Shown here: positions 1 to 35,125 of the stretch, in pieces
How positions within the stretch are numbered: the stretch's first letter is position 1
Layout of the letters: every line of letters starts with the position of its first letter
DNA from: Thermincola sp.
GTDB taxonomy: Bacteria; Bacillota; Thermincolia; Thermincolales; UBA2595
Direction of reading: 5' to 3'
NCBI GenBank assembly: GCA_022735835.1
Contig: DYZU01000154.1
Coordinates: 1 to 35,125 of the forward strand
DNA: 35,125 nt
The notes under the pieces: model-generated
What the model saw: the letters and a program-made list of their open reading frames with translations, nothing else
Told to the model about the DNA's origin: nothing
Databases searched by the model: none
Program-made: the position numbers and the translations under genes

Positions 1-196
1 GCTTCCAACCTCCAGTGTGTTGCTGGCTAAGTTGTTGCCGCCCTGAAGGAATATACCCGGCCCCTCCCTTCATTGGTTTTATTCGACCGTTTACCTGCCC
101 ATTTCGCCCGTAACCCACAAAATTCTTGCGCTCTCTTTATTATTGTAGTATATTTTAACAAAATGGCTAAACTGACACCTTGGGGGTGGCTTCTTG
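1..196. other. Leader region of the first gene, no gene seen
   Basis: No convincing coding region, RNA gene or hairpin is visible here. The last 60 bases are AT-rich and must hold the promoter of the DUF294 gene, but no clean -35/-10 pair stands out. A G-rich Shine-Dalgarno stretch (GGGGGTGG, 182-189) lies just before the start codon. The window edge cuts whatever lies upstream. Confidence 0.5.
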
Positions 197-2104
197 ATGG
201 AACGAATTCAGATTCTGGAAAAAATCGCTCCCTTTAACCTCTTGAGCCAGAACATACTCATGGAAATCAGGCCCAGGATCCAGGAAAAACATTTCCCCAA
301 AGGGAGTTTTTTCTTTAAACAGGGAGATCCGTCCCTGCGGACTCTCTTTATTCTTGTGGAAGGTTTCGCGGAAATAATTGTGCGCAATGAAAAAGGCGCG
401 GAGTCAGTTGTCGGGCTGCGCAAACCAAATGATTTTTTTGGAGAGACCGTTATTCTCACGGACAAACAGTACCCGGCATCGGTCAGGGCTGTAACGGACT
501 GTTCATGCCTGCTCCTGGACAGAGAAACATTTGATTTTCTTATTCAGCACAGCGCCGAATTCGCCAGTTTCTTCAGCCAGTTGCTCACTGACCGGTTGAG
601 AGACATGTTTGCCGAGGTAGTTCTTGAGCAGTCATATGATGCCTATGGCATGGATGCCACACCCTTTCGCAAGAGGGTTTGCGACATCATGAATTCTCCC
701 GTTATTACCTGCCGGGAAAATGACCTGGTCACCTCCGCCGCCAGGGTTCTGACCAAGAACAGGATCAGTTCCCTGGTAGTTGTCGATAAATCAAACATTC
801 CTGTCGGAATCCTGACCGAATCCGACCTGGTCTCCAGGATCCTGAGCCGGGGTGAATGCCAGCCTGACCTCAAAGTCAGGGAAGTGATGACACCGAACCC
901 GGTCAGCCTGCCGCCGGACGCCTTTTTTTACCAGGCCCTCCTGACGATGATCAAAAACCAGGTAAAACAGCTGCCCATAATTGAAAATAACAAACTGATC
1001 GGGATAGTTACCCTGCGCGACCTGGTGCAAAGCCGCAGTACAGGCGCCATCACCACTGTAAGTAATATTGAATCCGAAACATCCATTGAAGGGTTGAAAA
1101 AAGCCAGCAACGGCATTGACAATGTTTTAAAAGCGCTGATTGCCGAAAAGGCCTCCGCGAAAGAAATATGCGAGGTAATGACAGAGTTTTATGACCGGCT
1201 GACCAAAAAGGTCATCGAGATATCAGAAAAACAATTGCTGGCAGAAGGTTTCGGGGCGCCCCCGGTCGACTATTGCTGGATAACAATGGGCAGCAGCGGG
1301 CGAAAAGAACAGATCACCCGCACTGATCAGGATAACGGTATTATTTATGACGACTCCGACCCCACCAAGTGGGAGGCAGCCGAAAATTACTTCTCCAGAT
1401 TGGCCGAAAAGGTCGTCGACGGCCTTTATCAATGCGGTTTTGCCCTTTGCAAAGGCAACGTCATGGCGACCAATCCCCAGTGGCGCAAGCCATATAAAGA
1501 ATGGATTGAAACCGTCTCGTTCTGGGTTCAGGAACCCCATTCCGAAATGCTGCGTAATTTTACCATTTTTCTTGATTTCAGGCCGGTCCACGGAACCGCG
1601 GACCTTGCTCACCGGTTAAGAAAAGCGGTTATCCGCATGATCCAGGACAACCCTATAGTGCTTCATTTTTTGGCCCGTGACGACCTTTCCCACGGGGTTC
1701 CCCTGGGGTTGTTTAAGCAGTTCATCACTGACAAGTCAGAAAAACATAAAGGTGAAATCGATATAAAAGGAAGCGCTCTGGTCCATATCGTGGACTGCAT
1801 CCGGATTTTTTCCATCAGGGATGGAATCGCCGCTACCAACACCTTTGAAAGGATAAAAGAGCTGACAGCCAATGGTACCCTGCCAAAAGACGACGCCGAA
1901 TTTATCGAGGCCGCATACGAAACCCTCATGACCTTCCGGAACCGGGAAAACCTGCGGAAATCCAGTATAGGCCTGGCACCGGACAACTACTTAAACCCAT
2001 ATAAACTGAGTAAACGGGAACAATCCGTGCTAAAGGAGGCATTTAAGGCTATCAACAGGCTGCAAAATTTCACCGGCTCTTATTTTAGAGTAGAAGGATT
2101 TTAA
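197..2104 (+). CDS. cNMP-binding/CBS/DUF294 nucleotidyltransferase-like signalling protein
   Basis: Predicted cytoplasmic regulatory protein of about 635 residues. Domains in order: a cyclic-nucleotide-binding-like fold (about 12-130, with FFKQGD and LVEGFAEI strands), two CBS repeats (about 160-215 and 225-282, with the typical VVDKSNIPVGILT and IIENNKLIGIVT strands), then a DUF294 nucleotidyltransferase-like domain with the GSSGRKEQ...DQDNG motif near 350-375 and a DUF294 C-terminal helical domain. The GlnD-like motif keeps the acidic residues expected for metal binding. Such proteins are thought to sense adenine nucleotides through the CBS pair, but the substrate is unknown. The ATG at 197 is preferred over the TTG at 194 because of spacing from the GGGGGTGG site. 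The exonuclease-like gene follows on the same strand 42 bases later, a pairing common in bacteria, so the two are probably cotranscribed. Confidence 0.9.
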   Translation: MERIQILEKIAPFNLLSQNILMEIRPRIQEKHFPKGSFFFKQGDPSLRTLFILVEGFAEIIVRNEKGAESVVGLRKPNDFFGETVILTDKQYPASVRAVTDCSCLLLDRETFDFLIQHSAEFASFFSQLLTDRLRDMFAEVVLEQSYDAYGMDATPFRKRVCDIMNSPVITCRENDLVTSAARVLTKNRISSLVVVDKSNIPVGILTESDLVSRILSRGECQPDLKVREVMTPNPVSLPPDAFFYQALLTMIKNQVKQLPIIENNKLIGIVTLRDLVQSRSTGAITTVSNIESETSIEGLKKASNGIDNVLKALIAEKASAKEICEVMTEFYDRLTKKVIEISEKQLLAEGFGAPPVDYCWITMGSSGRKEQITRTDQDNGIIYDDSDPTKWEAAENYFSRLAEKVVDGLYQCGFALCKGNVMATNPQWRKPYKEWIETVSFWVQEPHSEMLRNFTIFLDFRPVHGTADLAHRLRKAVIRMIQDNPIVLHFLARDDLSHGVPLGLFKQFITDKSEKHKGEIDIKGSALVHIVDCIRIFSIRDGIAATNTFERIKELTANGTLPKDDAEFIEAAYETLMTFRNRENLRKSSIGLAPDNYLNPYKLSKREQSVLKEAFKAINRLQNFTGSYFRVEGF

Positions 2105-2146
2105 TGGAGAAACTGTCCGTATCCCACCAGAGGAAGTGTTTGCTTC

Positions 2147-2875
2147 ATGAAAGACCTCTTCAGAATTCTGCAATGGGCCGTTGGTTTACGAAGTCCCCGG
2201 GAAGAGATCGGCGGGGAAATTGACCCAGCCGTTCTGTTGGAAATAAGATACAAAACCATGGCCGAAAAAAATAAAATACCCCTGGACATTCCTCTCCTGA
2301 AAGCCAGGTTTGTGGTTTTTGATTTGGAAACAACCGGCCTTTATCCGTACGCGGGCGACAAGATAATTTCCATGAGCGCCGTAATAGTGGAAAACGGAGT
2401 TATCAGAAAAGAGCCGTACTTTGATTATCTGGTCAACCCTAACAGGCCGATCCCGCCTGTCGCGACCGAAATTACAGGAATAACTGACGAGATGGTCTCC
2501 AATGCTCCATCCGTTTTATGGGTCCTGAACGAATTCCTTAATTTCGCCCGGAACAGCATTCTGGTTGCCCATGCCGCGGATTTTGACCTCAATTTTATCA
2601 ATCTCGTGCTCAAGCAAACCTGTCATACTAAAATCTACCATCCGGTAGTAGATACCTGTACCCTGTCCGGCGCTCTTCTAACCGGTAAAAACTGCATTAC
2701 CCTCGATGCTTTGATCAAATATTTTAAACTTTCCCCCGAGGGGCGGCACACGTCTCTGGGTGATGCGCTGGTAACCGCGGAAATTCTTATTCATTTCCTG
2801 AATCTGCTGGCCAAACGGGATATACATACTCTCGCAGATTTATACAATTACCTGCACCTGAGAGCTTTCCAGTGA
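2147..2875 (+). CDS. DEDDh 3'-5' exonuclease, DNA polymerase III epsilon-like
   Basis: A 242-residue protein with a complete DEDDh exonuclease core. Exo I is FDLETTG (Asp59, Glu61), Exo II is around AHAADFDLNF (near 138-147) and Exo III is HTSLGDALVTAE, giving the catalytic His and last Asp. The first 50 residues are an extension not needed for the fold. It probably trims single-stranded DNA or RNA 3' ends. It need not be the replicative proofreading subunit, since polC-type Firmicutes carry that activity inside the polymerase. The start is ATG with an upstream AGAGGAAG. Its placement just downstream of a CBS/DUF294 protein suggests a shared regulatory role that is not understood. Confidence 0.85.
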   Translation: MKDLFRILQWAVGLRSPREEIGGEIDPAVLLEIRYKTMAEKNKIPLDIPLLKARFVVFDLETTGLYPYAGDKIISMSAVIVENGVIRKEPYFDYLVNPNRPIPPVATEITGITDEMVSNAPSVLWVLNEFLNFARNSILVAHAADFDLNFINLVLKQTCHTKIYHPVVDTCTLSGALLTGKNCITLDALIKYFKLSPEGRHTSLGDALVTAEILIHFLNLLAKRDIHTLADLYNYLHLRAFQ

Positions 2876-2889
2876 CATCTTCCAGTTCT

Positions 2890-3171
2890 TTATATTATCT
2901 CAGTTCTCCAGGAAACCAGTTCGGCTTCCGTATTCTGTTCAATGAAATTAACCACTTCATTGACAATGCTGTCCACGTGCCTGCGTTCAGAACTTACTGC
3001 CGCAATGCCAAGGACAGCCTTTTTCCATTCATCCTGGTAAGCGGTTTCCGCAATCGATACATTGAACTTGGCCCGGACCCTGTTGATCAGGCTTTTCAGT
3101 TCCCTCCGTTTATCCTTGAGAGAGTTTGACCAGTTAAGCCGCAGTTCCACTATACACAATCCTACTATCAT
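2890..3171 (-). CDS. DUF503 family protein (YlxP-like)
   Basis: A 93-residue protein matching the small DUF503 family, with the typical N-terminal MIVGLCIVELRL strand followed by SLKDKRRELKSL and a C-terminal half rich in alternating hydrophobic residues. In other Firmicutes the family member lies in the nusA-infB-rbfA region and is often linked to ribosome maturation, but its biochemical role is not settled. Here it stands at the end of a minus-strand run headed by glgA, 13 bases after the VanW gene. The internal ATG at 3171 is chosen because AGGGGGAAAAACGGC precedes it and because it restores the usual family N-terminus. Confidence 0.85.
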   Translation of the reverse strand: MIVGLCIVELRLNWSNSLKDKRRELKSLINRVRAKFNVSIAETAYQDEWKKAVLGIAAVSSERRHVDSIVNEVVNFIEQNTEAELVSWRTEII

Positions 3172-3184
3172 GCCGTTTTTCCCC

Positions 3185-4456
3185 CTAAACTTTAAGGAAT
3201 TGTTCGGGAGCGTAATCATCCTCGGAAATCAGCTCTCTCCTGCCTTCCAGTCCGTTATCATAAAAGATGCGGTAGACTCTCGCCTTAAACCCCACAAGTC
3301 CCGACGGCAGCGTGGTTGCAGTCTGTTCTGTAACAAGCTGGATAGTCTGCCCTTTTTTCCTGACTCCTAACAGATTCACCACGATGTGGTTGTCTTTTAC
3401 TTTGGCATATATATAAACCGGATTCCTCGTATTGTTTTCAAACTTCAGGTCCAGTCTGCCGTAGGCAACCGCCGCGTCCTGGCCGGACGGGATATAGTCC
3501 GGCGCTACAGTGTGGGGATGCCGTTCCTTCACCTGTAAGCCGGCATAGAGCGCCGCCTGGTACAGGGTAGAGGCAACCTGGCTGCCGGCGCCTGACCCCC
3601 GGTCCAAACGCCCGTCTATGCCAACTGAAGGATGGCGGTAACTCTCTTCCCGAATTACCGGCCCGATGGCCTGATTAAAAGAAAAATCCTCTCCGGGACG
3701 TATAAGTTTACCATTCAGTTCCTGTACGGCCAGGCGTATGTTTTCAGCCTGTTCCCTGTTTTGGAGGGAAAAAGCGGTTATCCCAAGCCCTATTGATTCT
3801 TCTATTCCCTCCAGGTCAGACCTGGTGTAACGGGGACGGACTTCTGAAACCTCTAATCTTACAGGCGCAACCTGCAATCTCCCCAAGGCTGCTCTTATCT
3901 TGGCATTGTTGACCGGTAATTGATAAGATTTACCTGGTTCCTCGGGATTTATCTTTAACCGGCTCCCATCAATGTCTATGCTGGCGTTTTTGGCCGGGAT
4001 GTTAATTTCAGAAATGATCCCGGCCTGTATATTTTTAAGTTTTAACTCGTCTACTGTATATTCAATAGACAATTCCCGCTTTTGCCGACGGACCCGAAAC
4101 ATCTCCAAAGCGTCAGTAAATATGTTTTTTGTATGGCCTATTTTTAAGGCTTTGTCAACAGTAGCCCGGATATCCGGCCTGAATCCCAACTGGTCGTATG
4201 AAAACACCCATTCTCTGTCTTCATACCGCAAAACCAGGCAAGCCGATTTCAGCTTGCGCCCAATATTCTGCTCTAATTTCTTGAAGGCCTGTTCCTTGGT
4301 AAGTCCTCCCACATCGGCGCCATTAACAGAAACCCCAGGGAAAATGAAATTTTCCCCGGGGTTGGCAGCAAAAACCAATCCTCCGATAATACTGACCAAT
4401 CCTTGAGTGATCAGGAAAACAAAGATCAATAGATAGTTTTTCTGGAATACAGGCAT
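3185..4456 (-). CDS. VanW family exported protein
   Basis: A 423-residue protein with one N-terminal membrane or signal segment (about 5-27), then a peptidoglycan-binding-like region (about 50-220) and a VanW domain (about 235-360) containing the family hallmark RPGEDFSFN and the later GSGAGSQVASTLYQAAL. The C-terminal tail (RVYRIFYDNG) resembles the short beta domain often found after VanW. The protein probably acts outside the membrane at the cell wall. The family was named from vancomycin-resistance clusters, but most members, like YoaR of Bacillus, have no resistance role. The start at 4456 is chosen for its GGGGGAAGGAATAA leader, which gives a typical signal anchor. Confidence 0.88.
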   Translation of the reverse strand: MPVFQKNYLLIFVFLITQGLVSIIGGLVFAANPGENFIFPGVSVNGADVGGLTKEQAFKKLEQNIGRKLKSACLVLRYEDREWVFSYDQLGFRPDIRATVDKALKIGHTKNIFTDALEMFRVRRQKRELSIEYTVDELKLKNIQAGIISEINIPAKNASIDIDGSRLKINPEEPGKSYQLPVNNAKIRAALGRLQVAPVRLEVSEVRPRYTRSDLEGIEESIGLGITAFSLQNREQAENIRLAVQELNGKLIRPGEDFSFNQAIGPVIREESYRHPSVGIDGRLDRGSGAGSQVASTLYQAALYAGLQVKERHPHTVAPDYIPSGQDAAVAYGRLDLKFENNTRNPVYIYAKVKDNHIVVNLLGVRKKGQTIQLVTEQTATTLPSGLVGFKARVYRIFYDNGLEGRRELISEDDYAPEQFLKV

Positions 4457-4500
4457 ATTTATTCCTTCCCCCAACTTGATGAGCAAATCCTAACCCCGTT

Positions 4501-5286
4501 TCAGGCCTTAGAATTCATGGACAGTTCCGCAAATTTGCCGGCCGTTTTGGCCTTATCCAACAGTTCTTCTGTTATCAAATCCCCTTCTTCGGCGATCACC
4601 TCTCCACTATCGGTCTCAATTCGTTTGGACACCTTGCGGCCCAACAGGTATTCCCGTTGCCGTTCTTCAAAAAGTCTGGCGGCTTCGGACGGTTCCTGCT
4701 GACCCGGCGTTTTTTTCTCGGTGTCATCCTTAGGAGAGGTTAATTTTTTTTCCGGCGGTTTAACAGCGGTTGCGGATGAAGAGCCTTCCACGCTGTCAGT
4801 AAGGGATCCCTCGGCCCCTTCGTTAACAACGAGGACATCTTTTCCAAAAGTAATAATCTGGTCCGCCGGAATGATTCCTTTGTTTCCGGAGGCATCAGCC
4901 GGGGCCAGTTCACATCCCGCTATCTTCCCTTCATTGTTATCATCCACCAAAAACTCGCTTACGGTACCGATAAGTTTGCCTTTTTTAGTCAGTACTTTGG
5001 TGCCTTTTACGCGAACGTTTTGCTCCAGCAACCCGGTAACGTCAGATTCGCTGGCCAGGTCGGTGACAGAAGAAGAGTTCTGGATAGTTACCGCGTATTC
5101 CCCGACTCCTTCCACCAGTTTAAAAGGCAGGATTTTAACGCCCAGGTGCCTTAGCCCGTTGTCAACCAGCAGATATTCAACTGTTCCTTTGGCCGGGTTT
5201 ATAACCAGGTCGCTGACGGAGCCTACCTCTTTCCCGTCTTCAATACTGATAATAGATAATCCCAACAGTTCTTCACTTCTTTTCAT
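4501..5286 (-). CDS. PRC-barrel domain protein
   Basis: A 261-residue soluble protein with two PRC-barrel-like domains, at about 1-75 (LLGLSIISIEDGKEVGSVSDLVINP) and about 90-165 (KVLTKKGKLIGTVSEFLVDD). A low-complexity charged linker follows (about 170-205), and a third conserved block starts at YLLGRKVSKRI and contains GEVIAEEGDLITEELL. PRC barrels are docking modules found in photosystem H subunits, RimM and sporulation proteins of the YlmC/YrrD type. A YrrD-like role near the envelope or in sporulation is possible but not shown. AGGAGAG lies six bases before the ATG. It is co-directional with the TPR protein upstream and the VanW gene downstream. Confidence 0.8.
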   Translation of the reverse strand: MKRSEELLGLSIISIEDGKEVGSVSDLVINPAKGTVEYLLVDNGLRHLGVKILPFKLVEGVGEYAVTIQNSSSVTDLASESDVTGLLEQNVRVKGTKVLTKKGKLIGTVSEFLVDDNNEGKIAGCELAPADASGNKGIIPADQIITFGKDVLVVNEGAEGSLTDSVEGSSSATAVKPPEKKLTSPKDDTEKKTPGQQEPSEAARLFEERQREYLLGRKVSKRIETDSGEVIAEEGDLITEELLDKAKTAGKFAELSMNSKA

Positions 5287-5318
5287 CGCTTACTCTCCTA
5301 ACATAAAGCTTTATAATC

Positions 5319-6176
5319 TTAAAAAGCCTCGTTTTTCCAGAGGTTTATTTTTTCGTCAACACTTACCCTAATCAAAGCCGGTATCTTAGAATACGGCAGG
5401 TTAGGGGTATTGGCTTTGGCCAGCATTTCCTGCAGCAGTTCCAGGTGTTTCATGTTAATCTTGATTTCTTTGACAATTGAATCTGCCAAGTCAAAAGACC
5501 TGTTTGCCAAAAATTGTTCCAAAAATTCCCTGGCTTTCTGGTATTGTCCAAGTTCTCTCAGCGCCGCGCAGATGTCGAACACCAGCATAATCTCCAGGTC
5601 CGGCGGCGGGTTAAGTTCCAGAGCCGAGGAAAAGTATTTTATGGCTAAATCCAGCTTATCTGCAAGTTTCGCGTCAAACCCTCTTGAAACATATGATTCC
5701 AGCAGGTCCGCGTTATCTTGTACACTGAGACGCCCGATACTCATAATCTCCTCTCCCTGTATCTCACCCGGATTTGAGAGAGCTTCCTCATGAACTTCCG
5801 CAGGCAATGGGTTATCGATATCATCACTGTCAGGTAATTCTTCCTCCTGGTTGGAAACCGCAACTTCGTCCACCGGCCGTTCTTCTTCCTGATCTTCCGG
5901 TAGGAAATCCGGGGAATCCAAAACATTATCTTTTTTGTTAGTTTCCCTCTGGGCAATATAATAGGAGCCCAAACTGGCAATAATCAGGTTGATTCCTATA
6001 GCAGCATACAGGTTAAAAATACTTATCAGGGCAGGAAAAATCACCGCTATGAAAAGTGAAAACCCGGTTATAAAAATAAAAGCTTTGTAAGATAAGCGCT
6101 TGTAATTCTCTTTCCGGTAGTAGAAAACCGCAAATAAAAAGTTAACAATGAAAATAACGATATAGTACCGGGCCAT
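5319..6176 (-). CDS. Membrane-anchored TPR protein of unknown function
   Basis: A 285-residue protein starting with three hydrophobic segments (about 3-20, 30-50 and 52-72), then an acidic low-complexity region (about 85-145, many Glu and Asp) and a tetratricopeptide-like stretch (about 150-225, with KLDLAIKYFSSALELNP and QYQKAREFLEQFL). It is probably a membrane scaffold with a cytoplasmic helical platform. No catalytic motif is visible and no specific family is recognised. A strong GGGAGGTGG precedes the ATG. It lies between glgA and the PRC-barrel gene on the same strand. Confidence 0.75.
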   Translation of the reverse strand: MARYYIVIFIVNFLFAVFYYRKENYKRLSYKAFIFITGFSLFIAVIFPALISIFNLYAAIGINLIIASLGSYYIAQRETNKKDNVLDSPDFLPEDQEEERPVDEVAVSNQEEELPDSDDIDNPLPAEVHEEALSNPGEIQGEEIMSIGRLSVQDNADLLESYVSRGFDAKLADKLDLAIKYFSSALELNPPPDLEIMLVFDICAALRELGQYQKAREFLEQFLANRSFDLADSIVKEIKINMKHLELLQEMLAKANTPNLPYSKIPALIRVSVDEKINLWKNEAF

Positions 6177-6248
6177 ATTCCACCTCCCGGAACAGCACCC
6201 AACGTTAACACTAATATTCGACGGATACCACTTAATTCCTTCAGTCTA

Positions 6249-7742
6249 TCAGGATATTTTTTTAAAATTCTGCAATCGGGCATGCTTGTTAATGGCCAGG
6301 TCATAAAGTTCAAGGTATTCGGCAGCCGACCTGTTCCATGAAAAATCCTGTTCCATGCCGTTTACCGCAAGCCTGCGCCATTTTTGCGGTTCTTCCGAGT
6401 ACAACCTGAGGGCTCTCCTGATTGCTTCCAGCATCGCTTTGGAATCATACGGCTCAAAGGAAAAACCGTTTCCTGAGCCGGTTTGCGGGTCGTAGTCCAC
6501 AATCGTGTCAGCCAGTCCTCCCGTGGCCCTGACTATCGGCACAGTCCCGTATCTGAGGCTGATGAGCTGACCCAAGCCACACGGCTCGTACCTTGAAGGC
6601 ATTAAAAACATATCTGCCCCGGCATATATCCTCTGGGCCAGTATTCCGTTAAACCCCAGGTAGAGTCCCATCTTGTGGGGATATTGCTCCCTCATCCGGG
6701 CAAACATCTCTTCATAGTACCTGTCCCCTTCACCCAGCACAATAAACTGCAATTCTTCCTGCATAATCTCTTGAAACGCCTCGGCAATCAAGTCAAGGCC
6801 CTTCTGGTCCACCAACCGGGAAACCAAGCCCATCACGGCCACATCTTTGACCGGTAAATCCAGTTCTTTTTGCAGGGCGTACTTGTTTTCGTATTTGTCC
6901 TGAATCGAACCGGAATCGTATGGGCGGAAAATCCGCGGGTCTGTCTTGGGGTTGAACTCGTGGTAATTGATCCCGTTAACTATGCCGTGAAGGTCCTCAG
7001 ACCTCTTGCGCAGCAATCCCTCAAACCCTTCCCCGTACTGCGGAGTCTGGATCTCCTGGGCGTAACGCTTGCTGACAGTATTTATAACATCCGCATAACC
7101 AAGCCCGGCCTTCATGAAACTTATCTGCCCGTAAAACTCCACTCCGTCAGGGTGAAAATACTCCTTCCCGACCCCCAGCAGTCCCAGGCAATCTTTAGGG
7201 AAATTGCCCTGGTAGAGAAGGTTGTGAATCGTAAATACCGTCGCTATCCTGTCGTAAAACGGGTCATTTGTGTACTTCTCCTTAATCAGGAAAGGTATCG
7301 GCCCTGACTGCCAGTCATTGCAGTGAATGACATCAGGTTGGAAATCAATCCTTTTCAGCATCTCCAGGACAGCAATGGAGAAAAAAGCGAACCGTTCGGC
7401 CTCATCCCAATGACAGTACATTCCTTCCCGGTCAAAGTAATGGTAATTGTCAATAAAATAAACCGGAACCTTTTTCGTTTCTCCACCTTCCGTTTTGGCT
7501 TCAATATGTGATTCCCTGACCAGACAGGTTTCAGCCCGGTTGCCAATTTTAACAGGAAAATCGGTAACTGTAGAAACACCGGTAATTCCGCGATACCTGG
7601 GCAGTACTACTCTGACATCGTTTCCCATTGCCGTAAGGGCCTTTGGCAGCGACCCGGCCACATCGGCCAGTCCTCCCGTCTTGGCAAAGGGCACAACCTC
7701 CGATGAAACAAAAAGAACCTTTAAATTCCTGTCCAACATCAT
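6249..7742 (-). CDS. glgA: Glycogen (starch) synthase, GT5
   Basis: ADP-glucose:alpha-1,4-glucan glucosyltransferase of glycogen storage, 497 residues, the normal bacterial length. The N-terminal VLFVSSEVVPFAKTGGLADV motif holds the ADP-glucose-binding KTGGL. The C-terminal Rossmann domain has SRLVDQKGLDL and the retaining-GT acidic segment MPSRYEPCGLGQ, followed by LISLRYGTVPIVRATGGLADT. AAGGAGGT lies nine bases before the ATG; the adjacent second ATG at 7739 is equally possible. A second, broken copy of the same enzyme lies at 10277-10630 beside galT. No other glycogen gene is in the window. Confidence 0.95.
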   Translation of the reverse strand: MMLDRNLKVLFVSSEVVPFAKTGGLADVAGSLPKALTAMGNDVRVVLPRYRGITGVSTVTDFPVKIGNRAETCLVRESHIEAKTEGGETKKVPVYFIDNYHYFDREGMYCHWDEAERFAFFSIAVLEMLKRIDFQPDVIHCNDWQSGPIPFLIKEKYTNDPFYDRIATVFTIHNLLYQGNFPKDCLGLLGVGKEYFHPDGVEFYGQISFMKAGLGYADVINTVSKRYAQEIQTPQYGEGFEGLLRKRSEDLHGIVNGINYHEFNPKTDPRIFRPYDSGSIQDKYENKYALQKELDLPVKDVAVMGLVSRLVDQKGLDLIAEAFQEIMQEELQFIVLGEGDRYYEEMFARMREQYPHKMGLYLGFNGILAQRIYAGADMFLMPSRYEPCGLGQLISLRYGTVPIVRATGGLADTIVDYDPQTGSGNGFSFEPYDSKAMLEAIRRALRLYSEEPQKWRRLAVNGMEQDFSWNRSAAEYLELYDLAINKHARLQNFKKIS

Positions 7743-7938
7743 TTTCCTTTACCTCCTTAATGATATAACCATTTAGCCATTGATTGCCTTATTGGTATAA
7801 TCTTTTCTTAGATTATGGAGATACGGAAAATTTTATGCCGGTCCGGTCCGTTAAGGCCGCTACCCCCATAAAACGAGCCTCGCTCTCGATTAATATAAAA
7901 ACAACTTTTTGGATGAGAGGAGGTCCCAACAGCTGAAA
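7743..7938. promoter_or_regulatory. Divergent intergenic region between glgA and the SLH gene
   Basis: This 196-base gap must hold the promoters of glgA (-) and the SLH protein gene (+). It contains repeated CCGGTCCGGTCCG and a small CGAG/CTCG inverted motif near 7875-7890. It does not match a riboswitch class that I recognise. The AGGAGG at 7917-7922 is the Shine-Dalgarno of the SLH gene. Confidence 0.35.
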
Positions 7939-9258
7939 ATGAGGTCTAAACTGGTGACCGTCCTTATTGTGTCTCTCCTGCTGACATCTCCGTTCTTAAC
8001 TACCGGTTTTTCTTACGCGCATTGGAAATATGAGCCCTGGCAGTCCGATACGGCCGCTTCCTCCCTCGACTTTCCTTTAAAGGATGCCAAAGGACACTGG
8101 GCCGAATATGCTATAGCCGAAATGTACGCTAAGGGTGTGATGAAAGGGTATGAAGATAATACCTTCAGGCCAAACAAACCGGTAACCTTCCTGGAAGCGG
8201 TCGTAATGCTGGAAAAGCTTTTATGGCGTGAACCCACGGAATCGGACATCGATGCCTTCAGCTATCTGGAGATGAATTTCAACATTCCCAAATGGGCCGT
8301 AGGGTACGTGGGACTTGCGCTCAGACAGGAACTGCTCTCTTACGGTGAACTGGGAAAAGTATCTCTCCAGCAGCCGCTGGTCAGGCAGGACGCCGCGGTT
8401 CTGGCAGTCAGGGCGCTGGATCTGACTAAACAGGCCCAAAAAATAAATGAAGCGCCCCCGCCTTTCACTGATTCGGCACAGATTAATGACAGTGTTGCCG
8501 GATATGTCTTTCTGGCCTGTGAGCGTAAAGTGATGAACGGATTCCCTGACGGCAGTTTTCGGCCTGTCAATCCCATTTCCCGGGCGGAAACGGCCGTGCT
8601 GCTCAGCAAGGTCGCCAACCAGCTTCCTTTCATAAATTCAGAGGAAAAGTCCGGTTTTATCAAGTCAATAAACCAAAGCAGGAACAGTCTGACACTGGTA
8701 AACGATGCCAACCGGGAAACTGAAATCATTTTACCTGAAAAAACTCTCATATACTTAAACGACAAGCCTGCCGCCATTGAGCAACTGGCCGCGGAAGTTC
8801 ACGTCAGGATAATCGGGACGGGAACAGGCGATTTTACAGTGCTGATCGGTCACAATATTATACCCGACAATGGCGCCGAAGTGGTGATGGAACCCGTTAA
8901 CCTGAGCACGGCGCCGCTGGAAATCCAACAGTGGGTGGAAATAAACAAGATTTATGAGAATTATTTGGCCGGTATTTTCAATGAGAACCTGTACTTCCTG
9001 GCCAGCCGCGGGGAGAAAAAACGCAGCGGTTACACTGTTGATATACTCAAAGTATCCACTACTACAGATGCCAAAGGAATTCACTATAAAATCTGGGTTG
9101 ACCGTTCCGACCCCGCCCGCGATGCCGTAACAACTCCGTCCATAAATTACCCGTACGCGCTGGTCCGGGTCGAACTTCCCCCGGAAAAAATCAACAGCGT
9201 AACTTTTGTGGATAAACTTAACCAGGTAATAGCTGAAACTGAAGGGAATGTCCCATAA
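7939..9258 (+). CDS. S-layer homology (SLH) domain exported protein
   Basis: A 439-residue cell-surface protein. It has a signal peptide (about 1-28, basic start then LVTVLIVSLLLTSPF), then three SLH repeats: about 43-95 (DAKGHWAEYAIAEMYAKGVM and FRPNKPVT), a degenerate one at about 105-160, and about 175-230 (MNGFPDGSFRP and ISRAETAVLL). SLH repeats bind pyruvylated secondary cell-wall polymers. The remaining 200 residues are mostly beta-strand and not recognised. The ATG at 7939 is preferred over the TTG at 7909 because the AGGAGG would otherwise be inside the gene, although its spacing (16 bases) is long. The last codons and the TAA come from a dispersed repeat (9249-9296), so the natural C-terminus may have been altered. 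Confidence 0.88.
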   Translation: MRSKLVTVLIVSLLLTSPFLTTGFSYAHWKYEPWQSDTAASSLDFPLKDAKGHWAEYAIAEMYAKGVMKGYEDNTFRPNKPVTFLEAVVMLEKLLWREPTESDIDAFSYLEMNFNIPKWAVGYVGLALRQELLSYGELGKVSLQQPLVRQDAAVLAVRALDLTKQAQKINEAPPPFTDSAQINDSVAGYVFLACERKVMNGFPDGSFRPVNPISRAETAVLLSKVANQLPFINSEEKSGFIKSINQSRNSLTLVNDANRETEIILPEKTLIYLNDKPAAIEQLAAEVHVRIIGTGTGDFTVLIGHNIIPDNGAEVVMEPVNLSTAPLEIQQWVEINKIYENYLAGIFNENLYFLASRGEKKRSGYTVDILKVSTTTDAKGIHYKIWVDRSDPARDAVTTPSINYPYALVRVELPPEKINSVTFVDKLNQVIAETEGNVP

Positions 9259-9296
9259 ATAACTGGGGCAGCCTTTCTTTTTAGTTATGAAAGCCA
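9249..9296. repeat. Dispersed repeat, copy 1, overlapping a stop codon
   Basis: A 48-base sequence that recurs at 35078-35125 with three mismatches. It starts TGTCCCATAA and contains an inverted ATAACT/AGTTAT pair. The first 20 bases also match the outer end of the palindromic element at 14082-14287, read on the other strand. Directly after it is a short GCCAC-GAA-GTGGC hairpin (9293-9305). The TAA inside the repeat (9256-9258) is the stop codon of the SLH gene. Confidence 0.8.
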
Positions 9297-9344
9297 CGAA
9301 GTGGCAGATATATTCCTCCATTTTCATTGAAAGGGTTATTAATA

Positions 9345-10061
9345 TTGAAACGCATCTACCGCAAAGAATTATGGCAGAGAATCGGCAGGGCCAATGCAGA
9401 CTTCCGGCTGGTTGAAGACGGGGATCATATTGCTGTGGGACTGTCAGGCGGAAAAGACAGTTCCACCCTCGTTTATGTAATGAACGAATGGCGAAAATTT
9501 TCCCCGGTCAGTTTCTCTGTAACGGTAATTACCCTTGATATGGGCTGGGGGACAGACCTCTCCCCTCTTGTCCGTTACTGTGCCGAGATGAACGTTCCCT
9601 ATCACATTGAGCCGACCAAAATCGGTCCCATTGTTTTTGACACCCGCAGGGAATCAAACCCCTGTTCTCTTTGTGCCAAACTGCGGCGTGGCACTCTGCA
9701 CAACGCAGCCAAAAAACTGGGCTGCAACAAAGTTGCCCTGGGGCACCACTTAGATGACGCCCTGGAAACCCTCCTGCTGTGCATGTCTTTTGAAAGCCGG
9801 ATAAAGACGTGCAAACCCAAGACGTACCTTGACCGGAAGGATATCACCCTGATCCGGCCGCTGATTTACGTGGAGGAAAAAACCATTAACAAAATTGTCA
9901 ACCGGCTGGGTCTGCCGGTTATTCAAAACCCCTGTCCGGCCGCCGGCTCTACCAAGCGCCAGGACATGAAAAATGTTATCGCCTTTTGGGAAAAACACAG
10001 CCCCAAACTGCGCGATAACCTCCTGGGAGCTCTCAGAAACAGCAATGTCTGGCCCCGCTAG
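9345..10061 (+). CDS. TtcA-family tRNA 2-thiolation enzyme
   Basis: A PP-loop ATPase of about 238 residues. It carries the ATP-pyrophosphatase motif SGGKDS (about 34-39), the TtcA-type Cys pair CSLCAKLRRG near 107-116, a GHHLDDALETLL motif and a third conserved Cys in NPCPAAG near 197. In TtcA enzymes the three Cys hold a 4Fe-4S cluster and the product is 2-thiocytidine at tRNA position 32. This protein is shorter than E. coli TtcA, and many anaerobes carry such paralogues of unknown target, so no symbol is given. TTG at 9345 is chosen as start because AAGGG lies nine bases upstream; a TTG at 9327 is in frame but lacks a site. Confidence 0.85.
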   Translation: MKRIYRKELWQRIGRANADFRLVEDGDHIAVGLSGGKDSSTLVYVMNEWRKFSPVSFSVTVITLDMGWGTDLSPLVRYCAEMNVPYHIEPTKIGPIVFDTRRESNPCSLCAKLRRGTLHNAAKKLGCNKVALGHHLDDALETLLLCMSFESRIKTCKPKTYLDRKDITLIRPLIYVEEKTINKIVNRLGLPVIQNPCPAAGSTKRQDMKNVIAFWEKHSPKLRDNLLGALRNSNVWPR

Positions 10062-10243
10062 TTCCAGCGGCCTTCCCTTTCCTTCCTCCGTTTCAGATAC
10101 TGTTCCTCCCATTTTTTATAAGCGTCCGGCGAATAATTTTCATTCAGCGGACAGAGTTCAGTATCCTGTTTACAGACAAAACAATTGGCACACTGTTTTT
10201 TGTTCTCCTGCCGCCGGTTATTCCTTTCCCGGTTTTTTTTCAT
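10058..10243 (-). CDS. Small cysteine-rich protein, unknown
   Basis: A 61-residue, strongly basic protein with the Cys pattern C-x2-C-x2-C-x6-C (CANCFVC then ELC) in its first half and a Lys/Arg/Glu-rich helix at the end. The motif could bind zinc or an Fe-S cluster. No family is recognised. The start is ATG with GGGGTG about seven bases upstream. Its stop codon overlaps the stop of the convergent TtcA-like gene by two bases, an arrangement usual for real genes. Moderate confidence because it is short. Confidence 0.5.
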   Translation of the reverse strand: MKKNRERNNRRQENKKQCANCFVCKQDTELCPLNENYSPDAYKKWEEQYLKRRKEREGRWN

Positions 10244-10276
10244 TGCTGCACCCCTGCTTTGATTGTAGATAGATTG

Positions 10277-10630
10277 TTATGCCGTGCATAGGGATTCTTC
10301 ATTCCTTTTGCTGATGGCAATGTTATACAGTTTAACGTATTCCTGAGCCGAGTTTGACCAGGAGAAGTCGGATTTCATGGCCGACCTGACCAGCTCGGTC
10401 CACAGGTCGGGTCTCTCCCTGTAAATGAACAGGGCGCGTTCGATTGTATCAAGAAACTTATCAGCCGTGTACTCCACTGTGTCAGCCAGGCCGCCTGTAG
10501 CCCTGACAATAGGGACCGTCCCGTACCGCAGGCTGATTAGAAACTCGGCAAATATTTTTTCCAGCAAATCCAGACCCTTCTGGTCAACCAACCTGGAAAT
10601 CACGCTTAAGACCGGCACATCTTCTACCAT
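10277..10630 (-). pseudogene. Remnant of a second glycogen synthase gene
   Basis: A 117-residue open frame aligns with the C-terminal third of the intact GlgA in this window but lacks about 290 N-terminal residues. It also has two internal in-frame deletions. The first joins GLDLLEKIFAEF directly to LISLRYGTVPIV, removing about 60 residues with the catalytic RYEPCG segment. The second, shorter one follows GGLADT. A GGAGGTG site upstream fits an ATG at 10647, but that frame stops after seven codons, so the remnant is unlikely to be well translated. It follows galT by about 36 bases on the same strand, so galT-glgA was probably once an operon. It differs from the intact copy at many positions, so it is an old paralogue, not a recent duplicate. 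Confidence 0.85.
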
Positions 10631-10666
10631 TGCTTTTGCTGAGTCATAGGAACACCTCCGTTTCGT

Positions 10667-11677
10667 CTAATCCCGGCGAATGTCCGGATTCATTGGGCGC
10701 AGAGCTGCCGCAGCCAGTTCCGGTGAGGTAGAATTGATGAATATTCCGGTCCCCCATTCAAATCCCGCGGCAACGGATAACCGGGGCAGGATCTCAAGAT
10801 GCCAGTGAAATGTTTCATAACCCTTCCCGGGCGGGCCGGTATGAAGCACGATATTAAAGGGAGGATAGTTAAACGCCCGCTCAAGCCTGCGGACCGTCCT
10901 TCTGATTATTGAGCCCAGGGACTTGGCATCGTTTCCGGCAATATTCCCGAAATCATGTTGATGCCTCCTGGGCAAAATCCACATCTCATAGGGAAACCGG
11001 GAGGCGTACGGAGTCAACACCACAAATTCATCTGTGGTTTCCACTATTCTCTGGTTAACGGCGATTTCATCGGAAATAATCCTGCAGTAGATGCATGTAC
11101 CATTGCTTTCAAAGTATCGTCTGACCCCGGCAAATTCTTTAATAAAAACCTCCGGAACAACGGGTAAGGTAATAATCTGCCAGTGGGAGTGTTCGAGGGA
11201 AGCTCCGGCTGTGAGGCCATAATTCTTAAATACCTGAATATATTTACACCTCGGATCCCGGCTGAGGACCTTGTATCTTTCGGCGATAGCCAGCATTGCC
11301 AGCCCGGCCTGCTCATCAGTTACCCGGCCCAGAGTTTCCAAATGGTCAGGGCAGTCAACTATCACTTCATGAGTACCCACGGCCTCCATTCGCCGATTGA
11401 TTCCCGTTTTCCGGGGATTTGGGTCGCCTTCAGGAGTGACGGCGGGAAACTTATTCGGAAATGCCCTCACCGTCCAGCCGGGGGTATGGGGTTTTCCTCC
11501 CCCCGGTCTCCATGCGAGGACTTCCGGCGGTGTTTTGTCTTCGTTCCCGTAACAGAACACACAGCTGCCGCCCTTTTTTTGTTCAACAGGAAGGATAAAG
11601 TCATGCGGCCTTTTACTCCGCTCTGTAGCAATAATCACCCAGCTCCCGGTCACCGGGTCCTGCCTCATTTCCGGCAA
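10667..11677 (-). CDS. galT: Galactose-1-phosphate uridylyltransferase
   Basis: A 336-residue enzyme of the Leloir pathway (UDP-glucose + galactose-1-phosphate to UDP-galactose + glucose-1-phosphate), HIT superfamily. Visible are the metal-site pair CVFC (Cys39, Cys42), a second pair CIYC, the active-site block LEHSHWQI (His163, His165, Gln167, equivalent to HPHGQ of E. coli GalT) and the late FHWHLEILPR. Some anaerobe homologues act on other sugar phosphates, so galactose is likely but not certain. The start is TTG, seven bases after GGAGGTGGAG; an ATG three codons later has poor spacing. The downstream glgA remnant suggests an earlier link to glycogen or nucleotide-sugar metabolism. Confidence 0.9.
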   Translation of the reverse strand: MPEMRQDPVTGSWVIIATERSKRPHDFILPVEQKKGGSCVFCYGNEDKTPPEVLAWRPGGGKPHTPGWTVRAFPNKFPAVTPEGDPNPRKTGINRRMEAVGTHEVIVDCPDHLETLGRVTDEQAGLAMLAIAERYKVLSRDPRCKYIQVFKNYGLTAGASLEHSHWQIITLPVVPEVFIKEFAGVRRYFESNGTCIYCRIISDEIAVNQRIVETTDEFVVLTPYASRFPYEMWILPRRHQHDFGNIAGNDAKSLGSIIRRTVRRLERAFNYPPFNIVLHTGPPGKGYETFHWHLEILPRLSVAAGFEWGTGIFINSTSPELAAAALRPMNPDIRRD

Positions 11678-11884
11678 AACTCCACCTCCAAAATAAACAA
11701 TAAAAATTAGGTTAATCTTATTATATGAACGTTTCTGTAAATATGACTACTAAAATTCGCCGTACTTCTACATAGTTCCTCTATTATAGCAACAAGATTT
11801 ACCTTTATGAGTGAGCAGGATTTTATTTATTTAAAGAAGAATTTATGATACTAAAAATTTATCAATAGAAGGAGAAGATTTAGA
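11678..11884. promoter_or_regulatory. Divergent promoter region of galT and a lipoprotein gene
   Basis: AT-rich region of 207 bases with no gene. On the minus strand a perfect TATAAT lies at 11783-11788 and could be the -10 box of galT, with only a poor -35 candidate. On the plus strand AGAAGGAGAAG (about 11867-11877) is the ribosome binding site of the lipoprotein. Confidence 0.35.
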
Positions 11885-12430
11885 TTGATAAAAAAACAAA
11901 TAATGTACTTGTCATTGTTAACCTTTGCTGTTTTTGCCGTTTTGACAGGATGTTCCGGCGGCAAGTATGCCGCCAAAGTTAATGATCACTACATAACAAA
12001 AGAACAGTTAGAAAAAAGATTCCAGATTATAAACAATTTTTATGAAAGAACGGCCAGAAAGTTGACAGCCGGTGAACAAAAGGCTCTGAAAAAGGAAACC
12101 CTTGACTTATTGATCAGGGAGGAGCTTGTAGCTCAGGAGGCGAAGAACAGAGGAATTGTTATCTCAGATAAACAGGTTGACGACCATATAAGCGATATTA
12201 GAAAAAAACTCAAAAACGAAAAAGAATTCATGTCGTTTCTAAAGGATTGGGGTTATGACACCGAAGAAAACTACCGTGAAAAAGTCAAAAACGAACTTCT
12301 TTATCAAGCTTTATCGGAAAGAATAACGAAGGATATAACAGACCCACTAGCTAAAAAAGAAGCGTTTGACAGGTTCTTACAAGAAAGAAGAGTGAAATCA
12401 ACCGTAAAGGTTTATGAAAAATTTAAGTAA
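11885..12430 (+). CDS. SurA/PrsA-like N-terminal domain lipoprotein
   Basis: A 181-residue predicted lipoprotein. The signal peptide ends in the lipobox LTGC (Cys near 23). The mature part begins YAAKVNDHYITKEQLEKRF, the typical start of the SurA/PrsA/trigger-factor-like chaperone domain, followed by a long helical region (LDLLIREELVAQEAKNRGI). There is no parvulin-type peptidyl-prolyl isomerase domain, so if functional it is a chaperone-only extracellular foldase relative. The start is TTG at 11885, seven bases after AGAAGGAGAAG. The gene is more AT-rich than its neighbours. It is not part of an operon on the downstream side. Confidence 0.82.
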   Translation: MIKKQIMYLSLLTFAVFAVLTGCSGGKYAAKVNDHYITKEQLEKRFQIINNFYERTARKLTAGEQKALKKETLDLLIREELVAQEAKNRGIVISDKQVDDHISDIRKKLKNEKEFMSFLKDWGYDTEENYREKVKNELLYQALSERITKDITDPLAKKEAFDRFLQERRVKSTVKVYEKFK

Positions 12431-12532
12431 TAGAATGAACAGTAATCTTTCAACCGGCACTCCGGGCATTTAGGTGTACGGGCGTGGCTTTTTGGGGTGG
12501 CCGCCAGCAGCTGAAAAGGGGTGTTAAAGTTA

Positions 12533-12558
12533 CAGAAAAAGACGGCAAAGCCGTCTTT
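12533..12558 (-). terminator. Rho-independent terminator of the spore protein gene
   Basis: On the minus strand a nine-base-pair stem AAAGACGGC / GCCGTCTTT with a TTT loop is followed by more T residues. It overlaps the last base pairs of the spore protein gene's stop codon. On the plus strand it could also end the lipoprotein transcript. Confidence 0.75.
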
Positions 12559-12781
12559 ATATATTACCGCCTCTTTTTTTCATTTCTCCCTCGGCAAACC
12601 TGACCATTTTCTTCACCATGTTGCCGCCGATCTTCCCCACTTCGCGGGTGGTCATGTTCTCCCATCCGCGTTCTTTAATATCGTCATCCAGCTCCAGTTC
12701 TTCGGCCACCTCATACTTTAATTTGTCAAGTTCGTCATCTGCCTGCGGGACAAGTTTATCTCGGTCGGTCAGGGAAATCAC
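12557..12781 (-). CDS. Alpha/beta-type small acid-soluble spore protein
   Basis: A protein of 71-74 residues with both SASP signatures: LDKLKYEVAEELEL, holding the germination-protease cleavage region (YE-VA), and the C-terminal DNA-binding block TTREVGKIGGNMVKKMV. It coats and protects DNA in the dormant forespore and is degraded at germination, so this organism forms endospores. The start is unclear: the longest frame begins with GTG at 12781, but that GTG is part of the best Shine-Dalgarno (GAGGTGAT). The ribosome may start at the CTG at 12772, giving about 71 residues. Forespore sigma-G expression is expected for the family. Confidence 0.88.
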   Translation of the reverse strand: MISLTDRDKLVPQADDELDKLKYEVAEELELDDDIKERGWENMTTREVGKIGGNMVKKMVRFAEGEMKKRGGNI

Positions 12782-12826
12782 CTCTTTTCTTAAAGTTTAA
12801 TGTTATTTTTCCCTTCCCGACCACCT

Positions 12827-12857
12827 TTTAATGATAAATTTTCAGGTAAAATTATGC
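12827..12857 (-). promoter_or_regulatory. Candidate sigma-G promoter of the spore protein gene
   Basis: On the minus strand GCATA (12853-12857) and CATTAAA (12827-12833) resemble the -35 and -10 elements of forespore sigma-G promoters. The spacing is 19 bases, slightly longer than usual. The position, about 50 bases before the gene, is right. This is a motif match by eye only. Confidence 0.35.
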
Positions 12858-12864
12858 CCCGTTA

Positions 12865-13344
12865 TTAAACTCTTCCAAGGATCACGGTCCGGTCGCCTTT
12901 TTCTTTTTCACACTTTTTACAGGAATGATACCAAAAATAAAACTCGGTAGTCAGGAGCTTCTGTGACATCAGGTACCTGTCAAACTGTTTCAGAGCCTTG
13001 GGAACCAGGTATTTGGGGCCGGTAAAGGTTTTCCCCATCAGTTTCAGGCTGTTGAATTTTTTAACATTCTCGTCCTTCACAGAAGGGTCAACGATTTCAA
13101 TCATTATCCTTCCCATTAACAGCCCGTCTTCGAAAATTACGAATAAAGGGGATACCGTCCGGTAACCCTTGGATTCTATTTCCCTGAGTGTTTTCTCTAT
13201 TTTAATTTCCGGGTTCATGGGAAAATGGGATACCATAGGGATCTTCGAAGTATAAAAGGTTTTTCCCGAAAGATCCAATTCCTGCAGATCAAGCGTGGCA
13301 AATTCCTCCGGGGATAAATCCGGGCAAAAACAATGAAGCCTCAT
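12865..13344 (-). CDS. Conserved-looking hypothetical protein with Cys-rich tail
   Basis: A soluble protein of 159 residues that I cannot place in a family. It begins MRLHCFCPDLSPEEF and ends with a C-x2-C pair (SCKKCEKEKGDR), so a metal site built from Cys5, Cys7 and the late pair is possible. The middle has alternating strands (VSPLFVIFEDGLLMGRIMIEI), suggesting an alpha/beta fold. GAGGTG lies seven bases before the ATG. It follows the small membrane protein gene by nine bases on the same strand, so the two are probably translated from one mRNA. Confidence 0.7.
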   Translation of the reverse strand: MRLHCFCPDLSPEEFATLDLQELDLSGKTFYTSKIPMVSHFPMNPEIKIEKTLREIESKGYRTVSPLFVIFEDGLLMGRIMIEIVDPSVKDENVKKFNSLKLMGKTFTGPKYLVPKALKQFDRYLMSQKLLTTEFYFWYHSCKKCEKEKGDRTVILGRV

Positions 13345-13353
13345 CCTTGCACC

Positions 13354-13662
13354 TCACTGACGATTCATTGTCGCCTTATTGTATTCCGGCAACTGTAGAG
13401 TTCTAAGCGCCATTCCCGTACCAAGGTTTATCCCTACTCCAACAGACCACATTTTTTTCAGGGTATCCACCGGAATGTAAAAGGCAATAATCAAAAGGGC
13501 AATTGTTCCAATAATGCTCCACCTGATTGTATTCCGGGCCTTGTCGGGAAAACCGAGGCGGCGCCAGTTGAAAGCCGCCATAAGGGCCCCGAAAATAAAA
13601 TGCGGGACAGAAACGATAGGAATCAATACGGGATTGAAAAGCCGTCTGGAATTGGCTGACAT
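13354..13662 (-). CDS. Small membrane protein, unknown
   Basis: A 102-residue protein with two hydrophobic segments (about 12-32, containing PVLIPIVSVPHFIFGALMAAF, and about 48-66, TIRWSIIGTIALLIIAFYI), followed by a weakly hydrophobic stretch (about 72-90). It is probably an integral membrane protein of two or three helices. No enzyme motif is seen. A perfect AAGGAGGT lies just before the ATG. It is the first gene of a two-gene unit with the Cys-tailed hypothetical protein. Confidence 0.7.
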   Translation of the reverse strand: MSANSRRLFNPVLIPIVSVPHFIFGALMAAFNWRRLGFPDKARNTIRWSIIGTIALLIIAFYIPVDTLKKMWSVGVGINLGTGMALRTLQLPEYNKATMNRQ

Positions 13663-13889
13663 GGTAACCTCCTTAAAACAACCGATACCGCGGGGAGCTA
13701 TTTCAATATTCCCTGAACTGGCTCTTGGATAGCCAGGGATAGTAAATTAGTTATTTATATCCTTAACAATATACTACCATGAATCAAATTGTTTGTATAA
13801 TAATAGATTTTACCCAAAATGAATGAATAACCTGCGAAAACTATATAATATAAGTATAATTTAACGAAAACTTGACTGAGGAGGCAAGC

Positions 13890-14072
13890 ATGATTTCCCG
13901 TGAACTGATTAACAGGATTAATTCATTATGGCATAAACAGCAGTCCGTCGGTCTGACCGAAGAAGAAAAAGAAGAACAGAGGCTGGCCAGGGAAGAATAC
14001 CTGGCGGCAATAAGAACTCAGGTCAGAGAAATGCTGGAAGAATTAAAAACTCCCAAAAATCGCCAGAACTGA
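13890..14072 (+). CDS. UPF0291 / DUF896 small protein (YnzC-like)
   Basis: A 60-residue helical protein with the DUF896 signature: LINRINSLWHKQQSVGLTEEE followed by EEQRLAREEYLAAIRTQVR. In B. subtilis the relative ynzC lies beside SOS genes; the function is unknown, and known structures are short helical hairpins. The ATG at 13890 is preferred over the TTG at 13872 because GAGGAGG lies directly between them. The upstream region has several TATAAT-like boxes (13844-13849 and 13855-13860). A palindromic repeat begins ten bases after the stop. Confidence 0.88.
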   Translation: MISRELINRINSLWHKQQSVGLTEEEKEEQRLAREEYLAAIRTQVREMLEELKTPKNRQN

Positions 14073-14081
14073 GAAAAAGGT

Positions 14082-14287
14082 GCTGTCCCATAAATGGGTT
14101 TGTAGACAAAACTACTTTGACAAAAAGAAAGGCTGACTGCTTTTGAGGTTTTTCTTGTGTTGCCGTCGTTGCCCAACTTACTGAAGTTAGTTGGGCAGAA
14201 GAACAACACCGAAAAACTGAAAAAGTAGTCAGCCCTTCTTAATGTTCCAGTATTTTGTCAACAACCCCCAGTTACTTATGGGACAGC
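14082..14287. repeat. Palindromic MITE-like element, long form
   Basis: A 206-base imperfect palindrome bounded by GCTGTCCCATAA and its reverse complement. The arms share, in order, TTGT(A/T)GACAAAA, AGG(G)CTGACT(G/A)CTTTT and TTTTTC-GTGTTG blocks. The centre is a hairpin with CCCAAC / GTTGGG arms around 14172-14197. A shorter relative with nearly the same arms lies at 31478-31636. It contains no gene and has no transposase nearby, so it is probably a non-autonomous mobile or REP-like unit. It begins ten bases after the DUF896 stop codon and may end that transcript. Confidence 0.85.
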
Positions 14288-14298
14288 CTCTTTACTGT

Positions 14299-14487
14299 TT
14301 ACTCTTCCTTTATGGCGGCGGTCGGACACCCTTCGACCGCTTCGTGTGCACATTGTTCCTTGTCTTTGGGCACTTCACTGACCTTGGCCACAGCCTTGTC
14401 GTCATCGCCCCATTCAAATATATCCGGGCATGTATTTATACATGCGCCGCAGCTGATACATAAATCGTCAAAAACTTCTACTTTCAT
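14299..14487 (-). CDS. Single-cluster 4Fe-4S ferredoxin
   Basis: A 62-residue low-potential electron carrier. Cys10, Cys13, Cys16 and Cys54 match the C-x2-C-x2-C...CP pattern of one-cluster ferredoxins; Cys20 and Cys46 could form the disulphide or vestigial second site seen in this group. The protein is acidic, as expected. The ATG at 14487 is chosen because GTGGGGATA before it acts as ribosome binding site; a GTG at 14499 would put that site inside the gene. It follows the candidate selenoprotein by 47 bases on the same strand and could be its cotranscribed partner. Confidence 0.92.
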   Translation of the reverse strand: MKVEVFDDLCISCGACINTCPDIFEWGDDDKAVAKVSEVPKDKEQCAHEAVEGCPTAAIKEE

Positions 14488-14534
14488 TTGTATCCCCACT
14501 TTCCACGCGAAAATTGATTTACAATTTATGTTTA

Positions 14535-15110
14535 TTATTGTTCCTGGTCAGCCGGATTATTCAGCTTATCTCCTACTCCGCCCAAAAATTTTCTGACTCC
14601 GGGGAATATAATTATATCCGTTACTGACTTTTTGAATTCTTCCCCCATCGGGGAGTCGGATCGGTATTCGACTTCAAATTGTTCCTTGGCCGGGTGAAAC
14701 TCCACCCTGTCGACAGTGGGGAACCCTTCCAGGGTCCGCTTCACACGGGAAACTCATCCGCCGCATAACAATCCTGTTACTGTCAGAATCGCCCTGCGCT
14801 TTCCGGGTATCAGCTCCACATCGGAAAAAACCGTGACTGCGGGATTAATCCAGATATTTCTTATTCCCGGCCCCCGGGAAGAACATGACCGGTCACGGTC
14901 AGCTTCTTTGCTGCAGGTTTGACATGTGTTTTCAATGGCCCTGGCAGCCGCCACAAACGGTATGCTGACAAAGTCCTCGGCTATATCAACCATTTGCTTG
15001 GCGCTGGTATTTTTATCGGAAATCAAACTGCGGGCGGCTCTCAGGGGAAGCAGCGCCAGGGACTGGTTAAGCCTGATACCCTCTTTGATAATGTCCAGCA
15101 TTTCCTTCAT
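14535..15110 (-). CDS. Candidate selenoprotein with HMA-like CGGU motif
   Basis: Read through one TGA (14754-14756), this gene gives 191 residues. Residues 1-118 and 120-191 are in the same frame. The first part has amphipathic N-terminal helices, a Cys cluster (Cys63, Cys66, Cys76) and a beta-strand start (KRRAILTVTG). The TGA falls in LLCGG-U-VSRVKRTLEGFP, exactly where heavy-metal-associated domains have the second Cys of their CxxC. What follows (VDRVEFHPAKEQFEVEY) is typical of that fold. The last 40 residues (IIIFPGVRKFLGGVGDKL) are helical. A hairpin with SECIS-like position lies just downstream. A metal-binding or redox role is inferred. The alternative is a pseudogene with a nonsense mutation, less likely because no other lesion is seen and the stop hits precisely the functional Cys. 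The ferredoxin gene follows. Confidence 0.8.
14720..14737 (-). promoter_or_regulatory. Candidate bacterial SECIS hairpin
   Basis: In the mRNA sense, GGACCC, loop TGGAA, then GGGTTCC form a six-base-pair stem with one bulged T. The stem starts 17 bases after the TGA. The apical loop has G as its second base. As I recall the family rules, bacterial SECIS elements lie immediately 3' of the UGA with a short stem and a G within the first two loop bases, which fits. Not checked by folding software. Confidence 0.6.
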
Positions 15111-15275
15111 TCACCACCGAACTAAGTTTAAACCATCCCCGTTTTTTAATATTATTCCCTACCACGGGACGGCTATCCCTTAATCTGAGGTTTTGTTTTG
15201 CTTTCATAAAACTTTAGGGAAACAGGAAAAACTAAAACGGTAACTTTTTTAATACTTTCCACGGGAGTGTTTGTT

Positions 15276-16430
15276 ATGCAATATGACGTGGCAGTAATCG
15301 GAGCCGGCCCCGCAGGTTCAACCGCCGCAAGATACTGCGCCATGAGAGGTCTCAAAACCCTGTTGCTGGACAGGCGCCGTTTCCCCAGGCCAAAAACCTG
15401 CGGGGGCGGTGTCACAACTGCGGCCTTGAATGCCATCGGCTTTCCCCTGCCGGCAGACATTGTTCGCGGGCACATAAAAAATCTCTGCTCTCATATCGGC
15501 AACAAGACTGTGCGCATATCCCATACCCGTGTTTTTATGATTACTGTTGACAGGTCAGAGTTTGACAATTACCTGGTTAAAAAAGCCGTGGATGCAGGGG
15601 CGCAATTTCACCAGGATGAATGCGTTACAGGTTTGGCCCGGGAGGGAAATGTGTTCTCAATCAGGACGCCAAACAACTGTTACAGGGCTGCGTCAATTAT
15701 AGGAGCGGACGGAGTCCATTCGGCAACGGCCAGGCTCACAGGGCTTAAGAACAGCCGGAAAAACTGCGCCCTGTGCCTGTCACTGGATATACCCGCAGGC
15801 CTTGACAACAGGCAAAGTGAAACTATACAGGTTTACTATGACCTTGTTCCCCGGGGCTACGGCTGGATTTTCCCGAAAGGGGACAGGATTTCCCTGGGTG
15901 TAGGGGGTTTTACGGGAAATTACGCCTTGCTCGGAAATGCCCTGCAAAAAGTTGCGGTCATTGCAGGTATTAACCTGCCGGGTAATATTAAAGGTTATTA
16001 TATTCCCTGCGGCGGTCAAACAAAAAAATGCTTCTCTGACGGAGTAATTCTGGCAGGCGACGCGGCCGGGTTTGTGGATCCCTTTACCGGAGAAGGGATC
16101 AGGTTTGCCGTAATTTCCGGGATGCTGGCCGGGGAGACTGTATGGAACTGTTTCCGGAACGGGTTGTCCCTCAAAAAAGAAAACCTGGCAGGCTACATGA
16201 AGAAGTGCCACCGGGCTTTTCTCAGGGATTTTAGATGCAGTTTGTTACTTTCGCGGGCTTTTTTCTCTCTTCCGTCCGCCATGCAGGGTCTGCTTTTTCA
16301 TAATGCAGACAATTACAGCCGGCTTCTGCATATCCTTGAAGGCCGCTCTACGTACCGGAAGTATCTGAAAAGTTTGTTAGCACGCCTGCCGAAATATTGT
16401 GTTAAAAAGACCTGCCAAACTCAGGGGTAG
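15276..16430 (+). CDS. Geranylgeranyl-reductase-family FAD oxidoreductase
   Basis: A 384-residue flavoprotein. The dinucleotide-binding motif DVAVIGAGPAGSTAA is at the N-terminus (about 4-18), with the family motif PRPKTCGGGV near 40-50. The second FAD-contact block GDAAGFVDPFTGEGI is near 262-276. Relatives reduce isoprenoid double bonds in lipids or quinones, or act as broad halogenase-like oxidoreductases, and the substrate here is unknown. The ATG at 15276 fits a GGGAG site; a GTG at 15267 overlaps that site. The 3' end overlaps the convergent NapH-like gene by 29 bases, so the two cannot both be fully transcribed without antisense contact. Confidence 0.85.
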   Translation: MQYDVAVIGAGPAGSTAARYCAMRGLKTLLLDRRRFPRPKTCGGGVTTAALNAIGFPLPADIVRGHIKNLCSHIGNKTVRISHTRVFMITVDRSEFDNYLVKKAVDAGAQFHQDECVTGLAREGNVFSIRTPNNCYRAASIIGADGVHSATARLTGLKNSRKNCALCLSLDIPAGLDNRQSETIQVYYDLVPRGYGWIFPKGDRISLGVGGFTGNYALLGNALQKVAVIAGINLPGNIKGYYIPCGGQTKKCFSDGVILAGDAAGFVDPFTGEGIRFAVISGMLAGETVWNCFRNGLSLKKENLAGYMKKCHRAFLRDFRCSLLLSRAFFSLPSAMQGLLFHNADNYSRLLHILEGRSTYRKYLKSLLARLPKYCVKKTCQTQG

Positions 16431-17163
16431 TGCTGGATTTGCGCCCGACACCGAGTGTCAGGCAATTTTTGGGGCAGTGCTTGATGCACTCGGTGCACAT
16501 GATGCATTCCGGATGAGAAACACGCTGGTTAAAAGAAATGTACTTTAGAACAGGCACCCCCATCGGACATACCTCTTCACATTTACGGCACTTGTTGCAG
16601 GCGAGATGGTTTTTCTCCACCTTGATGATGCTCCTGGGAGAGGTAACTGTCATGAGGGCACCGGCAGGACAAAGATATTTACAAAAAGCTCTCCGGTCCC
16701 CGAGGAGAAAAGCGAGAAAAATTCCCGAGCCAAAGATGACGGCATTTTCAGCCAGAAGCCACTTGAACTGGGCCTCCGGACTCTGAAAACCCCGGCCTGC
16801 GACAATAAACAAAAACGGAATTCCCAGCACAAAAAACAGGACTAAGTATTTGTACATATAAAATTTTTCAGGCAGTTTTTTTAACCGGTTTCTGACAGGC
16901 AAAACATCAAAAACGCCGGCATTCCAGCAGGCCCAACCGCAGAACGCGCGCCCGAAAAGCAAAGGACCAAAAAACTTGGCAATGGCTACATGGATTACGG
17001 CTCCCGCGAATACTCCCGCAGACAGGTTGAAAACCACCTGGCTTAATTGCAAGTTGGTTTTCCTTAGAACAAACTGAACGCCCCAATAATAAAGGGCAAA
17101 TATAAAAAGGAAGGTTAAACGGGCTGGTATAACCGGTTTTTTCCTTCTGACCCGTCTCTTCAT
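16402..17163 (-). CDS. NapH/NosR-like membrane ferredoxin
   Basis: A 253-residue membrane electron-transfer protein. It has about four or five transmembrane segments, two Cys motifs of the membrane part (FCGWACW and FCKYLCPAG) and two C-terminal 4Fe-4S sites (CNKCRKCEEVCP and CIMCTECIKHCP). NapH, NosR and CcoG relatives pass electrons between the quinone pool and soluble carriers. No nitrate or nitrous oxide genes are near. It follows the Fe-S aldo/keto reductase by 67 bases on the same strand and may link it to the membrane. The ATG at 17163 follows AAGGTAAGG; the longer frame from 17196 lacks a site. Confidence 0.88.
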   Translation of the reverse strand: MKRRVRRKKPVIPARLTFLFIFALYYWGVQFVLRKTNLQLSQVVFNLSAGVFAGAVIHVAIAKFFGPLLFGRAFCGWACWNAGVFDVLPVRNRLKKLPEKFYMYKYLVLFFVLGIPFLFIVAGRGFQSPEAQFKWLLAENAVIFGSGIFLAFLLGDRRAFCKYLCPAGALMTVTSPRSIIKVEKNHLACNKCRKCEEVCPMGVPVLKYISFNQRVSHPECIMCTECIKHCPKNCLTLGVGRKSSTTPEFGRSF

Positions 17164-17230
17164 ATCCTTACCTTCTTCCTTTTTCTTCGTGAACACATAC
17201 TTCGCGGTTGACCGCAGCTTTCCCTTTAAC

Positions 17231-18241
17231 TTATTTTTCTAAATGTTTGGCGGCTTCCTTCAGCATTTCCCTGATAGGCAGCTGGTAGGGGCACCTGGAT
17301 TCGCACTCACCACAGTCCATGCACTCCGATGCTTTTGCTTTTAACGGCCGGTACCTGTCGACTGCCCATTCCTTAAGCCCATACCGGGTCCAGTAACCAT
17401 CCAGCAAGAAAACCATTGGTATGTCGATTCCCCGGGGACATGGCTGGCAGTATTCACACCGGCGGCAAAAAGCGCTGCCCAGGATGGCAACTTCTCCCAG
17501 CAGGGCAGATTTTTCCTCTTCTGTCAACGGCCCCGGATTCTGCCCGGCAGTTACATTTTCGTTGACCTGGGCGACCTCATCCATACCGGGAATCACTGTA
17601 CTAAACCCCTGTTCAAGAATAAACCGCAGAGTAAGAACCTTGTTCTTCAGGGCCCCTCCGGCAAAAGGTTTCATGGCAATAGTGCCGACCCCCAGCTCTG
17701 TGGCCAGAGGTAAAAGCTCCTCACTCCCGGTGGTTTCAATCGGGTTAAAAGGAAACTGTACCGTGTCAAATTCCCCGGTCTTGACAGCCTTTACCAGCAC
17801 AGACGGGATATGGCCGGTAATGCCGATAAACCTGATTTTCCCGCGGTCCTGCGCTTCCTTGAGGGCCGCCAGGGCGCCGTCCGGGGCAAGAACCCGCTCC
17901 AGGCTTCCTTCGTCTTTGACGTTATGTAACTGGTACAGGTCAATACAGTCTACTTTCAGACTTTGCAAGCTGTTATCTATATCTTTGGCCATTTCCTCTT
18001 TTGACCTGGCCATGGTTTTTGTAGCTATAATAACATCCTTCCTGTACCTTCCCAAAACTTCACCCAGTTTAGCCTCACTGTCCGTATAAGCCCTGGCGGT
18101 ATCAAAAAAATTAACGCCCAGGCGGATAGCCGTTTCGACCACTTCTCTTGCCTGCGGAAAGCTAACCCGCTGAATGGGAATGCCGCCCATTCCGACGGCA
18201 GATACCTTTAATCCCGTCTTTCCGAGTACACGCATTTCCAT
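17231..18241 (-). CDS. Aldo/keto reductase with C-terminal Fe-S clusters
   Basis: A 336-residue protein. Residues 1-250 are an aldo/keto reductase barrel with the catalytic Asp and Tyr of FFDTARAYTDSE, the Lys of VIIATKTM and the His of LYQLHNV. Residues 265-330 are a ferredoxin-like extension with CRRCEYCQPCP and CMDCGECESRCP. This combined type is common in strict anaerobes; the carbonyl substrate is unknown, and the clusters may accept ferredoxin electrons instead of NADPH. GAGGAGGTG lies about nine bases before the ATG. It is the first gene of an operon with the NapH-like membrane protein, an arrangement that suggests membrane-linked reduction. Confidence 0.92.
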   Translation of the reverse strand: MEMRVLGKTGLKVSAVGMGGIPIQRVSFPQAREVVETAIRLGVNFFDTARAYTDSEAKLGEVLGRYRKDVIIATKTMARSKEEMAKDIDNSLQSLKVDCIDLYQLHNVKDEGSLERVLAPDGALAALKEAQDRGKIRFIGITGHIPSVLVKAVKTGEFDTVQFPFNPIETTGSEELLPLATELGVGTIAMKPFAGGALKNKVLTLRFILEQGFSTVIPGMDEVAQVNENVTAGQNPGPLTEEEKSALLGEVAILGSAFCRRCEYCQPCPRGIDIPMVFLLDGYWTRYGLKEWAVDRYRPLKAKASECMDCGECESRCPYQLPIREMLKEAAKHLEK

Positions 18242-18560
18242 GAAAGCAACACCTCCTCTTGGTGAGTTGTTCTTTTCATGTTATCATATAAGTTTCTGGC
18301 CGTCAAAGTAAAAAATATCTCCGATACTGTCAAGATTATCTGGGTAATTTTACCCTCCAATGTTCAATTTAGGTGTTTTCGAATTCCTATTCTTTTTCGC
18401 TTCACAACGGTTCCTCCTCTCGTACATTTTTAGTTATTCACATTTAATATCCTGTATAGATATTCTGCCCAATTAATCATGATTTTTCCGTTATACATAT
18501 AGTTCCCCGCCGGGGACAAAATAAGAATGAATGTTATTTTTAGTCTGGAGGAAACTCAAA
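18242..18560. other. AT-rich divergent intergenic region
   Basis: A 319-base gap between the aldo/keto reductase gene (-) and a small protein gene (+). It must hold both promoters. I see a short TCCCC-GCC-GGGGA hairpin near 18504-18518 and a CATATAGT box at 18496-18503 that would suit a mother-cell sigma factor -10 element, but no matching -35. No coding potential and no known RNA is visible. Confidence 0.4.
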
Positions 18561-18749
18561 ATGGAAGAAAAACAATCAAGAGAAATTAAGGAAGAAGCAA
18601 GGAAAAAGGCTACCCGCGGCAGAGCCCCGGCCAATGCCGGCCCTGAACGGGAACCGTATCGGGCCACGTCTTACACACCCGCAGGAGACAGGATTACACC
18701 CTACGAAGCCGACGAAGACCTCGGCGAAAAAGGGAATATGCCGGAATAG
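18561..18749 (+). CDS. Small hydrophilic protein, unknown
   Basis: A 62-residue protein with a strongly charged helical N-terminus (MEEKQSREIKEEARKKATR) and a Pro/Gly/Asp/Glu-rich, probably disordered tail. No family is recognised. The choice of ATG at 18561 rests on GGAGGAAACTCAAA just before it, a good ribosome binding site. Its composition resembles small spore or stress proteins, but that is only an impression. Its stop codon overlaps the edge of a palindromic element. Confidence 0.6.
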   Translation: MEEKQSREIKEEARKKATRGRAPANAGPEREPYRATSYTPAGDRITPYEADEDLGEKGNMPE

Positions 18750-18847
18750 GGGTGCCCGTTTTAAGGCTGTTGACAAAGTAATCTCGTCAGCCCCTCATTT
18801 TATGATTTGAGGTTACTTTGTCAACATGCCCCAACAGAGGCACCCCT
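18748..18847. repeat. 100-base palindromic element
   Basis: Bounded by AGGGGTGCC and GGCACCCCT. Inside are long inverted arms GTTGACAAAGTAA...TTACTTTGTCAAC. It shares the words TTGACAAA and GGGCTGAC with the elements at 14082 and 31478 but not their ends, so it may be a distant relative. It begins within the stop codon of the 62-residue protein gene and could act as its terminator or as an mRNA 3' stabiliser. Confidence 0.75.
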
Positions 18848-18892
18848 AAGCATTTTTATACAAAGCTTGAATAGCAGAATACCGGTATACAA

Positions 18893-18939
18893 AATGGGGT
18901 TTGTCTCGTCACTCGAGATAAACCCCATTGAACTTTTTT
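18893..18939. terminator. Intrinsic terminator, possibly bidirectional
   Basis: AATGGGGTTTGTCTCG and CGAGATAAACCCCATT form a 16-base-pair stem (one G-T pair) around a five-base loop. On the plus strand GAACTTTTTT follows; on the minus strand a shorter T run follows. It lies 29 bases after the end of the DUF1189 gene on the minus strand and can end that operon. Confidence 0.75.
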
Positions 18940-18967
18940 AAATGCTTATAATGGGCAGATTTACCAC

Positions 18968-19765
18968 CTAAATGACCATATCCTCCGGAGGCTGAGGCGG
19001 CTCTCCCGTCGTTACCGGTTTATTGGCTGCTTCAATGCCCTTATACAGAATATATCCGGCCAAACTCCATTTTATTACCCAGAAATAGGACAATCCCGGG
19101 TAAACAAGGTTTTTGACCATCTCCAGCAGCCAGGGAAAGGTAAAGGCATAGACGGCAATATTCCATAAGTTATTGTAGACCAGCCGCCCTTTCATCATAC
19201 TGTTGATAAACAAACCGATTAAAGCCAAGATAACTGTCGTAATCAAAGCCCAGGTGATGCTGAAAAGATAAGCGAAAAACGCTATGCCCACAAAGAGCCA
19301 TTTCAGCATCGGCAGCAGGTCCAACAGCTTTTGCTTGTCGAAAGTCAAATCCTTCAAATCGGAAAATTTAATAATTCTCAGCTGAGGATTTTCTTTTACC
19401 ACAATCTTTTCTTTGGAAATAAACACCCCGTCGATATACCGGTCCAATATTGAGTCATCCGTCTGCCCTGTTGTGTCTATAACTAAAACCGCACTGTCAC
19501 CTTCACCCATTATGATGGGCTGTTGGCCTTCTACGGTCAGCTCGCCGTTTTCCAGCCTGAACTCGGGAACATCTTCTTTAACAGTAGCAATAATATCGCT
19601 GGTCCCGTTTTTAAAATCACCGATAAATCTTATGCCCCCAATGATAAAAACCAGGGTAAATAACACAAAAAAGTACTTAAAGGTTTTTCCTCTCTTCTGG
19701 AAGGCAAACTCACGGTAGGCTTCGTAATTTAAAAAACTTTCTTTGACCTGTGTGAAAAAACCCAA
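18968..19765 (-). CDS. DUF1189 family membrane protein
   Basis: A 265-residue integral membrane protein. It has an N-terminal amphipathic stretch (SFLNYEAYREFAFQKRGKTFKY split by charge), a first membrane helix near 35-50, a soluble domain of about 100 residues that binds an unknown ligand, and three or four further helices from about 150. DUF1189 proteins of Bacillus are linked to envelope or maltodextrin uptake regulation, but the function is open. The TTG at 19765 is chosen because AAGGAG lies eight bases upstream; the frame extends to a TTG at 19783 without a site. It is the last gene of the ABC operon and is followed by a terminator. Confidence 0.82.
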   Translation of the reverse strand: MGFFTQVKESFLNYEAYREFAFQKRGKTFKYFFVLFTLVFIIGGIRFIGDFKNGTSDIIATVKEDVPEFRLENGELTVEGQQPIIMGEGDSAVLVIDTTGQTDDSILDRYIDGVFISKEKIVVKENPQLRIIKFSDLKDLTFDKQKLLDLLPMLKWLFVGIAFFAYLFSITWALITTVILALIGLFINSMMKGRLVYNNLWNIAVYAFTFPWLLEMVKNLVYPGLSYFWVIKWSLAGYILYKGIEAANKPVTTGEPPQPPEDMVI

Positions 19766-19801
19766 TTTTTTAACTCCTTTCAAAAGACGCTTATATCTTC
19801 G

Positions 19802-19849
19802 CTCTTTGGATTTTTCTTTACTCTTTGGATTTTTCTTTACTCTTTGGAC
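19802..19849. repeat. Short tandem repeat between operon genes
   Basis: The 19-base unit CTCTTTGGATTTTTCTTTA occurs twice in tandem (19802-19820 and 19821-19839), and a third copy begins CTCTTTGGA at 19840. The third copy is the end of the adaptor gene (codons for SKE and the stop), so the gene's tail was duplicated into the spacer. Slipped-strand duplication is the likely cause. Confidence 0.85.
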
Positions 19850-21072
19850 TTGACTTTCTTTACCTTTAATCCTTCCTCCAGTTTGTTATCAGGTTCTTTG
19901 ACCACTTCTTCCCCCTCCTGCAATCCCGCCGTAATCTCTATGAATTCACTGTTCTTCAGACCCTCTGTTACCATGCGTTTGGCCAGCCTTCCTTTTTCCA
20001 CCACAAAGACAAAGTTCTTACCGTTCTCACTAAAGACTGCCGTTTCGGGCACAAAGAGAGTTTTGCTTTTTTCGCCGGTGATTATACGGGCATCCACATT
20101 AAAGCCAGGCCGCAGTTCCCTGATTTCCTCCAAAATAATTTTTACCGGCACTCTCCGCTGCTCCACACCCAGGGATGAAACCCTCACTATTGCTTCAGGA
20201 GCGACTTCGACAACCCTGCCTTGAACAGTATTGGTGCCCAGCACGTCTCCCACGATGTGCGCCTTCTGACCCACCTTGACTCTAATAGCATCAGTTTCCA
20301 GGATATAGGCCCGGACTTCCAGTTCCGAGAGAGGACCGATTTTAAAAAGAGGGGTTCCCGGCTGGATGAAGGTACCAGGTTCAATAAATTTTATAAGAAC
20401 CACACCGTCCACCGGGGCCTTTATACTGGCCTGATTCAACTGTAATTCGGCAGTTCTCAGCTGGGCCTCAGCCTGTTCCACTTCTGCCTCTAAAATTTCT
20501 CTTTCAATCTGGCGGGCCCCGGACCGCAGCATATCCAATTGGGCTTCCGCAATGGCCAGGTTGCTTTTGTTGAGCTTCACGGCTGTAAGCTTCTGCTGGT
20601 ATTCCTCATTACTGATGGCCCCTGATTTAAATAAAGTTTCCGCCTGCCTGGCCTGTCTTTCGGCCTCAGCCAGATTTGCCGCAGCGCGGTTTACCTCGGC
20701 CCGGGCCTGTTCAATTTCATTTGCCCCGGCGCCTTTCACCGCTTTCTCCAGCTGGGACTTGGCCGCCTTAACCATGGCCCGGGACCGCTCAACCTCAAAC
20801 TGAAAATCCCCTTTTTCCAGAACAGCCAGGACATCCCCCTCCCTCACCTGCTGGCCCGGGGACACCTTCACTTCAGCCACCCGTCCGGCTACCGTGGACT
20901 GGACCTCCCTTGCTCCCCGGGATTCGACAACCCCGCTTTCTTCAATGTAACCGGTAAAAGGCTTTGCTTCCACCTCGAAAGTTTCCACCGGCACTCCGCC
21001 GCCCCGGAGGGAAATTAGGACAGCAATTGCTACCAGTATGCCGACCGCTGTTAAAATCCTTTTCTTGTTCAT
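19837..21072 (-). CDS. HlyD/MacA-type efflux adaptor protein
   Basis: A 411-residue membrane fusion (periplasmic-adaptor-like) protein. It has an N-terminal membrane anchor (about 5-22), a biotinyl-lipoyl-like half (VAEVKVSPGQQVREGDVLAVLE), a long coiled coil (about 75-200, rich in Ala, Glu and Gln), the second lipoyl half (IKAPVDGVVLIKFIEPG) and a beta-barrel domain. In Gram-positives such adaptors work with MacB-like permeases to export peptides, lipids or drugs. The ATG at 21072 follows AAGGAGGGTTTGGTA. It lies 14 bases after the permease gene, within the four-gene operon. Confidence 0.9.
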   Translation of the reverse strand: MNKKRILTAVGILVAIAVLISLRGGGVPVETFEVEAKPFTGYIEESGVVESRGAREVQSTVAGRVAEVKVSPGQQVREGDVLAVLEKGDFQFEVERSRAMVKAAKSQLEKAVKGAGANEIEQARAEVNRAAANLAEAERQARQAETLFKSGAISNEEYQQKLTAVKLNKSNLAIAEAQLDMLRSGARQIEREILEAEVEQAEAQLRTAELQLNQASIKAPVDGVVLIKFIEPGTFIQPGTPLFKIGPLSELEVRAYILETDAIRVKVGQKAHIVGDVLGTNTVQGRVVEVAPEAIVRVSSLGVEQRRVPVKIILEEIRELRPGFNVDARIITGEKSKTLFVPETAVFSENGKNFVFVVEKGRLAKRMVTEGLKNSEFIEITAGLQEGEEVVKEPDNKLEEGLKVKKVKSKE

Positions 21073-21085
21073 TACCAAACCCTCC

Positions 21086-23455
21086 TTAATCCCTGGTTTT
21101 AATCACTTCCACCAGATTCAGTGACTTTAAATAGCGCAAATTGGGAATCAGTGCCAGCATGATGATGATCATGGTCAACACCGCCACCACAAAATAAGTG
21201 CGCGGATATATCACGACCGGCATACTGAACATTTCATTTCCCAAGGCCTTGACAAACCAGTGTGACAAAAGGTTGCCAAAAGGCAGACCCGTAATTAAGG
21301 CGAACACGCCAAGCATTATATTTTCCAAAACAACCATCCCGGCCACTTCCCGGAAGGAAAACCCCATCACCCGCAAACTGACCAGTTCTCTCTGCCTCTC
21401 CAGTATATTGACCGTGGTGGTGTTAAATATAACAGCCACCCCCATGACACTGCTGAATGTTATTAAAACACCGATAAAGGCATAGAACATTCCCATGTAC
21501 TGTTTAAAGGTATCCAGCAGGGACTGGGTGCTCTCCACCACCGAAACCAGGTTTGACTCGTTAAGCTCCCTGCGGACCCCGTCCTCTGCCCGGTATTCTA
21601 CCTTCAGTACGGCCCCTGTGGCCGCCGGGCCCTCTCCCCCCAGGCTGCCGACCTGGTTTATTGTGCTGTATCCGCCGCCCCCGACATATTGCTCGATGAC
21701 CCCGGCTACCCGGACTGCAGTCTTCTTTTCTTTCCCCAGCAACGATTTCGATTGCACGTAATCTCCCGTCTTAACCTTAATTTTCTTAGCTATCTGCTCC
21801 GATATCAGGATCCCGTGGGCAGGCAGCTTGACGGGGCGGCCGTCCGGGCTCTTGAATTGATACAGCTCGGTATCAGGTCTTAGACCGGTCAAAATAACAT
21901 CCTCTTTCCTGGAACCGTTCTGCAGTTCAACCGGTATCTCCAGGACCGGTTCGGAACTATCAACACCCCTGATTTGTCCCAGTTCGGCCGCTACAATAAC
22001 CGGCAGGGGGCGGGTAAATCTGACCTTCATGTCATAGGCCTGCTGGCGGATAAAGTGCTCCTTGAGGAGAAAGTCAAGGGCGTCGTAAAAAAACAGGGAT
22101 ACCACAACCAGCCCCACAGTCATAATAATTCCCACAGAGGTAAGAACAGTCCTCAGCACATTGCGAAAGAGGTTGCGCAGCACCATCTTGAAAGGCACGG
22201 ATAAATTCACCCTCTGCAGTACCCACCGTTCCAGCAGGGGCTTTTTGAAACCGGCCGGCGTCTCAGGTCTCATCGCTTCCACCGGGCTCAATCCCATAAT
22301 GCCGTGGGTGGCCTGTACCCCTGCCAGAAAACAAAATACCGTGGTCAGACCCGTACCAAACAGCAGGGCCGTCCAGTATATTTTAATTTCAAGAACAGGA
22401 ATATTGAACCAATCGGTATACATCCGGGTGATATATCTCCCCAGGACAAACCCGGCCAGCGCTCCCAGCACGGAACCGAGAATTCCGGTTAACAGCGAGT
22501 ATAAAAGATAGTGAAACCAGATGCGATGCCTGGAAAAACCCATGGCCCTGAGTATCCCTATCTGCCCTCTCTGATTCTTGACCATTCTCAGCAGCAGAAT
22601 ATACATAACCATAGCGCCCACGCTAAGAAAAACAACCGGGAAAACAACCGCCAGCGTCTCCAGTTCTTTGAGCTCCTGGTTAAGAACCACATCGCTCAGC
22701 TGGTCTTTCCGTTTTACTGTGTCCTTTATTCCGTAAGGCCGCAAAACGGATTTTACCTTGGAGATAATTTCATCCTGTTGGGCCGGGCTGCTGAGATAAA
22801 CGGCAATTTCATTGTACAGTCCGTAATTGCCCAGCATGTCCTCGGCAGTGCTGTAAGACACGTAAATTATTCCGAAACTGCCGGGGAGAGCCGACATCAT
22901 TTCGTTTGCTGAACGCATGGGGTAGATATATTCGGGACTGCCTACTTCTCCTATAACCTTTAATTCATATCTCTTCCCGTCAATCACGGGGTAAATATTA
23001 TCCCCCCGGGATAAGCCGTAGTATTTGGCAAACTGCTGTTCCACCAGGGCCTGCCCCGGGATATTATTCCTGAAGTAACCGCCGGTAACAAGAAAAACGT
23101 CGTTGACCACAGGCTCCCGGCGGTCCGGCAGGGAGACAATCCTGCCAAAGACCCGTTCATCCCGGCCGGGCACGTCCAGGCTTACATCCGCGGTCAAGCG
23201 CCCGGTCGCCATCTTTATTCCCTCTATTTTTGCTACCCTTTCAACTATTCCTTTGGGGGCTCCCTGAAGAGTAAAAGTAACGTGGGCCATCCGGTGAGTT
23301 TCGTAATAAGCGTCTGTGGAGTTGCGCAGGTTCTGGTATGACATGTACATCGAACTGTATACCAGGATTCCCACAAAAACGACGGCCACAACCGCTGCAA
23401 ACTGCCCCTTGGAGGACCTGATGTCGCGAAAGAGTTTGATGAACAGCTTATCCAT
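21086..23455 (-). CDS. ABC transporter permease, FtsX-like
   Basis: A permease of about 789 residues with two FtsX-like halves. A first membrane helix lies at about 15-37, then a large extracellular domain (about 40-260), three helices (about 265-385) and a second set: one helix near 425-445, an extracellular domain (450-640) and three helices (655-780). This layout matches LolCE/MacB-type and SalY-type transporters that move lipids, peptides or antimicrobial compounds. The ATG at 23455 overlaps the ATPase stop as TAATG, typical of translational coupling; a second ATG at 23461 is also possible. It follows the ATPase directly. Confidence 0.9.
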   Translation of the reverse strand: MDKLFIKLFRDIRSSKGQFAAVVAVVFVGILVYSSMYMSYQNLRNSTDAYYETHRMAHVTFTLQGAPKGIVERVAKIEGIKMATGRLTADVSLDVPGRDERVFGRIVSLPDRREPVVNDVFLVTGGYFRNNIPGQALVEQQFAKYYGLSRGDNIYPVIDGKRYELKVIGEVGSPEYIYPMRSANEMMSALPGSFGIIYVSYSTAEDMLGNYGLYNEIAVYLSSPAQQDEIISKVKSVLRPYGIKDTVKRKDQLSDVVLNQELKELETLAVVFPVVFLSVGAMVMYILLLRMVKNQRGQIGILRAMGFSRHRIWFHYLLYSLLTGILGSVLGALAGFVLGRYITRMYTDWFNIPVLEIKIYWTALLFGTGLTTVFCFLAGVQATHGIMGLSPVEAMRPETPAGFKKPLLERWVLQRVNLSVPFKMVLRNLFRNVLRTVLTSVGIIMTVGLVVVSLFFYDALDFLLKEHFIRQQAYDMKVRFTRPLPVIVAAELGQIRGVDSSEPVLEIPVELQNGSRKEDVILTGLRPDTELYQFKSPDGRPVKLPAHGILISEQIAKKIKVKTGDYVQSKSLLGKEKKTAVRVAGVIEQYVGGGGYSTINQVGSLGGEGPAATGAVLKVEYRAEDGVRRELNESNLVSVVESTQSLLDTFKQYMGMFYAFIGVLITFSSVMGVAVIFNTTTVNILERQRELVSLRVMGFSFREVAGMVVLENIMLGVFALITGLPFGNLLSHWFVKALGNEMFSMPVVIYPRTYFVVAVLTMIIIMLALIPNLRYLKSLNLVEVIKTRD

Positions 23456-24168
23456 TACCATTCAATCCTTTCAGGGGGCAATGGCCGGCTGTTTTCGACA
23501 ATATCGGCAATTTTACCGTCCCTCATCCTGAACACCCGGTCACCCATGGCAGCTATGGCAGAGTTATGGGTAATAATAACAACTGTCTTGCCCATCTCTT
23601 TGTTGATATCTGCCAAAAGCCTTAATACCAGTTTGCCCATCTCCTGGTCCAGGGCCCCTGTAGGCTCGTCACATAGTAATATTTCCGGGTTTTTTGCCAC
23701 CGCCCGGGCAATCGCTACTCTCTGCTGCTCGCCACCGCTGAGCTGGGTGGGAAAATGGCCGGCCCTTTCAGACAACCCTACTTTTTCCAGGACTTTACGG
23801 GGGTCTAATGAATTATCGGAAAGTTCAGCCGCCAATTCCACATTCTCAAGTGCAGTCAGGTTGGGAATCAGGTTGTAAAACTGGAATACGAACCCTACTT
23901 CCCGTCTTCTGAACACCGTTAATTCAGCCTCACTGTAACCGGTGATATCCCTGCCGTGAAAAAGAATGCGACCCCTGCTCGGCGTATCCATTCCCCCTAT
24001 CACATTCAGGAGGGTACTTTTGCCGGAACCGCTGGGGCCGAGAATAACTACCAGTTCTCCCCGGTTTATCTCCAGGTCGGTATCTTTGAGCGCTTTTACC
24101 GAAACCTCACCCAAAACATATTCTTTGGCCACGCCTTCCAACTTTATGATTACGTCATTTCCTGCCAT
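23455..24168 (-). CDS. ABC transporter ATP-binding protein, LolD/MacB type
   Basis: A 237-residue ATPase. Walker A is GPSGSGKST, the Q-loop is near FVFQFYNLIPNLT, the signature is LSGGEQQRVAIARA, Walker B is ILLCDEPTGALD and the switch His is in VVIITHNS. The FVFQFYNLIPNLT and PTGALD wording is typical of the MacB/LolD/FtsE group that pairs with FtsX-like permeases, as here. First gene of the operon ATPase-permease-adaptor-DUF1189. The ATG at 24168 follows GGGGGATC; a TTG at 24180 lacks a site. The exported substrate cannot be told from sequence. Confidence 0.93.
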   Translation of the reverse strand: MAGNDVIIKLEGVAKEYVLGEVSVKALKDTDLEINRGELVVILGPSGSGKSTLLNVIGGMDTPSRGRILFHGRDITGYSEAELTVFRRREVGFVFQFYNLIPNLTALENVELAAELSDNSLDPRKVLEKVGLSERAGHFPTQLSGGEQQRVAIARAVAKNPEILLCDEPTGALDQEMGKLVLRLLADINKEMGKTVVIITHNSAIAAMGDRVFRMRDGKIADIVENSRPLPPERIEW

Positions 24169-24227
24169 ATGATCCCCCAAGAATAATCCCTGTCTTTGTA
24201 ACCGGAAAATAATTTTTACTTACTTTA

Positions 24228-24233
24228 ATTATA
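24228..24233 (-). promoter_or_regulatory. Candidate -10 box of the ABC operon
   Basis: A perfect TATAAT on the minus strand, 60 bases before the ATPase start, preceded by TGGGCG. No good -35 hexamer is found 16-18 bases upstream, so the promoter may need an activator. Visual call only. Confidence 0.35.
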
Positions 24234-24267
24234 CGCCCAATTCACAGGGTAAGTCCAGTTGTAATGT

Positions 24268-25260
24268 TTAGGACCGGAAGCCGCCCCCTATGCGATATTT
24301 TGCCAGGTAGCGCCGGAAACTCCAGTTTTGAAAAAACTCCTCCGCCGCATCGACCCCGGCTTGAAAAAGCTCCTCTATTTTTTCCCGGGAAATATTGAAA
24401 TCTGTAGCCCGAACCCCCTTGGTGGGAATGGCAATTGTCCTGTCAAAATTTTTTTCTTCGATAAATTTGTCGTCATGGGCCTCGATCATTGTACTAAACA
24501 ATGCTTTGAACATCGAGAGAGGCCCGCGGATTTCATTTGCCCTCCCGGTATCGGGACCTATCAGTTTAAATCCAAAGGCAGGCAAACCCTCTGTCCCCGT
24601 ACCGTGATCGAAAAGCCAGAGCGGGAAATTACTCAGAACACCCCCGTCTACTATGTAGCTTAACTTATACTTATTGTCTTCTCCCTTGTACACCAGTTTA
24701 ACCGGCTGGAAGAAAAAAGGGATACTGATACTCATCCTGATGGCCTTAGCCACTTCCAGGTAATCAGGGTCAATACCGTATCTTGCAATATCCTGGGGCA
24801 GCACCAACATAGTGCCCGTAGATATGTCAGAAGCAACTACCCGGAGGCGGTAACGCCCCTTAAGGTTTTTGGCGTTCCTGTGCACCACCAGGTCACCGAA
24901 CCGCTCAACACCCTTTGCTTGTAAAGTTTCTCTGATCCATTCCTCGATATAGTCTCCTTTATAAAGTCCCAGCTTAAACCTTAGCTGGTAAAACGGCCCT
25001 ATTAAGGGGATTTGCCCAAGGATATCGGCATCTTCAAACCGCCTGTAATCAATGTTAAAAACCAAATCCTTGATTTCATCGGCCGTATAGCCTGCGGCGA
25101 CCAAAGAAGCTACAATGGCCCCGGCGGAAGTTCCGGCAACATACATCCAGTCAAAATACCGGCTGGCTACTGTCAGCGCCCCGGTAATGCCAATGCCTTT
25201 CACACCCCCGCCTTCGAACACGGCATTTGCTCTCTTTTTAAACTTCAGCATTCTATGCAT
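24268..25260 (-). CDS. Patatin-like phospholipase
   Basis: A 330-residue acyl hydrolase. It has the glycine-rich oxyanion motif FEGGGVKGIG (16-25), the nucleophile GTSAG (Ser45) and the second catalytic residue in VDGGVLSN (Asp205), giving the Ser-Asp dyad of patatins. A conserved VVASDISTG lies at 141-149. It probably removes acyl chains from membrane phospholipids or lipid esters; no signal peptide or membrane helix is seen, so it is cytoplasmic or peripheral. The ATG at 25260 follows GGAGGAATATCT; the frame extends upstream to 25320 without a better site. A terminator separates it from the thioesterase operon. Confidence 0.92.
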   Translation of the reverse strand: MHRMLKFKKRANAVFEGGGVKGIGITGALTVASRYFDWMYVAGTSAGAIVASLVAAGYTADEIKDLVFNIDYRRFEDADILGQIPLIGPFYQLRFKLGLYKGDYIEEWIRETLQAKGVERFGDLVVHRNAKNLKGRYRLRVVASDISTGTMLVLPQDIARYGIDPDYLEVAKAIRMSISIPFFFQPVKLVYKGEDNKYKLSYIVDGGVLSNFPLWLFDHGTGTEGLPAFGFKLIGPDTGRANEIRGPLSMFKALFSTMIEAHDDKFIEEKNFDRTIAIPTKGVRATDFNISREKIEELFQAGVDAAEEFFQNWSFRRYLAKYRIGGGFRS

Positions 25261-25331
25261 AGATATTCCTCCGGTATATACTATTCCGGGGCATGAAGTT
25301 TGGGTACGTAAGCAGGCCATTATGCGGGGAT

Positions 25332-25355
25332 AAAAAAACGGGATACAATCCCGTT
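25332..25355 (-). terminator. Rho-independent terminator after the thioesterase gene
   Basis: On the minus strand AACGGGAT-TGT-ATCCCGTT forms a perfect eight-base-pair stem and is followed by TTTTTT. It starts ten bases after the thioesterase stop and ends the MBL-thioesterase transcript before the lipase gene. Confidence 0.9.
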
Positions 25356-25365
25356 GAAAGCAACA

Positions 25366-25800
25366 TTAACTTAAAGTTTCCATTAGAGCGGCCTTTTTAT
25401 CTTCACCTATTTCAATGAAAAGTCCGGTCGCCTGGGCCAGTATTTTGCCCTCGGCGTCACAGACGGTACTTTCGGCCTCATAAACATTTCTCTTGCGGCC
25501 GGTAACAGAACCCTCTACCAGAAGCCTGGTCCCGACCGGAACCGGTTTTTTAAACTTGACATCCATCTTGGCCGTCATCGTAACTGCTCCGGTTTGCCCG
25601 TTAATTGCCTTCCACATAACCTCATCCAGGAGGGCACAGACTATTCCTCCGTGTACTACTCCCTGAAAGCCCTGAAACTCTTCCCCGGGAGTATACGAAG
25701 TCCGGGCGCCCGTTTCGGTGGGTTCAAAATCCAACTTTAAGCCAATGTCCGAGTCTTTGCCACATACAAAACAATACCTGTAGTCAAGGATTTTTTTCAT
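25366..25800 (-). CDS. PaaI-family hotdog thioesterase
   Basis: A 144-residue single hotdog-fold protein. The family motif HGGIVCALLDEVMWKA near 50-65 carries the conserved HGG and acidic residue used by PaaI-like acyl-CoA thioesterases. The N-terminal CFVCGKDSDIGL (C-x2-C) is a feature of a subgroup of small thioesterases in anaerobes. It probably hydrolyses an unidentified acyl-CoA. Two ATGs are adjacent (25803 and 25800); the second has better spacing (five bases) from GGGAGG. It follows the MBL-fold gene by 12 bases and is cotranscribed with it. Confidence 0.88.
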   Translation of the reverse strand: MKKILDYRYCFVCGKDSDIGLKLDFEPTETGARTSYTPGEEFQGFQGVVHGGIVCALLDEVMWKAINGQTGAVTMTAKMDVKFKKPVPVGTRLLVEGSVTGRKRNVYEAESTVCDAEGKILAQATGLFIEIGEDKKAALMETLS

Positions 25801-25814
25801 CATAGCCTCCCCTG

Positions 25815-26654
25815 TTAAAGAGACTGCATCTCTTTTAATACCAGTTTTATATTTTCTTCATGCATTTTGAGCATTGCACCCACTATGGGTTCATTTCTAT
25901 ATTTTATTCCCTTCAAGACCTCGGTGATTTCGTGCTCCTGTAATCCCCGGATACAAAGGTCCTGGGCCTTTTCCACCAGGTTGACCAGGTACTCCCTGTC
26001 ACTGTCAATCCGGTCGAATATTTCATCCTTTCCTTGCGCCAACTCGCCGTGACCGGGCACAACATTCTCTATTTCAAAATCCCTGACCAGTCTTTCCGCC
26101 AGGTCAAGGGTTTTGCTGTAAGCGCCTGAATCAAAATAAATAAAGGGAAATTCCAGGTCAGACAGGTAGTCACCGGCAAACATCACCTTTTTGCCGGCGC
26201 TCACTATAAAAATGCTGTCAGCCGTGTGTCCCGGAGCGTGAAAAAGCATAAGCTCGTCTTCCTTTAGGGAAAGCCGCAAATCGGAACCGAAGGTCAAGTC
26301 CGGCTCGGGAAAAATAAAAGGAATCTTTCGGTTAACATAATATGTCTGGTCTATCTCTCTCATCTGCAGAATTTGAACTTCCCTGTCACACCGGGTCATT
26401 TCCTCGTGGCCGATCAGCCTGGCGCTTTTAAATTGCTGATACCCCACAATATGGTCAAAATCCGAATGGGTAAATATTATGTACTTGTTAAAGCTTTTCT
26501 TCCGGTTGACAAAATCCGCTATAACCTGAATCTCCACGGGAAAATAACAGGGGTCAATAATTACATTGGCAGCCTCGTTGAGAATAACCGAACAGTTGGT
26601 CTGCCAGATGGAACTCTGGTAAATATATATATCCTGGACAATCTGATAGGGCAT
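25815..26654 (-). CDS. Metallo-beta-lactamase-fold hydrolase
   Basis: A 279-residue enzyme with a complete binuclear metal site: HSDFDH (His63, Asp65, Asp67, His68), His143 in HAPGHT, Asp162 in FAGDYLSD and the late His in VPGHGE near 203. The C-terminal third is helical. This is the glyoxalase II-like branch, probably hydrolysing a thioester or lactone; the neighbouring thioesterase supports acyl-thioester chemistry. The ATG at 26654 follows GGCGGTGAT closely. First gene of a two-gene operon. Confidence 0.88.
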   Translation of the reverse strand: MPYQIVQDIYIYQSSIWQTNCSVILNEAANVIIDPCYFPVEIQVIADFVNRKKSFNKYIIFTHSDFDHIVGYQQFKSARLIGHEEMTRCDREVQILQMREIDQTYYVNRKIPFIFPEPDLTFGSDLRLSLKEDELMLFHAPGHTADSIFIVSAGKKVMFAGDYLSDLEFPFIYFDSGAYSKTLDLAERLVRDFEIENVVPGHGELAQGKDEIFDRIDSDREYLVNLVEKAQDLCIRGLQEHEITEVLKGIKYRNEPIVGAMLKMHEENIKLVLKEMQSL

Positions 26655-26713
26655 TGCATCACCGCCTTGAAGTAGTAATTAATGATATTCGTTAGCCCTT
26701 GGTTATATCCTTC

Positions 26714-28081
26714 CTAAGCCTGTTTAAGGGCGGTATTTTTACCATAATCAGACGCTTTATCACAGAACATTATATCGAAAATGACGGTTGTCCCGTTTTC
26801 GGAAGTGGACAAAATAATTCTGTCCACAATACTGTATATGAGTTTAAAGCCGCATCCCAGGGAAATTTCGGTAGAAAAACCTCTAAAAAACAGCATTGAA
26901 GGTAGGTGGTCAAAGTCCATGCCCGGCCCCTGGTCTGCGAAAACAAATCTAATGCAGTCGTCATCCATTTTCTTGATTGTAAAGATACCGTTTCCGGCAT
27001 GTTTGATTATGTTGGTTGCAGCCTCGGATATGCAGAGAAGAACCTTGTGACCCCTTTTGTGGTTAGGAAACAGCTTATCCATCACTTGCCTGAAGGTATT
27101 TCTGGCCAGCACCACATCTTCATTTTTCGAAATAGCGACTTCCGCCAAACTGTCACCTTCATTGACATACCCTGGCAGTTCATTATCCCGTACCAGCAAG
27201 AATTTCCCCTGAGTAACGGCATAAACAACGTCCCTGTATATGTTAAAGATTTTTTCCTTCTGCTCCCTAGTGACATCAAGCTCATGCGTCAAGTCTTCGC
27301 GGGCCTTTTTTAATTCAGCCACCATTTCATTGAAAGATTCTATAAACCTGCCCAGTTCGTCCCGGTGTATAACCGGAACTTTATAGTCCATTTGTCCCCG
27401 GGAAATTAACTTCATACCGTCAATCAGGTTGTCCAAGGGCTTGTACAGTTTTAAAAACAACAATCTATACTGGAGTACCAGGATAATCCCTATTCCTGTT
27501 AAAAACAAAAACAGGAGAACAGAAATCAGAATCTGTTGCTTAATATAATAATTCGCGTCTATGTCTATACTTACTCTTAATTTTGTATTATCGGGAGTAT
27601 CGATAGCCGCAGCACTATGAGTTACAAAACCTTCTCCGTTAAACCAAACCTCCTGACCCCTGAGAAAGAAGCTTGAACCAAATACTGCAATTTTTTTCTC
27701 CACATCCGATAAAACGTATTTGAACCCGCCGTTAAGAGAATAGACCTCGTGCCAGTTGCCTGCACGGGAATCATATTCCAGGATTCTCATTTTTACAATT
27801 CCGGTGTGCTCGGCGCTAATTGACTTTATTTCGGCTTTGAGCTTCTCTTCAATATCCTTGCTGATTTTAAACCCCGGCTGTTTAGCCTCCTGAAAACCGG
27901 CCAGCGTCCGGGCCAAAATATCGGTCTCAAGCTTTGCGAGGCAGACCAAGTCCGAATACAGTATTTCCCGGTAAGTTATAAACTGAACCACTAAAAAGAC
28001 AAGTAAAACCAGAATCGCAACAATACTGGCCCACGTAGCAATGTAACGGTTAACCTTTTCCCGCAATTTGGCCAAGACCAT
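26714..28081 (-). CDS. Membrane sensor with HAMP and RsbW-type ATPase domain
   Basis: A 455-residue sensor. It has a first membrane helix (about 14-36), an extracytoplasmic sensing domain (about 40-190), a second helix (about 195-217), HAMP (about 218-270), a short coiled coil and a C-terminal HATPase domain with N-box SEAATNIIKHA, G1 box DQGPGM and G2 box GCGFKL. There is no dimerisation His region, so it is a Ser/Thr anti-sigma kinase of the RsbW/SpoIIAB kind with its own receptor rather than a classic histidine kinase. The natural target would be a STAS protein. The ATG at 28081 follows AGGTGAT; the frame continues upstream through a STAS-like fragment. A c-di-GMP riboswitch and terminator lie upstream. 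Confidence 0.87.
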   Translation of the reverse strand: MVLAKLREKVNRYIATWASIVAILVLLVFLVVQFITYREILYSDLVCLAKLETDILARTLAGFQEAKQPGFKISKDIEEKLKAEIKSISAEHTGIVKMRILEYDSRAGNWHEVYSLNGGFKYVLSDVEKKIAVFGSSFFLRGQEVWFNGEGFVTHSAAAIDTPDNTKLRVSIDIDANYYIKQQILISVLLFLFLTGIGIILVLQYRLLFLKLYKPLDNLIDGMKLISRGQMDYKVPVIHRDELGRFIESFNEMVAELKKAREDLTHELDVTREQKEKIFNIYRDVVYAVTQGKFLLVRDNELPGYVNEGDSLAEVAISKNEDVVLARNTFRQVMDKLFPNHKRGHKVLLCISEAATNIIKHAGNGIFTIKKMDDDCIRFVFADQGPGMDFDHLPSMLFFRGFSTEISLGCGFKLIYSIVDRIILSTSENGTTVIFDIMFCDKASDYGKNTALKQA

Positions 28082-28219
28082 AAATATCACCTGACATTCC
28101 CTGGAAATCCCCTTGACCTTCGGTCTTATTTCCAGTGCCTCCATCTGGTTCATCACCTGAATCAGGCTGTTAACACCGGTTGAATCTGATAATTTAGGCA
28201 AAAGGTTTTTGAACGGTTT
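28082..28219 (-). pseudogene. Possible tail of a STAS-domain protein
   Basis: In frame with the sensor kinase and upstream of its start are about 46 codons with LSDSTGVNSLIQVM and ending near QVIF. STAS (anti-sigma antagonist) domains carry the phosphorylatable Ser in a DSTG motif followed by such a helix and a final strand. The first half of the domain, any start codon and any ribosome binding site are missing, and a TAG (28220-28222) closes the frame upstream. Either a STAS gene was truncated here, or a STAS-kinase fusion lost its front. The match is by eye. Confidence 0.5.
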
Positions 28220-28230
28220 CTAATACTGAT

Positions 28231-28269
28231 TGTCAATAAAAAGCAAAACTACCTCGGGCACCAAGGTAG
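28231..28269 (-). terminator. Intrinsic terminator of the c-di-GMP riboswitch
   Basis: On the minus strand CTACCTTGG-TGC-CCGAGGTAG forms a nine-base-pair stem (one T-G pair), followed by TTTTGCTTTTT. It lies 30 bases after the riboswitch core and before the sensor kinase gene, as expected for control by transcription attenuation. Another hairpin (CTGTTC / GGACAG, 28274-28291) lies between and may be part of the switching structure. Confidence 0.85.
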
Positions 28270-28298
28270 CATTCTGTCCTTTGAAGAACAGTCTCTTT

Positions 28299-28470
28299 GG
28301 CAACCCGGCTGTCATAACAATCAGTGAGCGGTGACCAGTGGGCATTTACCAGTACTTTAACAAGGCTGTTCAACCTTCTGAACAACTCAACCCACTACCC
28401 ATACTCAACCGTTTTGTCTTAGACCCGCAGTTTTGCGTCCCCATTTTTCAATGGGTTTGCCTTTGTCAGA
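28299..28470 (-). ncRNA. c-di-GMP-I (GEMM) riboswitch with oversized arm
   Basis: On the minus strand the core reads GGCAAACC, then a CCCATT-GAAA-AATGGG tetraloop hairpin, then GGACGCAAA, CGGGTCTAAG, and finally ATGACAGCCGGGTTGCC. These are the conserved blocks of the c-di-GMP-I riboswitch: the GGCAA/TTGCC closing helix, GNRA tetraloop and GCCGGGTTGCC receptor. The core would normally span about 85-110 bases; here it spans about 163 from GGCAA to TTGCC. The extra sequence lies in the second arm between TCTAAG and ATGACAG and is itself structured (AGTGGG / CCCACT). The ligand c-di-GMP is inferred from the family. Confidence 0.85.
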
Positions 28471-28503
28471 CTGTCAGATGAAAATTTTTCCTCTATATAA
28501 TTG

Positions 28504-28532
28504 ATTATACTATATTCTACGTTTTTCTACAA
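28504..28532 (-). promoter_or_regulatory. Promoter of the riboswitch-sensor kinase transcript
   Basis: On the minus strand TTGTAG (28527-28532) and a perfect TATAAT (28504-28509) are separated by 17 bases, matching a vegetative sigma-A promoter. The predicted start would be near 28497, about 30 bases before the riboswitch core. Confidence 0.7.
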
Positions 28533-28775
28533 CTTCCTCTTAATTTCCAATAGTTTTATAGTGGTTCCTATTTTTACCAACAAACAATAATATTCATTTA
28601 TTTTTCTACTTTTAAGATGATCATCGTTCTCTTTTATTTCGGCGGGGTCATGTGAGCTGTGCTCTTTGATCAAATCAGTGATTCTGGCAACATTGACCAG
28701 GGCACTCGGGCTGTCCATCTCCACGGCATAATTCCGGATAAAGGCATAAGTCAATATTATGCACTGATACGACAA
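28527..28775 (-). CDS. Doubtful short open frame
   Basis: An open frame of up to 82 codons; from the first ATG (28718) it would be about 63 residues, beginning MDSPSALVNVARITDLIKEH. It is hydrophilic and helical, with no recognised family. No good ribosome binding site precedes any start, and the -35 box of the riboswitch promoter overlaps its stop codon. It could be a real small protein at the end of the glycosyltransferase operon or chance coding. Confidence 0.25.
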   Translation of the reverse strand: MSYQCIILTYAFIRNYAVEMDSPSALVNVARITDLIKEHSSHDPAEIKENDDHLKSRKINEYYCLLVKIGTTIKLLEIKRKL

Positions 28776-28797
28776 GGAATATGCAGGTTAAATCATT

Positions 28798-29142
28798 TCA
28801 TAGAGCGCTCCCGTCCGAGCGGCCGTGATTATATATTTCCTTGGCATAGTCCGCATCAACCTGCCGCCATTTATTACCGTAAAGGCTCATTTGCTCTTCC
28901 CACAGCCGCTTACAGTTCGGACATGTCAGCAGCAGAATGTTTTCGGGGCGGTGCATGGCCAGGGCTTTCCACTTCTTCCGGGGCGTGCCGCAAACACAAT
29001 CCTCATTGCCCCAGCCGGCGCCGCCTTCCCATAAATTCATGCTCAGGGCATTTCGCTTAACTGTAAGCTTAAGCCTGCGGTTGTAAATCAGCAGGATCCA
29101 AATAATGATAAAGAGTATAGCAAAGATAATGGATTCTGTCAT
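28798..29142 (-). CDS. Membrane-anchored zinc-ribbon-like protein
   Basis: A 114-residue protein with one N-terminal membrane helix (about 4-23, IIFAILFIIIWILLIY) and a cytoplasmic part carrying CVCG and CPNC pairs that could form a zinc ribbon. No family is recognised. The second of two adjacent ATGs (29142) is favoured by its spacing from GGGGTGAT. It follows the SMR-like gene by 44 bases at the end of the glycosyltransferase cluster, so it may be an accessory of that pathway. Confidence 0.65.
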   Translation of the reverse strand: MTESIIFAILFIIIWILLIYNRRLKLTVKRNALSMNLWEGGAGWGNEDCVCGTPRKKWKALAMHRPENILLLTCPNCKRLWEEQMSLYGNKWRQVDADYAKEIYNHGRSDGSAL

Positions 29143-29186
29143 CATATCACCCCAGCTGCCCGACCTGCCCGGTTTTGCACCACTTA

Positions 29187-29534
29187 TCATTTATAAGATA
29201 CCAGAGCTACCCCGGCAATGATCACCATTACACCTACCCACCTTGTAGGAGGAACCACCTCTTTAAAAATAAGCCATGCCGCGAAAACGCCGAGGATGTA
29301 AGCCGTGCTCTGTAAGGGATAAGCAAAACTAAGCTCGGCCCGTGACAGGACAATAAACCATACTACCGTGGCTATAACATACAAGGCCAGGCCTGCCAGA
29401 ATCAATGGTGAAAAAACAACCCGGAACATATTCTCCGGCGAAATGCCTCCGGCCTGGTCAAGGCCCATCTTCCAGAGGATCTGGCCCGTAGTAAGCAGCA
29501 CAACATTAAACAGGATCAGCAGTATCGTTTTCAA
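29187..29534 (-). CDS. Small multidrug-resistance/EamA-like membrane transporter
   Basis: A 115-residue four-helix membrane protein of the drug/metabolite superfamily. It has the conserved early Gln and Trp (TTGQILWKMGL) and an ELSFAYPLQSTAYILG block in helix 3. Beside a polyisoprenyl-type glycosyltransferase it is more likely an ArnE/F-like subunit that flips a lipid-linked sugar than a drug pump. The start is TTG (29534); GGAGG lies eight bases upstream inside the DUF2304 gene, and the two genes overlap by 29 bases. Confidence 0.85.
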   Translation of the reverse strand: MKTILLILFNVVLLTTGQILWKMGLDQAGGISPENMFRVVFSPLILAGLALYVIATVVWFIVLSRAELSFAYPLQSTAYILGVFAAWLIFKEVVPPTRWVGVMVIIAGVALVSYK

Positions 29535-29901
29535 CCATCTTCCCTCCGTTAAGTCTTTTGTTTAAGTCTTCTATCTTTTTATTCAGAATCCCTAATTCCT
29601 GGGCCAGTCTAACATTCTGGGTATGCAGTTTGGAAATAATTACCGAATAATGCAGGATAAGCGCAAAAGAAAAAAGAATACCTGCTATAAACAATAATGA
29701 AGGGGCATATACAATTCCCAGCCAGGATGCCACCCGCTCCAGCAGGTCGCGCCATAGCGCAAAAATTATCATCAACGCCGATATAAATATCCACAACAGG
29801 GAATACTGTTCTTTCAGCCTTTTACTGCGGACAAACTCGAGCACTACTACAAGAAATAAAAAACTAAACAGGGCAGAAAAAAAGAAAATGTCAAGCTTCA
29901 T
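29506..29901 (-). CDS. DUF2304 family membrane protein
   Basis: A 131-residue protein with three hydrophobic helices (about 5-22, 36-52, 63-85) and a coiled-coil C-terminus (about 90-120). DUF2304 proteins are regularly found beside GT2 glycosyltransferases, as here, and are thought to be partners in lipid-linked sugar transfer. GGAGG precedes the ATG. It starts four bases after the glycosyltransferase stop and overlaps the SMR-like gene, indicating a tightly coupled operon. Confidence 0.85.
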   Translation of the reverse strand: MKLDIFFFSALFSFLFLVVVLEFVRSKRLKEQYSLLWIFISALMIIFALWRDLLERVASWLGIVYAPSLLFIAGILFSFALILHYSVIISKLHTQNVRLAQELGILNKKIEDLNKRLNGGKMVENDTADPV

Positions 29902-29905
29902 GCCC

Positions 29906-30640
29906 TTAAGCCTCCTTTTTATGCGCCCTGAGCAAATTCATGAAGACGGCCAGCAATACCTTAACCATGTAATATATCGATCTTAACGGGGTGATCGAAG
30001 ACTCACCGTGCTCCCGGGGAGCCATGGTAACAGGAATTTCTTTGATGGTAAACCCGTTCTTTTTCAGCAAAACCAGGGCTTCCACTTCCGGGTAATCAGT
30101 GGGGTAATTGTCCGCGAAAAATTCGATAACGCGCCTGTTGACTGCCCGGTAGCCGCTGGTGGTATCTTTAAAAGTCTGCCCGGTAATAAGGGACACCACC
30201 GCCGAAAAAACCAGTATTCCCATTCTGCGGGCAAAAGAAGCTTTATAGGATGTTGTTTCCACGAACCGCGACCCCAAAACCATGTCCACTTCTCCCCGCA
30301 GGACAGGGGTGATGATCTTGAGCAGTTCTTCCGGGTTATGCTGCCCGTCGGCATCAACCTGAACCGCCACGGCATAACCGTTTTTAAAAGCGTACAGGTA
30401 GCCTGTCTGCACAGCTCCCCCTATACCGAGGTTGAAGGGAAGGTCAATCACGTTGGCTCCCGCTTTCATGGCAACTGCCGAAGTTGCGTCCCTTGAACCG
30501 TCGTTGACAACAAGCACATCGATTCCGGGAAATTTGCGCACCCCGGCGATCACACCCGGTAGGCTGCGTTCCTCATTGTATGCAGGTATGATAACCAGTA
30601 TTTTTTTATTTTTCGTTACTGCATTATCCTGGTATTTCAT
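29906..30640 (-). CDS. GT2 glycosyltransferase, dolichyl-phosphate mannose synthase-like
   Basis: A 244-residue enzyme. It has IIPAYNEERSLPG, VVNDGSRDAT and the DXD motif VDADGQHNP, then the DTTSGYRAVNR acceptor loop, all typical of the DPM1/GtrB group, which moves a sugar from a nucleotide donor to a polyprenyl phosphate at the inner membrane face. Only a weak amphipathic or membrane tail is present. First gene of the operon GT2-DUF2304-SMR-zinc ribbon; AGGAG lies five bases before the ATG. The lipid-linked sugar is probably used for surface glycan or glycoprotein synthesis. Confidence 0.92.
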   Translation of the reverse strand: MKYQDNAVTKNKKILVIIPAYNEERSLPGVIAGVRKFPGIDVLVVNDGSRDATSAVAMKAGANVIDLPFNLGIGGAVQTGYLYAFKNGYAVAVQVDADGQHNPEELLKIITPVLRGEVDMVLGSRFVETTSYKASFARRMGILVFSAVVSLITGQTFKDTTSGYRAVNRRVIEFFADNYPTDYPEVEALVLLKKNGFTIKEIPVTMAPREHGESSITPLRSIYYMVKVLLAVFMNLLRAHKKEA

Positions 30641-30682
30641 CTGTACTCCTCACTCAATGATTAGCCCGTTTCCCCGGTTTGG

Positions 30683-31342
30683 TCATTTGGTCTTCCGGAA
30701 ATAGGCGTAAGTCATGGGTTCTCTGTCTTCAATTACCGCCCCGTCAATAACATCGGCTATAAACAGGGTATGGGTCCCAACGTCCACACTTTTGTCGCGC
30801 AGGATTTGGCCTTCAAGAAAAGCGATGCCTCCCCTGATAATCGGAACACCGGTCGTGGCCCTGAAATATTCCAGGCCGGCAAATTTATCCCTTTCCCTGC
30901 CTGAACTGTACCCAAACCGTCTCACCAGGTCGTGGCCGTCCTGACCGAGGACAGTGATACCCAGTACTCCGCTTTCCTGCATAAATTCATGGGTCAGGTT
31001 GGATTTATTAATGCCCACGGCAACCCTCATGGGCTCACTGGTAATCTGAAAAACCGTATTTGCAATCTGGCCGTTGATCCTCTCACCCTTAACAGATGTT
31101 ACTATAAATAGACCGTAAGATATTTTGAAGAGGGCGGACTGCATGGATTTCGGGTCCGATATTACAGGCGCTCCGGTATCACCTTCCACTACTTCAAACA
31201 AGTCACGCCCTACTCCGCACACAGGACAGACCCAATCCTCCGGAAGTCCCTCAAAAGGCGTTCCGGACAGGACCCCCTGCCCGGGATCCCCCTTTTCAGG
31301 ATCGTATACATAGCCGCAAACCGTGCAGCGCCATTTTTTCAT
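30683..31342 (-). CDS. Rubredoxin-flavin reductase fusion (Hrb-like)
   Basis: A 219-residue protein with an N-terminal rubredoxin (Cys6, Cys9, Cys39, Cys42 in [10 protein letters not shown] and WVCPVCG) and a C-terminal FMN-binding flavin reductase domain (about 65-219). Proteins of this kind, such as high-molecular-weight rubredoxin of Moorella, pass electrons from NADH to flavodiiron proteins that reduce O2 or NO in anaerobes. The ATG at 31342 follows AGGAG by eight bases; a GTG at 31351 overlaps that region. No flavodiiron gene is present in the window. It is a single-gene unit. Confidence 0.92.
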
Positions 31343-31477
31343 ACCGACCACTCCTATCTACTCATTTATTTTTTCCAACACAAACCATATTAAGTATAAT
31401 TCCGCGTAAAACCCGGTTTTCCTGCTTTCCAACCGAATAGCCAAGATCTGCTGAGCAACAGAAGACCGCAGCAAAGT

Positions 31478-31636
31478 GGCTGTCCCATAAATGGGTTTGT
31501 TGACAAAACTACTTTAACAAAAAAGAAGGGCTGACTGCTTGTGAGATTTTTCTTGTGTTGGGTAGACGAACAACACCGAAAAACAGAAAAAGCAGTCAGC
31601 CCTTCTTAATCATAAAAGTTGACTTTTGGGACAGCC
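31478..31636. repeat. Palindromic MITE-like element, short form
   Basis: A 159-base relative of the element at 14082-14287 with nearly the same left arm (GGCTGTCCCATAAATGGG, TTGTTGACAAAACTACTTT, AAGGGCTGACTGCTT, TTTTTCTTGTGTTG). The central hairpin is lost, and the right arm is shortened to AAAAGTTGACTTTTGGGACAGCC. It ends one base before the stop codon of the minus-strand membrane protein gene (31638-31640), in the 3' flank of that gene. Confidence 0.85.
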
Positions 31637-31637
31637 C

Positions 31638-32048
31638 CTATTCCTTAAAAGGAAGTTGTTTCTTGATGAAATCATGGACCCGTTCAAATATAAGCCCTAC
31701 CGTAAACCATACCGGAGCATAGTCAAGCCTTATCAGACCGGCCACCGAATAAAAAGAACCTGAGTAGTCCCACGGGACAATCCCTACCGTTACTTTGAGC
31801 AGCAGCCCGGCCAGAAACTCTATACTGAAGATAATTCCTGTCCAGATCAGCCCGCGGATGGACCAGGCAAAATTTCTAATCCTGTCATGTACCGGTTCCA
31901 GATAAACGGCCAGGCCGTAAATTGGAAACATCCACAGGTAGCTTACACCCTGCAGCCTGAAATCCCCCCGGATCAATGACCCAAAACCGGTCCATACTAT
32001 CTCCATTGTCCAGCCCAGTAACCCGTAAAGAAGAAACCGGTATTTCAT
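31638..32048 (-). CDS. Membrane protein, CmpB-like putative ABC-transporter type IV family
   Basis: A 136-residue protein with four hydrophobic helices (about 3-20, 34-50, 66-90 and 108-125) and conserved-looking YGLLGWTMEIVWTG and LWMFPIYGLAVYLEP. It resembles Pfam ABC_trans_CmpB, a membrane family of unknown transport function often found as a single gene. No good ribosome binding site precedes the ATG, so expression may be weak. A palindromic repeat lies directly behind its stop. Confidence 0.75.
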   Translation of the reverse strand: MKYRFLLYGLLGWTMEIVWTGFGSLIRGDFRLQGVSYLWMFPIYGLAVYLEPVHDRIRNFAWSIRGLIWTGIIFSIEFLAGLLLKVTVGIVPWDYSGSFYSVAGLIRLDYAPVWFTVGLIFERVHDFIKKQLPFKE

Positions 32049-32139
32049 GAATTTATTGTTGGCCCCGGTTACCCCTAATTATAAGCGGTATTATATGGTA
32101 TTTTGGACTACGAAATTAGTTAGCAGCGGACTTGCCACC

Positions 32140-32979
32140 TTACAACTCTCGAAGTTCATACAAGTCTACCCGGCGGTGTTTCAGCAGAGGGAATTCGTCC
32201 CTTACCCGGCGGAGCCTCTCAAGGTCCACTTCGGCTACAATAATGCCTTCTTTCTCTTCCAGGGACTGCACTATTTTACCCCAGGGATCCACCAGCATGG
32301 AGTGCCCGTACACCACATAGGAGGCCTGCTCATTCCTGGCCGGAGACACCCCCGCCACATAAAACTGGTTGTCAACGGCCCGCATCCGCAAGGTCAGTTC
32401 CCAGTGGGCCGGGCCGCTTATTAAATTGAACGCGGCCGGCAAAACCATGAGAACAGCCCCCTGTAAAGCCATTGCCCTGGCCATCTCGGGAAAACGGATG
32501 TCATAACAAATACCTACTCCTATTTTACCAAACGGGGTATTTACTACAGTTATCCTGTTTCCCCGCTCAAGAACATCTGATTCCTTAAAGGTGAGTCCAT
32601 CCTTGAGATCCACATCATAAAGGTGGCATTTCCGGTGCCTGGCCAGAAGGCTGCCGTCAGGGCCAAAAACAAAACAGGTGTTGAATATTTGTTTTTCTTC
32701 TCTTTCCGGAATTGACCCCCCAAAGATATAAATGTTTTTGGCAGCGGCCATTTCAGAGAGCATTCCTATGGTTTCCCCATCCGGATAGCGCTCGGCAAAC
32801 CCGGGAAACAACCGGCTGTTATAAGGACAATTAAACATTTCCGGCAGCGCCACGACCTCGGCCCCTCTTGCGGCCGCTTCCGCAATCATTTTCCCGGCTG
32901 TATCTATGTTAGTCTTTTTATCGTCAACCACCCTGTTTTGGATAAGACCCAGAAGCCATTTGTCAGGCAATCGCATCAT
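32140..32979 (-). CDS. Carbon-nitrogen hydrolase, Nit2/omega-amidase-like
   Basis: A 279-residue enzyme with the Glu-Lys-Cys triad of nitrilase-superfamily hydrolases (Glu47 in ALPEMFN, Lys117 in HRKCHLYDV, Cys158 in VGICYDIRFPE). The YDVDL and GICYDIRFPE wording fits the Nit2/omega-amidase branch, which removes ammonia from 2-oxoglutaramate or related acids. The start is uncertain: ATGs at 32979 and 32976 lie very close to AGGG, while a TTG at 32970 has better spacing. No operon partner; about 90 bases follow before the membrane protein gene. Confidence 0.9.
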   Translation of the reverse strand: MMRLPDKWLLGLIQNRVVDDKKTNIDTAGKMIAEAAARGAEVVALPEMFNCPYNSRLFPGFAERYPDGETIGMLSEMAAAKNIYIFGGSIPEREEKQIFNTCFVFGPDGSLLARHRKCHLYDVDLKDGLTFKESDVLERGNRITVVNTPFGKIGVGICYDIRFPEMARAMALQGAVLMVLPAAFNLISGPAHWELTLRMRAVDNQFYVAGVSPARNEQASYVVYGHSMLVDPWGKIVQSLEEKEGIIVAEVDLERLRRVRDEFPLLKHRRVDLYELREL

Positions 32980-33028
32980 CCCTATCGCACCATCCCCGTT
33001 GAAGAGAAAATATAAAATTTTAGTAAAA

Positions 33029-33832
33029 CTATTGACCGGCCTCTATCGATACTTCCACAATTTTATCATCGCTGTCCAGCTTAATTGAAAACTTGACCTG
33101 TTCGTCTCCCGCAGGGTTGTAAACCAAAGCTTTTGTGGGGACCCCGCCGGCTTTGCCGAACATCCTGATGGCATCTTTTTTGGAATCTCCGACTTTTATT
33201 CCCCTGGGGCCCGCATGCTCCGGGTCGTCCGCCGTCAACCGGATAATTCCCCCTTTACTGTCAAAAACAATTTCCAAACCCTTATAATCACTTACTCGCA
33301 CAGTCTGTTTCCTGTCTTTATCGTAAACTCTGGAACTTTTTGGCGGCCGGCCAAGCGCCGCTTCGACTTCCCTCTTAGTCATAAACAAACCGATGCCCGA
33401 TATTTCCAGCTCATCTGTTTGCAGGTCAAGAACTTTTCCGGTTGCCGCGTCAACCTGAAAATACCTGCTTTCCGGGATTTTATCAGGATGTCTTTCCTTA
33501 ATTTCCACCAGCCACACGGGAAATTCCTCAGTAGGCTCCTGATCAACCTCAAATATCAATTGGGTTCCATCCAGTTCAGAGACCCTGGCCAGTTTTTCCA
33601 CAACAGGAAAGTTTTTAACGGCGCTTATAGCATCACCCTTAGATATATAATCACTTGATTGACCCGTTATGCTCTTGTTTTCACCTGTGTCCGAGCTCTT
33701 CTTGACGCTCCCCGGGCCAACCGCCTGCAATCCCTTTTCAGGCCAAATCAAATCATATATGGCCTCAGAGTAGTAGCCGGTTAAAAACCCCGCGACAATA
33801 ACTGCCAGAACCAATATCACCCGCTTCAGCAT
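33029..33832 (-). CDS. Exported PepSY-like protein
   Basis: A 267-residue protein with an N-terminal membrane or signal segment (about 4-20), a Ser/Gly/Lys-rich linker, a PepSY-like domain (about 60-140, with DYISKGDAISAVKNF and YFQVDAATGKVLDL) and two repeats of a smaller strand-turn unit (SGIGLFMTKREVEAALG and RGIKVGDSKKDAIRMFG). PepSY domains often inhibit secreted proteases or bind envelope enzymes. The function is not known. GGGGGG lies before the ATG. Confidence 0.75.
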   Translation of the reverse strand: MLKRVILVLAVIVAGFLTGYYSEAIYDLIWPEKGLQAVGPGSVKKSSDTGENKSITGQSSDYISKGDAISAVKNFPVVEKLARVSELDGTQLIFEVDQEPTEEFPVWLVEIKERHPDKIPESRYFQVDAATGKVLDLQTDELEISGIGLFMTKREVEAALGRPPKSSRVYDKDRKQTVRVSDYKGLEIVFDSKGGIIRLTADDPEHAGPRGIKVGDSKKDAIRMFGKAGGVPTKALVYNPAGDEQVKFSIKLDSDDKIVEVSIEAGQ

Positions 33833-33893
33833 CTTCTAACCCCCCTGGTGGTTCCATAATCATTCAATTTCAACAACCGGGGGGCTATTTCCT

Positions 33894-34982
33894 TCAATAT
33901 CCAGCCTGATTTTCCGGACCTTTTGCCCGTTTAATCAAATAATATGTCAAACCTAGCAAAAGAAGCAGGCCCGCGTATCCTACCGCCGGGTAAAGAGTCC
34001 TCACCATCACGGTGAACCCCAGCCGGCTGGCCAGGAAAGCGATTGCGCCGGCCCCGGCAATATAGTACCGGGCCTTGGGCTCCTCCGGGGAGGTAAGCCT
34101 GGCAACAAAACCATAAAGACTGCCTACCGCCGTTGTGTATATTTCCGCCAGAAGCACCAGGCTGTATCCGGTTCTTAACACCGGGTTTAATTTTCCCGCC
34201 ACATATATCATGGGGATCTGGTATTTAGCGGCCGGCAACAGGTTGGGAGCCAGGGCCATAAATATCGCCAGAGCGCCCAAGCCCAGGCCCAGCCCTCCCA
34301 GAATGCCCCCTCTCAGAAGAATATCCGGCCGGTTATACTTGGCCCCCAGCGGAGCCAAAACGGCAACAGCCATCACGATGTTATATGAAACATAAATCAC
34401 CGCCGAAAAGGGCCAGAAAGGAACCGCTGCCCTGGTGGGAACTGTTCCGATAACAGGGTTTAAATAAAATTTGGTGGCCAGCACAGTCCACAGCCCAATT
34501 CCAAAGACCGTGCCGATCAGAACCGGTACCACCAGGCTAATTGAATTGATCACCCCATTAAGGCCCAGCATTACCGTGAGCAGGGTTATCAGGACCATTA
34601 TAGCGCTGCCGATTACGGACGGCCACTGAAACTGTTCGGCAAAGATTGCCCCGGCCCCGGCAGCCATGGCCGTAAAAGCGCCGAAAAGAAAAAAAGTTAT
34701 AACATAATCTATCACCGTACCGATCCACTGCCCTCCTGCGTGGCGAATGACTTCCAGGTGGGAGCGGGCATTGAGTTTCATACCCAATTCCAGGATAGCC
34801 CACCCGAATATACCGAATAAGATGGTAGCCAGTAACAACCCCCATAACCCGTTGGCTCCAAAATGAGAAAAAAACTGGAGCACTTCCTGCCCCGAGGCAA
34901 ACCCGGCACCCACCACGGTTCCAATATAGGTTGCGGCGACCTTAAAAACTGAAATAAAAGTCCGTTCTTCTACCCGCTGCAA
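33894..34982 (-). CDS. YkvI family membrane transporter
   Basis: A 362-residue integral membrane protein with about ten helices and the early motif GTVVGAGFASGQEVLQFF, typical of YkvI-type proteins of the APC (amino acid-polyamine-cation) superfamily. The unwound helix motif GAGFASG suggests sodium- or proton-coupled uptake of an amino acid-like substrate. The start is TTG at 34982, nine bases after GGGAGGG. No operon partner downstream; the PepSY gene is 61 bases away on the same strand. Confidence 0.85.
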   Translation of the reverse strand: MQRVEERTFISVFKVAATYIGTVVGAGFASGQEVLQFFSHFGANGLWGLLLATILFGIFGWAILELGMKLNARSHLEVIRHAGGQWIGTVIDYVITFFLFGAFTAMAAGAGAIFAEQFQWPSVIGSAIMVLITLLTVMLGLNGVINSISLVVPVLIGTVFGIGLWTVLATKFYLNPVIGTVPTRAAVPFWPFSAVIYVSYNIVMAVAVLAPLGAKYNRPDILLRGGILGGLGLGLGALAIFMALAPNLLPAAKYQIPMIYVAGKLNPVLRTGYSLVLLAEIYTTAVGSLYGFVARLTSPEEPKARYYIAGAGAIAFLASRLGFTVMVRTLYPAVGYAGLLLLLGLTYYLIKRAKGPENQAGY

Positions 34983-35077
34983 TTTATTTTTCCCTCCCGG
35001 CCTTCAGTTCCTGTCATTCAGTGATATTTTTCTTCCAAACAGTTTAATTTATTCCCTAAAAAGCAAGGGCGCGGGAC

Positions 35078-35125
35078 TGTCCCATAAGTAACTGGGGCAG
35101 CCTTTCTCTCTAGTTATGAAAGCCA
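35078..35125. repeat. Dispersed repeat, copy 2, cut by the window edge
   Basis: A 48-base match to 9249-9296 with three differences. It lies 96 bases before the start of the YkvI-type gene and runs off the window, so its full size and orientation cannot be given. It shares TGTCCCATAAGTAACTGGGG with the outer end of the palindromic element at 14082-14287, so it belongs to the same family. Confidence 0.8.

Follow-up and report, generated by a model that had tools for sequence, protein, structure and literature searches.

The minus strand of a 35,125-nucleotide stretch of Thermincola DNA, called the window below, carries an open frame broken by one TGA, and the question is whether this codon ends a gene or is read as selenocysteine (Sec) and, if so, what the product does. 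An earlier note had proposed a probable selenoprotein with a heavy-metal-associated (HMA) domain, made of two open frames that join in phase across the TGA with no other lesion. This reading of the frame was confirmed: it begins with ATG at 15110 and ends with TAA at 14537-14535, and the TGA at 14756-14754 is the sole internal stop. The coordinates in the note were correct, and the strand, which it had not given, is minus. Reading through the TGA yields a product of 191 residues with U at position 119. The elements at issue are the following.

14535..15110, minus strand: putative selenoprotein gene, 191 aa, with an N-terminal helical region (2-64), an HMA-type domain (about 91-167) and a C-terminal helix; homologs in 16 other genomes.
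14754..14756, minus strand: the TGA codon, predicted Sec, residue 119; TGA in 17/17 members, aligned to the second Cys of CxxC in CopA, CopZ and MerP.
14763..14765, minus strand: Cys116 (TGC), the partner of Sec119 in CxxU; invariant in 17/17 members.

The motif around the predicted Sec is GLLC116-G-G-U119-VSRVKRTLEGFP, so that the TGA lies three residues past the Cys (CxxU), and not four as had been stated. The Pfam HMA profile (PF00403) matches residues 109-162 with an E-value of 4.3e-8 and 33.9 bits, against a cut-off of 24.8. Metal-binding members of this family typically have a GMxCxxC loop, which the PF00403 profile does not demand; it is absent here, being replaced by GLLCGGU in the window protein and by GLICYSVU in others. 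Three additional cysteines (63, 66 and 76) had been cited in support of a redox or metal role. They are present, but fail as support: the CxxC is missing from L004, L008 and L009, and short members lack the entire region. A second site built from a conserved Cys trio was rejected on the same ground.

Homologs were sought in 200 related whole genomes, and by profile search in 399 genomes of the phylum Bacillota. Within the first sample, seven same-family genomes (at 60-69% identity) and G011 carry homologs of the whole protein, and other families carry shorter ones. Altogether the gene is present in 17 Bacillota genomes, window included, representing eight families, and each of the 17 genes, read on its proper strand, has one TGA at the identical aligned position. 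The profile search of the 399 genomes returned the same 17 at E<1e-29, all with TGA, and the next matches were CopA/CopZ-type HMA domains at E>1e-11; no Cys ortholog was therefore found among these 399 genomes, and the homologues with Cys that the earlier note had suggested looking for come down, at the nearest, to CopA/CopZ domains. The other homologues that it suggested looking for, TGA-containing ones in Sec-competent genomes, were found: 16 other carriers have the TGA together with selA, selB, selD and tRNA-Sec. A degenerate-peptide scan of genome contigs with the single window protein recovered one close relative only, a tblastn search of plasmids with two members gave no match, and a wider look at the classes to which G123 and G118 belong brought no new carriers.

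Member proteins are roughly 104-191 aa long, with the N-terminal helical region confined to family f1 (eight members) and to the G011 protein. The Cys-Sec motif occurs as CGGU, CGLU, CFLU and CDAU, or one residue longer as CYTLU, CYSVU and CYSLU; this CxxxU spacing, found in four members, is unlike the canonical metal loop. No coding frame among the 17 carriers has a stop besides the TGA. None of the homologues ends at it either: all 17 continue with a conserved second half of the HMA domain, the typical continuation that the earlier note had recognised. In same-family genes, differences past the TGA are mostly synonymous, with dN/dS of about 0.04-0.3 where dS was computable. Judged by these substitutions, the sequence past the TGA is under purifying selection and evolves as coding DNA. 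Since, in addition, 17 genomes retain the TGA at the same column, its presence in frame is not due to chance, and this recurrence, which takes in two single-contig assemblies (G119 and G123, which may be isolates), excludes a sequencing error.

We then considered the RNA downstream of the TGA, where one further element was predicted.

14720..14738, minus strand: predicted bacterial SECIS stem-loop with 7 possible pairs and loop UGGAA, starting 15 bases past the TGA; marked by covariation and wobble bias.

The 41 bases starting at the TGA align without gaps across members. Columns 19-25 can pair with 31-37 to give a stem of as many as seven pairs, closed by a UGGAA or similar loop, and RNAalifold yields the same stem. 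Changes on both sides were seen in six of the seven pairs; on all five covariation measures, none of 500 shuffles reached the observed values, and slid registers of the stem scored far worse than the observed one. As this region also encodes protein (T/A-L-E-G), pairing was tested at wobble positions. In the 5′ arm the third base of the codon pairs in 17/17 genes, where local codon usage would predict 9.9; in the 3′ arm the third base of the codon does so in 15/17, against 4.3 expected; these counts are not independent, the genes being related, yet eight families are represented. L018 has a weaker predicted stem. The Rfam SECIS_1 model found no match in the window's own genome, a null result that is uninformative because it matched no control genome either, not even E. 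coli.

The earlier note had named an absence of Sec machinery as a result that would refute its reading, and here the outcome was mixed. The selB gene was found in all 17 carriers, the window's genome among them; it is present in 140 of the 200 sampled genomes, and the 60 genomes lacking it all lack the gene studied here. selA, selD and tRNA-Sec are present in the 16 other carriers, so that these have all four; searches of the genome that the window comes from, a 75%-complete metagenome-assembled genome (MAG), found none of the three. In relatives the selA-selD block is bordered by genes, one of them 84-90% identical between genera, that have no ortholog in the window assembly, and the same is true of the neighbour of tRNA-Sec; the sel regions are therefore missing from the assembly as a whole. 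In G001, the only other genome of the same genus (63% complete), selB and tRNA-Sec were found, selA and selD were not. Given the missing flanking genes and the presence of tRNA-Sec and selB in G001, assembly loss is likelier than a true loss of the machinery in the genus. As a side observation, eight genomes (G002, G005, G007, G008, G011, G087, G097 and G118) carry a pair of full-length selD genes, both of them containing an in-frame TGA.

With a conserved TGA, a covarying stem-loop, purifying selection and sel machinery in carriers, the claim of a probable selenoprotein stood up well, and on this comparative evidence UGA codon 119 is almost certainly read as Sec.

AlphaFold2, run on the family alignment, modelled residues 90-167 with high confidence and the helical N-terminus with moderate confidence. 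The modelled domain aligned with MerP, CopZ and PacS at TM scores of 0.75-0.78 (by target length). In the model, residues 91-101 form a strand ahead of beta-1, and the fourth strand that normally comes after the second helix is missing, which may, as far as secondary structure tells, amount to a strand swap. When the family profile was compared with solved copper ATPase (Cu(I)-binding) domains, the Sec column fell on the second Cys of CxxC. The earlier note had thus placed the TGA correctly, at the second metal-binding Cys. The closest solved relatives of the domain bind metal.

The neighbourhood gave a different indication as to role. The genes next to the putative selenoprotein gene are listed here.

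14299..14487, minus strand: gene for a 62-aa single-[4Fe-4S] ferredoxin, starting 47 bases downstream (PF13370, E 3.6e-14).
15267..16430, plus strand: divergent flavoprotein of the geranylgeranyl-reductase family (TIGR02032, 225 bits), which clusters with the FixC-like genes beside two distant members.
16402..17196, minus strand: NapH-like polyferredoxin, upstream neighbour in 6/8 same-family loci, window included.

The ferredoxin gene announced in the earlier note is thus real. It probably shares one transcript with the selenoprotein gene, and each of the nine genomes of families f1 and f2 has it at this position. A ferredoxin-domain aldo/keto reductase gene also lies upstream of the window gene. 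Neighbourhoods vary among distant members: FixC- and FixX-like genes are immediately upstream in two of them, and a third has a cytochrome b561 gene nearby. No copper, mercury or other metal-resistance genes were seen in the window.

Several other features of these loci were recorded. At L078:2331-8195, the selenoprotein gene stands in a row with a FixC-like and a FixX-like gene before it and a gene for a glycine betaine BCCT transporter (NF047988) after it, and just upstream of this row are apparent genes for a corrinoid protein and an AraC-type regulator, read from the sequence only; this row could possibly belong to betaine metabolism. In four distant members the gene is flanked, in differing orientations, by two small families with glycine-zipper-like helices and no Pfam match (L074:933-1238 and L074:1735-2031, with relatives in L075, L076 and L077). 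These are possible functional partners of the selenoprotein. A relationship between them and the N-terminal helical region was rejected, the profile comparison giving an E-value of 0.61. Within the window, two hypothetical genes on the minus strand downstream of the ferredoxin gene, at 12865-13344 (PF20603) and 13354-13662, are kept in most same-family genomes, and a fusion of rubredoxin with a flavin reductase domain is encoded at 30683-31351, minus strand.

Taken together, we propose the following scheme. SelB almost certainly decodes UGA codon 119 as Sec at the stem-loop just downstream. The product is an HMA-type fold whose CxxC metal loop has changed to Cys-Gly-Gly-Sec; in the lineage of the window it is extended at the N-terminus by a helical region. 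Cys116 and Sec119 would then form a reversible selenenylsulfide, exchanging reducing equivalents with the adjacent ferredoxin. As a whole, this account of a Sec-decoded HMA-type protein with a thiol/selenol redox role is moderately probable; for the redox role of the Cys-Sec pair itself, deduced from neighbourhood and chemistry, we would put the chances at about even. On an evolutionary scale, the family may be a Sec-only one, in which an HMA metal fold became a ferredoxin-coupled redox selenoprotein with a catalytic CxxU or CxxxU and with no Cys orthologs in the sampled phylum, an idea that we offer tentatively.

The most serious alternative keeps the selenoprotein and changes its function: Cys116 and Sec119 would make a CopZ- or MerP-like site for the soft metals Cu(I), Hg(II) or Cd(II), selenium would boost the affinity, and the protein would buffer or deliver metal. 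The Pfam HMA domain, the fold resembling MerP and CopZ, the position of Sec exactly at the second metal-binding Cys of CopA/CopZ, and the listing of a related UxxU HMA selenoprotein as metal-binding all speak for such a site, and it is a real possibility, if a little short of an even one. Against it, four members have CxxxU, the Met of GMxCxxC is replaced by Leu or Ile, and no metal transporter, regulator or reductase lies beside the gene in the window or among the scanned neighbours at other loci, where ferredoxin and FixCX point to another role. A Cys-Sec redox pair has a slight edge over the soft-metal site, because ferredoxin follows in nine genomes, FixC-FixX precede in two, and no metal-resistance genes are nearby; the variable Cys-Sec spacing, together with this neighbourhood, favours a redox pair served by ferredoxin.

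That the TGA is a true stop, in a pseudogene, through a sequencing error or as the end of a truncated 118-aa protein, is very improbable. The failure to find selA, selD and tRNA-Sec in the window's MAG would agree with a stop, but the genes flanking these loci are likewise missing, the machinery is present in every other carrier, and a TGA held at one column by 17 carriers, among them two single-contig assemblies, in a frame free of other stops, with purifying selection downstream and a covarying SECIS, is not what a stop would leave. Still less probable is that the TGA is passed in some other way, be it near-cognate readthrough as Trp, a reassigned code or a pair of separate genes: the frame does run on without a gap, but relatives have Cys and not Trp at the aligned position, a covarying stem occupies the SECIS position, the codon directly 3′ of the TGA in the window gene is GTT, no start codon, and TGA is the ordinary stop of 4 of 25 other checked window genes.

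As to novelty, the earlier note had called the protein undescribed, and this held in the sources consulted: the window protein passes no NCBIfam model (June 2026), a 2026 inventory of 119 families lists no single-Sec CxxU HMA protein (PMC13188914, Table 1), and the main text of the deep-Sep paper does not report the family (PMC12013277). Sec-containing HMA-type proteins as such are not new, a UxxU family and a UxxC P-type ATPase being already known. The family would add one to the inventory of about 119, and its gene is cut at the UGA by standard gene calling. For nearly all selenoproteins, many Cys homologs exist (PMC12013277); the window family, without Cys orthologs in 399 phylum genomes, contrasts with most of them. 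It also brings a specific question within reach of a test, namely what selenium is for in a copper/mercury-type site of these bacteria: affinity for metal or transfer of electrons.

CopZ, the N-terminal HMA domains of CopA, and MerP share with the window protein the fold and the position of the two chalcogen residues. In these proteins Cys-x-x-Cys follows a GM motif and serves metal transport, whereas the window family has Sec, GLL or GLI, and ferredoxin neighbours instead. The window protein remains below both CopZ models (NF033795, 26.1 bits against a cut-off of 91; NF033794, 23.3 against 95). A cation-transporting ATPase with UxxC and a MerT with C/SxxU are metal-transport proteins predicted to carry Sec (PMC13188914, Table 1); unlike the window protein, they are membrane transporters, with Sec elsewhere or in another fold. 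The CC/Se motif family of Moorella (NF041239) has CxxU in a Bacillota selenoprotein, as in the window, and is a separate family, with no match at E<0.1. The closest entry is NF041115, UxxU_metal_bind, entered as a 'putative mercuric reductase' (PMC13188914), which like the window protein has an HMA-type domain with Sec in the metal-binding loop. Yet the window protein scores 25.2 bits against its cut-off of 95, and the two differ in architecture: NF041115 is a 74-position family with two Sec (UxxU), whereas the window family has one Sec (CxxU or CxxxU) and extensions at both the N- and C-terminus.
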